Under the pieces are notes generated by a model, which was not told where the DNA came from, made no database searches, and saw only the letters and a list, made by a program, of their open reading frames with translations. 55,167 bases of DNA. It comes from Bacteroidota bacterium. GTDB taxonomy: Bacteria > Bacteroidota > Bacteroidia > Bacteroidales > JAIFNL01. Positions 1 through 55,167 of this stretch are shown here, piece after piece. Position numbers and translations under genes: made by a program. Within the stretch, counting starts at the first letter, position 1. Every line of letters begins with the position of its first letter. Location: the NCBI GenBank assembly GCA_020047755.1, contig JAIFNL010000003.1:1-55167 (forward strand), in the 5' to 3' direction.

Positions 1-2
1 AA

Positions 3-176
3 TTCATCTACAACAGCAACTTAGGATTAGGTTTTGCCTATAAATTTGGGCACAAAGTATATATGAATGTAGAGCCCAGTTTTAAATATTCATTGGTGCC
101 TTTAAATAAGAATTACCCAATTTATTACCGACCTTATTATTTTACAATATTTACTGGGTTAAGCTATAAATTTTAA
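3..176 (+). CDS. C-terminal fragment of an outer-membrane beta-barrel-like protein (truncated by window start)
   Basis: Open frame from base 3 to TAA at 174-176: FIYNSNLGLGFAYKFGHKVYMNVEPSFKYSLVPLNKNYPIYYRPYYFTIFTGLSYKF*; alternating aromatic strands and terminal F. Confidence 0.6.
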   Translation, partial: FIYNSNLGLGFAYKFGHKVYMNVEPSFKYSLVPLNKNYPIYYRPYYFTIFTGLSYKF

Positions 177-328
177 TCACTTTTTTTTGAAAACACAATC
201 TGAATTACAAATTAAGCACCAGTGCTATTTTATTCTTGAGCAAACCTTTTGCTATTTGCTTATTTTTAAGCACTTGGCAAAATAATATACAATTAATTTT
301 GGTTCACTACTATTTGTGAAATTTAATA

Positions 329-361
329 TCCACGAGAAAGCAACATCTCGTGGATTTTTTC
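329..361 (+). terminator. Rho-independent terminator
   Basis: Perfect 9-bp inverted repeat TCCACGAGA/TCTCGTGGA followed by T6. Confidence 0.8.
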
Positions 362-1101
362 TAATCAAAAACATCAAATTCGCTTTTTTTAGCGTTTTTG
401 TAACAAATAAATTTTATATACACCAAATGAGTAAATTTAAAATATGAATTAAATCATTGATTAACAGTGGATATTGATACTTTCCTATTTGTAATTATCG
501 TACTAGATGTATAAAAAAATAAGCATAACCTCAATATTTCACATAGGCAAAAAGATAAGCTAAAATTGCTTACATTACTCGTTGTTAAGATTCTATATGC
601 TTGTAGAAACACTCAAATACTCAATAAAATATTCCCGAATTAACTCATCGAATTTTTAAATTTTTTGTTTGCGGTTTGTTTTTAAATGTTTGAATATTAT
701 ATTATTAATTATATATTTCGATGTAAGATAATATTTTGCTTCAAAACAAAATACTATTTTAATTTATTTTTTATAAAAAAAACAAAAAAAACATTCATTT
801 TTTTATGAATTATTAAATAAATTTTGTAACTTGCATTGAAAGTTAAACGAAACGATTTGCTTTTTATAAAAAGTGCAGGTTTTCGTGAAAATCTATTTTA
901 TTAATTTAAACCATTTAACAATGTATAAAAAGTGGCGACTTAAAAAAAACAGTTAATTTACCCTATTTTTCAGGTTTTTAAATTCTAGATTTAACAAACT
1001 GAAAGAACTATTTTCTCTGATTATTAAATTTTAGTCGCTATCAATATACAAAATTAGAATCTTAAACTGCTAAAAAATAACAACTACTAAAACTAAAAGC
1101 T

Positions 1102-1971
1102 ATGAATACTGATAAGAATAAAATTCTTGTACCGGTTGATTTTACTGAGGTTTCTAATGCTGCCATTCAACATGCAACGCTTTTGGCAAAGCAAATAGGT
1201 GCCGAAATTAATTTGCTTCATGTTATTGAAAAACCTTTCATTTTTATAGGAAAAAAAAATCGTTACGAAGACCAAATAATAGAAGCCGGAACTCAAAATC
1301 GGCTTCAAGAATTGGCTGACAGAATAGAACGCGAAGAAAAACTTTCTACCGATATTTTGGCGGTTCAAGGTAATATTTACGACACTATTACAGCCGTAGC
1401 AAGTGAAATTTCTGCCAATTTTGTAGTTATGGGAACTCATGGTGTAAAAGGAATTCAGCACCTTACCGGAAGTAATGCCTTAAAAGTTATTTACCATTCG
1501 CCAGTTCCGTTTATGCTTACCCAAAGCAAAGGACCCGTAAATGAAATGTACGATAATATTGTTTTTCCGCTTGATTCGCAACACGAATCAATTCAAAAAA
1601 CCGATTGGGCTATCTTTTTTGCAAAAAAATTTAATTCTAAAATCAATATTTTGATTCCTACCGAAGCCGACACTTATTTAGCTAAGCGCGTAAAAAATAA
1701 CTTGGGATATGTAAAAGGAAAACTCGATAAACAAAATGTTTCCTACACTGTCAATGTTTCAACACGCGACAGTGCTTATTTAGCCGACGAAACCAACAGA
1801 TATGCCGCTGAAATTAATGCCAATTTAATTCTAATTATGATTTATCCAAGCCGTGGTGCAGGCGAATTTTTTATTACCCCTTCACAACAAAAAATGATTT
1901 CAAATCCTTCCGAAATTCCTGTGATGTGCATTAACCCGGGAGCTTTATTTACACTTCAAACCATTGCTTAA
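1102..1971 (+). CDS. Universal stress protein, two tandem UspA-like domains
   Basis: KILVPVDFTEVSNAAIQHATLLAKQIGAEINLLHV... VVMGTHGVKGIQHLTGSNALKVI. Confidence 0.9.
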   Translation: MNTDKNKILVPVDFTEVSNAAIQHATLLAKQIGAEINLLHVIEKPFIFIGKKNRYEDQIIEAGTQNRLQELADRIEREEKLSTDILAVQGNIYDTITAVASEISANFVVMGTHGVKGIQHLTGSNALKVIYHSPVPFMLTQSKGPVNEMYDNIVFPLDSQHESIQKTDWAIFFAKKFNSKINILIPTEADTYLAKRVKNNLGYVKGKLDKQNVSYTVNVSTRDSAYLADETNRYAAEINANLILIMIYPSRGAGEFFITPSQQKMISNPSEIPVMCINPGALFTLQTIA

Positions 1972-2022
1972 ATTTATGCAAAATGCAGTAATTTAATATT
2001 TTAACTGATGGTTTTTAATAAT

Positions 2023-2060
2023 TAGCCCGCAAAATTTTTATTTTGTGGGCTATTTTATTT
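2023..2060 (+). terminator. Rho-independent terminator after usp gene
   Basis: TAGCCCGCAAAA / TTTTGTGGGCTA stem (one G-T wobble) followed by TTTTATTT. Confidence 0.75.
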
Positions 2061-2119
2061 TGTTGAGTTAAAATAAAATATTTTTGTATTATTATAAAAA
2101 AAAGAACAGTACTTTTGCT

Positions 2120-2602
2120 TTAAAAATTTCCTGCCTCTAAATCCAAAACCCTTTTGGTCAAATCGGCATTTATTCCTGTGCGGATAGCTTCAAAAAACTC
2201 TTCTATTTCTTGGCTCGACATGATTGCCGAGTTTCGGTCGTTTGTAATGCGGTAATATTTTTCAGCCAAAGCACTTAAATTTTGAAAATACTTTGAATTG
2301 TAGCCTATTTTTACATCAGAAGTGTTTTTTGTAGCCGAAATCTGCGAAATTAACGCCTCTATATCCGGTTTCAAAATAATCATAACTTCCTGTTTTACTT
2401 GCTCTTTGTCTATTGATAAGTCAGATTTTTTCAAAACAGACATTGTTAGCTTTTTTTGAACAAAATTTTCGTATTTTTTGTCTATTTCCATGATTATTTT
2501 TCCGGCTCTGCTAGCCGCATTTGCCGAAAGGCGGCTGCCAAATAGCACTAAAACTATAAAAATAGCAAGAGCAATAAGCGAAATTTCAATTAAAAATCCC
2601 AT
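2120..2602 (-). CDS. Hypothetical membrane-anchored protein
   Basis: N-terminal TM segment FLIEISLIALAIFIVLVLFG then soluble helical region; 8 nt from the next gene. Confidence 0.6.
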   Translation of the reverse strand: MGFLIEISLIALAIFIVLVLFGSRLSANAASRAGKIIMEIDKKYENFVQKKLTMSVLKKSDLSIDKEQVKQEVMIILKPDIEALISQISATKNTSDVKIGYNSKYFQNLSALAEKYYRITNDRNSAIMSSQEIEEFFEAIRTGINADLTKRVLDLEAGNF

Positions 2603-2609
2603 AGTTTTT

Positions 2610-3575
2610 TTATTTTAGAAGTTTTGATACCATAATTCCTGTTTGACTTTTGTTTGCCAGGAGCATATTTTCCAAGCTTAGTTCAGAAATTTCTACCTTT
2701 TTACTTTTGCTCGAAGCGTGCATTAAGCGCAACTCCCCATTTTGGTGAATTGCAAAACCCGTATGCGCTATTTCGATGCCCTTAAAGTTTGTTGTAATTG
2801 CAATTATTGCTCCGTCTGGAATTAATTTTTTATATTTATTTATTTCATTTTCAGGTATATAAAAATATTTCCGCGCCGAAATTTCTTTCTCTTTCTCTTG
2901 TATAACCTGCAACAAGCTGTCGCTATTTATCAGCGGATATTTTGTATGGTTCTGGCTCATTATAAACAGATTAACAGCATAAGGAGTGTTGGCTATTTCT
3001 GCCGAAAGTTGCTTAATTTTTCCACTTTTTTCGTTTTCATAAAGCCAATCCGAAAAATAATGCAAGCGTGAAGCATACGATTCTATTACTCCATTTCGGT
3101 AACGAATCTTTTTTAATTCTGTTGTAAAGCTTTCAAAATCAGTTTTTTCACTTTTTATTAAACTCGATAAAGAACTACAACTTTCTACAAAAGTAACACA
3201 ATCAAGCGCACTTAAATTGATGGTAAGTTGTTCACTTTTATTTTTATCTAAAATTCCACCCACATATTCAGTTCCAAGTAGCTCATTACCAACTAATAAA
3301 ATAATTTCGCCTAATTCTTTTTTATACCACGCATTCTTTTTTCCCTTTTCAAGAATTTCAGTTACTTTCAGCACATCGCTTTCTGAGTATATTGCATCTA
3401 TTTCATTGATAGGCAATAAATTAGTGGATATATTTATTGCCGATTGCTCCATTGGTTTGGGAGGAGTGGTGCACCAGAAAAACAGAAAAAATGGAAATAA
3501 AAGAAGTAGTTGCATTTTCATCATTTTATTTTGTAATATCTTAACTGTGAATGAAATAATTGTTCTTTTGCTCAA
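2610..3575 (-). CDS. DUF1460 (N-acetylmuramoyl-L-alanine amidase-like) protein
   Basis: NLSALDCVTFVES catalytic-Cys-type motif, IPDGAIIAITTNFKGIEIAHTGFAIHQNGELRLMHASSKSKKVEIS. Confidence 0.8.
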   Translation of the reverse strand: MSKRTIISFTVKILQNKMMKMQLLLLFPFFLFFWCTTPPKPMEQSAINISTNLLPINEIDAIYSESDVLKVTEILEKGKKNAWYKKELGEIILLVGNELLGTEYVGGILDKNKSEQLTINLSALDCVTFVESCSSLSSLIKSEKTDFESFTTELKKIRYRNGVIESYASRLHYFSDWLYENEKSGKIKQLSAEIANTPYAVNLFIMSQNHTKYPLINSDSLLQVIQEKEKEISARKYFYIPENEINKYKKLIPDGAIIAITTNFKGIEIAHTGFAIHQNGELRLMHASSKSKKVEISELSLENMLLANKSQTGIMVSKLLK

Positions 3576-3734
3576 AGAAAACCTTTGAATTTAGCTTGTC
3601 AAATATAGTTAATTAAATCGAATTTTAACCAAATTTTATACTTTTATTTTAATTCTTTCTATTTTTGAATTTATTTCTTTTTTTCAAAAGGTAATTTTTA
3701 GAACTACCTTTTAACCCTTAACTTTTAAATAACT

Positions 3735-4223
3735 ATGATTCAATCGTTTGACCCTATTATTTTTCCAGATACGAAAATTTTAGTTTTGGGCAGTATTCCC
3801 GGTGAACTATCGCTGCAACAGCATGAATATTACGGAAATAAAAATAATGCGTTTTGGAAAATATTATTTTCTCTTTTTGAAACAAATTTTTCTCATGATT
3901 ATTCTGATAAAATTAACTTGTTGGAAAAAAGCAAGATAGGACTTTGGGACACTATTTTTTCTTGTCAAAGAAAAGGAAGCTCTGATGCTGCAATTCAAAA
4001 TGTAATTGTAAATCAAATTGCAGATTTATGTCTCAAATATCAGAATATCAACTATATAGCTTTTAACGGAAAAACTTCGGAAAACTATTTTCGTAAGTAT
4101 ATTGGAACAGTTCAAAATGTTAAATTTTTAAGCTTGCCTTCTACAAGTCCAGCAAATGCCCAAATGAATTTTGAAACAAAATTGAATAAATGGAAAATTT
4201 TAGTAGAAAAGTTGAATCTATAA
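3735..4223 (+). CDS. DNA-deoxyinosine glycosylase (UDG superfamily)
   Basis: ILVLGSIPGELSLQQHEYYGNKNNAFWKILFSLF; C-terminal LPSTSPANA. Confidence 0.85.
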   Translation: MIQSFDPIIFPDTKILVLGSIPGELSLQQHEYYGNKNNAFWKILFSLFETNFSHDYSDKINLLEKSKIGLWDTIFSCQRKGSSDAAIQNVIVNQIADLCLKYQNINYIAFNGKTSENYFRKYIGTVQNVKFLSLPSTSPANAQMNFETKLNKWKILVEKLNL

Positions 4224-4368
4224 TTTGCTTATCTTTAGCTATTTAGTGTTTTTTAAGATATTTTTTTATTTTTAAATTAAACCTTTTTTGTTTTCACGCA
4301 TCATATTATTAAACAAATTAAAATAACTATTTTTTTTTTACAGTATTAATAAATTAAATTTAAGGTTT

Positions 4369-5220
4369 ATGAAAAATTTAAAATTATCATTCGTGTTAGC
4401 ATTTTTTTCATTTGCTATTTTTACATTTACTGCTTGCGAAAAAGAAGCGACTTTAGATGCAAATTCAGATGATTTGTCAGATATTGAATTGACTGAAAAT
4501 GCGTTTGAACTTATTGAAATAGAAGAAGCTACAAATTTTAGTATGGAAATGAAAGCTGAAGAAAAAACAGGCTTCGCTTGCATGACCGTTACAATTCACC
4601 CCAACCAAAATGGAACTTTCTGGCCTCATGGCGCAACTCTCGACTTTGGCTCAGTAAATTGCACTGCTCCAAACGGGCACACTTATAGGGGAAAAATTCA
4701 TGTAACGCAAACCGCTTATTGGAATTTGCAAGGCGCAACCCGCACCACTACTTTTGAAGATTTCTACATCGATGATTACAAAATTGAGGGAACTAAAGTG
4801 CTAACAAACAATGGATTAAATAACGATTTGCACATTTCTTTCACGCAAACTATTACTGGCGGAAAAATTACAACTCCTGATGGCACAGCATTTATAACCT
4901 GCAATTCAACGCGCACACGCGAATTGCTTGAAGGCGCACTCACACACACATACTTGGATAATGTGTATCAAATTACAGGAAATGAAAATGGATCTACTTG
5001 GAATGGAAATACTTACACAAAAACAATAACTGTTCCTTTGCGCAAATCTGCAGCTTGTAAATTTCCCGAAAGTGGAAAGGTTGAATTTGTTATAAATGAC
5101 CAAGAACCAATTGTTTTGGACTATGGCGACGGTACTTGCGATGCAAAAGCGACCCTTTCGAGAGGCGACGAAGTATTAGAAATAATTTTAGGTGAAAAAT
5201 TTAAAGCAAAAAAAGAGTAA
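4369..5220 (+). CDS. Secreted lipoprotein, hypothetical
   Basis: Lipobox-like FTFTAC after hydrophobic signal; beta-rich body. Confidence 0.65.
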   Translation: MKNLKLSFVLAFFSFAIFTFTACEKEATLDANSDDLSDIELTENAFELIEIEEATNFSMEMKAEEKTGFACMTVTIHPNQNGTFWPHGATLDFGSVNCTAPNGHTYRGKIHVTQTAYWNLQGATRTTTFEDFYIDDYKIEGTKVLTNNGLNNDLHISFTQTITGGKITTPDGTAFITCNSTRTRELLEGALTHTYLDNVYQITGNENGSTWNGNTYTKTITVPLRKSAACKFPESGKVEFVINDQEPIVLDYGDGTCDAKATLSRGDEVLEIILGEKFKAKKE

Positions 5221-5266
5221 AAAAAAGAAATTAAATTTTAATTTTGCTTGATTTTATTTAATTTTG

Positions 5267-5300
5267 AGGCTTGCTTATTTTTTAAGCAAGCCTTTTTTTA
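5267..5300 (+). terminator. Rho-independent terminator
   Basis: Perfect 11-bp stem AGGCTTGCTTA/TAAGCAAGCCT followed by T-tract. Confidence 0.85.
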
Positions 5301-5511
5301 TTTATTTAATTGAAAAAAACATTATTTTTGTTGTTGTAATTATTTGATTATTAATATTATTTATTTTTTTTCGTTTCATAAGTAGTTTATTTCATTTTAT
5401 TTTCGTAAAAATCAAATTTCAGTTTACTTTTTTTCAAAAAAAATATTTATTTTAGAAAATAAAATAATCAATTTCTATTGGTTTTTATATACTTTAACCT
5501 TATTTTTTGCT

Positions 5512-7539
5512 GTGAAGACTATAAAATTATATCTATTCCATTTATTTTTACTTTTGGCATTTAGAGCAAATGCTGAAGGAAATTTGACGGTTAAAATACA
5601 ATTGGAAGAAGATGGAAAACTTGTTTCTGATGCCAAAATAACCGCAATTGCTGACAAAGATACTGTTGTTTTAGACGGAACAACCTCTAAAAAATACGAT
5701 TTGGTGCTCAAATTTGGGCATTTTTATAGAGTCGAAGTTTCTAAAAAAGGATATTTATCTAAAAAATTTACAGTCGATGCTCGTTTTCCAACTACCTTGA
5801 GGCAAAAAAGTTTTTCGGTGGATATAAATCTGCGAATTTTTAAGTTGTATCCTGAAATAAATTACGATGAATATCTAGTTAATGCCATTAAAATTAACTT
5901 CATAGGTAATAGTAGTGGAGGATATTTCAGCTACGTAATTAGCAGTTTTCAGTATCAAGAAAAACTCGACAATAGTTTAGATGCCAAAATTCGCCAGCTA
6001 AAAGGCGGAAGGCTTGTCGAAACCGATACAAAAATAAAAGAACTATCCCCTCAAATACTCGAACTTTTTGAAAATCAGTATAAATCGAAGCTGGAAAAAG
6101 AATCGCTGAGCTTACTTGCAGAAGCTTACAAAGCAGCAAACGAAATAAGAGTTAGAGCAAGAGAAAGTGCTGAAAAAGAGCATGATGTAATAATTAATGC
6201 TGCAAAAGAACGCTCTAAAAACATTTCTGAATCGGATTTATCATATATTAATAGCCAAAGCAGCAAAGAACTGATAGATAATAATAAAAATATACTGAAA
6301 AACAATCAGTTACCCGATGAAAAAAAAATGCAAGACAAGCAGCGAAAATACGATGCCCTTGCCAATAAATCCGGTAAAACTTTAGAAGATAGTATTAAAT
6401 TGCATATTGCAGATATTTCGCTTCAACGCGATAAAGTAGGCAAAGCTAGATACGTTCTGGAATTGATGAAACTTAGGGCTAAAACTCACGAAGACAGCAT
6501 GTTAATTCAAGAACGTGAAGCCGAAATTCTTCTTGCCGAAAAAGAAATATCGGATACTGAAAAGGCTCTTTTGTATGCAAACAACAAAATTAGGTTGCAA
6601 GAATTTGAAATTAAAAATCAGAGAATAATTGTTTTTTCTATTTTAATTTTCTTAGTAGTTGTGCTCGTTTTCTTGTTTTTCTTGTATCGAAATTACAAGC
6701 AAAAACAAAAAATGAACCAAATTTTGGCTCAAAAAAACGAAGAAATAACCGACAGTATCGAATATGCTCAAAAAATTCAAAACGTTATTCTGCCTGAGCT
6801 TTCAGAATTGAATGCTGTTTTTACTGATGCTTTTGTATTTTTTAACCCCAAAGATATTGTTTCTGGCGATTTTTATTGGTTTAAGAAGCTTGAAAATAAG
6901 CTTTTTTTCTCGGTTATTGATTGTACTGGGCATGGGGTTCCGGGGGCAATAGTTAGTATAATTGGCTTCGACGGACTAGAGCGTGCTTTGAATGAATTTA
7001 AGCTTCGAAAACCTTCCGAAATTTTGGATAAGCTAAACGAAATAGTTACTTCTATTTTGTCTAAATCGCAGAAAACCAATGTAAAAGACGGAATGGATGT
7101 TGCTCTTTGTTCTTTTTCTTATGATACGTATCATCTGGAATTTGCCGGAGCACACAACCCGATTTATATTTTATCTGAAAAGGAACAAATTATTGATAAT
7201 CAGACTATAATAAAACCTTCCTATACCGAAAATTCACATTTTTTGTTTGAAATAAAAGCCGATAGGCAAGCCATTGGTAAAAGTGCAAAAGGCTTTGTTA
7301 ATCATACAATTAAGCTTTCCAAAGGCGATAAGATTTATCTTTTTTCAGATGGTTTTCCTGACCAATTTGGTGGCGAAAATTTAGAAAAATATAAGTATAA
7401 AAATTTCAAAAAATTACTTTCCGATATTCATCAAAATGATATGCAGGCTCAATATCATTTGATTTATAATGCTTTAGAAGATTGGAAAGGTAACTATGAG
7501 CAAATTGATGACATTTGCATAATGGGAGTGGAAATTTAA
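5512..7539 (+). CDS. SpoIIE-family protein phosphatase with signal peptide, periplasmic region and TM helix (GTG start)
   Basis: SIEYAQKIQNVILP, FFNPKDIVSGDFYWF, VIDCTGHGVPGAIVSIIG, DGMDVALCSF, LFSDGFPDQFGG motifs. Confidence 0.88.
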   Translation: MKTIKLYLFHLFLLLAFRANAEGNLTVKIQLEEDGKLVSDAKITAIADKDTVVLDGTTSKKYDLVLKFGHFYRVEVSKKGYLSKKFTVDARFPTTLRQKSFSVDINLRIFKLYPEINYDEYLVNAIKINFIGNSSGGYFSYVISSFQYQEKLDNSLDAKIRQLKGGRLVETDTKIKELSPQILELFENQYKSKLEKESLSLLAEAYKAANEIRVRARESAEKEHDVIINAAKERSKNISESDLSYINSQSSKELIDNNKNILKNNQLPDEKKMQDKQRKYDALANKSGKTLEDSIKLHIADISLQRDKVGKARYVLELMKLRAKTHEDSMLIQEREAEILLAEKEISDTEKALLYANNKIRLQEFEIKNQRIIVFSILIFLVVVLVFLFFLYRNYKQKQKMNQILAQKNEEITDSIEYAQKIQNVILPELSELNAVFTDAFVFFNPKDIVSGDFYWFKKLENKLFFSVIDCTGHGVPGAIVSIIGFDGLERALNEFKLRKPSEILDKLNEIVTSILSKSQKTNVKDGMDVALCSFSYDTYHLEFAGAHNPIYILSEKEQIIDNQTIIKPSYTENSHFLFEIKADRQAIGKSAKGFVNHTIKLSKGDKIYLFSDGFPDQFGGENLEKYKYKNFKKLLSDIHQNDMQAQYHLIYNALEDWKGNYEQIDDICIMGVEI

Positions 7540-7541
7540 AA

Positions 7542-8234
7542 CTAGACCGAAAAATAGTTTTCTAGTTCTTTTAGCGTATTTTCATTGCGTTGAAAATCCT
7601 TGATTATTTTTCCATTTTCCAGCAAACAAATTCGTTTACTTACATCAGTTAAGTGGTTCAAATCGTGGCTCGAAATAAGTAGAGTTGTTTGTTTATCCAA
7701 ATTTAATTTTTTAAGGATATTCTTGAGTTGAATTTGCGAGCGAGGGTCTAAATGTGCAAAAGGTTCGTCGAGAATTAAAATTTCTGGGTTGCCTATCAAT
7801 GAGGCAATTATGCCTATTTTTACTTTATTGCCTTCCGACAAATCTCTAATGTATTTTTTTTGAGAAAAAATATCTTCAGGCAAAAAATCTTTGTATTCAT
7901 TTGCCAATAAATCAAGCTCTTGGGCTGTTTTATTGTAAAGTTTGCCTATAAAATGGAAATACTCTTTGGTTGTTAAAAAATCAATCAAAAAACCGTTATT
8001 TAAGAATGCTGATGTGAAAAATTTCCATTCTTCACTTTTTGAAACCTCATATTCTTTTATAGCAACGTTTCCTTTGTCGGGTTTTATCAAGTCCATAATT
8101 AAATTGAAAAGCGTAGATTTACCTGCGCCGTTGTTGCCAACTAAGCCAAAGCTTTCGCCTTTTTCTATTTCTAAGTTTTCAATTGAAAGTTGGAATCTTT
8201 TATATTTTTTTAGTAGATTTACTGCTTTTATCAT
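7542..8234 (-). CDS. ABC transporter ATP-binding protein
   Basis: Walker A VGNNGAGKST, signature DLSEGNKVKIG, Walker B ILILDEPFAHLD, H-loop ISSHDLNHL. Confidence 0.92.
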   Translation of the reverse strand: MIKAVNLLKKYKRFQLSIENLEIEKGESFGLVGNNGAGKSTLFNLIMDLIKPDKGNVAIKEYEVSKSEEWKFFTSAFLNNGFLIDFLTTKEYFHFIGKLYNKTAQELDLLANEYKDFLPEDIFSQKKYIRDLSEGNKVKIGIIASLIGNPEILILDEPFAHLDPRSQIQLKNILKKLNLDKQTTLLISSHDLNHLTDVSKRICLLENGKIIKDFQRNENTLKELENYFSV

Positions 8235-8256
8235 TGTGTTTATTCAAAAATATAGG

Positions 8257-8949
8257 TTATTTTTTTATTTTTTCAACGGTTGTAAATTCGGGAAAAATTA
8301 ATTTCATTGTTTCTACATTCTTTTTTGCATAACTAATTGATAATAAATAGAAAATGCCGAAAATAAGAAAGGCGAATAAATACATAATTTCAATATTTTC
8401 TGCTATTTTGCTCTCAACCGAATGTAGAAAAGTACGAAGTGCTACTGGATTTTCCGAATTTCCGATTGAGCTGAATACAAGAAAAGGAAAAATTGCGCCA
8501 GCAATTATGCTAGCATGCCTATAAGTTCGAGCTTGTACTTTTTTTGTTTTGATAGAATACCACGAAATTAAACTCGAAAAACCTGCAAAAAGGATAAGAA
8601 TAAAAAAAGCAATCCAAAGATTTACTATAATAGAAACCAGCAAAAAATGAATTATAAAAAGTATTGTTTTGTGTTCAAATACATCAAAAAGCATAAAAAT
8701 ATGAGCTAATTTAGTGCTTGAAAACTCACTTTTATTTAAAATTCCTGTTCTATTGATGCTTTGTTTGTAGTACGTTTGAATAGCAAACAAATTGAGGAAA
8801 AGAATAAAAGTAGAGAGCGTGAAAAGCTCGTACTTTAACAAAATAAACTCTGAAAAAACGAAGAGTGCAAAAGTAAAGAAGAGTTCTGTTTTTTTCGATT
8901 TTATTTCTGTTAGCACTAGTTGATTGTGCAGTTTGAATAAATGTAACAT
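8257..8949 (-). CDS. Multi-pass membrane protein, possible ABC permease component
   Basis: Several hydrophobic segments; adjacent to and co-oriented with the ABC ATPase. Confidence 0.55.
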   Translation of the reverse strand: MLHLFKLHNQLVLTEIKSKKTELFFTFALFVFSEFILLKYELFTLSTFILFLNLFAIQTYYKQSINRTGILNKSEFSSTKLAHIFMLFDVFEHKTILFIIHFLLVSIIVNLWIAFFILILFAGFSSLISWYSIKTKKVQARTYRHASIIAGAIFPFLVFSSIGNSENPVALRTFLHSVESKIAENIEIMYLFAFLIFGIFYLLSISYAKKNVETMKLIFPEFTTVEKIKK

Positions 8950-8983
8950 TTTTATTTATAGTATTTTAAGTTCGAAATTAAGT

Positions 8984-9934
8984 TTATTTTGTAAAATTGT
9001 TTTTCTCTTTCAAAATTGGGTCTAATGTAAAATAGCTTATTTCAAAAAGAATTTCATTGTTTTGAATAGCATATAAGACATTCAAATCTACTTCGTTTTT
9101 ATCATTCAACTTTTGATAAAGTTTTAAGGTATTCTCTGTATTTTTTGAATCTATAAGCGTTAAGAGTGCGTAAATTTTTTTCTTGTCGAATGTATTTAGT
9201 TGAATATCAGTATTTTCTATTAAATTCTTGTATTCTATTTTCCTAAAAAGCGAAAGGTAATTTTGAATTTCTTCACGATTGAAGTTTTCTATTTTTTTCT
9301 GTTCAAAATCGAAAAATTCAATTTTCTTATTGTTGATTATTCTAAAGGATTTTTCATTTTCAGCTGGATAGCTCAATTCTACAGATTTTATTTCGTTGGG
9401 CAAATAATCGATTACTGTTTTAGAACGCCAAAACGCAGGATTGGTGCTAAAATAAGCTGCCAAATTTTTATTCATTCCGGGTACATACAAAATCAACGGG
9501 CTTTCCGAATTTTCAGACCAGAAATAACTACCCATTTTGTTAGTTAAATTATTGATTTTGAATGTTTTAGTTCCTATAAAATTGCCAGAAAGCTCTAATT
9601 GAAAATAGTTTGTTTTCAACGATTTTTCAACAGAATCTAGGGCTGAATTAGGCACTGTTGATTGAATTTGTAATTGATTAAAAATTTTTAAAATATCATA
9701 AATTGCCTCATTTCTAGCAGTATAGGAATTATTGATTTTCCAGTTGCTTTTTTGTCTTTCTAAAATTAGAGAATTTTTGGCATCGCTTACTTTTATTTTG
9801 TTGATAGAAGCAGTGTCTTCAACAACAAAATATTTCAGCTCTTTCTCTAAGGTTCCTTTTTTGGAACTCATAAAATAGACTAAAATAGCTGAAATTAAGA
9901 CAATTAGTAAACCAAAAATTTTAGCGGGTTTCAT
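8984..9934 (-). CDS. DUF4340-like protein
   Basis: N-terminal TM; VEDTASINKIKVSDAKNSLILERQKSNWKINNSYTARNEAIYDIL; located after gldG. Confidence 0.65.
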   Translation of the reverse strand: MKPAKIFGLLIVLISAILVYFMSSKKGTLEKELKYFVVEDTASINKIKVSDAKNSLILERQKSNWKINNSYTARNEAIYDILKIFNQLQIQSTVPNSALDSVEKSLKTNYFQLELSGNFIGTKTFKINNLTNKMGSYFWSENSESPLILYVPGMNKNLAAYFSTNPAFWRSKTVIDYLPNEIKSVELSYPAENEKSFRIINNKKIEFFDFEQKKIENFNREEIQNYLSLFRKIEYKNLIENTDIQLNTFDKKKIYALLTLIDSKNTENTLKLYQKLNDKNEVDLNVLYAIQNNEILFEISYFTLDPILKEKNNFTK

Positions 9935-10008
9935 GGTTTGTTTTTTTAAGATAAACGATATTTTTTTATTTCAAAACCAATAAAATAATAAGGCAATTTA
10001 ACAATTTA

Positions 10009-11706
10009 TTATAAACTATATTTTCTTTTTCGTATAAAAAACAAGATGACTGCAAACATTAAAATGACTAAAACTGGAAGTAATACATTGATTACTTGCC
10101 ATTTAGTTCTTTCTGATTGTATGCGCTGTTTATCGAGCAACCGCAATTGAAGTTCGCGCATACGTAGTTTCATAAGTGCCGAATCGCCACACAGATAGTT
10201 TACTGCATTGAGTAAAAATTCTTTGTTTCCTTCGTAGCGCAAGCCCGAATTGCGGTCGTAGCCAAGCGGAAAAACTTCGCCATTTGAAGCCACTTCGTTG
10301 CGAGCTATGTCGCCGTCGCCAGCTACAATAATTTTTGTGTCTTTGCTTTTGGTTTTGAAATTGGGAATTTGGTTTGCCAAATGAGAAATATTTCGGTTTT
10401 TGTAAAGCGATTCAAAACTGCCCTCAAGTAAAACGGCAAAAGGCAAATTGGGCTTGTTGAAAGCATTCGGGTCGGGTTGTTTTCCTATTATTTCGAGGCT
10501 CAAACGCACAGGAACGTGGGCTTCGCGTGCATATTTCGAGCTTTTTAGCAAAACGGTTCTTTTTATTTCCTTGCTATCGCCTACCGTATCTACTGTGCTC
10601 GCAAATTGGGTTTTGATGGAGTTTAAGTATTTGGTTATGAAATGCTTATTGTCCGAACGAATTTCGGGATAATAGAGCCAAGGAAAAAGTTCAATTCCTT
10701 GGTTACTATTGGCGCGACTTGTCAAACCAATAGGCGCACAAGTCAAGTCCATGAGTAGCGTTGGATTTACTCTTGCTCCATACTTAAATAGCTGATCACT
10801 AATATTATATTCAGTCGCCATAGCCAAAGCCGAAGGTGCAGTAGCTAAGCTATCCATCGACGCATTTACGCCATCTACTAGCCAAAGTACTTTTCCTCCG
10901 TTCATAATGTATTGGTCTATAACGAATTTGTCTTCTTCTGAAAATGCTTTGGTTGGATTTGCTATAATGATGGCTTTAAATTCGTCGATTATTCCCAATT
11001 TTCCGCCCAAAATCCCTGTTTGAACTTCGTAATATTCTGAAAGTGTACGAGTTATGTCAACTAATTCGTACTCATGCAACTCGCCGTGCCCTTGAATGAA
11101 TGCTATTTTTTGGCTTTCGTCGGCAGTGAGCTTTCTAATTGCGTTAGTAAATTCATATTCAAGTGATTGTATCGAATTGTTCAGATTTTGTTCGGCAGTT
11201 TGTCCCTTTGTATTTTTTAAAAAATTGATAGGAACTTCTTTGGCATTATAAATTAGTATAGCACCAGGGAAAATAATTTGCTTGCTTTCTTTTCCTTCGC
11301 TATCTTTGTCGTTCAAATCTATTGGTAAAATTCCTTTTTCGTTGAGTTGTGTAAATATCTGTTTACGAACTTCTTTATCGGGATTTTCGCTAGGATTGAT
11401 AAATTCGTAATTTAGATTGTTGCCAGAATAAACTCCAAACTCATCAAGTATTTCTCTAATGCTTCGCTGTAACTGTTTGAATCCAGGCGGCAAACCTTCG
11501 CCATCGAGATAAATTTTTATATAAATGCCTTCTTTGTTTTTTTCGAGCAAATCAATTGTGCTTTGCGAAAGGGTGTAACGTTTTTCGGAAGTCAAATCAA
11601 TTCTAAAAAAAACAAATGATGAAATATAAATAAGTAAAAATACCACAACTATAAAAGTTAAAAGACTTAGAAAGTTGTTCTGTTTCAAATTGTTAGAATT
11701 TTTCAT
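10009..11706 (-). CDS. gldG: Gliding motility-associated ABC-type protein GldG
   Basis: FFRIDLTSEKRYTLSQSTIDLL, IYIKIYLDGEGLPPGFKQLQRSIREILDEF, AFIQGHGELHEYELVDITRTLSEYY, C-terminal TM. Confidence 0.85.
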   Translation of the reverse strand: MKNSNNLKQNNFLSLLTFIVVVFLLIYISSFVFFRIDLTSEKRYTLSQSTIDLLEKNKEGIYIKIYLDGEGLPPGFKQLQRSIREILDEFGVYSGNNLNYEFINPSENPDKEVRKQIFTQLNEKGILPIDLNDKDSEGKESKQIIFPGAILIYNAKEVPINFLKNTKGQTAEQNLNNSIQSLEYEFTNAIRKLTADESQKIAFIQGHGELHEYELVDITRTLSEYYEVQTGILGGKLGIIDEFKAIIIANPTKAFSEEDKFVIDQYIMNGGKVLWLVDGVNASMDSLATAPSALAMATEYNISDQLFKYGARVNPTLLMDLTCAPIGLTSRANSNQGIELFPWLYYPEIRSDNKHFITKYLNSIKTQFASTVDTVGDSKEIKRTVLLKSSKYAREAHVPVRLSLEIIGKQPDPNAFNKPNLPFAVLLEGSFESLYKNRNISHLANQIPNFKTKSKDTKIIVAGDGDIARNEVASNGEVFPLGYDRNSGLRYEGNKEFLLNAVNYLCGDSALMKLRMRELQLRLLDKQRIQSERTKWQVINVLLPVLVILMFAVILFFIRKRKYSL

Positions 11707-11769
11707 GTGCTTTTGAAAAAAAATTAGAAATCCAGTTTATTTATTTCTTTTCTACCTAAATATTGAAGG

Positions 11770-11800
11770 CAAATTTACAAAAAAACTTTTGAAAATGCAA
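11770..11800 (-). promoter_or_regulatory. Bacteroidota-type promoter upstream of gldG
   Basis: On the minus strand: TTG-N20-TAAATTTG (consensus TTTG...TAnnTTTG), ~64 nt before the gldG ATG. Confidence 0.6.
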
Positions 11801-11801
11801 T

Positions 11802-13454
11802 TTACTTGCCTAAGCAATACAAAAATCCAGAACTATTCGATGCAATATAAATTTTTCCGTTCCAAACGATGGGCGAAGCTTCAAAAGTTCCTTTCATAAA
11901 TGCTAACTGTTTGAATTTTAAATCTTTATCGTGTTCAAATAAATACAATCCGGTATAAGTGGCTACAATAATTTTGTTGCCTACGATAATGGGCGAGGAG
12001 ATTGTAGGTCCTACATTTTTCTTAAAAACCAGTTCTGGCGTTGGATACATTGTTTTGGCATCAGTTCCTACCACTTTCTCGGTTGCAAGTTTTTGATGAT
12101 TTACTACGTACAAATTACCATCAATTCCACTAAAAACAGCTAAATGTGGTTCATTTTCGCCAACATAAGCGTCATTTACAGCAGCCGAGCCAATAATTCC
12201 TCCAGCCCAAGTAAAGTAGGTTTTGTTTTCGGTCGGAAAAAACCATTCAACAGCTTCGTCGCCTGTTTTTGATGGGTTTAGTTTGTAAACTCCGCCTTTT
12301 CCTGCAATGTACTCTTTTTCAACTGTGATTATCAAGCAATTATCGTCTGTTGCCGGTGGAGTGCCGTCCATGTCTGCGCCAATATAAAAATCCCAGTCTA
12401 ATTTTCCGGTTTTCATGTTGTAACCGTAAACGTGTCCTGAGCCGGTTGTTGAGAAAATACGGTCGCCCAAGAGAGTAGGAGAGGATTCGGTAACTAAATT
12501 TCCGCCGTGTGTCGATTTATCTTTTTCGGTATAAAGTGGAAGTTGTTTGTAGATTTTGGGTTGCAACATTCCGGTTTTCATTTCGGCAAATTGTGGGTCG
12601 GGATTGAAAACCGTAAATAAGCCATTTTCTAAGCCAATGTAAGCTGTATCGCCCACGCCCAAAGCCGAACCGTCCACATCGCGCGAATAACTTGCCGTTT
12701 TTTCGCTGTTCATGCGCCAAAGTTCTTTGCCAGTTAAAAACGAAACGCCTCTAAAACTAGGTGCAACTGCCGAGTTGCCTACTTCGCCGCGACGGCTACC
12801 TTGCATTACAACAACTCTTTCCTCTTCAGTACGTGCATTTTTGTTGATAAAAACTGTTCCTGTGCCTTTTAAAATATCGTCGAATTTGTATTTCCAAATT
12901 ACTTCGCCTGTTTGAGCGTTTATTTTGCGCAAATGATAATCAAATGCTCCTTGAATTAGGTACGTAACATTCTTATCTACAACTACTAACGGTTGTCCAG
13001 TCCAACCTGCACCTGTCCAAACGTACATTTTTCCGTAGGCAAAACTTCTTCCTGAGCCAAGGCTCAATTTCCAATTTTCGTCGAGGTTAGAAGGTGCGTA
13101 ATTTCCGTAATAATTTCGAGCTTCGCCTCCTCTAAATGATGGCACAACTAATTGAATACCAGAAAGTTCTTTTATTTTCTCTTTGGCTAAACCAATCAAA
13201 CCCGATTCGGGGTAGTTTTGAACGAAAAATTCAAAGGCTTCGATGGTATTTACTTTTGAAATGCTATCGAAAATGAGTGAATCTCTGATAACTATCGCTT
13301 TTTCGAGCTCGCCGTCCGATGGATTTGATTTGATAAATTCTTCTATTTCGCCAATACTTTTTGCTTTCGATTCAGCTAATGCTTCTGTTCCTGAATTGCA
13401 AGCAACTGCTAAGAGCATCGAAATTGTTAGAAAACCTATAACTAATTTGTTCAT
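11802..13454 (-). CDS. PQQ-like beta-propeller lipoprotein
   Basis: Lipobox LLAVAC; repeated blades (LRKINAQTGEVIWKYKFD, FLTGKELWRMN, YGYNMKTGKLDWDFYIG). Confidence 0.85.
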   Translation of the reverse strand: MNKLVIGFLTISMLLAVACNSGTEALAESKAKSIGEIEEFIKSNPSDGELEKAIVIRDSLIFDSISKVNTIEAFEFFVQNYPESGLIGLAKEKIKELSGIQLVVPSFRGGEARNYYGNYAPSNLDENWKLSLGSGRSFAYGKMYVWTGAGWTGQPLVVVDKNVTYLIQGAFDYHLRKINAQTGEVIWKYKFDDILKGTGTVFINKNARTEEERVVVMQGSRRGEVGNSAVAPSFRGVSFLTGKELWRMNSEKTASYSRDVDGSALGVGDTAYIGLENGLFTVFNPDPQFAEMKTGMLQPKIYKQLPLYTEKDKSTHGGNLVTESSPTLLGDRIFSTTGSGHVYGYNMKTGKLDWDFYIGADMDGTPPATDDNCLIITVEKEYIAGKGGVYKLNPSKTGDEAVEWFFPTENKTYFTWAGGIIGSAAVNDAYVGENEPHLAVFSGIDGNLYVVNHQKLATEKVVGTDAKTMYPTPELVFKKNVGPTISSPIIVGNKIIVATYTGLYLFEHDKDLKFKQLAFMKGTFEASPIVWNGKIYIASNSSGFLYCLGK

Positions 13455-13477
13455 TTTTTTTGTTTGTGTATAAAATT

Positions 13478-14428
13478 TTAATTCTTTTTGTAAATATATT
13501 TGCCTTTGCTATCAACTGTAAAAGCTTGTAATTGTTTATGTTGTTCAAAATATTGATAATTTTCTTTCATATTTTCCCAAAGTGCAATTCGTTTTGCATC
13601 GTCTTTGTATTTTGGGTCAGACGAATATTTTTTGAAATTTTCTTCTGTCATTCTATAAGGATAGTTGTGAACAGGTACTTGGCTGATTCCCTTTGCTTTA
13701 GCTTCAACTGCAAAAATATATATTTCTTTAATATCTTCATCGGTAAAAGGCGTGCAATACGTTGAAAAACAACCTCCATGAATTGCAATATCGCCTCCAC
13801 TTCTGCCTCGCTTCTTGTCCGATTCGTTAGGGAAATTTATTTCCAAACGTAGCATATATGGGCTAAATGGATAAAAATTAGCTATGTAATAAAAACTTTC
13901 GGGCACTAATAAATCAATGCCACGCAGCTTGTCTGTATTTTTTGTAACGCACAAATTATAGGTCTTTATGAGTTGGTAAGTTAGATTATTCTTTCTGTCT
14001 TTTGCCCAAATTTCTAGAATTTGCTCACTTTTTATTACACGAATGAAGGTTTCGAGTGTTTCGTAGTCAATTTCTTTCGATTTTAACAGTTCCTTTACGA
14101 GAGGTTCTTTTTCTGAGTAAGCTAATTTTGCATTCTCCCATTTTAATTGGGTTTGCTTAAATTTCAAATCTGGTTTTACCGTATCAAGCTCATTTCTAAG
14201 CTTTAAAATAGTATCTGTAAATTCCGATTTTGGATATTTTTTTATAAAAGCATTGTAAGCTTCAATAGTTCCGGTTTCTTTAGCTTTTTTGCAATCGCCC
14301 CTAATTTCGTCGGGTTGAGTTATTGCTTCTTTTATTTGTTTGTTATCAATAGTTTGAGAGTTTGAGTTGCACGAAATTAGTACAAATGAGAGTGAGGCTA
14401 AAAGACCTAAAATTTTGATTGTTTTCAT
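13478..14428 (-). CDS. L,D-transpeptidase (YkuD/YafK-like) lipoprotein
   Basis: Lipobox LISC; GDIAIHGGCFSTYCTPFTDEDIKEIYIFA matches the YafK-type H-G-x-C-x(4)-C layout. Confidence 0.8.
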   Translation of the reverse strand: MKTIKILGLLASLSFVLISCNSNSQTIDNKQIKEAITQPDEIRGDCKKAKETGTIEAYNAFIKKYPKSEFTDTILKLRNELDTVKPDLKFKQTQLKWENAKLAYSEKEPLVKELLKSKEIDYETLETFIRVIKSEQILEIWAKDRKNNLTYQLIKTYNLCVTKNTDKLRGIDLLVPESFYYIANFYPFSPYMLRLEINFPNESDKKRGRSGGDIAIHGGCFSTYCTPFTDEDIKEIYIFAVEAKAKGISQVPVHNYPYRMTEENFKKYSSDPKYKDDAKRIALWENMKENYQYFEQHKQLQAFTVDSKGKYIYKKN

Positions 14429-14463
14429 ATTTTATTTTAGAATTTTTTGTTACAAATGCGCTG

Positions 14464-14471
14464 CAAATTTA
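14464..14471 (-). promoter_or_regulatory. Possible -7 element (TAAATTTG) upstream of the L,D-transpeptidase gene
   Basis: TAAATTTG on minus strand, ~36 nt before ATG; no well-spaced -33 TTG. Confidence 0.35.
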
Positions 14472-14489
14472 GATAAATTTGTTTCAAAA

Positions 14490-14522
14490 AAAAACCCCGA
14501 GCTTATTTGGCGCGGGGTTTTT
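14490..14522 (-). terminator. Rho-independent terminator after M23 peptidase gene
   Basis: AACCCCG/CGGGGTT stem flanked by A-tract and T-tract on the plus strand, so functional on the minus strand. Confidence 0.75.
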
Positions 14523-14541
14523 CTATTTTTTTTATGAGAAA

Positions 14542-15531
14542 TTATTTTTTTTCTTCAAAAACGTGTGTGTCTTCGCTCGATGAGTTTTCTATCATTTTGT
14601 CATATTCTTCGTCACTCAAATCGTTGTAATAATAATTTACTGGATTTACGTGAGTATCGTTTTTCTTTACTTCGTAGTGCAAATGCGAGCTTGTAGATAA
14701 ACCGGTGTTTCCAACCAAGCCTATTACATCGCCTCGTTTTACGCGTTGTCCTTCTTTTACTAAGAATTTGCTTAAATGCCCGTAAACTGTTTCGTATCCA
14801 TAACCGTGGTTGATAATTACGTTTGTACCTAAGCCACCGTGCCAAGCGGCATCAGCTCTTTGTACTACGCCATCGCCGGCTGCATATACTTTGGTTCCGG
14901 TTTCTGCACTTAAATCTACGCCATAGTGCATGCGCACGAATTTCAAAATTGGGTGCATTCTCATGCCAAAAGGCGAACCAAAACGAATCAAATCTTTGCT
15001 GGCAATAGGTCTAATCGCTGGAATGCACGATAGCATTTTGTCTTTTTCTTTGATTCTTTTTACTAGTTCGTCATACGATTTTGATTGAACATAAAGCTGT
15101 TTGGAAAGCTTGCTCATGTGTATATTTAAACCTATGAGTAGTTCTGAATTTTCGTATCCTTGTAGTTCTGTAAACTGTTCGGTACCTCCATAACCTGCAT
15201 TTCTTATCGATTGTGGTATTGGGTCGGCTTCGAATATAGGGCGGTATTTAAAATCGTCTCTGTTTTGAATTTCTGCTAAAACTGTTGCTGATTTTTGCAG
15301 TTTTGATTGTAATAGGTCGTATTTAATTAGTATTTTTTTATTTTCCGATTTGAGCTGTTGCAAACTAGGAGAATCGATAGTATTGAATGCAATTAGAAAA
15401 AATACAATTCCGATGAGTAAACTAATGCCTGATTGTGAAACTAATTTTTTTAAGATGTCTTCTAAAAAGCTAAATTCAACTTTCTTGAAACTTAATGTCT
15501 CCGGATTGAAATGATACTTACTTTTTCGCAT
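14542..15531 (-). CDS. M23 family metallopeptidase, membrane-anchored
   Basis: GSPFGMRMHPILKFVRMHYGVDLSAETGTKVYA...HGYGYETVYGHLS...GLVGNTGLSTSSHLHYEV. Confidence 0.92.
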   Translation of the reverse strand: MRKSKYHFNPETLSFKKVEFSFLEDILKKLVSQSGISLLIGIVFFLIAFNTIDSPSLQQLKSENKKILIKYDLLQSKLQKSATVLAEIQNRDDFKYRPIFEADPIPQSIRNAGYGGTEQFTELQGYENSELLIGLNIHMSKLSKQLYVQSKSYDELVKRIKEKDKMLSCIPAIRPIASKDLIRFGSPFGMRMHPILKFVRMHYGVDLSAETGTKVYAAGDGVVQRADAAWHGGLGTNVIINHGYGYETVYGHLSKFLVKEGQRVKRGDVIGLVGNTGLSTSSHLHYEVKKNDTHVNPVNYYYNDLSDEEYDKMIENSSSEDTHVFEEKK

Positions 15532-15649
15532 AATTTTAATTTGTTTTAGACTCGCTAAAAAACACTGTGAGAGGGTTTAGATTTTTTAGCTTAATTTCTT
15601 TAACCAATGTCTGTATATAACGATATTGACATTTTAATTTTTCTTCGTG

Positions 15650-15682
15650 CAAATATAGTTATATGTATTATTAATATCCAAA
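15650..15682 (-). promoter_or_regulatory. Bacteroidota-type promoter upstream of M23 peptidase gene
   Basis: Minus strand TTTG-N21-TATATTTG; implies a ~110-nt 5' UTR. Confidence 0.5.
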
Positions 15683-15880
15683 TTATTTAATCAAAAATTA
15701 ATAAATTGTTGATAACTTTTGCATTTTATTCATCAAAATGGTCTATTTTTTTGGGTATATTTAACATTTATTTAACAAATAATTATCTGCATAAAATGCA
15801 ATATTACAATTAGTTATCTTTGATTTATTTACATTAAAATAATAGAATTTATTTAATTTTATTATTATTGTTAATTTTTT

Positions 15881-16687
15881 TTATTTTAATGTCGAATTTT
15901 TGCTATTTAAAAACAAATTTGGGTTCGTAGCTATTCCATTTTTCCTTATTTCGAAATGTAAATGCGAAGTTGTTGATAATCCTGTATTACCAACATTTCC
16001 TATGAAATCGCCTTTATTTACTAGCTGTCCCTTTTTTATTAAAATCTTACTCAAATGCGCATATCTTGTCTCAAAAGAAGCGGTATGTTTAATGATAATT
16101 ACTTTCCCGTAGCCGCTCATTGTGCCTGCTTCAGTAACTACTCCAGTGCCTGATGCATAGACATTTACGCCGTGCGGCGAGTCGAAATCAACCCCCTCGT
16201 GAATTCGGCTACCGCGCAAAATTGGGTGCTTTCGGTTGCCAAAAGGAGAGGCTATTTTTGAATATTTTTTATCTACCGGTAAAAAATCAGGAAAATAGCT
16301 TGCTGCATTTTCGCTTGCTCGCTTTTTAGAAAGGCTTGTTAATATCCTTTTGAGGTCTTTCTGTTTTGTATATATATAAGGAGTAAAATTTTTTGATTCT
16401 AATTTGCTTGTAACTATTTTGTTATCTGCACTTTGACTTATTTTTAACGTTGTGAGAGCTTTTGTTAAAGCATTGTTTATCAGTGTTTTATCGTCTATTA
16501 CATAACAAAAATCTTCCGCAAAATATTCTTCATGATATTCGTTGGTATAAAATAAAAAGTAAAGTAAAGGTGATAGCGCTAAAAGGCTTAAAAATGAGAC
16601 AAATACTATTAATTCAAACCTCTTTTCTTTTCTGAAAAGGAAGATTTGCTTAACATTCAAATTGTATATGGACGAATAGCTTTGCAT
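15881..16687 (-). CDS. M23 family metallopeptidase, membrane-anchored
   Basis: SPFGNRKHPILRGSRIHEGVDFDSPHGVNVYASGTGVV...TRYAHLS...GNVGNTGLSTTSHLHFEI. Confidence 0.92.
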   Translation of the reverse strand: MQSYSSIYNLNVKQIFLFRKEKRFELIVFVSFLSLLALSPLLYFLFYTNEYHEEYFAEDFCYVIDDKTLINNALTKALTTLKISQSADNKIVTSKLESKNFTPYIYTKQKDLKRILTSLSKKRASENAASYFPDFLPVDKKYSKIASPFGNRKHPILRGSRIHEGVDFDSPHGVNVYASGTGVVTEAGTMSGYGKVIIIKHTASFETRYAHLSKILIKKGQLVNKGDFIGNVGNTGLSTTSHLHFEIRKNGIATNPNLFLNSKNSTLK

Positions 16688-17039
16688 GTATTTGTTTTTT
16701 TACAAATTTAATTTATTCCGATGAAAATTTAATTTTTTTTAGTTAAATGTAAATTAAATTAATTTTAATATGCTGAAAATTAAATAATTTTGTTATTTCA
16801 TACTTCTTGAGCAGTAAGTTTTTGTGAAAAAGCTAGAAAATTATTTTTTTTCACTAAAAGCTTTTTTGTATATTTGCAAGCTTTTGTATTGGTATGAAAA
16901 CGAAATTAGTATCATTGATTTTTTTGTAAATCCTTAATAATTAATTATTTTTGGTTTTAGAAAAAAATGCAACAGCTTTGAACCAAAAATATATGAAAAA
17001 ACCTATTTAATTTTATTTTAAAATATAAAACGAAAATAA

Positions 17040-19661
17040 ATGACTTCAAAAGAAATCAGAAACGAATTTTTACAATTCTTTGAAAGCAAGCAACATAAAA
17101 TAGTTCCTTCTGCACCCATGGTTATCAAAAATGACCCAACTTTGATGTTTACCAATGCTGGAATGAACCAATTTAAAGATATATTTTTGGGCAATTCGCC
17201 CATTAAATTTCCACGTATTGCCGATTCGCAAAAATGCCTCAGAGTATCGGGTAAACACAATGACCTTGAGGAAGTTGGACATGATACTTACCATCACACT
17301 ATGTTCGAGATGCTTGGAAACTGGTCGTTTGGCGATTATTTTAAGCAAGAGGCAATCGATTGGGCTTGGGAACTTTTGGTAGATAAATTCAAACTCGACC
17401 CAAATAGGCTGTATGCTACTGTTTTTGAGGGAAGTAAAGAAGAAAACTTAGAACTTGACGAAGAAGCCAAAGCGTTGTGGAAGAAATACTTACCTGACGA
17501 GCGAGTTTTGAATGGCTCAAAGAAAGACAACTTTTGGGAAATGGGTGAAACCGGACCTTGCGGACCTTGCTCTGAAATTCATATCGACTTACGCTCTGAT
17601 GAGCAACGCGCTAAAATATCTGGTGCGGAATTAGTGAATCACGACAATCCTTTGGTTATCGAAATTTGGAACTTGGTTTTTATTCAATTTAACCGAAAAG
17701 CCGATGGCAGTTTAGTTCAACTGCCTAACAAACACGTAGATACAGGAATGGGCTTTGAGCGTTTGTGCATGGCAATTCAAGGAAAAACTTCTAATTACGA
17801 TACCGATGTGTTCCAAGATATTATTCAGGAAATAGCAAAACTATCTGGAAAAAAATACGGTGAAAGTGAAAAAGTAAATATTGCTATGCGAGTAATTGCC
17901 GACCATTTGCGTACTGTTTCCTTTTCAATAGCCGATGGACAGCTGCCTTCAAATAATAAAGCAGGTTATGTGATTCGCCGTATTTTGCGTCGTGCCATTC
18001 GTTATGCATATCAATTTTTGGAAATTTCGGAGCCTTTTATCAATCGTTTAGTTCCTACACTCAAAAAAGTTATGGGAGAGGCTTATCCTGAGTTAGTTAG
18101 CCAAGAAGAAATTATTACAAAAGTTATTTTTGAAGAAGAACATTCTTTTTTGAAAACCATAGAAAAAGGCTTAGGTTTGCTCGAAAAAGTAATGAATACA
18201 ACTAAAGGCGAAAATAAAACTGAAATTAGCGGGCATATTGCTTTTGTGCTTTACGATACTTACGGTTTCCCTCTGGATTTGACCGAGTTAGTACTTCGCG
18301 AAAACAATTTGTCGCTTAATTATAAGGAATACGAAGCCGAAATGCAAATTCAAAAAAATCGCTCAAGAGATGCTGCTGCAACGCAGGAAGGCGATTGGGA
18401 AATTTTGGAAGATGTTGAAAATTCTGGTTTTGTAGGTTACGATACGTTGGAAACTGTTGTTGAGATAATTAGATATAGAGAAGTAACTCAAAAGGATAAA
18501 AAATTATATCATTTGGTTTTCAATCGTACACCTTTTTATGCCGAAAGTGGCGGGCAGGTTGGCGATTCTGGTTTTATTCAATTTAATAATCAGAAAACCG
18601 AAATTTTGGATACTCAAAACGAGCATGGAATTATCATTCACATAACCAAAGAGTTACCAAATTTTATTGATGCAAAATTTGAAGCAGTAGTGAATAAAAA
18701 TGCACGCATTTCTACTACCAACAATCACTCAGCTACGCATTTAATGCATTTGGCTTTGCGTCAGATACTTGGCACACATGTAGAGCAAAAAGGTTCGTTG
18801 GTGAATAAAGAATATTTGCGCTTCGACTTTTCGCATTTTGAAAAGCTAACCGATGAACAAATTGCTAAGGTTGAGGACTTTGTAAATGAAAAAATTAGAG
18901 AAAATATTACTCTTGATGAAAAAAGAGGAGTACCGATGGACGAAGCCAAAAAAATGGGTGCAATGGCTCTTTTTGGTGAAAAATACGGCGATTCGGTTCG
19001 CGTGATTCGTTTTGGTGAATCGACCGAGTTGTGTGGTGGAACTCACGCAAAAGCTACTGGACAAATAGGAACGTTTAAAATTATTTCCGAATCGGCTGTT
19101 GCTGCCGGAATCCGTAGAATTGAGGCAATTACTGGCGCAAAGGCAGAAGAATTTACTCGCAGCGAAAGCCTTCAACTTAAAGAAGTTAAGCAAATTTTGA
19201 AAACTTCGGGCAAAATAAGTCAAGCTATTGAAAAACTGTTAGCTGAAAATGCCGAACTTTCTAAAAAAGTTGAAGTTTTTGCCAAAGAAAAAGCCAAAAT
19301 GGAGAAAATTAGCTTATTGCAAAATATTACCAAAATTGGCGATATAAATATTGTTTCGGGAAAAATAAGTATTGATAATGCCAATTCACTCAAAGACTTA
19401 GCTTATCAAATTAAAGGTGAAGTTGAAAATTTGTTTTTGGCAATTGCCGCAGAAATAGATGGAAAACCAAATTTAGCCATTATGATTTCTGATAACTTAG
19501 TGAATGATAAGGGCTTGCATGCCGGAAATATCATTCGCGAAGCTGCAAAAGAAATGAAAGGCGGCGGCGGCGGACAGGCATTTTTTGCAACTGCCGGAGG
19601 CAAAGATGTTAGTGGAATGGAAAATGCGATAAAAAAAGCAATTTCGTTTGTAAAAGCTTAA
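17040..19661 (+). CDS. alaS: Alanyl-tRNA synthetase
   Basis: [92 protein letters not shown]. Confidence 0.98.
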
Positions 19662-19689
19662 TTCGATTTCTCAAGTTAGTCAATTTCAA

Positions 19690-19731
19690 CTATCCGAAAG
19701 CGTCAAAACTTTCGGATAGTTTTATTTTTTT
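19690..19731 (+). terminator. Rho-independent terminator after alaS
   Basis: Perfect 11-bp stem CTATCCGAAAG/CTTTCGGATAG followed by TTTTATTTTTT. Confidence 0.88.
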
Positions 19732-19734
19732 ACT

Positions 19735-21204
19735 ATGATTAAAGAACTTATTTTGCACGAATGGCTTGAAAAAACACGCTCTACCTTTTGGCGTAAAAAT
19801 TTGATTATTAATATATTTCTTGCTTTGTTTTTAGCTATTTTTGTGTTGTATTTCATCTTTTTGGCTCTTTATATCGACGTTATTTTGCATAAAATATTTC
19901 CGCACGACGATATTGTTGCAAAATTCACTCTCTTTTTGTTCTATTATTTTGTTTCCGATATAGTTATGCGGTTTTTTTTTCAAAAATTGCCTATTCTCAA
20001 AATCCAACCTTATTTGTTGTTGCCTATTCGGAAAACAAAAATTTTTCATTTTTTGATGATAAAATCACTTTTTTCATTTTTAAATTTTTTTCCTTTAATT
20101 GTTCTAATTCCTTTTGCATTTAAAGTTGTTTTGCCCGAAAAAGGCTTTATTTTTGGCATTAATTGGCTCATCTCTGTTCTTTTTCTGGTACTTTCAAACA
20201 ATTTTATTGTATTTTTTCTGAAGAAAAATTTTTTAATAAAACCTCTTTTTTCTTTATTGGGTGTTTTTAGTTTTTTGTTTTTAATCTATTTAGATTCAGC
20301 AAATTATATTTTGTTTTCCAATTATTTCCAATTTCTTATTTTTAAAATTTCGCATTATTCCGTTTTCTTAACAATTCCATTGGCTTTAATGCTTTTAAGT
20401 TATTGGTTTTCATTTAGTTTAATGAAGAAACATTCGTATTTAGATGCCCTTCAAATTAAGTCTAATTCAGAAGTAAAAATACGGGATTTAATATTTTTAG
20501 AACGATTGGGGAAAATAGGAAATTTGATTCAGCTTGAGCTAAAAATGCTTTGGCGTGGAAAGCGTTCACGTTCGTTATTAATTGTAGCCTTAGTTCTTTT
20601 TCCTTATCTTTTATTATTCTATTCATTTGATAATTTTATGAATAGTTATTACTCGATTGCCATTGGCGTAGTTTTGACTACTGCTTTTAGCTTGCAGTAC
20701 GGACAGTTAATTTTTGCATGGGAAAGTAAATATTTCGATTTAATAAATTCAAAACCAATTAGTTATAAGGAGTTTATACTCTCAAAATATTACTTACTAT
20801 TGGGTTTTAATCTCATTAGTTTTATATTGTCTTTACCTTTTGTTTTTTTTGGACTTGATATTCTTTTGATAAATTTTTCGGCATTTCTGTTCAATTGTGG
20901 GTTTTCTATTTATCTTTTTCTGTTTTTGGGTTGTTTCAACCATTCAAAAGTTGATAATTCGAAAGGAGCTTTTTTCAATTATGAAGGTGTGCAAATAATT
21001 CAAATGTTTGCGAGCTTTCCCATTGTAATTTTACCAATTTTGATTTTTATTCCGTTTGAATTGTTCGGATTTTTTCACTCCGGATTCATTGCCATTGGCA
21101 TTTTTGGGCTATTTGGCATTTTGTTGCGAAATCAAATTTTGGCTTATATTGTTAAATTTTTCATAAAGAAAAGGCATAAAATGTTGGTGGGCTTTAGAAA
21201 ATGA
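19735..21204 (+). CDS. DUF5687-like multi-pass membrane protein
   Basis: LILHEWLEKTRSTFWRKNLIINIFLALFLAIF; many TM segments; ELKMLWRGKRSRSLLI. Confidence 0.7.
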   Translation: MIKELILHEWLEKTRSTFWRKNLIINIFLALFLAIFVLYFIFLALYIDVILHKIFPHDDIVAKFTLFLFYYFVSDIVMRFFFQKLPILKIQPYLLLPIRKTKIFHFLMIKSLFSFLNFFPLIVLIPFAFKVVLPEKGFIFGINWLISVLFLVLSNNFIVFFLKKNFLIKPLFSLLGVFSFLFLIYLDSANYILFSNYFQFLIFKISHYSVFLTIPLALMLLSYWFSFSLMKKHSYLDALQIKSNSEVKIRDLIFLERLGKIGNLIQLELKMLWRGKRSRSLLIVALVLFPYLLLFYSFDNFMNSYYSIAIGVVLTTAFSLQYGQLIFAWESKYFDLINSKPISYKEFILSKYYLLLGFNLISFILSLPFVFFGLDILLINFSAFLFNCGFSIYLFLFLGCFNHSKVDNSKGAFFNYEGVQIIQMFASFPIVILPILIFIPFELFGFFHSGFIAIGIFGLFGILLRNQILAYIVKFFIKKRHKMLVGFRK

Positions 21205-21320
21205 GTTTTTTAAGAGTAAAGTGTATTTTTTTTGTCTAAAAATTTATTCTTGCATTTATTTTTTTAAACGATTTGATTGATAGAAATTTAAAAAAAAAGT
21301 GCAAAAAAAATAAAATAACT

Positions 21321-21363
21321 TTTGATGGTTGCTTTTTTTTAAGAAAAAAAATTGCTACTTTTG
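21321..21363 (+). promoter_or_regulatory. Possible Bacteroidota-type promoter for dnaN
   Basis: TACTTTTG at 21356-21363 with TTG at 21329 (spacer 24, slightly long); ~48 nt before dnaN ATG. Confidence 0.4.
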
Positions 21364-21410
21364 AAACTTCAAAATATAGAAAAAATAACAAAACTTTAAA
21401 TATAAAATTT

Positions 21411-22541
21411 ATGAAATTTGTAGTATCTAGCACAGAGTTAGTCTCTCATTTACAAGCTATTTCTAGAGTTATTAACCCTAAAAATACCTTGCCTATTCTT
21501 GATAATTTTTTGTTCGATTTGCAGGACAATGAGCTTACAATTACTGCCTCAGATCTTGATTCGACCTTGATTACTTCTTTAATTATCGACAACTCGCAAG
21601 GTGGAGGAAAAATAGCAATTGAAGCAAAACGTTTGACTGACATTTTGAAAGAATTTCCTGAGCAACCGCTTACTTTTGATATTAACATGGAAAACATGGC
21701 GGTAGATATTCTTTCTGAAAACGGAAAATTTAGTGTTGTAGGGCAAGATGGTGATGATTTTCCACGCTTGTCTGAGTTAAAAGAAGAATTAGCTCATACT
21801 GTGCTTATTGGTGCTTCAGTTTTGCTTAGAGGCATAAATAAATCGGTATTTGCAACTGCCGATGATGAACTTCGTCCGGTTATGAATGGTGTTTTTTTCC
21901 AAACTACACCCGAACATACTTCTTTTGTGGCTTCAGATTCACATAAATTAGTGCGTTACAGACGTTACGACATAAAATCGAACGACGAGGCTTCTTTCAT
22001 TTTGCCAAAAAAACCAGCTTTGTTGCTTAAAAATATTTTGGCTAAAGAAAGTGACGATGTGAAAATTCAATTTGATGGAAAAAATGCTTTCTTTGAATTG
22101 ACTAATTACAAATTAGTTTGTCGCTTAATTGAAGGTCAATATCCTGCTTATGAGACTGTTATTCCGACAAGCAGCCCAAATAAAATGATTGTAGATAGAT
22201 TAGATTTCTACAATTCGTTGAAACGTGTTTCGGTTTTTTCTAACCAAGCAAGCAATTTGATTAAACTTAAAATGGACGGAAATCAATTATTGGTTTCTGC
22301 TCAAGATATTGATTTCTCTATTTCGGCTTACGAACGCATCAATTGCGAATACAATACCGATGAAATGGAAATTGGCTTCAAATCTTCATTTTTAATTCAA
22401 ATTGTAGATAACTTGCCTGCTTCAGATATTGCGCTCGAAATGGCAGATCCTTCACGCGCTACTTTGTTGTTGCCTGTTGATAAAGAAGATGATAATGAGG
22501 ATATTATGATGCTTCTAATGCCTATGATGATTCACGGCTAG
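21411..22541 (+). CDS. dnaN: DNA polymerase III beta subunit (sliding clamp)
   Basis: MKFVVSSTELVSHLQAISRVINPKNTLPILDNFLFDLQDNELTITASDLDSTL; ends MMLLMPMMIHG. The ORF-track start (21273) adds an implausible Lys-rich leader; ATG at 21411 preferred. Confidence 0.95.
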   Translation: MKFVVSSTELVSHLQAISRVINPKNTLPILDNFLFDLQDNELTITASDLDSTLITSLIIDNSQGGGKIAIEAKRLTDILKEFPEQPLTFDINMENMAVDILSENGKFSVVGQDGDDFPRLSELKEELAHTVLIGASVLLRGINKSVFATADDELRPVMNGVFFQTTPEHTSFVASDSHKLVRYRRYDIKSNDEASFILPKKPALLLKNILAKESDDVKIQFDGKNAFFELTNYKLVCRLIEGQYPAYETVIPTSSPNKMIVDRLDFYNSLKRVSVFSNQASNLIKLKMDGNQLLVSAQDIDFSISAYERINCEYNTDEMEIGFKSSFLIQIVDNLPASDIALEMADPSRATLLLPVDKEDDNEDIMMLLMPMMIHG

Positions 22542-22599
22542 GCTTTGTAAATTCTAAAATTGTTTTCTAGGTTGAATATAATTTTCAAAAAATAACAAG

Positions 22600-22630
22600 A
22601 AGCAAGCCAGAAGCTTGCTTTTTGTTTTAT
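22600..22630 (+). terminator. Rho-independent terminator after dnaN
   Basis: AAGCAAGC/GCTTGCTT stem followed by T-rich tract. Confidence 0.75.
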
Positions 22631-22650
22631 TTAAAATTGAGTAGTTTTGT

Positions 22651-23433
22651 ATGGAATTAAAATTAAAAAAACCGATTGTTTTTTTTGATATTGAAGCAAC
22701 GGGTTTAGATGTTGTGAATGATAGGATTGTTGAAATTTCTATTCTGAAAATTCACCCAAATGGTAAAGAAGAAAATCAAACTTTTAGAATCAATCCTGAG
22801 CGACCAATAAGCAAAGAAGCTCTTGATATTCATGGTATTAGCGATGATGATGTAAAAGATAATCCTAAATTTGCCGATATTGCGAAAGAATTACTTAACT
22901 ACTTTCAGGGCAGCGATATAGCTGGTTACAATAGCATTAAGTTTGATGTGCCTATGCTTGCTGAAGAGTTTTTGCGTGCCGATATTGATTTTGATATTAA
23001 GAAAAGTAAACTTATTGATTCTCAGGTTATTTTCTTTAAAATGGAGCAGCGAACTTTGAGCGCTGCTTACAAATTTTATTGCGGAAAAGACCTCGACAAT
23101 GCGCATGGTGCTGAAGCTGACACGTATGCAACTTACGAAGTGTTGAAAGGGCAACTTGAAAAATACAGCGAATTAAAAAATGATATTACCGAGCTTGCAA
23201 AAATTTCGGAGCAAAATCAGAATGCCGATTTTGCCGGAAGAATTATTTACAACGAAAAAGGCGCGGAATGTATTAATTTTGGGAAACATAAAGGGACGCC
23301 TGTTGCTGAAGTACTTAGCAAAGAACCTGGTTTTTATAACTGGATGATGCATGGAGATTTTCCGAGATATACTAAAAAGGTAATGACAATGATAAAATTG
23401 CGCGAAGCTTTTGCGAATATTAAGATTAAGTAA
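22651..23433 (+). CDS. 3'-5' exonuclease (DnaQ/epsilon-like DEDD family)
   Basis: IVFFDIEATGLDVVNDRIVEISI, HGISDDDV, GYNSIKFDVPML, HGAEADTYATYEVL. Confidence 0.92.
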   Translation: MELKLKKPIVFFDIEATGLDVVNDRIVEISILKIHPNGKEENQTFRINPERPISKEALDIHGISDDDVKDNPKFADIAKELLNYFQGSDIAGYNSIKFDVPMLAEEFLRADIDFDIKKSKLIDSQVIFFKMEQRTLSAAYKFYCGKDLDNAHGAEADTYATYEVLKGQLEKYSELKNDITELAKISEQNQNADFAGRIIYNEKGAECINFGKHKGTPVAEVLSKEPGFYNWMMHGDFPRYTKKVMTMIKLREAFANIKIK

Positions 23434-23448
23434 GCATTTTTCAATGTG

Positions 23449-23499
23449 AAAACTCTATTTTGCTTAAAAAAGAATATTTTTTTTGCAAAATAGAGTTTT
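23449..23499. terminator. Bidirectional terminator between convergent genes
   Basis: Perfect 15-bp inverted repeat AAAACTCTATTTTGC/GCAAAATAGAGTTTT between genes ending at 23433 (+) and 23518 (-). Confidence 0.85.
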
Positions 23500-23517
23500 T
23501 ACTTGTTCAAAAATTGC

Positions 23518-24471
23518 TTAATTTACTTTATATTTCATTTTTTCGCCAGCAAAGTAATCCAAAACGTTTTGAGCCGCCATTTGAGCCAGCTCATCGCGTG
23601 TTTCGTGCGTTCCTGTGGCTGTGTGAGGCGTCATTACTACATTATCTAGCAAAAAAAGTTCTTTGCTTATTTCGGGTTCAAACTCGAAAACATCAAGCCC
23701 TGCACCAGCTATTTCTTTGTTTTTCAAGGCATTTACCAAGTCTGCTTCATTTACAACCGCACCTCGAGCTGTGTTGATAAGATATGCGGTATTTTTCATT
23801 TCTGAAAATACTTTTGAATTTATAATATGTTTTGTTTCAGGCGTTAAAGGGCAATTGAGCGACAAAACATCTGCGTTTTTTATCAATTCGTCGAATGAAA
23901 CATAACTTACAGAATACTGGGTTTCTTCTTGTGCTGAGAGCTTTTTCCGGTTGTGGTAAATGATTTTCATACCTGAGGCTAAAGCTCTACGTGCTAATGC
24001 TTTACCAATATTTCCCATTCCCAAGATGCCAAGTGTTTTGCCATAAAGCGAGTAGCCCAAATTTTTCATCAATCCCCACTCAAAGTCTTTATTTTCACGT
24101 AGTTTTCGACTACATTCATCTATTCGGCGCATAACCGAAAGCATCAATCCATAAGCCATATCGGCAGTAGGTTCGGTAACAACATCGGGCGTATTGGTTA
24201 CTACAATGTTTCTTTCGGCTGCAAATTTTACATCTATATTATTGAATCCGACGCCATAATTGCTAATTATTTTAAGTTTTTTGGCATTTTCAATGACTTT
24301 GTTGTCCAGTTTTTGCAGAAAAACAGAAATAATGGCATCTACATCTTTTGCAAATTCTATTAATTCTTCTTCCGAAAAAAATTCTTTATTTTCAGGATAG
24401 ATTACTTCAAATTTTTTGAAAATTTCAGACAAACCCGCCTTGGGAAGTTGGTAGCTTACAAGTAATTTCAT
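23518..24471 (-). CDS. D-2-hydroxyacid dehydrogenase family protein
   Basis: LGILGMGNIGKALARRALASGMKIIYHNR, NTARGAVVNEADL, VVMTPHTATGT. Confidence 0.92.
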   Translation of the reverse strand: MKLLVSYQLPKAGLSEIFKKFEVIYPENKEFFSEEELIEFAKDVDAIISVFLQKLDNKVIENAKKLKIISNYGVGFNNIDVKFAAERNIVVTNTPDVVTEPTADMAYGLMLSVMRRIDECSRKLRENKDFEWGLMKNLGYSLYGKTLGILGMGNIGKALARRALASGMKIIYHNRKKLSAQEETQYSVSYVSFDELIKNADVLSLNCPLTPETKHIINSKVFSEMKNTAYLINTARGAVVNEADLVNALKNKEIAGAGLDVFEFEPEISKELFLLDNVVMTPHTATGTHETRDELAQMAAQNVLDYFAGEKMKYKVN

Positions 24472-24516
24472 TACTATAAATTATTGTTGTTAAGATATTT
24501 GAATATATAAAAAACG

Positions 24517-25326
24517 CTATTTTTTCCAGGCTTTTAGTTTTGCACTTAGTTTATCTCTGGCTATTTCTATTTCTTCCACGCTTACTTCAAGTTGAGGGTA
24601 TTGAAAATCCATTTCCTCTAAAGTGTCGTGTAATATTTTGGCTACTAAATAGTTACGATACCATTTTTGGTCAGACGGAATAATATGCCAAGGTCTTTCT
24701 GGGCTACATTTTTCAAAAATTTCAGAGAAATATTCTCTGTATTTGGGCCAATACTTTGCAGTTTCTAGGTCTTCTTGCCTAAATTTCCAATATTTTGTAG
24801 GGTCATTTAAGCGTTCCAAAAACCGTTCGCTTTGTTCTTCTTCAGAAATATGCAAATAGAATTTTAGAATTTTTGTGCCGTTATCTTCTAAAATTTGCTC
24901 AAACGTATTTATGTAATTGTATCTTTTATAAGCAGTTGTACTGTCTATATGCCCTAAAACTCGAGTAACCAATACGTCTTCGTAGTGTGAGCGATTGAAT
25001 ATTTGCACCATGCCTTTTGCGGGCGTGTGCTGGTGAATTCTCCACAAAAAATCGTGCGACAATTCCTCTTCGGTTGGTTTTTTGAACGATTTTACGGTTA
25101 CTCCTTGTGGATTTAACAAGCCAAACACGTTTCGTACTGTGCCGTCTTTTCCACCTGCGTCAAGTGCTTGTAAAACAACTAATAAGCTTTGTTTACCTTC
25201 GGCAAATAAATTTTCTTGCAAAACGGCAATTTTTTTTAAGAGTTGCTCTGTTTCAAGAACTATTTTTTTCTTTGAAAGCTCTTCTGGTGCTTTCGTTGAA
25301 ATTTTTAAAAGGTCTATTTTTTCCAT
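24517..25326 (-). CDS. Polyphosphate kinase 2 family protein
   Basis: LLVVLQALDAGGKDGTVRNVFGLLNPQGVTVKSFKKPTEEELSHDFLWRIHQHTP, FYLHISEEEQSERFLERLNDPTKYWKF. Confidence 0.93.
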   Translation of the reverse strand: MEKIDLLKISTKAPEELSKKKIVLETEQLLKKIAVLQENLFAEGKQSLLVVLQALDAGGKDGTVRNVFGLLNPQGVTVKSFKKPTEEELSHDFLWRIHQHTPAKGMVQIFNRSHYEDVLVTRVLGHIDSTTAYKRYNYINTFEQILEDNGTKILKFYLHISEEEQSERFLERLNDPTKYWKFRQEDLETAKYWPKYREYFSEIFEKCSPERPWHIIPSDQKWYRNYLVAKILHDTLEEMDFQYPQLEVSVEEIEIARDKLSAKLKAWKK

Positions 25327-25423
25327 TTTCTATGGTTTTGAAAGATAAATAGTTTGCGTTGTTTCTTTGAAAAGAAAAATTTCATAGTAAAAAGATTTTC
25401 TAAAAAATATATATTTTTAGAAA

Positions 25424-26242
25424 TTATTCTATTGTCTCTAATAATTTTTTAATAATAATTGTCATTTTGGGTTCTACTTTTCCTGCTACATTTTGCACTT
25501 CGTCATGAGTGGTTTCTCCATCTGGTTTTGCAGGTGCGCTTCCATTGGTAATCACCGACATACCAAAAATTTTGATGCCCATGTGGTGTGCCACAATCGC
25601 CTCAGGAACGGTGGACATACCAGTGGCATCAGCCCCAAATTTTCTGAAAAGGTTATATTCGGCAGGTGTTTCCAAAGTCGGACCTGTGCTTCCAATATAA
25701 ATTCCTTTTCTGAGCTTAATTCCTTCTTTTTTTGCTATTTTTTTTGCCAATTTAATTAAATCTTTGCAATAAACTTTGCTCATATCGGGGAAACGTGGTC
25801 CGAGCTGGTCATAATTTTTACCAATAAGTGGGTTTATTGGAAAATGGTTGATGTGGTCTTTGATGAGCATAATATCGCCGGTTGCATATTTGGGATTTAA
25901 GCCACCTGCTGCATTAGATACGATTAAGGTTTTGATGCCTAAAAATTTCATAACTCTCACAGGATAAGTTACTTTATCCATTCCGTAGCCTTCGTAAAAA
26001 TGAAATCTGCCTTGCATTGCAGCTACTTTTTTCCCTCCAAAAGTACCTAATATTAAATTACCACTGTGCCCTTCAACCGTTGATACTGGGAAATTTGGAA
26101 TTTCTGAATAAGGAATTATTGTGGCATTTTCTATTTTTGTGGCTAAACCGCCCAACCCACTTCCTAAAATAATACCAACTTCTGGTTTGTAATCTATTTT
26201 TTCTAATATAAAATTAGCAGTTATTTCAAAATTTTTTGTCAT
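25424..26242 (-). CDS. Purine nucleoside phosphorylase
   Basis: EVGIILGSGLGGL, AAMQGRFHFYEGYGMDKVTYPVRVMKFLGIKTLIVSNAAGGLN, IYIGSTGPTLETPAEYNLFRKFGADATGMSTVPEAIVAHHMGI. Confidence 0.95.
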   Translation of the reverse strand: MTKNFEITANFILEKIDYKPEVGIILGSGLGGLATKIENATIIPYSEIPNFPVSTVEGHSGNLILGTFGGKKVAAMQGRFHFYEGYGMDKVTYPVRVMKFLGIKTLIVSNAAGGLNPKYATGDIMLIKDHINHFPINPLIGKNYDQLGPRFPDMSKVYCKDLIKLAKKIAKKEGIKLRKGIYIGSTGPTLETPAEYNLFRKFGADATGMSTVPEAIVAHHMGIKIFGMSVITNGSAPAKPDGETTHDEVQNVAGKVEPKMTIIIKKLLETIE

Positions 26243-26571
26243 TTTACTTTATATTTGTAGTGTTGTTTTTTTATAGAACGTCTAAATATTACTTTTTGCT
26301 GCTTGTTTTTTACACTAAAATTCTCACTAACATTTGTAAATTGTGGTTTTAGAATAAAAATTCAGATTGAAAATTTTAATTTTTAGAAGTTCATATTAAT
26401 TACAATGTCAAAAATACAATTTTTTTTTGTTTTTTAAAATAAAAATTCAATTAAATGCGTATTTTTTTGTTTGCTTTCGTATTTTTGTACATTATTCTAT
26501 TTTTTTAAAATTCAGCAAACGAAATTTGCTTTAAAGCTTTATTTTTAGAATCTTTTTTTTAGGCTAAAATC

Positions 26572-29433
26572 ATGAACGACATATCCATACTGCAAAATAT
26601 TGAGCGCATTTTAGGTTTTTCAATCCCTAAACTTTCTGAAAATGAGTTAAATACATATATTATTCCTTCCTATTATTCAAACGAGTTGGATAGAATAATC
26701 TCTTTAAATCTTTCTGATATTGATGCAAAAGTTTTTGATTTTTTGCTCAAAGATTTGATTTATCTCGAAAAATTGACTATTGTAAGTGCAAAATTAACTG
26801 ATATTCAGTTTTTAGAATTTTTGCCTAATTTGATTTACTTGAATTTAACCGATAATAATATTCAGAGTTTAGCTTCTATTTCAAACTGTAAGTTGTTGAA
26901 TACTCTTATTTTAGCTGAAAATAAAATTTCGGATATTTTGCCTTTAAAAAAATTAACTAGCTTGGTGCACCTTGATTTGCATACCAATAAAATTTTTGAT
27001 ATTTCGCCCATTTCTGAGTTAAAATACATGTCTATTTTAGATTTACGCGAAAATGAAATAACGGACGTTAGTGCTGTGGCTAAAATGCATAATTTAACAA
27101 ATTTGAACTTATATAATAATGATATTGAATCAATTAACCCAGTTTCTAATTTATTAAATCTTACTCATTTTTCTGCCGGACTTAATCATATTCGAGATAT
27201 TTCAGCATTAGCAGTCAGTTTAAATTTGCAATATTTAAATTTGCGCGACAATAAAATTTCAGATATTTCATTTTTAAAAAAATTGGTAAATTTAAAAAAA
27301 CTGAATTTGTGGGACAACAATATTAAAAACGTAGATGATTTAGCGAATTTAACACAGTTAACTTATCTTAATCTTTCTGAAAACCAAATACATAACATCG
27401 ATTCGCTTTCTTTTCTAGTAGAGTTGAAAATACTGAGTTTAGAAAAAAATGAAATAGTAGATATCTCGAAGCTCAAAGAATTGAAAAAATTGGAAAAGCT
27501 TGATGTTCGTTACAATCGAATAAAGAAATTAACATTTTCTTTAGCTGAAAACTTACCTGACATTGTTTCGTTAGATACTTGGGATTATGAAGGTATAAAT
27601 CTATATAACAATCCATTGGAGTTTCCACCTATCGAAATTGTTAAACAAAAAAAACAGGCAGTTTTGAACTTTTTTTCGGAGCTTCACCAAGCCAAAGAAA
27701 CTGATTGCTTAAACGAGGTTAAGTTGATTTTGATAGGAGAGGATAGAGCTGGAAAATCCTCATTAGCAGATGCTTTGAGCAACCTAAATTATAAATTTCA
27801 CGACAAACCAACCACGCAAGGCATAAATATTATTAAATGGATTCTGCCAACTCACGAATTTGCGAATTATACTTCTATTAAAGCACTGAGAGAGAACCCT
27901 TTCAGAGTTAATATTTGGGATTTTGGTGGACAAGAAATTTATCATGCTACACATCAATTTTTTTTGACAAGGCATTCTGTATATTTACTTGTAATTGAAG
28001 CTCGTAGAGATATTCAGCATGTCGATTTTTTTTATTGGCTCAATATTATTAAAGTGCTTAGCAGCAACAGTCCTGTGGTTATTGTCCTGAATAAGATTGA
28101 CTTACCTACAAAAAGTTTACCGATAGCTAATTATCAAGAAAAATTCCCTAATGTATTGAAATACAAAGAAGTAAGTTGCTTAGACGATTACAATTATACT
28201 ATAAATTCATTGCGTGAGGAAATAAAAAAAATAGTTTTCACTAAAAATTTATTACCAGAAATAGGGATTTCTTTACCTAAGGTTTGGGTGGAAATTCGCC
28301 ATAGACTTGATAAATTGAAACAAGAAGGAAATAATTATATTGATTTGAATTTGTATTTCGAAATTTGTGCCGATTATGGAATGCCACAAGAGCGTGCCTT
28401 ATTTCTTTCTGGCTATTTCCATCAAATTGGCGTTTTCCTTCATTTTCAAGAAGATGTGCATCTTAACGATACCATTTTTTTGAATCATGAGTGGGTTACT
28501 TCTGGCGTTTATGCTGTTTTAGATGATGTGCAAACCATAAAAAATAGAGGGAAATTTACAAATTCGGATTTGATAAGGATTTGGAATTCAAATGGTTATC
28601 AAGACAAACGTAGCGAATTGCTTTCGCTTATGCACAACGAGCGTTTTAGTATTTGTTTTGAATTATCCGAAGGTGTTTTTTTAGTTCCTCAGCTTTTGAG
28701 CGAAGAACCTATTGATTATGAATGGAATAACAGTGACCAAAATTTGCAATTTGAATTTAGATATGATTTTATGCCCAAAGGTATTCTTACCCAGTTTATT
28801 GCAAAAAGTCAGACCGAAATTGTAGGCGAAAACTATTGGAGATTTGGTGTATTATTAGAATATGAGAATACACGTGCTATTGTTATAGAATATTATTTTG
28901 AAAAAAAGATTAAAATTAAGTTAGCAGGTGAAAATGGAAAAGATTTTTTAGGAATTATTCGTAAAAATTTGAAGGAAATAAATCGTAATTTTTATGATTT
29001 ACAAGTTATCGAAATGATTCCTTGCAATTGCAAACATTGTATATCTTCTGAAACGCCTCATTTTTATAACTATACAAAATTGAAAGAGCGTTTGAAGCGA
29101 GGAAAAGCTACAATAGAATGTTATAATAGTTATGAAAATGTGAATATTTATACATTGCTTTATGATGTTGGAACGCAAAGTGCTCAGATAGATGATATTG
29201 TTTTTTTAATTTCGAAAAATGAATTGGATAAAGCCATTGAACTACTGCTAATTGCTGCTAAAAATGATGATGAAAGTACTTACAATCAGGTTATTATGGT
29301 TTCAGCTAAGTTCAATTCTCTTAAAAACCAAATGATAGAAGGAACGCTTTCTCAAGAAGAAATTGATTTGCAAAAATCGCAAATCCGAAAATCTTTACTT
29401 ACAATAATTAATCAATATCGTGTTGAAATTTAA
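26572..29433 (+). CDS. ROCO-family protein: leucine-rich repeats + Roc GTPase + COR + Cys cluster + C-terminal EAD11-like domain
   Basis: ~22-aa LRRs; P-loop LIGEDRAGKSSLADAL; G3 NIWDFGGQEIYHATHQFFLTRHSVYLLVIEAR; G4 VLNKIDLP; COR VWVEIRHRLDKL...; IPCNCKHC; last ~82 aa resemble effector-associated domain 11. Confidence 0.9.
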   Translation: MNDISILQNIERILGFSIPKLSENELNTYIIPSYYSNELDRIISLNLSDIDAKVFDFLLKDLIYLEKLTIVSAKLTDIQFLEFLPNLIYLNLTDNNIQSLASISNCKLLNTLILAENKISDILPLKKLTSLVHLDLHTNKIFDISPISELKYMSILDLRENEITDVSAVAKMHNLTNLNLYNNDIESINPVSNLLNLTHFSAGLNHIRDISALAVSLNLQYLNLRDNKISDISFLKKLVNLKKLNLWDNNIKNVDDLANLTQLTYLNLSENQIHNIDSLSFLVELKILSLEKNEIVDISKLKELKKLEKLDVRYNRIKKLTFSLAENLPDIVSLDTWDYEGINLYNNPLEFPPIEIVKQKKQAVLNFFSELHQAKETDCLNEVKLILIGEDRAGKSSLADALSNLNYKFHDKPTTQGINIIKWILPTHEFANYTSIKALRENPFRVNIWDFGGQEIYHATHQFFLTRHSVYLLVIEARRDIQHVDFFYWLNIIKVLSSNSPVVIVLNKIDLPTKSLPIANYQEKFPNVLKYKEVSCLDDYNYTINSLREEIKKIVFTKNLLPEIGISLPKVWVEIRHRLDKLKQEGNNYIDLNLYFEICADYGMPQERALFLSGYFHQIGVFLHFQEDVHLNDTIFLNHEWVTSGVYAVLDDVQTIKNRGKFTNSDLIRIWNSNGYQDKRSELLSLMHNERFSICFELSEGVFLVPQLLSEEPIDYEWNNSDQNLQFEFRYDFMPKGILTQFIAKSQTEIVGENYWRFGVLLEYENTRAIVIEYYFEKKIKIKLAGENGKDFLGIIRKNLKEINRNFYDLQVIEMIPCNCKHCISSETPHFYNYTKLKERLKRGKATIECYNSYENVNIYTLLYDVGTQSAQIDDIVFLISKNELDKAIELLLIAAKNDDESTYNQVIMVSAKFNSLKNQMIEGTLSQEEIDLQKSQIRKSLLTIINQYRVEI
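26820..27560 (+). repeat. Tandem LRR-coding repeats (~66 nt period)
   Basis: Recurring LxxLxxLNLxxNxIxDISxL translated pattern. Confidence 0.7.
29179..29430 (+). other. EAD11-like (effector-associated) domain-coding segment
   Basis: DDIVFLISKNELDKAIELLLIAAKNDDESTYNQVIMVSAKFNSLKNQMIEGTLSQEEIDLQKSQIRKSLLTIINQY: helical pattern I/L-x-x-G/N-E-L-x-x-A-I-x-x-L-L ... A-x-F/Y-N-x-L ... G-T-L/I-S-x-E-E ... ; recalled, not searched. Confidence 0.6.
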
Positions 29434-29439
29434 GCTATT

Positions 29440-30729
29440 ATGAAAAAAAAATTTTCGGAGCGCATAGCAATTATGCTGCTTTTTATTTCATTTTCAATGA
29501 GTTTGAAGGCTCAATTGTTTACCAACAGAAATTTGCTTTTTGAGGATAAAATTTATGCGCAAAATATAAAAACTCTTCAGGCATCGCGGGCAGATTGGGA
29601 CATGGCATACCCAATTATTAAATTAAATTCAGATGAAAAAATTAAAATTTCCTTTGATTTGTTGGGCGAAAATTTTGTTGATTTTTCTTACACCCTCATT
29701 CATTGCGATGCAAACTGGAATCCTTCCGATTTGCTTTTTAGTGAATATTGTTCTGGTTTTGAGGTAAATACTTTGAATGAATTTTATTTTTCGATTAATA
29801 CTTTTGCAAAATATATTCACTATCAAGTGCAAATGCCTAATGATGATGTAAGCCCTTTAATTTCTGGCAATTATCTTTTTGTCGTTTTTGAACAAGATAA
29901 TCCCGAACGTTTAATTTTGAGCAAGCGCCTTTATTTTGTCGATTCTAAAGTAGAAATTTCGACAACTATTAAGCGTTCGGTAACAAATAATTTACAAATT
30001 GCAGGGCAAAGAATTGATTTTAACCTTTTTAAAACTGATGCTTCGGTTGCTTCTGAAAATATTCAAGTTGCTGTTTTTCAGAATGGTAGAAATGATAATT
30101 CAAAAAAACACTTGCAACCCAAATTTTTATCGGGCAACGAGCTTATTTTTCAAGATGAGTTGGCAAATGTGTTTGATGCTGGAAATGAATTTAGACATCT
30201 CGATATGAAAAGTGAGCGATTTCAACCAATGGGCGTCGAACAAATTTATTATGAGAAGCCATACTACCACTTCAAACTTGATACTGATTTTGCCAGAAAT
30301 GCTGGTAAATACCAGACAAAACGAGATTTGAATGGCGAATTTTTCATTAAACGAGAGGAAAGCGATGAAAGTTATAGAAATGCCGATTATTTTTATGCTC
30401 ATTTTCGGCTTAATACGCCAAATGAATTGCTAGGAGGCGATGTTTTTATTGTTGGAGCTTTTTCTAATTGGAATTTACTGCCCGAAAATCGAATGTTTTA
30501 CAATCTCGAGGCGAAAAATTACGAAGCTACTCTTTTTCTCAAGCAGGGATATTACAATTATGCGTATGTTTTTAAAAATACAAAAACAAGAGCGTGGGAT
30601 TTTAATTTTTTTGAAGGAAATTTTTCAGAAACTGAAAATAAATATTTGATTTTTGTTTATGATGTAAATCCTTTAAATAATTATCATCAATTAATTGGTT
30701 ACAAGGTTTTTACTAATTATCAAGATTGA
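29440..30729 (+). CDS. DUF5103 / type IX secretion system plug-like protein
   Basis: YAQNIKTLQASRADWDMAYPIIKLNSDEKIKISFDLLGENFVDFSYTLIHCDANWNPSDLLFSEYCSGFEVNTLNEF typical of the family; signal peptide. Confidence 0.85.
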   Translation: MKKKFSERIAIMLLFISFSMSLKAQLFTNRNLLFEDKIYAQNIKTLQASRADWDMAYPIIKLNSDEKIKISFDLLGENFVDFSYTLIHCDANWNPSDLLFSEYCSGFEVNTLNEFYFSINTFAKYIHYQVQMPNDDVSPLISGNYLFVVFEQDNPERLILSKRLYFVDSKVEISTTIKRSVTNNLQIAGQRIDFNLFKTDASVASENIQVAVFQNGRNDNSKKHLQPKFLSGNELIFQDELANVFDAGNEFRHLDMKSERFQPMGVEQIYYEKPYYHFKLDTDFARNAGKYQTKRDLNGEFFIKREESDESYRNADYFYAHFRLNTPNELLGGDVFIVGAFSNWNLLPENRMFYNLEAKNYEATLFLKQGYYNYAYVFKNTKTRAWDFNFFEGNFSETENKYLIFVYDVNPLNNYHQLIGYKVFTNYQD

Positions 30730-30731
30730 GT

Positions 30732-31961
30732 TTATTCTTGGCAGTTTTTTTCAAAAGCTTCATTTGCTTTGGAAACGCCTAATTTGATTGCTGTTTTCAA
30801 GTAAAAGCAAGCATTTTCTATATTTTTTTCTTTTAGGCTCAATTGTGCTAGTTGAAAGTAAGCTTCGCCAATATTGGGGTTATAATCAAGCGCTTGCGTA
30901 AAATCTTTGAATGCAGAGTTGGTGTTGCTCGTTTTTGTATAGAGTAAACCGCGAGTTACAAGGTAATCTGGGTTGGTTGGTTCTTTTGCAATTAGCTGAT
31001 TTATAGTTATTAAAGCGTCCCAAGTTTCTCCAGAATTAATTTGGTATCTTGCTTTTGCATTTTTAAGCAATGAATTTTCCGAATTATATTTTAGACAATG
31101 ATTAATATCTTCAATTGCGGCAGTATAATTTTCCATTAAAGAGTATGTTTCTGCTCGCTTTATGTAATAATCGAAATTATATTTGTCTATTTTGAGCAAA
31201 ATTGTGTAATTATCTAATGCTATTTTGTATTTTTTAAGCTCTTTTGCTATTTCAGCCTGCAAAAAAAGATATTTCTCTTCGTTTTTTTTCAATTCAACGG
31301 CATTTTTTACATCTTTTGATGCGTTTTTATAATCTTCAAGCTTAAAAAATACGCTTGCTCGTAAATAATATGCTTCGTGCGAATCTGTATTTATCGAAAG
31401 GAAGGCATCTAAATTTTCTAATGCTTCTATATTTCTGTTATTTTTAAAATAATAATTTGCTTCCGCTAGTTCTATCTCTTTGGTTGAATACCAATCTTTT
31501 AGCCAAAGTTTTTCCCATTCTTTGTCATTTTTTAGATTATTGAAAGCAGTATCCATTTTTATGGTTGCTTCACTTTCTTTGTTTGAGTTTTGTAAGTGTA
31601 ATTTTAAAAATTCCAGAGATTTTTCTTTTTCGTTTAAAAGAGCATAACATTTTGATAAATAGATACTTGATAAGGAACTGTTTCTATTCAATAAAGTTTC
31701 AAAATCTCCAATGGCTTTTATATAATTTCCTGAATAATAGAATGCAAGCGCTTGTTTTTGAAGCACTTCATTGCTTTTTTGTTTATCGTTTATTTCTGAA
31801 AATAACATTGCGGCTTTGGCAAAATTATTATTTTTAAGCTCTATTTCTGCTGTAAATATTTTATCATCAATAGTTTGACTTATAGCAAACTTTGAAATGA
31901 GTAAAATGCTTATAATCAATATATTTTGTTTTGTTTTCATCTTAAAACCGTTTTGGAACAA
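30732..31961 (-). CDS. Tetratricopeptide-repeat protein
   Basis: Signal peptide and multiple TPR units, e.g. KNASKDVKNAVELKKNEEKYLFLQAEIAKELKKYKIALDNYTILL. Confidence 0.8.
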   Translation of the reverse strand: MFQNGFKMKTKQNILIISILLISKFAISQTIDDKIFTAEIELKNNNFAKAAMLFSEINDKQKSNEVLQKQALAFYYSGNYIKAIGDFETLLNRNSSLSSIYLSKCYALLNEKEKSLEFLKLHLQNSNKESEATIKMDTAFNNLKNDKEWEKLWLKDWYSTKEIELAEANYYFKNNRNIEALENLDAFLSINTDSHEAYYLRASVFFKLEDYKNASKDVKNAVELKKNEEKYLFLQAEIAKELKKYKIALDNYTILLKIDKYNFDYYIKRAETYSLMENYTAAIEDINHCLKYNSENSLLKNAKARYQINSGETWDALITINQLIAKEPTNPDYLVTRGLLYTKTSNTNSAFKDFTQALDYNPNIGEAYFQLAQLSLKEKNIENACFYLKTAIKLGVSKANEAFEKNCQE

Positions 31962-32059
31962 ATTACTTTCACTACTTTGAGATTGTTTTATCTTAAAATT
32001 TTTATTAGAAAATACTTGTCTTTTTAATTTTTACTGTATAAATTAATATGCTTTTATTC

Positions 32060-34711
32060 TTAAGGTTCTATAATTTGTTGTGAACTCCCATAGACATGAA
32101 TGAAGCCAGTTAGGGTTTTTACTTCTGTTCCGGAAAGGCGCTTTTCCCAAATATCGCAGATGTAATAATAAACTCCATCACTAACTTTATTTTTGGTTTT
32201 TAAATACGAACCGTCCCAATTTACTCGCTTATCGTCAGTTTTATAGACCAATTCACCCCATCTGTTGAATATTTGAATATCTAATTTTTCGACAGAGTAG
32301 AAAGATGTTGATTTAAAAATATCATTTTTCCCATCTCCATTGGGAGTAAAAACGTTTGGCAACGAAAAATCTGAACACATATCGATGCAAACTTTTTGAT
32401 TTCTACTACTTTCATTGCCCAAACTATCGATGGCTGTAACAATGTAGCAGCCTGAAAGTGTTTGATTTTCAATTAAATGAATAAAACTTGTATCGTTTGG
32501 CGCATGTGGCTTTTCTATTGTTTCTAGTAAAGTAGGCGCATCGGTTAAGGTGGAGCTGTAATAAATTTTATAGGCAACTAAATCTGTTGTACCACAAGTT
32601 TTTACAGGATTTGTCCATTTAAGAACATTATAGCCTTCATCGCAAATGCTTGTTAATGTGAGGATTGGTGGACAAGGCGGCGTCAAATCTTTGGGACTTG
32701 CGCAGGCTTTTTGGCTAAAATTGATGAGCGGTTTTGGATAGTTTCCTACCACGTATTGCCCTTCAGTTTTCACATAATAGCAATATTCTTGACCATTTGT
32801 GAGATTTGTGTCGGTGTAAGTACTTGTGTCAGTGGTTGCTATCGCTTCAAAAAGTAGCGTATTTTTATTTTGCCTATAAATTGTATATTTTTTATTAATC
32901 CATGGAACTCTCTCTTTTACAGATATTTTAATTCTCTGGTCGTCGGGTTCTAAAACCGTAAAGATAGACGCTCCTGACGATGATGCTCCAATAACTTTCC
33001 AAACTCCATCGCCATCTGGGTCATTAAAAACACCAACATTATAGTTGTATTGTTTCTGAAAAGTATTCAGGTTATTGTCGGTAAAAATAGTGTCGTTTAA
33101 TCCACCCAAAATATAATGCTCAGTTACACCTATTTCGCCTTCACCGCTCCAAAGTTCGTAGCGATAGGGCGGAGGCGTAATTGTGCTATCTATTTCTGTT
33201 GGTTTTGACCAAATGGCTCTGATTATTCCATTGTTAATGTCTGTTTCATCGACAGTTACGTTGGTTAGCACCGGAATTCCTTGTGCTAAGTCGGTGCAAG
33301 CCTCTTCTGATGCATAACTTTCTGCGCCATCTGTAAAATATGAGATAACTCTGTAACAGTATAAATATCCGTGAGTTAGCTTTTTGTCATCGTCTATATA
33401 ATTTGTGTCGTTGATGTTCGGAAGCGTTGCTATTAATTTGAAGTTGGTATAGGCTGGAACGCCAGTTTCACATTCACTTGGAGTCCAGCCCGACGATTCT
33501 TCGCGTCTATAAAGCTTATAACCAATGGCTTGGGTGCATTCTGCTTTATTCCAGCTTAGTGCAATTAAATTATTACTTGCTGCTGCCTGCAAATTTTCGG
33601 GTGCCGGTGCTACAACTGTAATTTTGATACTTCGATTGCTGGTCATTGGTAAATCACAGCCAATGCAGTTTGAGTAACATTCGTCGCAATTAAAATCAAC
33701 TTTGTCGCGCGCTTTAAAAATTATAGTGTACGGATTTTTAGCTACATGTAAGCAATTTGTTTGCCACGAAAACTCGGAACTTACATTTCCAATTCCTGTA
33801 GCTGGTTTGAATTGCGCTTTGGAGTTAGCGACCTCATAAACTCCACCATACGAATCTAGCGTAATTTCTTTTCCTTCAGCATCTTGTGCCGAAACGGTGA
33901 AAGAAATAGCATCGCCTGCTGTTACACACCAATCTTTTAAATCGTTGATTATAGGTGGTTTGTTGTTTGAATTGATTACGTCAATTTGCATATCGCGAAT
34001 AAGGCTACCAATTTTTACACCTTGTCGCCATTCCGATATTTCAATTGCCACATTATAAGCACCTTGATAAATTGGCGTATTCCAAATCAAATCTCCAGTT
34101 ATTGGGTTTATGTAAATAGGTTCAATGCTCGATTCTGGATACGTGTAATTTGTAATTGGCTTACCGTCAATGCCTAAGCAAGCCGTGAGCTTGTACGAAA
34201 GGCTATCGCCATCGGGGTCGTAAGCCGCTGGATTGTGGATAAACTTCTGACCCACAGCTGCCTTATCGTGTGGCGGATTTAACAGCAGAGGCGTATTGTT
34301 CTGTCCTAGTAGTGGATTTATTTGAAGTGTTGTTTTAATCGAAAATGCCACATTTATAGATAGTGGAATATTTATAACTCCCTCATTTCTATTGAAATCG
34401 AGCATAATAATAGAATAAGTTCCCGGACCTGGATAGGTATGCACTGCGGTGTACTTATTCCTTTGAATTGTGCTAGTTATGCGGTATATTTCCCAGCGAG
34501 CAACCGTATCTTGTGTATTGTCGCCCCACATAAAAGCCAATTCTGGACGGTCTGCTTGATTGTTTCCATAAGCAGTATAAGTTGTTACGGTAACCTCAAA
34601 TGTCAGTGGTCCAAGCTGTTTGTATGTTATTTCGCCAGCTCTATTATGCGTGGCAATTGCATTTCCAATAAAGAAAATTAGAAGCGCAAGTAAAAATATT
34701 GTTTTTTTCAT
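32060..34711 (-). CDS. Secreted FN3-containing protein with T9SS type-B (gliding motility-associated, CHU_C) sorting domain
   Basis: C-terminal LPNVFTPNGDGKNDIFK...IQIFNRWGELVYKTDDKRVNWDGSY...VSDGVYYYICDI...GFIHVY; internal fibronectin-III-like repeats. Confidence 0.9.
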   Translation of the reverse strand: MKKTIFLLALLIFFIGNAIATHNRAGEITYKQLGPLTFEVTVTTYTAYGNNQADRPELAFMWGDNTQDTVARWEIYRITSTIQRNKYTAVHTYPGPGTYSIIMLDFNRNEGVINIPLSINVAFSIKTTLQINPLLGQNNTPLLLNPPHDKAAVGQKFIHNPAAYDPDGDSLSYKLTACLGIDGKPITNYTYPESSIEPIYINPITGDLIWNTPIYQGAYNVAIEISEWRQGVKIGSLIRDMQIDVINSNNKPPIINDLKDWCVTAGDAISFTVSAQDAEGKEITLDSYGGVYEVANSKAQFKPATGIGNVSSEFSWQTNCLHVAKNPYTIIFKARDKVDFNCDECYSNCIGCDLPMTSNRSIKITVVAPAPENLQAAASNNLIALSWNKAECTQAIGYKLYRREESSGWTPSECETGVPAYTNFKLIATLPNINDTNYIDDDKKLTHGYLYCYRVISYFTDGAESYASEEACTDLAQGIPVLTNVTVDETDINNGIIRAIWSKPTEIDSTITPPPYRYELWSGEGEIGVTEHYILGGLNDTIFTDNNLNTFQKQYNYNVGVFNDPDGDGVWKVIGASSSGASIFTVLEPDDQRIKISVKERVPWINKKYTIYRQNKNTLLFEAIATTDTSTYTDTNLTNGQEYCYYVKTEGQYVVGNYPKPLINFSQKACASPKDLTPPCPPILTLTSICDEGYNVLKWTNPVKTCGTTDLVAYKIYYSSTLTDAPTLLETIEKPHAPNDTSFIHLIENQTLSGCYIVTAIDSLGNESSRNQKVCIDMCSDFSLPNVFTPNGDGKNDIFKSTSFYSVEKLDIQIFNRWGELVYKTDDKRVNWDGSYLKTKNKVSDGVYYYICDIWEKRLSGTEVKTLTGFIHVYGSSQQIIEP

Positions 34712-35017
34712 TTTATTAAAATTATCGAGGCTTTATCTATATTTTGCCTTTTTTTTAAAATTTTAATGCTTAATATATTGTTAATTACTTGTAATATAAT
34801 TAATTAACAAATTTAATTCTATTTTTTCTGCTCAAATCTTAACTATAAAAAGAAATTAAAATTTGATGCAAATCTACACTTTTTTTGTATTTGAGAATAA
34901 ATTTTCATCAAAAATGATTTTACACTTTAGTTAAGTCTTTATTGAAACGAAATACTCGAAAATTAATTAATTTAGAACTAATTATTTTGCCAGAAAAAAT
35001 TAACTGAAAATTACTCA

Positions 35018-35530
35018 TTACTTTATTTTAAAACTATTCTCTTTTACCACATTATCAAGTTTAAAAGCTTCCTCAAAATTCTTGTATTTGAAGACCACCA
35101 AATTTGTTTGATCTTCATATAAATCAGTCATTACAGATGTTTTCAGTTTTACACTTTGAATTGAAGCTGGAGCTTTCATTTCAAATTTTATCCAAATTGC
35201 CTCTATATTCGAGTCTTTTTCCTTGAAAATAAGGTCATTAGAATATTTTTTCCCATTATTAAACACAATTCCAAAATGCTCTTTTACATATTTAGTGCTG
35301 TAAAAATCGTATTTGGGATTTTCGCTACTTTTCCCTGTATTTAGATTAATTCCGTATTTTTTTTGTATGATTGTTTCAAAATCATCTACAAAAATTTTAA
35401 AAAGAACATCAAAATTTTTGCTTTTTGAATTGTATTCTATGCTCACCAATGCAATATGCAGTGGATGTTTTTCTGCCGAAAATGTATTTAAACTTAAAAA
35501 AAATGCTAGAATTAAAAAGATTATTCGCAT
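35018..35530 (-). CDS. DUF6702-like secreted protein
   Basis: HPLHIALVSIEYNSKSKNFDVLFKIFVDDFETIIQKKYGI; divergent to a HupE/UreJ gene. Confidence 0.65.
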   Translation of the reverse strand: MRIIFLILAFFLSLNTFSAEKHPLHIALVSIEYNSKSKNFDVLFKIFVDDFETIIQKKYGINLNTGKSSENPKYDFYSTKYVKEHFGIVFNNGKKYSNDLIFKEKDSNIEAIWIKFEMKAPASIQSVKLKTSVMTDLYEDQTNLVVFKYKNFEEAFKLDNVVKENSFKIK

Positions 35531-35644
35531 ATTTGCTTTAATTTTTGGGTTAATTTACTTCAAATATTTTTGTAAAATTACTGAAAAAAAATAGCATCTT
35601 TGCATTTTTACTCAAATTTAATTCTTATTTTATCTTAAAATTTT

Positions 35645-36241
35645 ATGCAATTATTTAATTTATATTTACAGCTTGGATTTGAGCATATTGCCGATTTTGC
35701 AGGCTACGACCACATTTTATTTATAATAACGTTGTGCGGCGTTTATTTATTTTCGCAATGGCGACAAGTTTTGATACTTATAACTGCCTTTACCATAGGG
35801 CATTCCATTACATTAGCTTTGGCAAGCTTGCAAGTTTTAACTTTTTCTACAAAATTAATTGAGTTTTTAATCCCTGTTACTATTTTTATTACGGCTTTGT
35901 CCAATATTTTGGCAAAACGCACAACCTACAGCGAAACTAATTATTATTTTCGATATTCCATGGCTCTTTTCTTTGGATTGATTCATGGGCTAGGTTTTTC
36001 AAATTACCTTCGTAGCTTATTAGGTTTGGAAATTAGCATTATAAAGCCACTTTTTGCTTTTAATTTGGGGCTTGAGCTTGGGCAAATTGCGATAGTTTTT
36101 ATCATTTTGAGCTTTGCTTATTTATTTGTAACTAAGCTTAAAACTTTGCAAAGAGAATGGAATTTAATTATTTCGGGAGCTGGTTTAGGCATTTCCTTAA
36201 TTATGAGTGTAGAGAGGTTTCATGTTTTAATAAATAATTAA
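35645..36241 (+). CDS. HupE/UreJ-like membrane protein
   Basis: LGFEHIADFAGYDHILFIITLCGVYLFSQWRQVLILITAFTIGHSITLALA, FFGLIHGLGFSNYL, FNLGLELGQIAIV. Confidence 0.85.
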   Translation: MQLFNLYLQLGFEHIADFAGYDHILFIITLCGVYLFSQWRQVLILITAFTIGHSITLALASLQVLTFSTKLIEFLIPVTIFITALSNILAKRTTYSETNYYFRYSMALFFGLIHGLGFSNYLRSLLGLEISIIKPLFAFNLGLELGQIAIVFIILSFAYLFVTKLKTLQREWNLIISGAGLGISLIMSVERFHVLINN

Positions 36242-36414
36242 ACAATTTGATGAAATTTGCACTACCTAATTTCCTTTATTTGCTTCTTATTAAAGATTTC
36301 AATGTTTGATAATACCGTTGGTAATCAATATATTAAAATTGGATTGCTGTATTATTTCTAATTTTTAAGTTATTTATATAAAATTTTATTTTTAAATTAA
36401 AAGAATAAAGAATT

Positions 36415-38118
36415 ATGACTAAATATATATTATTTTTACTAGTTTTTTTATATACTTCGTGCAATTTGACTCAAAAAAAAGCAGCGGAAGTAATTATCTC
36501 TATGGAAAACAGAGGATTAATTGCAGACTCTGGCATGGTAGTTAGTGCGCACCCCGAAGCGTCAAAAATAGGAGTAGCCATTTTACGCAAAGGTGGAAAT
36601 GCTGTAGATGCTTCTATTGCAGTTAGTTTTGCCTTGGCTGTATGTTATCCGTCGGCTGGAAATATTGGTGGTGGTGGTTTTGCAGTTGTTCGTATGAGTT
36701 CTGGCGAAATTTCTACTCTCGATTACCGCGAAAAAGCACCTAAGAGCGCATCAAGGGATATGTTTCTCGATTCTAAAGGCAATGTAATAAATGATTTAAG
36801 TGTTTATTCGTACAAAGCTTCTGGGGTTCCAGGTTCTGTCGATGGAATTATTACACTTTACGAAAAATACGGTTCTTTGCCTTTTTCTGAATTAATTCAA
36901 CCGGCAATAAATTTGGCTCTAAAAGGTTTTAAAATAACTAAAAATCAAGCAGAAGATTTCAATAGTTTGCAAATTGAATTTCAAAAATCGAATCCAGATG
37001 GTTGCGCTTTTTTAAAATCTAGTGCATGGCAAGAAGGCGATTTGTTAATTCAAGAAGATTTGGCAAAAACCCTAGAACGAATTCGTGATTTTGGGCGAGC
37101 TGGTTTTTATGAAGGCGAAACCGCAAAGATGATTGAAAATGAAATGCTTAGAAAAAACGGATTGATTTCAATTGATGATTTGAAAAAATATAAATCTCTT
37201 TGGCGCAAACCAATTCAAGGCAATTATAAAGGTTATAAAATAATATCAATGGCACCTCCTTCAAGCGGAGGAATTGCTTTACTTCAATTGTTAAATTCTG
37301 TTGAAAACCAAGATTTTGGCTCATTTCATTCCTCTCAGCATATTCACCTTTTTGCAGAAGCTGAGCGTCGAGTTTATGCCGATAGAGCTTCCTATTTGGG
37401 TGATAGTGATTTTTTTCCTGTTCCTATAAGCCAACTTATTGATAAAAAGTACAATACAGAAAGAATGAAGACTTTTAATTTAGATAAAGCTACTTCTTCA
37501 AAAGAAATAAAAGAAGGAGAAATTTCTATGCATGAAAGTGAGGAAACTACTCATTTTTCGATAGTTGACAAATGGAAAAATGCTGTTTCGATAACAACAA
37601 CATTGAATCTGAGTTATGGAAGCAGAATCGTAGTAAAAGGAGCGGGCTTTTTATTGAACAACGAGATGGACGATTTTAGCATAAAACCCGGATATCCAAA
37701 TGCTTATGGCTTAATAGGTGGTGAAGCAAATGCAATAGAACCTTATAAAAGAATGTTAAGTTCTATGACTCCAACGATTGTTTTGAAAAATGATAGCTTA
37801 TTTTTTGTTGTTGGCTCGCCTGGAGGTTCTACTATTATTACTTCTGTTTTTCAGGTAATTACAAACGTTACCGATTTTCAAATGACTGCTTTACAGGCTG
37901 TTGAAGCTTCGCGTTTCCATCATCAATGGCTACCCGATGAAATTTTTTACGAAAAAAACGGTTTGGATAGTTTGGTTATTATTGGTTTAACTAAAAAAGG
38001 GCATTTTTTGAAACAGCGTGCACCCATTGGGCGTGTAGAGGCTATTTTAGTGCTGCCTAATGGAAAACTGGAAGGTGCTGCTGACCCACGTGGCGATGAT
38101 AATGCGCAAGGTTTTTAA
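36415..38118 (+). CDS. ggt: Gamma-glutamyltransferase (lipoprotein-type signal)
   Basis: MVVSAHPEASKIGVAILRKGGNAVDASIAVSFALAVCYPSAGNIGGGGF; TTHFSIVDKWKNAVSITTTLNLSYGS; GSPGGSTIITSVFQV. Confidence 0.94.
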   Translation: MTKYILFLLVFLYTSCNLTQKKAAEVIISMENRGLIADSGMVVSAHPEASKIGVAILRKGGNAVDASIAVSFALAVCYPSAGNIGGGGFAVVRMSSGEISTLDYREKAPKSASRDMFLDSKGNVINDLSVYSYKASGVPGSVDGIITLYEKYGSLPFSELIQPAINLALKGFKITKNQAEDFNSLQIEFQKSNPDGCAFLKSSAWQEGDLLIQEDLAKTLERIRDFGRAGFYEGETAKMIENEMLRKNGLISIDDLKKYKSLWRKPIQGNYKGYKIISMAPPSSGGIALLQLLNSVENQDFGSFHSSQHIHLFAEAERRVYADRASYLGDSDFFPVPISQLIDKKYNTERMKTFNLDKATSSKEIKEGEISMHESEETTHFSIVDKWKNAVSITTTLNLSYGSRIVVKGAGFLLNNEMDDFSIKPGYPNAYGLIGGEANAIEPYKRMLSSMTPTIVLKNDSLFFVVGSPGGSTIITSVFQVITNVTDFQMTALQAVEASRFHHQWLPDEIFYEKNGLDSLVIIGLTKKGHFLKQRAPIGRVEAILVLPNGKLEGAADPRGDDNAQGF

Positions 38119-38182
38119 TATTTAATTATTAGTTGTAAGTTGAAATCAAGTATAAATTTACAACTGATAAAATTTTACCAGA

Positions 38183-39412
38183 TTACTTTCGGCGAAGTTC
38201 TATAATTGTTATTTCGGGCAAAATGCCAACTCTTCCAGGGTATCCAATACAACCGAATCCTCTGTTTACGTACAAATATTTGCCGCTTTCTTCAAATAAC
38301 CCAGCCCAGTCTTTGTAGCGATATTTTACTGGGCTCCATCGGAAATTGCCTATTTCTATACCAAATTGCATTCCGTGCGTATGTCCGCTCAAGGTTAAAG
38401 CGACTTCTTTTTTATTTTTGAGCACTTTTTCGCGCCAATGTGTTGGGTCGTGTGAAAGTAAAACAGTAAAATCATTTGCGGTAAGATTTTTAAGTGCCTT
38501 ATCTAAATCGCCTTTTTGAGGAAACGGAGGAAGTCCCCAATTTTCAACGCCTACTAAATAGAGCGTGTCGTTGTTTTTTACCAACGGAAAATTTGCATTA
38601 TTTAGCCATTTTAGCCCCATTTCGATGCCTATTTGGTTCAAATCCTCTAAATTTTTTTGCCTTTCTGCTTCTGAATTCCATCGAACATAACTTCCATAAT
38701 CGTGGTTACCCCACACTATAAATTTGCCAAATGGTGCATTCAGTTTTTGTATTAAACTGACAAATCGCTTGGCTTCAATTGCCTTATTATTTACCATATC
38801 ACCTGTAAAAAGAATTACATCAGGTTTTTGAGCTTGCAGCAAGTCGAATCCCTTTTTTACTTTCTCTACATTATCGAAGGTACCAAGATGTAAATCAGAT
38901 AGTTGTGCTATTTTGAATCCATCAAATTCTTTCGGCAAATTTTCAAATTCGAGTGTTTTTTTGTGAACCTGAAAATTGTATTTTCCAAAACTAACCCCGT
39001 AATTTAAAATTAAAAATAAAACAGAAGCTATTGATAAAGATATAAAACTCAAGATGTATGAACGTGAAATTAATTCGGCACTTCTAAAATTGGCAACTGT
39101 TTGAAATAGCCACAAAAACGAGCGGAATAAATCTTCCACTAAATAATTTGCACTCAGAATTAATTTTGCTATGGTAAATGAGAAGGCTATGCCGAAAAAT
39201 ATTGATGTACTGCTACTTACAGTTACAAATCCATTTGCGCCTGCTTTTAGAAATAAGAAAATGCCCAAAATAGTAAGCAGACTGGTTACCAAATAAATGA
39301 GGCTGTAAATTTTGACATGTGATGCAAAAAGCGCACTTCTTAACCCGAAATACGAGTAAATATCAATAGCTAAAAGCAGTATAGTTAGTATAATTACTGG
39401 TAACATTTTCAT
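38183..39412 (-). CDS. Membrane-anchored metallophosphoesterase
   Basis: IAQLSDLHLGTFDN, VILFTGDMVNN, VWGNHDYG, LLSHDP, LSGHTHGMQ. Confidence 0.92.
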   Translation of the reverse strand: MKMLPVIILTILLLAIDIYSYFGLRSALFASHVKIYSLIYLVTSLLTILGIFLFLKAGANGFVTVSSSTSIFFGIAFSFTIAKLILSANYLVEDLFRSFLWLFQTVANFRSAELISRSYILSFISLSIASVLFLILNYGVSFGKYNFQVHKKTLEFENLPKEFDGFKIAQLSDLHLGTFDNVEKVKKGFDLLQAQKPDVILFTGDMVNNKAIEAKRFVSLIQKLNAPFGKFIVWGNHDYGSYVRWNSEAERQKNLEDLNQIGIEMGLKWLNNANFPLVKNNDTLYLVGVENWGLPPFPQKGDLDKALKNLTANDFTVLLSHDPTHWREKVLKNKKEVALTLSGHTHGMQFGIEIGNFRWSPVKYRYKDWAGLFEESGKYLYVNRGFGCIGYPGRVGILPEITIIELRRK

Positions 39413-39567
39413 TGTTTTTAAGAATGATTTGAAAAATAATTAAATAATATCGTTTTGGCAAAGAAAATTAAAACAAATTGTAATTCCAATTATTAATCTG
39501 ATTCTTTTCTTTTTTTATGATTATTTAACTAATCTACAATAAACATATAAAAAATTAGAATTTGAAA

Positions 39568-41821
39568 TTAATTTGTAATTACTGCATTTACTGGGCAAAT
39601 TTGTTTACAAGCATCGCATTTTACACATTTCTCATTATCAACTACATGCAACTCATAAGGTTTGTGTAAAATAGCCTGAGTTGGGCAAACTTGTGCACAT
39701 TTTGTGCAGCCAATACACTCATTAGTAATGAAATACTGGACTAAATTGACACATTTTCCGGTTTTACACTTTCCGTTGATGTGCTCAATATATTCATCTT
39801 TAAAATATTTTAAGGTTGATAATACCGGATTAGGCGCTGATTTTCCTAAGCCGCAAAGACTACCTTTTATTGTGCTTTTTGCTAGATTTTCAAGCATTTC
39901 CAAGTCTTGCAGTTTGCCTTTTCCCGAAGTGATTCTATTTAAAATTTCGAGCATTTGAGTAGTCCCAATTCTGCAAAAAGTACATTTCCCGCACGACTCA
40001 TTTTGTGTGAACGACAGAAAATATTTTGCAATGTCCACCATGCAATCGTCTTCGTCCAAAACAATTAAACCGCCAGAGCCCATCATAGCACCAACTTTGC
40101 TAAGAGATTGGTAATCAACTGAAATATCGGACATTTCGGCAGGAATGCAGCCCCCCGAAGGACCACCAATTTGAACAGCTTTAAATGCTTTGTTGTTAGC
40201 AATTCCGCCGCCTATTTTTTCAACTATCTGCCTGATAGTTATGCCCATAGGGACTTCAATTAAGCCTCCCCGTTTTATTTTTCCGGCTAAAGCAAAAACT
40301 TTGGTACCTTTGCTATTTTCTGAGCCAATGCGAGCAAAAGCGGCTGCTCCTCGTTTTATAATCCAAGGCACTAATGCCAACGTTTCGGTATTATTTATTA
40401 AAGTTGGTTTTTCCCACAAACCTTGCTCGGCAGGGTAGGGTGGTCGCATACTCGGATAGCCTCTTTTGCCTTCTTCAAAAAGTTCAATTTCTAGCGAAAA
40501 TTTGCTTCCCAAAATAGTTGTACCTACTAAATTAGCTTCTTTACAAAGAGCAAGCGCATTTTTAATTCGCTCAACAGCAAGAGGATACTCAGCTCTAATA
40601 TAAAAAAGACCTTTGGTTGCACCAACTGCAAAAGCTGCAATCAACATCCATGAACGCGCCAGGGTCGCCTTCGTCGCCGTTGCAAATAATATACTTGGTG
40701 TCGGAATTTATGTTTTTCACAATTTTCCATTTTGTGCCCGTCGGAAAACCTCCGCCTCCTCGTCCACGCAAGCCACTGTTATCAATAATTTCGATGATTT
40801 GCTCAGATGAATATTCGTTCAGGCATTTTTCAAAAGCTTTAAAACCACCCAAACGACGATATTCTTCTAAGTTAGTAGGGCTAATTTCACCTCTATATTC
40901 TGTTGCTATATTTATCTGACCATCAAGGAATTCCGAAACCGGAGTGTCGCGTTTGTTCGAAGCATAACGCCTTACTGATTTTGGCAAATCTTGGACTATT
41001 TTTTCCTCTAAAAAACTGAAAAAATTACTTTTAAAACGATGAAAAAGATTTTTCGATTTAAAATGCTTTCTTATAATTTGGTTTACTTCTTCTGGTTTTA
41101 TTTTAGAATAAAAAACGGGCAATTCGCCTTGTTTATGTACTTCTAAAAGAGGAACTTGATTGCAAATTCCTACGCAACCTACTTGTTTTACATCAACAGA
41201 TATTTTATTCTCAAAAAGAGTTCTTTCTAGCTCATTTTTAACATCTTGGCTGCCGCTCGCCACGCAACACGAGCCTAAACCCACGCGTACTTCACCTTGT
41301 GAATTTGCAACTGAATCGAAATTTGCTATTCGCTTTGCTTTGGGGTTGTTTTTTGCAGATAGAAAATCAGCTAAAATATTTGCTATTCCATCAGTTTCAA
41401 CGTGTCCATAAGTTGTATTATCTATTTGAATAACAGGCGCAATAGTGCAGCATCCAAGGCAAGCAACTTTGTCGAGTGTAAATAATTTTTCGGCATCTGT
41501 ATCTTCATTTTCAGCTATTTTCAATTCTCGTTTAAAAGCATCGTACACACGCATTGCTCCTTTTACATGACAGGCTGTGCCCACGCAAACCTTTATAATA
41601 TGCTCACCTACAGGCTTATGTCGAAATTGAGAATAAAAAGTAGAAATTCCATAAATTTGTGCCGGACTTATTTCTGTATTTTCGCAAACATATTCCAAAG
41701 CCTCTTGAGGCAAATAGTTAAATTCATGCTGAATAGCTTGTAAAATAGGAATAACTTTATTTTTAGTTTTCCCCTTTTCCTGAATTATTTTTTCTACTAT
41801 TTTTCTACTATTTTCCATCAT
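39568..41821 (-). pseudogene. NuoE-NuoF fusion (HndA/HndC-like NADH dehydrogenase/diaphorase with C-terminal 2x[4Fe-4S] ferredoxin), split by a frame-breaking deletion; ORFs 40595-41884 and 39568-40647
   Basis: NuoE part (CVGTACHVKGA...CLGCCTIAPVIQI), NuoF part (SGLRGRGGGGFPTGTKWKIVKN...CNGDEGDPGAFMD | MLIAAFAVGATKGLFYIRAEYPLAVERI...CGKCTFCRIGT...CIGCTKCAQVCPTQA...CVKCDACKQICPVNA). Continuity broken near 40645-40651. Confidence 0.85.
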
Positions 41822-41893
41822 TTTATATAGAATATGTTCAATACTTATAATTCTAATTGCTTTTAATTTTTTTTGAAAAATCAAGAAAAATTG

Positions 41894-43669
41894 CTACTTT
41901 CCAATGCAATATAAATTTTCTTTGCCACGAATATAAATTCGACCATCAGCAAAGGCTGGCGTACAGGTTGAATTTTCGCCTAGTGGATTTGTTGCTATTA
42001 AATTGAACTTATCACTAGCAATAAAAATATGTGTATTACCCTTCATATCAATAAGATAAATGCTATTATTGACCAAAACAGGCGAGCCATAAAAGCCAGT
42101 AGAAAATTCATGTTCCCAAAGTTTTTTACCGTCTTTTGAACCATAGCAAGCTACTGCACCATAGCTAGTTATCAAAAAAAGATAGTCTTTGGTAGCTATT
42201 GGGCTTGGCACATCTGACATATATTCGTCGCTTTGCCAAAGAATTTCAGGAGTTTCGCCTAATTTTATTGCCGATAAATTTGCATACTCATTGGTTGCAA
42301 ACACCACGCCATCAGCATAAGCAGCTGATGGACCTACTTCACCAAAGATACAATCAATTTTCCAGTTTTCTTTTCCTGTGTAAGGGTTATAGGAGGCTAC
42401 ATAAGGGTCAGCAACTAGAATTACTTCCGTTTGTTTTCCGGTAGAAACTACAATGGGTGATGCCCATGAAATTTTTACTTTGCGTGGTGTGCTCCACACG
42501 GTCTTTCCTGTTAATATATTCAATGCCATTACTTTAGCTTCCGATTTTTGGTCATATTGCACAATTAATTTGTCTTGAAAAAGCATAAGCGACGACGAAT
42601 GCCCGTAATGATTGCCCATAACTCCTAAATTGCGAGCCCAAACGCGATTTCCTTCCATGTCAACAGCTACTACATCGCCATTTGAAAAAATAGCATATAC
42701 TCTCCGCCCATCAGTTGCCAGTGTGGGGGCAGCATGTCCGGTATCGGCAGTAACTTTAGGCGCTGATGAAGGCGAGCCTGCTACGTTTTTTACTTGATGA
42801 GTCCAAAGAAGTTTTCCGGTATTTCTATCAAAGCAATAAACTTCCCGTTTTGTTTCGTCAGCACCGCTTACAAAGAGTTTATCGCCCCAAATAATGGGCG
42901 AATTATAACCTTGCAAAGGTGTTTTAATTTTCCAAAGTATATTTTGTTTGCTTGTCCCATTCCATTTTGTGGGAACATTTTTCTTGTAAACCACCCCATT
43001 TCCGCCAATTCCTCTAAAAGTTGCATAATTTTCGGCTACCTCTTTTGCTGTTGGAAACGGAGTTTGCTCAATCGCTAGCGAATCAATATTTTTTAATGTA
43101 TCAGAAAGTTCTTCTGCTGCTAATTCTTCGTTTTCATTTACCTGGTTATTTTCTGCTGAAAGAGAATCAGAAGGCAGGCTATCGTTTGCTATATTTTGCA
43201 CAAAAGTATTTTCTAACTGCTTGTGCGACAGAAATGCAGAGATTAAAGCCAGCATTACAAGGCTTAAACCACCAAAAATGAGCCATTTGCGAGCTTTTGC
43301 TTGAGCAAAAAATGCTTCATCTTTTTCAAGATATTCTACTTCGCGCTTTCCCGAAAGTAAAATTTGCATAGCTATAACAAACAGAGCCACAGCTGCTAAC
43401 AACAAATACCCACCCATGCGAATTTGCCACTGACTTGTAAAATAAGCTTTTCGCGAAAGCAAATCTATGCTGCGAATCTCCTCGCGAAGTGCCTCATTGT
43501 TTGGGTCTTCATTGAGCCTTTGCATTAAATTTTCAATTATTTTTGCATTTACAGGATCAAGTTGCGAATACTGTATGTAATTAACTATGAGTAAAATAGC
43601 TATAAAAACAGCGAAAAATGCTGTTCCATAAGCTATTTTTTTCCAAAGTTCGTTGTTTTTTGAATTCAT
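41894..43669 (-). CDS. Membrane-anchored PQQ-like beta-propeller protein
   Basis: N-terminal TM helices; blades CFDRNTGKLLWTHQVKN, AVDMEGNRVWARNLG, ALNILTGKTVWSTPRKV, SYNPYTGKENWKIDCIF, CYGSKDGKKLWEHEFS. Confidence 0.88.
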   Translation of the reverse strand: MNSKNNELWKKIAYGTAFFAVFIAILLIVNYIQYSQLDPVNAKIIENLMQRLNEDPNNEALREEIRSIDLLSRKAYFTSQWQIRMGGYLLLAAVALFVIAMQILLSGKREVEYLEKDEAFFAQAKARKWLIFGGLSLVMLALISAFLSHKQLENTFVQNIANDSLPSDSLSAENNQVNENEELAAEELSDTLKNIDSLAIEQTPFPTAKEVAENYATFRGIGGNGVVYKKNVPTKWNGTSKQNILWKIKTPLQGYNSPIIWGDKLFVSGADETKREVYCFDRNTGKLLWTHQVKNVAGSPSSAPKVTADTGHAAPTLATDGRRVYAIFSNGDVVAVDMEGNRVWARNLGVMGNHYGHSSSLMLFQDKLIVQYDQKSEAKVMALNILTGKTVWSTPRKVKISWASPIVVSTGKQTEVILVADPYVASYNPYTGKENWKIDCIFGEVGPSAAYADGVVFATNEYANLSAIKLGETPEILWQSDEYMSDVPSPIATKDYLFLITSYGAVACYGSKDGKKLWEHEFSTGFYGSPVLVNNSIYLIDMKGNTHIFIASDKFNLIATNPLGENSTCTPAFADGRIYIRGKENLYCIGK

Positions 43670-43699
43670 TTTAAAAATATTTTGTATTTTATTTTACTG

Positions 43700-44946
43700 C
43701 TATTCTTTTTCATTTTTTATTGTTATTGGGCAAAAATCCATGCACCTTCCACAGCTAAAACACTCGCCCTTATTGGGTGTATAATCTGTTCGATAACGAT
43801 AAATGGACAAGCCTGCAAGCATTAGTCCAAAAACTAAACCCATAAAACCGCCTACAAGCATTCCGCCCATTTTAAACTCTTCAATTTTATCAGCAGCTTC
43901 TTTGAAAAGCTCTTTTTCTGTTTTGCCCGAAGCTTTAAAACCTTCTACATCTACGTTTTCGGGTAAATTTTCGGGATTTTCTTTTGCTATTTTATTATAC
44001 CTGAAAACTTCTTGAGCTAATTGTACTTTTGGGTTTACTTTTGCTAAAGTTTCATTCATTTGCCTTCCTACATATCCACCTACAAAAATTAATGCCGGAA
44101 TAATTAATGCTAAAATTAAAAATTTACGTGCAAGCACTGTTTTATCTTCCTTAATATTAAGCTTTTCTGGCTTGTCAATTGCTCCAAACGGACATGAATT
44201 TTCGCACAAGCGACATTGTATGCAAGTAGTAGGCGTTATTTGCATGTGATATTTTGAAAAGCGGCTAAACCAGTTCAATATCACGCCGTAAGGGCAGAAA
44301 AAACGGCAATAAGGGCGAGCAATAAACATACCGGCAACAAGAAAAATAGCACCAATTATAAACATATAAAATTTTGCATCGAGCCTTCACTTTCCGTAGC
44401 CGCGTAAAGTACAGCTAAAGCCAAGTAAATATAAGGAATTACACGCAAAAGAGCTTGTGTCCATTTTTTTAACTCAATGGGCTTAAAAATTACTAAATCT
44501 TGAATTGCTCCCAAAGGACAAACGCCAGCACAAAAAGTTCTTCCGTAAAAAAGCGTATAAATTAAAGGCAAAATAAAAAACAAAACGGCTGTTAAAGGAA
44601 TAGAATAATTGGGATTGAAAAGGGCTAATGTGATATTTTGAATTGCTCCAATAGAACAAACGCAACCTTCGCGATAAAAGCCAAAATATAAAAGTGAAAA
44701 TATTGATAACCAAAATATTCCACGCCTAGAGCGTTTTTTCACAACCAGATATGATGCTAAAGAAAGAGCTGCTAAAAGAACAAAAACATCGAGGTATTCT
44801 AATGCTAAAATACGTGTAGGTGATTGATGCAAAGGAGGTTGTGTATGCCCACTTTCAAATTCCGGCTTAGGAAAACGCTGCGCAAAAGCGATTGTTGTTT
44901 GTAGCAAATTTATTGCTAAAAATATAATTAAAATAAGTTTTTTCAT
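43700..44946 (-). pseudogene. NosR/NapH-like polytopic 4Fe-4S membrane protein, split by a frame-breaking deletion; ORFs 44356-44946 and 43700-44365
   Basis: YREGCVCSIGAIQNI, GRTFCAGVCPLGAIQDL | ARPYCRFFCPYGVILNWFSRFSKYHMQITPTTCIQCRLCENSCPFGAI, CFSCGRCMDFCPI; frame broken near 44380-44388. Confidence 0.8.
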
Positions 44947-44969
44947 TTATTTATATATAATCTATTTTT

Positions 44970-45545
44970 TTAACTAAAGTCAGCTCCTTCTCCGCTAAAA
45001 CCTTTGAAAATATTGGGCTTGCTTGCAGGAACTCTTGAGTAAGCATCTGCTGGACAGTCAATTGCAATGGCACATTGATTGCAATTCACACAAATATCAT
45101 GTCGCACTTGCAACTGCAACGAGCCATTGCCAAAAGCATCGCAACCAGCTACGCATTTTCCGCAGCCAATGCACAATTCTTCGTCAATGTTATATTCAAA
45201 AAATGGGTCTTCTACATAAGTTCGTTTAATTGCATTGGTCGGACAAAGCTGATTTTCAGCAGCTGTGGTAAGATTTTTTGTTTCGGGCTTAAAATAGCCG
45301 CCGCACAAATCGCAATAGCCGCACATGTCGTGTACGTGTACAACTTTTACAGCAGAAGGTGTTAAAACACAAGAAGTTACACATCTTCCGCATTGTGTGC
45401 ATTTTGCAGGATCGAGCTGCCATACCAAATCATCGGAAAGCACATTTTTTAACAAAGCACCACCTAAACCTACTAAGCTCAAGGCTAAAGAAAAACGGAC
45501 ACCTTTGTTAATAAATTCTCGTCTATCTATTTTATCATTTGCCAT
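44970..45545 (-). CDS. Tat-type multi-[4Fe-4S] ferredoxin-like protein
   Basis: Twin-arginine-like DRREFINKGVRFSLALSLVGLGGALL; CTQCGRCVTSC, CGYCDLCGG, CIGCGKCVAGC, CVNCNQC. Confidence 0.88.
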   Translation of the reverse strand: MANDKIDRREFINKGVRFSLALSLVGLGGALLKNVLSDDLVWQLDPAKCTQCGRCVTSCVLTPSAVKVVHVHDMCGYCDLCGGYFKPETKNLTTAAENQLCPTNAIKRTYVEDPFFEYNIDEELCIGCGKCVAGCDAFGNGSLQLQVRHDICVNCNQCAIAIDCPADAYSRVPASKPNIFKGFSGEGADFS

Positions 45546-45579
45546 AAATTTATATTAGTAAATTATAAGTATAAAAAAA

Positions 45580-45780
45580 TTATAATTTTATATTGTTTTT
45601 TCTAAAAGAATTTGCTTGTTCTAAATTGCATGATTTATTTATTTTGCAATTTTTACAAACAAAATCTAAGTCGCAAGCTTCATTGTTTTCATCTTTTAAA
45701 ATCAAAAATCCAGCAAGTGCTGCCAAAACAGAAAATAAGCTGTAACGCATTATTTTTTCAAAAAACTCTCGTCTATTCAT
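45580..45780 (-). CDS. Small Tat-type Cys-motif protein (66 aa)
   Basis: NRREFFEKIMRYSLFSVLAALAGFLI then CDLDFVCKNCKINKSC; 34 nt downstream of the ferredoxin start, co-oriented with the cluster. Confidence 0.6.
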   Translation of the reverse strand: MNRREFFEKIMRYSLFSVLAALAGFLILKDENNEACDLDFVCKNCKINKSCNLEQANSFRKNNIKL

Positions 45781-45846
45781 GCTTAAAAAAATTATAAATC
45801 AATTAGTTGTAACTTTTTTAAAATAACTTCAATGCAATTATTATTA

Positions 45847-46812
45847 TTATTCAAAGATTAAAATTTTCCTTTTTTTCGTGTCAAGTGCAAAGATTCTATC
45901 TTTTGAATCAATCGCTAAATCTATACCTTTTGTTCCTTTTTCAAAAAAATTACTTCCTGCTACAAGGCATTTAAAATCACCATTTGGCGAATGAATTTTT
46001 ATTCTTTCCAGCCCTTTTTCGCTAGTAACAAAATCGCCGTTTGAAAGCATTGCAATGTGCGATGGATTGCAGCAACCGCTAAAACCATCTAAGCCCATTG
46101 ATGTTTTTTTCCATGTAGAAAAAACCTCGCCATGCTCATCAAAGGCAGTAAATTCGTGCCTTCCAGTGTTTACTGCCCAAAGCTGTCCTTCACGACCTTT
46201 GCAAATATCAAAGTATGGGCTTGGAATAATAAAACCGTGAAACTTTTCTGTTTTCTTTCCAATTTCTTGTAACATATTGCCATTAAAGTCAAGTTTATAA
46301 ATCAATTTATTTCCCGCATCGGCAACTAAAATAGTTTCTTGTTCCAAAAGAATACTGGTAAAATGTGTTTTTTTCGGAAAGTTAGAAAAAGTTTTTAGCA
46401 ATTTTCCTTTTTTTGTAAAAATTTCAATCCTATTTTTGTAAGCAATAAAAATGCTATCTTCTTGATTAACTGCTATTGAACTTATATTACTTGAAACTTT
46501 AATTTCATATTTTTTTTTACCTGTTGTTTCAAAAATAGCTAAAAATTTATTTCCGCCTACATAAAGTTCGTCTTTGGGTGAAATGCAAATTGTGAAAGCA
46601 CTATCGTAATTTAATTGAATTTCAGAGTTTTGTGAGAAGCATAATTTTGTTGTATCAATCTGTTTATATTTATCAATATTAAATTTATAGCTATTTATTT
46701 TTTCTTTTTCTGAGAAAAACAAATCAAATAGCATAAAAACTAAAACAAGAAGCAATAAAATTGTTGCAAAAGAGACTATAATTTTATTTTGTTTCATTAT
46801 TTTATAATTCAA
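45847..46812 (-). CDS. NHL-like/6-bladed beta-propeller protein
   Basis: Signal anchor; ICISPKDELYVGGNKFLAIFETTGKKKYEI, LVADAGNKLIYKLDFNGNMLQEIGK, GTKGIDLAIDSKDRIFALDTKKRKILIFE. Confidence 0.75.
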   Translation of the reverse strand: MNYKIMKQNKIIVSFATILLLLVLVFMLFDLFFSEKEKINSYKFNIDKYKQIDTTKLCFSQNSEIQLNYDSAFTICISPKDELYVGGNKFLAIFETTGKKKYEIKVSSNISSIAVNQEDSIFIAYKNRIEIFTKKGKLLKTFSNFPKKTHFTSILLEQETILVADAGNKLIYKLDFNGNMLQEIGKKTEKFHGFIIPSPYFDICKGREGQLWAVNTGRHEFTAFDEHGEVFSTWKKTSMGLDGFSGCCNPSHIAMLSNGDFVTSEKGLERIKIHSPNGDFKCLVAGSNFFEKGTKGIDLAIDSKDRIFALDTKKRKILIFE

Positions 46813-46825
46813 AATTGATAATTAA

Positions 46826-47383
46826 TTATTTTATTTTTCTAATTGTTTTATTGTCGCCATTGATTCGTATTTTATCGAAATTCACATTTTCAGCATTCCA
46901 GATTTGATAAGTAAGTCCGACACAGCAATTACAATCGCAATAACTGCCATAAGGAATGTATTTTAAATCAATGAGTTCGCCTATTAATTCTAGCTCGCAT
47001 AAAAAGTCGAAACAACAGTTTTCTACAATTTGCAATTCTACAAAAAATAAGCTGTCTTGTTTGTAAAAACTAATATCAGAAACTCCTGTTTTTGTAAGTT
47101 TCTCGTAATCACCAGATTCTTTGCATTTTGTTAATTGAACTTTTTGCAAAAATAGCCCTTCAAAGGCAGCTTTTATTGTACTGCGTGTTTGTAAAACAGT
47201 TGTTCCGGCTAAAACGGACATGTTAAAATTGTTTGATTGATAGAGAATTGTATCAATTGTTTCGTAGCCTGAATTGGAATAATTTATGTGTAAGGTATCA
47301 TATTCTTGCGCAAAAAAATTTGCGGTAGAAAAAATTAAAATAAAATATAAAAAAATAGTTTTTTTCATAAATAATATTTTCAA
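46826..47383 (-). CDS. Secreted Cys-containing hypothetical protein
   Basis: Signal peptide; NCCFDFLCELEL...GSYCDCNCCVGLTYQIW. Confidence 0.65.
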   Translation of the reverse strand: MKILFMKKTIFLYFILIFSTANFFAQEYDTLHINYSNSGYETIDTILYQSNNFNMSVLAGTTVLQTRSTIKAAFEGLFLQKVQLTKCKESGDYEKLTKTGVSDISFYKQDSLFFVELQIVENCCFDFLCELELIGELIDLKYIPYGSYCDCNCCVGLTYQIWNAENVNFDKIRINGDNKTIRKIK

Positions 47384-47406
47384 TGATAAAATTTTACACT
47401 ATTAAA

Positions 47407-48834
47407 TTATTTTTTTTCTATATCAATGCAAATCATAGTTTTGGAATCGCGCAAAACCATTTTTCCGTTGGCAATAGCCAAAGGAGCCCAAGCATCGTGT
47501 CCTTCAAGCACTTGCGCTTGGTCTAATACTTGAAAACTCGATGTTGATAGTTTTGCAATAGTCAACATGCCATCATCGTTGAGTATGAAGAATTTATCGT
47601 CGGCAATAATGTAAGGTCCTAAGCCAAAGCGATATTCTTTGCCACTTGTCCAGAGCAAATTTTCGACATCTGATTGTTTGCAACAAACAAATTGGTTGCG
47701 CAAAGCACCTGCATCTTTGGGTAAAATACCGAAAATGAAGCCTTTATAAAATATTGGTGTTTGTTGCTCTGATGCCAAACCATCTTTAGGTTTGAAATCT
47801 TGTAATATACTGACAGTGAATTTATTGCCATTTGCTTTCAATTTAAACAAAATAGAACCAGCTCCATAACCTGCTGTCATAAAAATTTTTCCGTTTTCTA
47901 GCACTAATGGCGAAGGAGCGACCACTGAGGGCGCAAAATCTTTTAAACTCCAAAGAATTTCGCCTACATTGTCCCCGTCGGCTGCAACTCCAATAATTCC
48001 GCCTACTGCAGCGTACACATACATTTTTCGTCCACCCAAAAACATTGGCATAATAGACGAATGTGACATTTTGAAATTATCAGGGTTCGGCGTTTTCCAA
48101 ATTACGTTTCCTGTTTTGCAATCTACTCCTATTAAAAGAGAAGTTCCTGAAGGTGCAAAAATGGCTATATTGTTCTCAATAATAGGGCATTGACCTGTGT
48201 ACCAAAATGGAATTTCGCTTTTAAATTCTTTTACTAAATCAATACCCCAAAGCAAATCACCATTGTGTGGATTTGAGCACATTGCGTGCCCTTTTGGTCC
48301 TAGCGTAACTATGAAACTATCAGTAATTGCTGGCGTTGTACGCGACATTCCATGATTTCGTTTCACGTGATTTTTGTACGAACGCTTCCAAATTTCTTTG
48401 CCGTCGATTAATGAAAAGCATCGCAGCGCATCAGATTTTTTAGTTTCTTCATAATCAAGAATATATACTTTCCCATTGTAAATGACAGGAGCCGAATGAC
48501 CTTCGCCTAATTTGTGTTTCCAAAGTATTTTTGCTCCATTTTCTGGAAATTTATCAATTAATTTGACTGTTTCTTTGTTTTGATTATCGAAATCTGCCCC
48601 TCTAAAACGTGTCCATTTTCCTGTTAAATTTGACGAAAACTCTTCATACTTCTCAAATTTTTCGCCTATTTTAACTACTTCTTTTGTTAATGATGAACTA
48701 TCTGGTCTGTTATCCATTCCTGGTAAACTTTTCTGAAAATCGCTTACCGGATTGTAAAACCACCAAAAAAGAGTAGTACTAAATGCAAGTAAAATGAGAA
48801 TAAATAGTATATTTTTATGTGAAAAAAAAGTCAT
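47407..48834 (-). CDS. PQQ-like beta-propeller protein
   Basis: KWTRFRGADFDNQNKE, CFSLIDGKEIWKRSYKN, CSNPHNGDLLWGIDLVKEF, GVDCKTGNVIWKTPNP. Confidence 0.88.
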   Translation of the reverse strand: MTFFSHKNILFILILLAFSTTLFWWFYNPVSDFQKSLPGMDNRPDSSSLTKEVVKIGEKFEKYEEFSSNLTGKWTRFRGADFDNQNKETVKLIDKFPENGAKILWKHKLGEGHSAPVIYNGKVYILDYEETKKSDALRCFSLIDGKEIWKRSYKNHVKRNHGMSRTTPAITDSFIVTLGPKGHAMCSNPHNGDLLWGIDLVKEFKSEIPFWYTGQCPIIENNIAIFAPSGTSLLIGVDCKTGNVIWKTPNPDNFKMSHSSIMPMFLGGRKMYVYAAVGGIIGVAADGDNVGEILWSLKDFAPSVVAPSPLVLENGKIFMTAGYGAGSILFKLKANGNKFTVSILQDFKPKDGLASEQQTPIFYKGFIFGILPKDAGALRNQFVCCKQSDVENLLWTSGKEYRFGLGPYIIADDKFFILNDDGMLTIAKLSTSSFQVLDQAQVLEGHDAWAPLAIANGKMVLRDSKTMICIDIEKK

Positions 48835-48920
48835 ATTCTATTTTTTTACTACAAAAAATAATCTTCTGATTTTAAAATATAATATTAAAAAAATCAGGTA
48901 ATTATTCTAAACTAAAGAAA

Positions 48921-50186
48921 TTATTTCTTTTGAATATCATAAACCATTACTGCGGTTGCATGCCGAACATAAAGTTTTCCGTTATCTATCACTAAATGAG
49001 CCCAAAAAGGACCTTTGCCTAAAGGAACTTTAAACGAACTTACTACTTTAAATTCTTCGGGTTTTGCTTCTATAAGCCCAATGTTTCCTCGCTTTTCGTC
49101 AAGACAATAGAGCATTCCTTCGGCAGAAATTATAGAACCTTTATTTTCCCATTTTTCTTCGTACATTACTTTTCCGCTGTCCCACTCCAAGCAAGTCCAA
49201 TTTCCCATTCCATTGTTTAACCAATTAGCTCCATAAATATATTCACCGATGCGAACAACGCCTCCATGATGCACATCGAGAGTGGAATCTACCCACATAA
49301 GTGATACATTATCAGCCTTTTCGCTTAATTTTAGTTTCACGCTTTTGTGGTTGTATCCGCTAGTGATAAAAAGCTCGCCTTTGTAATAAATAGGCGTATT
49401 TGCTTGAACAGCAGCCTTCCAATCGCCCAAATATGCAACATATTTGCTAAAATTGAAAGTCCATAAAATTTTACCGTCGGAAGGTTGAATTCCAAAAATG
49501 TAATCCTCGGTAGCTGAAACAATTTGCTTTATATTGTTGTGAATAACTAACTTGGGCGAAATATAAGAAGGTTTGTCTTTTAAACTTTCCGATTTCCAAA
49601 TTAAATTACCGGTTAATTTATTCAAAGCAATCATTGTTGTTTGTTCGCCACCCGGCAAAAAGAAAACTTTATCTTCATCTATTAAAAGTGATTCGGAAAT
49701 GCCCCATTCGCCAAAAGTTCCTCCAAACTCTTCACTTGCTTTTTTTTCCCAGATTATTTTTCCATTATCGGAATTAATGCAAGCCAAATCGCCTTTGCCA
49801 CTTGAAACGTAAATACGATTTCCTTCGATAGTGGGGGTTGCTCTACTATCTGAAAATGAGTCAGTCCAGCCACGCCCAAAGGTAGTTTGCCAGCGAATTT
49901 TACCATTCTCGTCTAAAGCCACCAAAACGTCCATCGTATCTTTAAGTCCTGTTACATAGGCTTTTCCATTTGCAACGGCAACAGAGGAATAACCTGTTGG
50001 TAACGAGTCAATTGACCAAATTAAGTTAGGTCCATTTTCTGGCCAAACTTTTAATAAATTTGTTTCGCGTGTATATACGCCTGTTCTGTCAATTCCACGC
50101 CATTCGCTTATTACCTGGGCAGAAACAGTAGAAAAAAGAACTAGAAATGCGAAACTGAAGGCAGATTTGAATATTAATTTGAGAGT
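48921..50186 (-). CDS. PQQ-like beta-propeller protein; reading frame extends upstream of ORF-track start (49934) through a signal peptide but has no recognisable start codon
   Basis: Reverse translation of 49935-50186 continues in frame: TLKLIFKSAFSFAFLVLFSTVSAQVISEWRGIDRTGVYTRETNLLKVWPENGPNLIWSIDSLPTGYSSVAVANGKAYVTGLKDT|MDVLVALDE; in-frame TAA at 50187-50189. Confidence 0.8.
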   Translation of the reverse strand, partial: TLKLIFKSAFSFAFLVLFSTVSAQVISEWRGIDRTGVYTRETNLLKVWPENGPNLIWSIDSLPTGYSSVAVANGKAYVTGLKDTMDVLVALDENGKIRWQTTFGRGWTDSFSDSRATPTIEGNRIYVSSGKGDLACINSDNGKIIWEKKASEEFGGTFGEWGISESLLIDEDKVFFLPGGEQTTMIALNKLTGNLIWKSESLKDKPSYISPKLVIHNNIKQIVSATEDYIFGIQPSDGKILWTFNFSKYVAYLGDWKAAVQANTPIYYKGELFITSGYNHKSVKLKLSEKADNVSLMWVDSTLDVHHGGVVRIGEYIYGANWLNNGMGNWTCLEWDSGKVMYEEKWENKGSIISAEGMLYCLDEKRGNIGLIEAKPEEFKVVSSFKVPLGKGPFWAHLVIDNGKLYVRHATAVMVYDIQKK

Positions 50187-50203
50187 TTAAAATACAAAAA
50201 AAA

Positions 50204-51487
50204 TTATTTTTTTGCAATATCATAAACCATAAGTGCAGTTCCATGTCTGATGTACAAACGTTTATTGTGAATAACACTATGTGCCCAGTGCTGCTTTTCG
50301 CCATAAGGAACTTTAAATGAGCTAATTAAATTATATTTATCGGCTAAAGGTTCAACTAAAGCTACCACGCCAGCTTCGTCGTAGCAATAAAGCATTCCGT
50401 CTGCAAAAATGATATTTCCAATTTTTAGCATTTTCGATGCGAAGAGTTGCTTTCCTGTATTCCAATCCAAGGCATACCATTTTTTATTGAAATCGCCTGA
50501 GCCATAGATAATTCCATTGTGTAATACAACTCCTCCCATTTTATTGTCCAGTGAGTCATTTCGCCAAACTTCGGTAACTGATTTTGCGTCGGTCGCAAGT
50601 TTTAGCATTACTCCACCTTTTCCGTAACCACTTACACAATAGAGCATTCCATCTTTAAATAGAGGAGTATTTGCATGAACGGAATATTTATTGGGGTGAG
50701 AAAAATCCCATAATATTTTACCACTTTCTACGTCAAGACCTATTATAAACGTTTGAGTCATAGTTATTAATACTTTTTGACCGCCATATTCTATTATTAA
50801 GGGCGAATTATAGGCGCTAATTTCGCCTTTCCCCGTACTTTTCCAAATAACTTTTCCGGTATTTTTATCAAAAGCAACGATATTTGCATCTTCGCCTCCT
50901 ACCGTACAAAATAATTTATTTCCATCAGCAACAAGGTTTTCTGTCATTCCCCATTTTGTATTTCTGGCACCAAAATCTTGAATTAAATCTACGCTCCAAA
51001 GTTTGTTGCCTGTTTTTGAATCCATGGCAACTAAAATGCCTTTTGCACTCAAAATGAATAACTTATCGCCATCTATTAGTGGTGCTGAGCGAACGCCTTC
51101 GTAGCTATCGAGCCATTCTTTGGCGTATATTTTTTTCCAGATTATATTTCCAGAATGGTCAAATGCAATGATAAAGCCATCTTGAGTTTGTGCATCTGTT
51201 CCGGCAGCATAAACGAAATTGTTTGTTACAGCAACTGCTGCATGACCATCACCAAGCCCAAGGTATTTCCATGCCAGTTCGGGACCTGCGTCATTCCATT
51301 TTTTTAACAGCCCTGAATCTTTATACTTGCCATCGCGATTAACCCCTCGCCATTGAGAAGTTTGCGTAGCATCAAAATTAGCTAAAGAAGCATTAGATGC
51401 TTCCATTTCGGTCAGATTACCACTTGATTGAGAATTGCAATTTGTGATGAACACAAATAACATGAGTATAGAAATAATATTTTTCAT
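50204..51487 (-). CDS. PQQ-like beta-propeller lipoprotein
   Basis: Lipobox ITNC; QTSQWRGVNRDGKYKDSGLLKKWNDAGPELAWKYLGLGDGHAAVAV; ends RHGTALMVYDIAKK. Confidence 0.88.
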   Translation of the reverse strand: MKNIISILMLFVFITNCNSQSSGNLTEMEASNASLANFDATQTSQWRGVNRDGKYKDSGLLKKWNDAGPELAWKYLGLGDGHAAVAVTNNFVYAAGTDAQTQDGFIIAFDHSGNIIWKKIYAKEWLDSYEGVRSAPLIDGDKLFILSAKGILVAMDSKTGNKLWSVDLIQDFGARNTKWGMTENLVADGNKLFCTVGGEDANIVAFDKNTGKVIWKSTGKGEISAYNSPLIIEYGGQKVLITMTQTFIIGLDVESGKILWDFSHPNKYSVHANTPLFKDGMLYCVSGYGKGGVMLKLATDAKSVTEVWRNDSLDNKMGGVVLHNGIIYGSGDFNKKWYALDWNTGKQLFASKMLKIGNIIFADGMLYCYDEAGVVALVEPLADKYNLISSFKVPYGEKQHWAHSVIHNKRLYIRHGTALMVYDIAKK

Positions 51488-52028
51488 ATAAAATTATATC
51501 ATTAAATTGAATACAGATACACTAGAAACTGCTCAAAAATAGTAAAAAAATCTTTTTCAATGCTATTTTGCTAAAATAGATTGATTCTAAATTATGTTTA
51601 TGGAATAAGTTTTGTGTTTTAAACTTATATTTTATAGTTTAAATACCTGATAATGAATATTTAATATTTTTTTGCGAATAATTCATTTCTTGTTCGTATT
51701 TATTAAATTTATTCTTAAAAATAATTTTGAAATTCTGTTTTATTCGTTCTATTTTTTTATGCATTAATATATAAAGCATTGTTTACCAGTTTTTTTTAAG
51801 AATATTTTATCTCTTTTGCGATGATGCGTTTCTTTTTTTTTATGAATTGATGAAGTTTTGGTCTAAAAATAAATTTGAAGTATTGGTTAATAAATAAATT
51901 GTCATTAAATTTGAATTTTAAAAGAAAGTTATTAATTTTTTAATATTTTGAAATATTTTATTGATTAAAATAAAAATTTTAAGGTATTTTTTATAGTTTC
52001 AAATGGTTCGATTTTTCAAACGTAGAAA

Positions 52029-53591
52029 ATGATAAAATTAAGAATTGATAAGCAGAATATAGAGGTTGAAAAAGGGAAAACTGTTTTAAAAGCTGCGCAA
52101 CAATTAGGAATTAAAATTCCAACTATGTGTTTTTTAGAAGGGTATTCAAATCACCCTTCGTGTATGCTTTGTGTTGTGAAAGATGTAAAAACCGGAAAAC
52201 TTTTTCCTTCTTGTGCTATGCCTGCGCAAGAGAATATGGATATTATTACATTTGATGAAGAAATTGAAATTGCACGTCGTGAAGCTTTGGAACTACTTTT
52301 AAGCGACCATGTTGGCGATTGCGAGGCACCTTGCAGACCTTCATGTCCTGCTTTTATGAATATTCCTAAAATGAACCGTTTGATTGCATCGGGAAATTTT
52401 GCTTTAGCACACAAAACGGTGAAAGAACATATTGCTTTGCCCCTTGTATTGGGCTATATTTGCCCTGCTCCTTGCGAAAAAGCTTGCCGACGAACGCAAA
52501 TCGACGATGCTGTTTCTATTTGCCAATTGAAAAAGACGGTAGCTATTGATGATTTTCAAAATAATCATTCTTTTTTGCCAGAAAAGAAAAAGAAATCAGG
52601 TAAAAAAATTGCTGTTATTGGTTCGGGACCGGCAGGATTAGCATCTGCTTTTTATATTTTGGCAGAAGGGCATGAATGCGATGTTTATGATAAAAACGAA
52701 AAAATAGGTGGAGCGCTAGCTTATGAAGTTCTTGAAAACCAATTACCTGCCGATGTATTATTACAAGAAGTGGAGTTAATTAAAAAATACGGTGCTAAGT
52801 TTATTTTGAATACTGAAATTGATAAAAATCGGTTTGAAAAGGAATTAATACCGAACTATGATGCAATAATTTTAGCAACAGGCGATTATTTTGGCTCTAA
52901 AATTGAAAATTTTGGGTTAGAAGAGAGCAAAAATGGAATTTTAGTTAATAAAAACAATTATGCAACTCAAAAAAAAGGCGTTTTTGCTTGTGGTAACATA
53001 GTTCGCTCGCGCCGAATGTCTGTTAATGCTGTTGCACAAGGCAGGATTGCCGCATTTTCGGCAAGTAAATTTGTAAATTCAGAAGATTTTACTCAGCCAG
53101 AGCGAATGTTTAATTCTAAGTTTGGGAAATTGAGAGAAGCTGAAATTGTTCAATATCAGAAAGAAGCGATAACTGACGCACGCCAAAAAACAGAAAATGG
53201 AAAACTTGGAAATTTAACTTTTGAGCAGGCTGTTATTGAAGCAAAGCGTTGCCTCCATTGTGATTGTAGGAAAGCTGACGATTGCAAATTGCGCATTTTT
53301 TCAGACCAATACAATGCAAGCCAAGCAAAATTTGCTTTTATCGAGCGCAAATCGCTGAAAAAATACTTTGAGCATGAACTGATTATTTACGAACCAGAGA
53401 AATGCATTCGTTGCAATTTGTGTGTTGATATTGCTCAAAAAGATGGCGAAAAAATAGGCTTAAGCTCAGTGAAACGTGGTTTTAGAGTCGAAATAAGCGT
53501 TCCTTTTGATAAAAATATGACACAAGCATTACAAATAGTTGCAATAAAATGCGCCAACGCTTGTCCGACAGGAGCTTTGTCTGTAAAATAG
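52029..53591 (+). CDS. 2Fe-2S ferredoxin / GltD-like FAD oxidoreductase / C-terminal Fe-S protein lacking an evident NAD(P)H Rossmann insert
   Basis: KIPTMCFLEGYSNHPSCMLCVV; CEAPCRPSCPAFMNIPKMN, CPAPCEKACRR; VIGSGPAGLASAFYILAEGHECDVYDKNEKIGGAL; GVFACGNIVRSRRMSVNAVAQGR; CIRCNLC, CANACPTGAL. Confidence 0.85.
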   Translation: MIKLRIDKQNIEVEKGKTVLKAAQQLGIKIPTMCFLEGYSNHPSCMLCVVKDVKTGKLFPSCAMPAQENMDIITFDEEIEIARREALELLLSDHVGDCEAPCRPSCPAFMNIPKMNRLIASGNFALAHKTVKEHIALPLVLGYICPAPCEKACRRTQIDDAVSICQLKKTVAIDDFQNNHSFLPEKKKKSGKKIAVIGSGPAGLASAFYILAEGHECDVYDKNEKIGGALAYEVLENQLPADVLLQEVELIKKYGAKFILNTEIDKNRFEKELIPNYDAIILATGDYFGSKIENFGLEESKNGILVNKNNYATQKKGVFACGNIVRSRRMSVNAVAQGRIAAFSASKFVNSEDFTQPERMFNSKFGKLREAEIVQYQKEAITDARQKTENGKLGNLTFEQAVIEAKRCLHCDCRKADDCKLRIFSDQYNASQAKFAFIERKSLKKYFEHELIIYEPEKCIRCNLCVDIAQKDGEKIGLSSVKRGFRVEISVPFDKNMTQALQIVAIKCANACPTGALSVK

Positions 53592-53640
53592 TTTATATTT
53601 CTATATTTCAGATACTTATTTTTAATTCTTAAAGAAAATA

Positions 53641-53862
53641 CTAGAATAAACCATTGAATTTTCTTTTTTTCCAATCGTCAATGATTTGTTTTACTTCATT
53701 TTTTCCAATTTCAAAAACCGAAGTTAGCCTGTCGAGGTTTAATTCGCTAGATATGAGGAGAATAATGTGAGCTTTTTTACGAGTTTCGATATTTTTACTT
53801 GTACGCATTATGTGGTACAAATTTTCTTTTTCAACTTTTTTTAGTTTTATTGAGGCTTCCAT
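53641..53862 (-). CDS. Small HTH protein, possibly a remnant of an IS630-like transposase N-terminus
   Basis: ETRKKAHIILLISSELNLDRLTSVFEIGKNEVKQIIDDWKKRKFNGLF resembles the N-terminal helix-turn-helix of IS630-type transposases. Confidence 0.45.
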   Translation of the reverse strand: MEASIKLKKVEKENLYHIMRTSKNIETRKKAHIILLISSELNLDRLTSVFEIGKNEVKQIIDDWKKRKFNGLF

Positions 53863-54066
53863 GACTTTTAGGTTTTAATTGTTAGTACTAAGTTTTATTC
53901 CTTTATTTGTAGCAAAATTACCCTCTTTTTTTACAATATACATCTGGTAATTTACTTAAAGAATCTTTTTCCTTTAATTTAGGTACTTTTACCTATTTTT
54001 TTTTTGAAGAGAAATTTGTTTGTTGTTATTTTTGCTATATTTAAGAAGGTCTTTAGTATTTTAAAA

Positions 54067-54103
54067 TTTGGAGATGTTTTTTTAGAAAAAAAAGATACTT
54101 TTG
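54067..54103 (+). promoter_or_regulatory. Possible Bacteroidota-type promoter for the rightmost propeller gene
   Basis: TACTTTTG at 54096-54103, TTTG at 54067-54070 (spacer 25, long). Confidence 0.35.
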
Positions 54104-54172
54104 TTTTTTAAAACTCTTTGCCATTTCTTTGTTTTTTTTACTACATTTTATACTTTAAAATTTAATTTTATA

Positions 54173-55167
54173 ATGAAAACTATAGTTGCTTTTATATTAT
54201 TTTATCTCTTTTCTGTGCCTCTTTTTGCACAAAGTAATACTTGTTGGCCCTCGTTTCGAGGGAATGTAGCATTGACTGGAAAAACGAGAGTTAATTTACC
54301 TGAAAACTTAAAATTATTATGGACGTATAAAACAGGAGATATTATTAAATCTTCGCCTATTTTTTGCGGAAAAAGTATTTTTGTAGGCTCCAACAATGGT
54401 TTTGTTTTTTCTATTTCTGCAAAAGGTAAATTGAATTGGAAATTTAAAGCAGCGAGTTCAGTGGAAGCGCCACCTTTGTATTTGCATGATATTGTGTATA
54501 TTAGCTCAAACAGTGGAATGCTTTATGCTTTAGATGCAAAAACAGGCAGCTTGAAATGGAAATATGAAACCGAGGGACAAATTTTAGGTTCAGCAAGTTG
54601 GACTTTTACCAAAGACTTGAAGAAAAAACTCATTTTGGTAGGAAGTTATGATTTTTATCTTCATGCTGTTGATTCAGAAACGGGTAAAGTCGTTTGGAAA
54701 TATGAAACTGATAATTTTATAAATGGAGCACCTGCTACTAGCGAAACTGCTGCAATTTTTGGTGGTTGCGACGGTTTTTTGCATTTGGTTAATTTAGAAA
54801 ATGGGAAAAAACAAAATAAAATAGAAATTGGAACTTACATTGCTTCTTCACCTGCCTATGAATTGGGAAAAGCCTATTTTGGAAATTACGATGGTGGTTT
54901 TTATTGCTTAGACTTGGGCTCTAAAAAAACGCTATGGAAGTACGAAGGAGCTGGCGGTTTTATTGGCTCACCGGCTATTGGTGATAATGAAATTGTCATA
55001 GGTTCGCAGGATAAAAATTTGTATTGTTTTGATAAAAAAACAGGTAAATTGAATTGGAAATTTCCAAGCTTAAAAAAAATTGATGCTTCGCCTATTATTG
55101 CCGGAAATAAAGTAGTACTCGCTTCTAAAGATGGAAGAGTTTATTTGCTTGATTTAAAGACTGGTAA
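54173..55167 (+). CDS. PQQ-like beta-propeller protein, truncated by window end
   Basis: ATG at 54173: MKTIVAFILFYLFSVPLFAQSNTCWPSFRGNVALTGKTRVNLPENLKLLWTYKTGDIIKSSPIFCG... repeated blades YALDAKTGSLKWKYETEG, HAVDSETGKVVWKYETDN, CFDKKTGKLNWKFPSL. Confidence 0.9.
   Translation, partial: MKTIVAFILFYLFSVPLFAQSNTCWPSFRGNVALTGKTRVNLPENLKLLWTYKTGDIIKSSPIFCGKSIFVGSNNGFVFSISAKGKLNWKFKAASSVEAPPLYLHDIVYISSNSGMLYALDAKTGSLKWKYETEGQILGSASWTFTKDLKKKLILVGSYDFYLHAVDSETGKVVWKYETDNFINGAPATSETAAIFGGCDGFLHLVNLENGKKQNKIEIGTYIASSPAYELGKAYFGNYDGGFYCLDLGSKKTLWKYEGAGGFIGSPAIGDNEIVIGSQDKNLYCFDKKTGKLNWKFPSLKKIDASPIIAGNKVVLASKDGRVYLLDLKTG

Follow-up and report, generated by a model that had tools for sequence, protein, structure and literature searches.

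The 520-aa protein encoded at 52029-53591 on the plus strand of the window (the whole 55,167-nt stretch of Bacteroidales DNA analysed here) is probably, with a likelihood that can be put at about 0.6, the BfuA subunit of a Bfu-type bifurcating or confurcating complex that lost its NADPH subdomain and now serves as an Fe-S wire. At the level of sequence the anatomy of such a wire is well established, comprising the deletion itself, its conservation among relatives, 18 Fe-S cysteines, an intact BfuCB partner in related genomes and a gene cluster that includes NapG- and NapH-like proteins. A Bfu core trades electrons with NAD(H) and with ferredoxin, and its BfuA subunit forms the link, in either direction, with a third substrate; many such substrates are known or predicted, and 17 BfuB clades are still without an assigned function (PMC9304861). 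In StnC, the electron path runs from NADPH to FAD, through Fe-S clusters in series, and then to the FMN of StnB (PMC10482914). A BfuA from which this known NADPH input site was removed, with the Fe-S wire kept and a membrane/periplasmic Fe-S module added, offers a testable new third partner for the Bfu family.

Architecture and distribution of the 520-residue protein

The reading frame has no internal stop, and its product is organized as follows:

52029-53591, plus strand: BfuA/StnC-like Fe-S protein without NADPH subdomain, 520 aa (ORF, Pfam, alignment, AlphaFold model)
52029-52319, plus strand: N-terminal NuoG/HydA-type [2Fe-2S] domain, residues 1-97, with C34, C45, C48 and C62 (Pfam Fer2_4; cysteines in 64/64)
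52320-52562, plus strand: GltD/DPD-type Fer4_20 domain for two [4Fe-4S], residues 98-178, with C98, C102, C106, C145, C149 and C153, K168 (StnC K170) and an extra C165 (Pfam, family alignment)
52596-52898, plus strand: N-terminal half of the FAD domain, residues 190-290, with GxGxxG at 198-203 and GG at 227-228 (Pfam, model, family alignment)
52884-52976, plus strand: deletion junction, residues 286-316, about 30 residues versus about 190 in full-length relatives (alignment, motif count)
52977-53078, plus strand: C-terminal half of the FAD domain, residues 317-350, with GN instead of GD (family alignment)
53223-53588, plus strand: C-terminal Fe-S region, residues 399-520, with C408/C411/C413/C419 and C459/C462/C465 plus C512 (alignment)

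Pfam placed Fer2_4 at residues 1-74, Fer4_20 at 98-173 and the best stretch of Pyr_redox_2 at 193-285, followed by the C-terminal Fe-S regions, and recognised no second dinucleotide domain in the protein. When aligned with StnC (8oh5_C) and the NfnA of Caldicellulosiruptor (9bov_A), residues 2-291 correspond to chain residues 4-292 and residues 272-517 to chain residues 421-671; the approximately 128 residues that are absent make up the whole NADPH Rossmann subdomain, and the two halves of the GltD-type FAD domain are joined directly. The segments "...FGSKIENFG" and "GVFACGN" are separated by 20 residues, somewhat fewer than the ~25 given in the sequence-only reading, whose central observation, that the usual second Rossmann motif of the NADPH region is missing from a frame that stays open, is borne out by alignment, Pfam, structural model and motif count alike. 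The AlphaFold model (mean pLDDT 73.5, rising to 81-96 across most of the FAD region) contains a single Rossmann-type domain, confirming the missing subdomain and revealing no cryptic second fold, and the PDB chains that it matches best are 8oh5_C, 9bov_A and 9n5v/9n5u_A. Taken together with the GGGNxAxD counts given below, this led to the rejection of a cryptic second Rossmann site, and the earlier statement that the protein has no obvious NADPH site agrees with the absence of the subdomain.

The GltD-like label first given to the protein had to be abandoned. The model of the GltD small subunit (TIGR01317) scores 147 bits against a cut-off of 448, and the NADPH domain that it requires is lacking; by alignment, fold match and phylogeny the protein is a BfuA/StnC derivative, with StnC and NfnA as its nearest relatives and a place in a clade separate from GltD.

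The family was assembled from profile-search matches in Bacteroidales genomes and from loci recovered in a contig scan, giving 64 distinct proteins of 480-550 aa; the profile search found the deleted protein in 57/393 Bacteroidales genomes, belonging to 37 of the 206 genera. None of the 64 distinct homologues has an insert corresponding to the NADPH subdomain, and the GGGNxAxD motif (GGGNxAMD) occurs in 0/64 of them versus 14/14 full-length Bacteroidales relatives. Whether close homologues share the gap, a point raised by the sequence-only reading, can thus be answered: every homologue found has it, so that it reflects neither chance nor sequencing error. In a tree rooted with GltD the deleted proteins group together as a single clade (SH-aLRT 99), next to which the full-length StnC-like proteins of Bacteroidales branch as sister group, a topology consistent with a single origin of the deletion.

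The source genome encodes the deleted protein as well as, on contig C120, a full-length StnC-like relative, and the two forms occur together in several genomes. Further BfuB-like cores were noted in the source genome on contigs C120, C94, C165, C274 and C127, the one on C120 lying beside the full-length StnC-like gene. In a phylum-wide draw of 396 genomes (E<=1e-100) the sole match was the window's own gene, and in one contig scan with exact peptide words the full-length matches were restricted to Bacteroidota, which is a weak test of absence elsewhere.

The 18 Fe-S cysteines (34, 45, 48 and 62; 98, 102 and 106; 145, 149 and 153; 408, 411, 413 and 419; 459, 462, 465 and 512) are present in 64/64 members, as is H94. 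K168, kept in 61/64, aligns with StnC K170, the unusual lysine ligand of the FAD-proximal cluster (PMC10482914). One helical turn away lies C165, which is specific to the clade (63/64), the corresponding residue being Asp in all 14 full-length relatives. The second ferredoxin cluster at the C-terminus is missing, likewise in the NfnA of Thermococcus sibiricus. On the alignment, the remaining clusters would correspond one by one to those of StnC.

A conserved redox gene cluster

In related genomes the gene belongs to a cluster with the conserved order PQQ_A, PQQ_B, NHL, NapG-like, NapH-like, TM-propeller, BfuC-BfuB fusion, BfuA, PQQ_C, glycosyltransferase, ABC ATPase and FtsX-type permease. BfuCB is the nearest recognised upstream gene in 54/64 loci and PQQ_C lies downstream in 55; the gap between BfuCB and BfuA is 10 nt or less in 31 of the 54 measured, including overlaps of -4 (ATGA). 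The last three genes, a glycosyltransferase, an ABC ATPase and an FtsX-type permease of ~1090 aa, are conserved beside the redox genes in L040:12763-18008 and its relatives. Two loci depart from the common pattern. In L100:8451-11051 (G588), BfuA and the downstream propeller are read in one frame of 867 aa through a hydrophobic segment, which may be either a true fusion, tethered to the membrane, or the product of a sequencing indel that hit the stop codon. L114:9731-11272 (G589) encodes a divergent, long-branch BfuA with no recognisable NapG, NapH or BfuCB nearby, the NapH gene being found on another contig.

The BfuC-BfuB (NuoE-NuoF) fusion of L040 comprises complete BfuC and BfuB parts according to Pfam: a 2Fe-2S_thioredx domain at 6-149 of the fusion (E=4e-52) for BfuC and, for BfuB, an N-terminal [2Fe-2S], the FMN/NADH domain, SLBB, NADH_4Fe-4S and a C-terminal 2[4Fe-4S]. 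Among solved structures it matches Nfn-type BfuB chains best (9bov_B with E=2e-207, 9n5u_B and 8oh5_B); the alignment spans BfuB from end to end, with the ferredoxin-like pair at the C-terminus covered as well, and cysteines of the bifurcation core are 95-100% conserved. A BfuA homologue with [2Fe-2S] and [4Fe-4S] domains is encoded beside BfuBC, as the Bfu family requires. Judged by its core, the complex is a member of the Bfu family, with bifurcation or confurcation as its predicted activity; judged by the absent NADPH subdomain of its BfuA, it is not an Nfn-Bfu transhydrogenase. The earlier proposal of a relay from NuoEF therefore holds in that a NuoEF-like gene is the conserved partner, yet this is no plain NuoEF and carries instead a complete BfuC-BfuB bifurcating core with ferredoxin-type clusters.

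The Fe-S partners that the same reading left unnamed are likely the NapG- and NapH-like proteins. Cysteines for four [4Fe-4S] are found in the NapG-like protein, which also has a twin-arginine-like motif in 29/34 sequences; its NapH-like neighbour, with two CxxxCP and two CxxCxxCxxxCP motifs that never vary, scores 53 bits with the NCBIfam NapH model, against a cut-off of 213. The NapH-like gene occurs in 69/393 Bacteroidales genomes, 56 of which also have the deleted BfuA, that is, in 56/57 genomes with the deleted BfuA versus 13/336 others (Fisher p ~5e-54, not corrected for kinship); in the one exception, G650, the deleted BfuA is present and no NapH match was found. This co-occurrence and the synteny suggest that BfuA docks on the NapH-like protein. 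A heme route was considered and rejected, CxxCH occurring in no cluster protein.

In the window the cluster is rearranged, and two of its genes are interrupted:

39568-41884, minus strand: BfuC-BfuB (NuoE-NuoF) fusion, the electron-bifurcating core, read here as two ORFs because 44 nt are deleted out of frame compared with L038
41894-43669, minus strand: membrane-anchored PQQ-type beta-propeller (TM-propeller)
43700-44946, minus strand: NapH-like membrane polyferredoxin, split here because 40 nt are deleted out of frame compared with L038
44970-45545, minus strand: NapG-like, Tat-type periplasmic Fe-S protein with Cys for four [4Fe-4S]
45847-46812, minus strand: NHL/propeller protein of the conserved cluster
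47407-48834, minus strand: PQQ-type propeller PQQ_B
50204-51487, minus strand: PQQ-type propeller PQQ_A
54101-55165, plus strand: PQQ-type propeller PQQ_C, directly downstream of BfuA and continuing past the window end

Relative to BfuA and PQQ_C (52029-55165), the block that runs from BfuCB to PQQ_A (39568-51487) has been turned around, and this inversion has placed the BfuCB partner on the opposite strand at a distance of 10 kb. On the BfuCB side, the junction of BfuCB with metallophosphatase and gamma-glutamyltransferase-like genes is the same in G002 (L154), a genome of the same genus; the inversion is therefore real, and misassembly was rejected as the cause of the inverted arrangement. 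Inverted repeats at its ends amount to just weak AT-rich pairs. The two short deletions lie within 40560-40760 (44 nt in BfuCB) and 44300-44480 (40 nt in the NapH-like gene), both on the minus strand, and this copy of the partner genes may be non-functional or misassembled.

The flavin site and its stepwise loss

GxGxxG is found in 64/64 members and GG in 63-64 of the 64, and since these motifs are retained FAD may still bind; its binding is probably still under selection in most members, where the flavin may still matter. The FAD-binding signatures recognised in the sequence-only reading are accordingly present, but the GD of the signature reads GN here, and nearly every member has Asn or Ser at this position: the Asp (equivalent of D323) is found in 14/14 full-length relatives versus 0/64 deleted proteins. 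The equivalent of StnC R239 (R201 in NfnB; the R238 equivalent) is likewise Arg in 14/14 full-length proteins versus 1/64 deleted ones. Moreover, at 70-80% identity of the Fe-S domains the mean identity of the N-terminal FAD half is 0.50 for the deleted and 0.69 for the full-length proteins, which means that the flavin domain evolves faster than in the full-length relatives.

In some lineages the loss has gone further. In L116 and L117, from one genus, most of the C-terminal FAD half is missing as well, in frame, and in six genomes (L142, L144, L145, L148, L149 and L152) the same cluster has, at the usual place, a BfuA of 327-366 aa with no flavoprotein domain. These flavin-less proteins keep 18/18 Fe-S cysteines, have Ile or Gln at K168 and carry a new Cys three residues before C145, making a CxxC (aligned at column 142 in 5/6 of them, one residue off in L148). 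It would appear that a standard cysteine replaces the lysine ligand once the flavin is gone. The same C142 arose independently within the flavin-bearing clade, in L111:2658-4244 (G480), together with K168V and C165R; the FAD motifs of this protein are degenerate (GG to GS, GN to SS). The remaining seven of the 13 genomes with a NapH-like gene and no deleted BfuA include five whose contigs end before the BfuA position, G002 with its inverted arrangement, and L150, where BfuCB has no adjoining BfuA. "Electron-transfer flavoprotein", the description originally proposed, captures the electron transfer and overstates the flavin, the catalytic residues of the FAD site being gone and six genomes having a BfuA with no flavin domain at all. 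The full-length protein and the forms without NADPH domain, without FAD C-half and without flavin make up a natural deletion series with which the roles of the flavin and of the lysine-ligated cluster of StnC can be probed.

Electron route, alternatives and known systems

In the proposed mechanism, a BfuA descended from, or sister to, the NADPH-dependent StnC/NfnA type would work with a BfuCB that exchanges electrons with NADH and reduced ferredoxin. Electrons would travel, in one direction or the other, between the BfuA clusters and those on the cytoplasmic side of the NapH-like membrane protein; beyond it the route would lead to the quinone pool, to the NapG-like Fe-S protein in the periplasm, or to both. 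The NADPH site has disappeared, in some lineages along with the flavin, and the wire's cysteines persist; a NapGH-like membrane module, rather than NADPH, would be the third partner. Outward flow (confurcation) is the likelier direction, being thermodynamically simpler. The leftover FAD fold would have lost hydride chemistry and be at most a one-electron relay or a structural remnant, which would explain why some lineages dropped the flavin domain entirely. Extended to its full form, the proposal is of an undescribed Bfu class in Bacteroidales, in which BfuCB confurcates NADH and ferredoxin, BfuA, having lost NADPH binding first and, in some lineages, the flavin later, sends mid-potential electrons via the NapGH-like module to the quinone pool or periplasm, and flavin loss is matched by a Lys-to-Cys ligand exchange; this is put forward tentatively, at slightly less than even odds. 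No published description of the cluster was found in the literature searched, most subscription journals being outside its coverage.

It could also be that the FAD is still a redox-active docking point, with loss of the NADPH subdomain exposing the isoalloxazine to the cytoplasmic ferredoxin domain of NapH or to a small molecule, such as a quinone, for electron exchange. The near-universal GxGxxG and GG, the confidently modelled FAD region and the retention in 61/64 members of K168, whose StnC counterpart serves the FAD-proximal cluster, all speak for such a role; the lost R238 and D323 equivalents, the faster divergence of the domain and the members of the same cluster that lack the FAD C-half or the whole flavin domain make it rather unlikely.

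A separate subunit binding NADPH or another nucleotide in trans, which would leave the complex a transhydrogenase, has a precedent in the extra third-substrate subunits that Bfu complexes often recruit (PMC9304861). It is nevertheless highly improbable, since the other products of the conserved cluster show no match to an NAD(P)-binding family, for which reason a donor of the NADPH domain within the cluster was rejected, and the full-length StnC-like protein of several genomes means that the NADPH function is not vacant. That the protein is a decaying, non-functional remnant of a Stn-type BfuA would fit the stepwise domain loss and the frameshifts in the partner genes of the window, but hardly the invariance of 18/18 Fe-S cysteines over 64 members and dozens of family groups, the conserved gene order and ATGA overlaps, or the Cys gained in compensation where Lys was lost, and it is about as improbable. 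As for a local deletion or assembly artefact in the source genome, other genes at the locus do carry short deletions, yet the same architecture recurs in 64 independent members, and this explanation was rejected as having a negligible chance of being right.

Among known systems, the closest to the Fe-S wire proposed here is StnC, the BfuA of the Sporomusa ovata Stn (Nfn-Bfu) transhydrogenase (8oh5_C; PMC10482914), which shares the N-terminal [2Fe-2S], the GltD-type Fe-S domain, the FAD-domain halves, the CxxCxC..C motif, the ferredoxin-like C-terminal cluster and the lysine at the FAD-proximal cluster, and whose partner StnAB corresponds to BfuCB. Unlike StnC, the window protein has no NADPH subdomain or FdhF-like C-terminal domain, lacks one ferredoxin cluster, has lost R239 and the Asp of GD and has gained C165; unlike in Stn, BfuC and BfuB are fused and the cluster contains NapGH-like and propeller genes. 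The NfnA proteins of T. sibiricus (9n5u_A), which likewise lacks one of the two ferredoxin clusters, and of Caldicellulosiruptor NfnABC (9bov_A) have the same domain order, but both retain the NADPH subdomain and larger C-terminal parts and have NADPH as their third substrate. GltD, NfnB (NfnL) and the N-terminal half of dihydropyrimidine dehydrogenase share Fer4_20 and the two-part FAD fold; in these the NADPH Rossmann subdomain is present, and the NuoG-type [2Fe-2S] and the C-terminal clusters are absent. A BfuABC core working with a membrane module has been predicted for the membrane-bound Nuo-Bfu and Mbh-Bfu complexes (PMC9304861), whose membrane modules consist of complex I-like or energy-converting hydrogenase subunits; the present cluster was found to have none of these. 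The module encoded here resembles instead the NapGH quinol dehydrogenase in combining, in one cluster, a Tat-type polyferredoxin and a membrane protein with CxxxCP and [4Fe-4S] sites; it differs in scoring far under the NCBIfam cut-offs and in being accompanied by neither NapA nor a cytochrome, the coupling being instead to BfuCB-BfuA.
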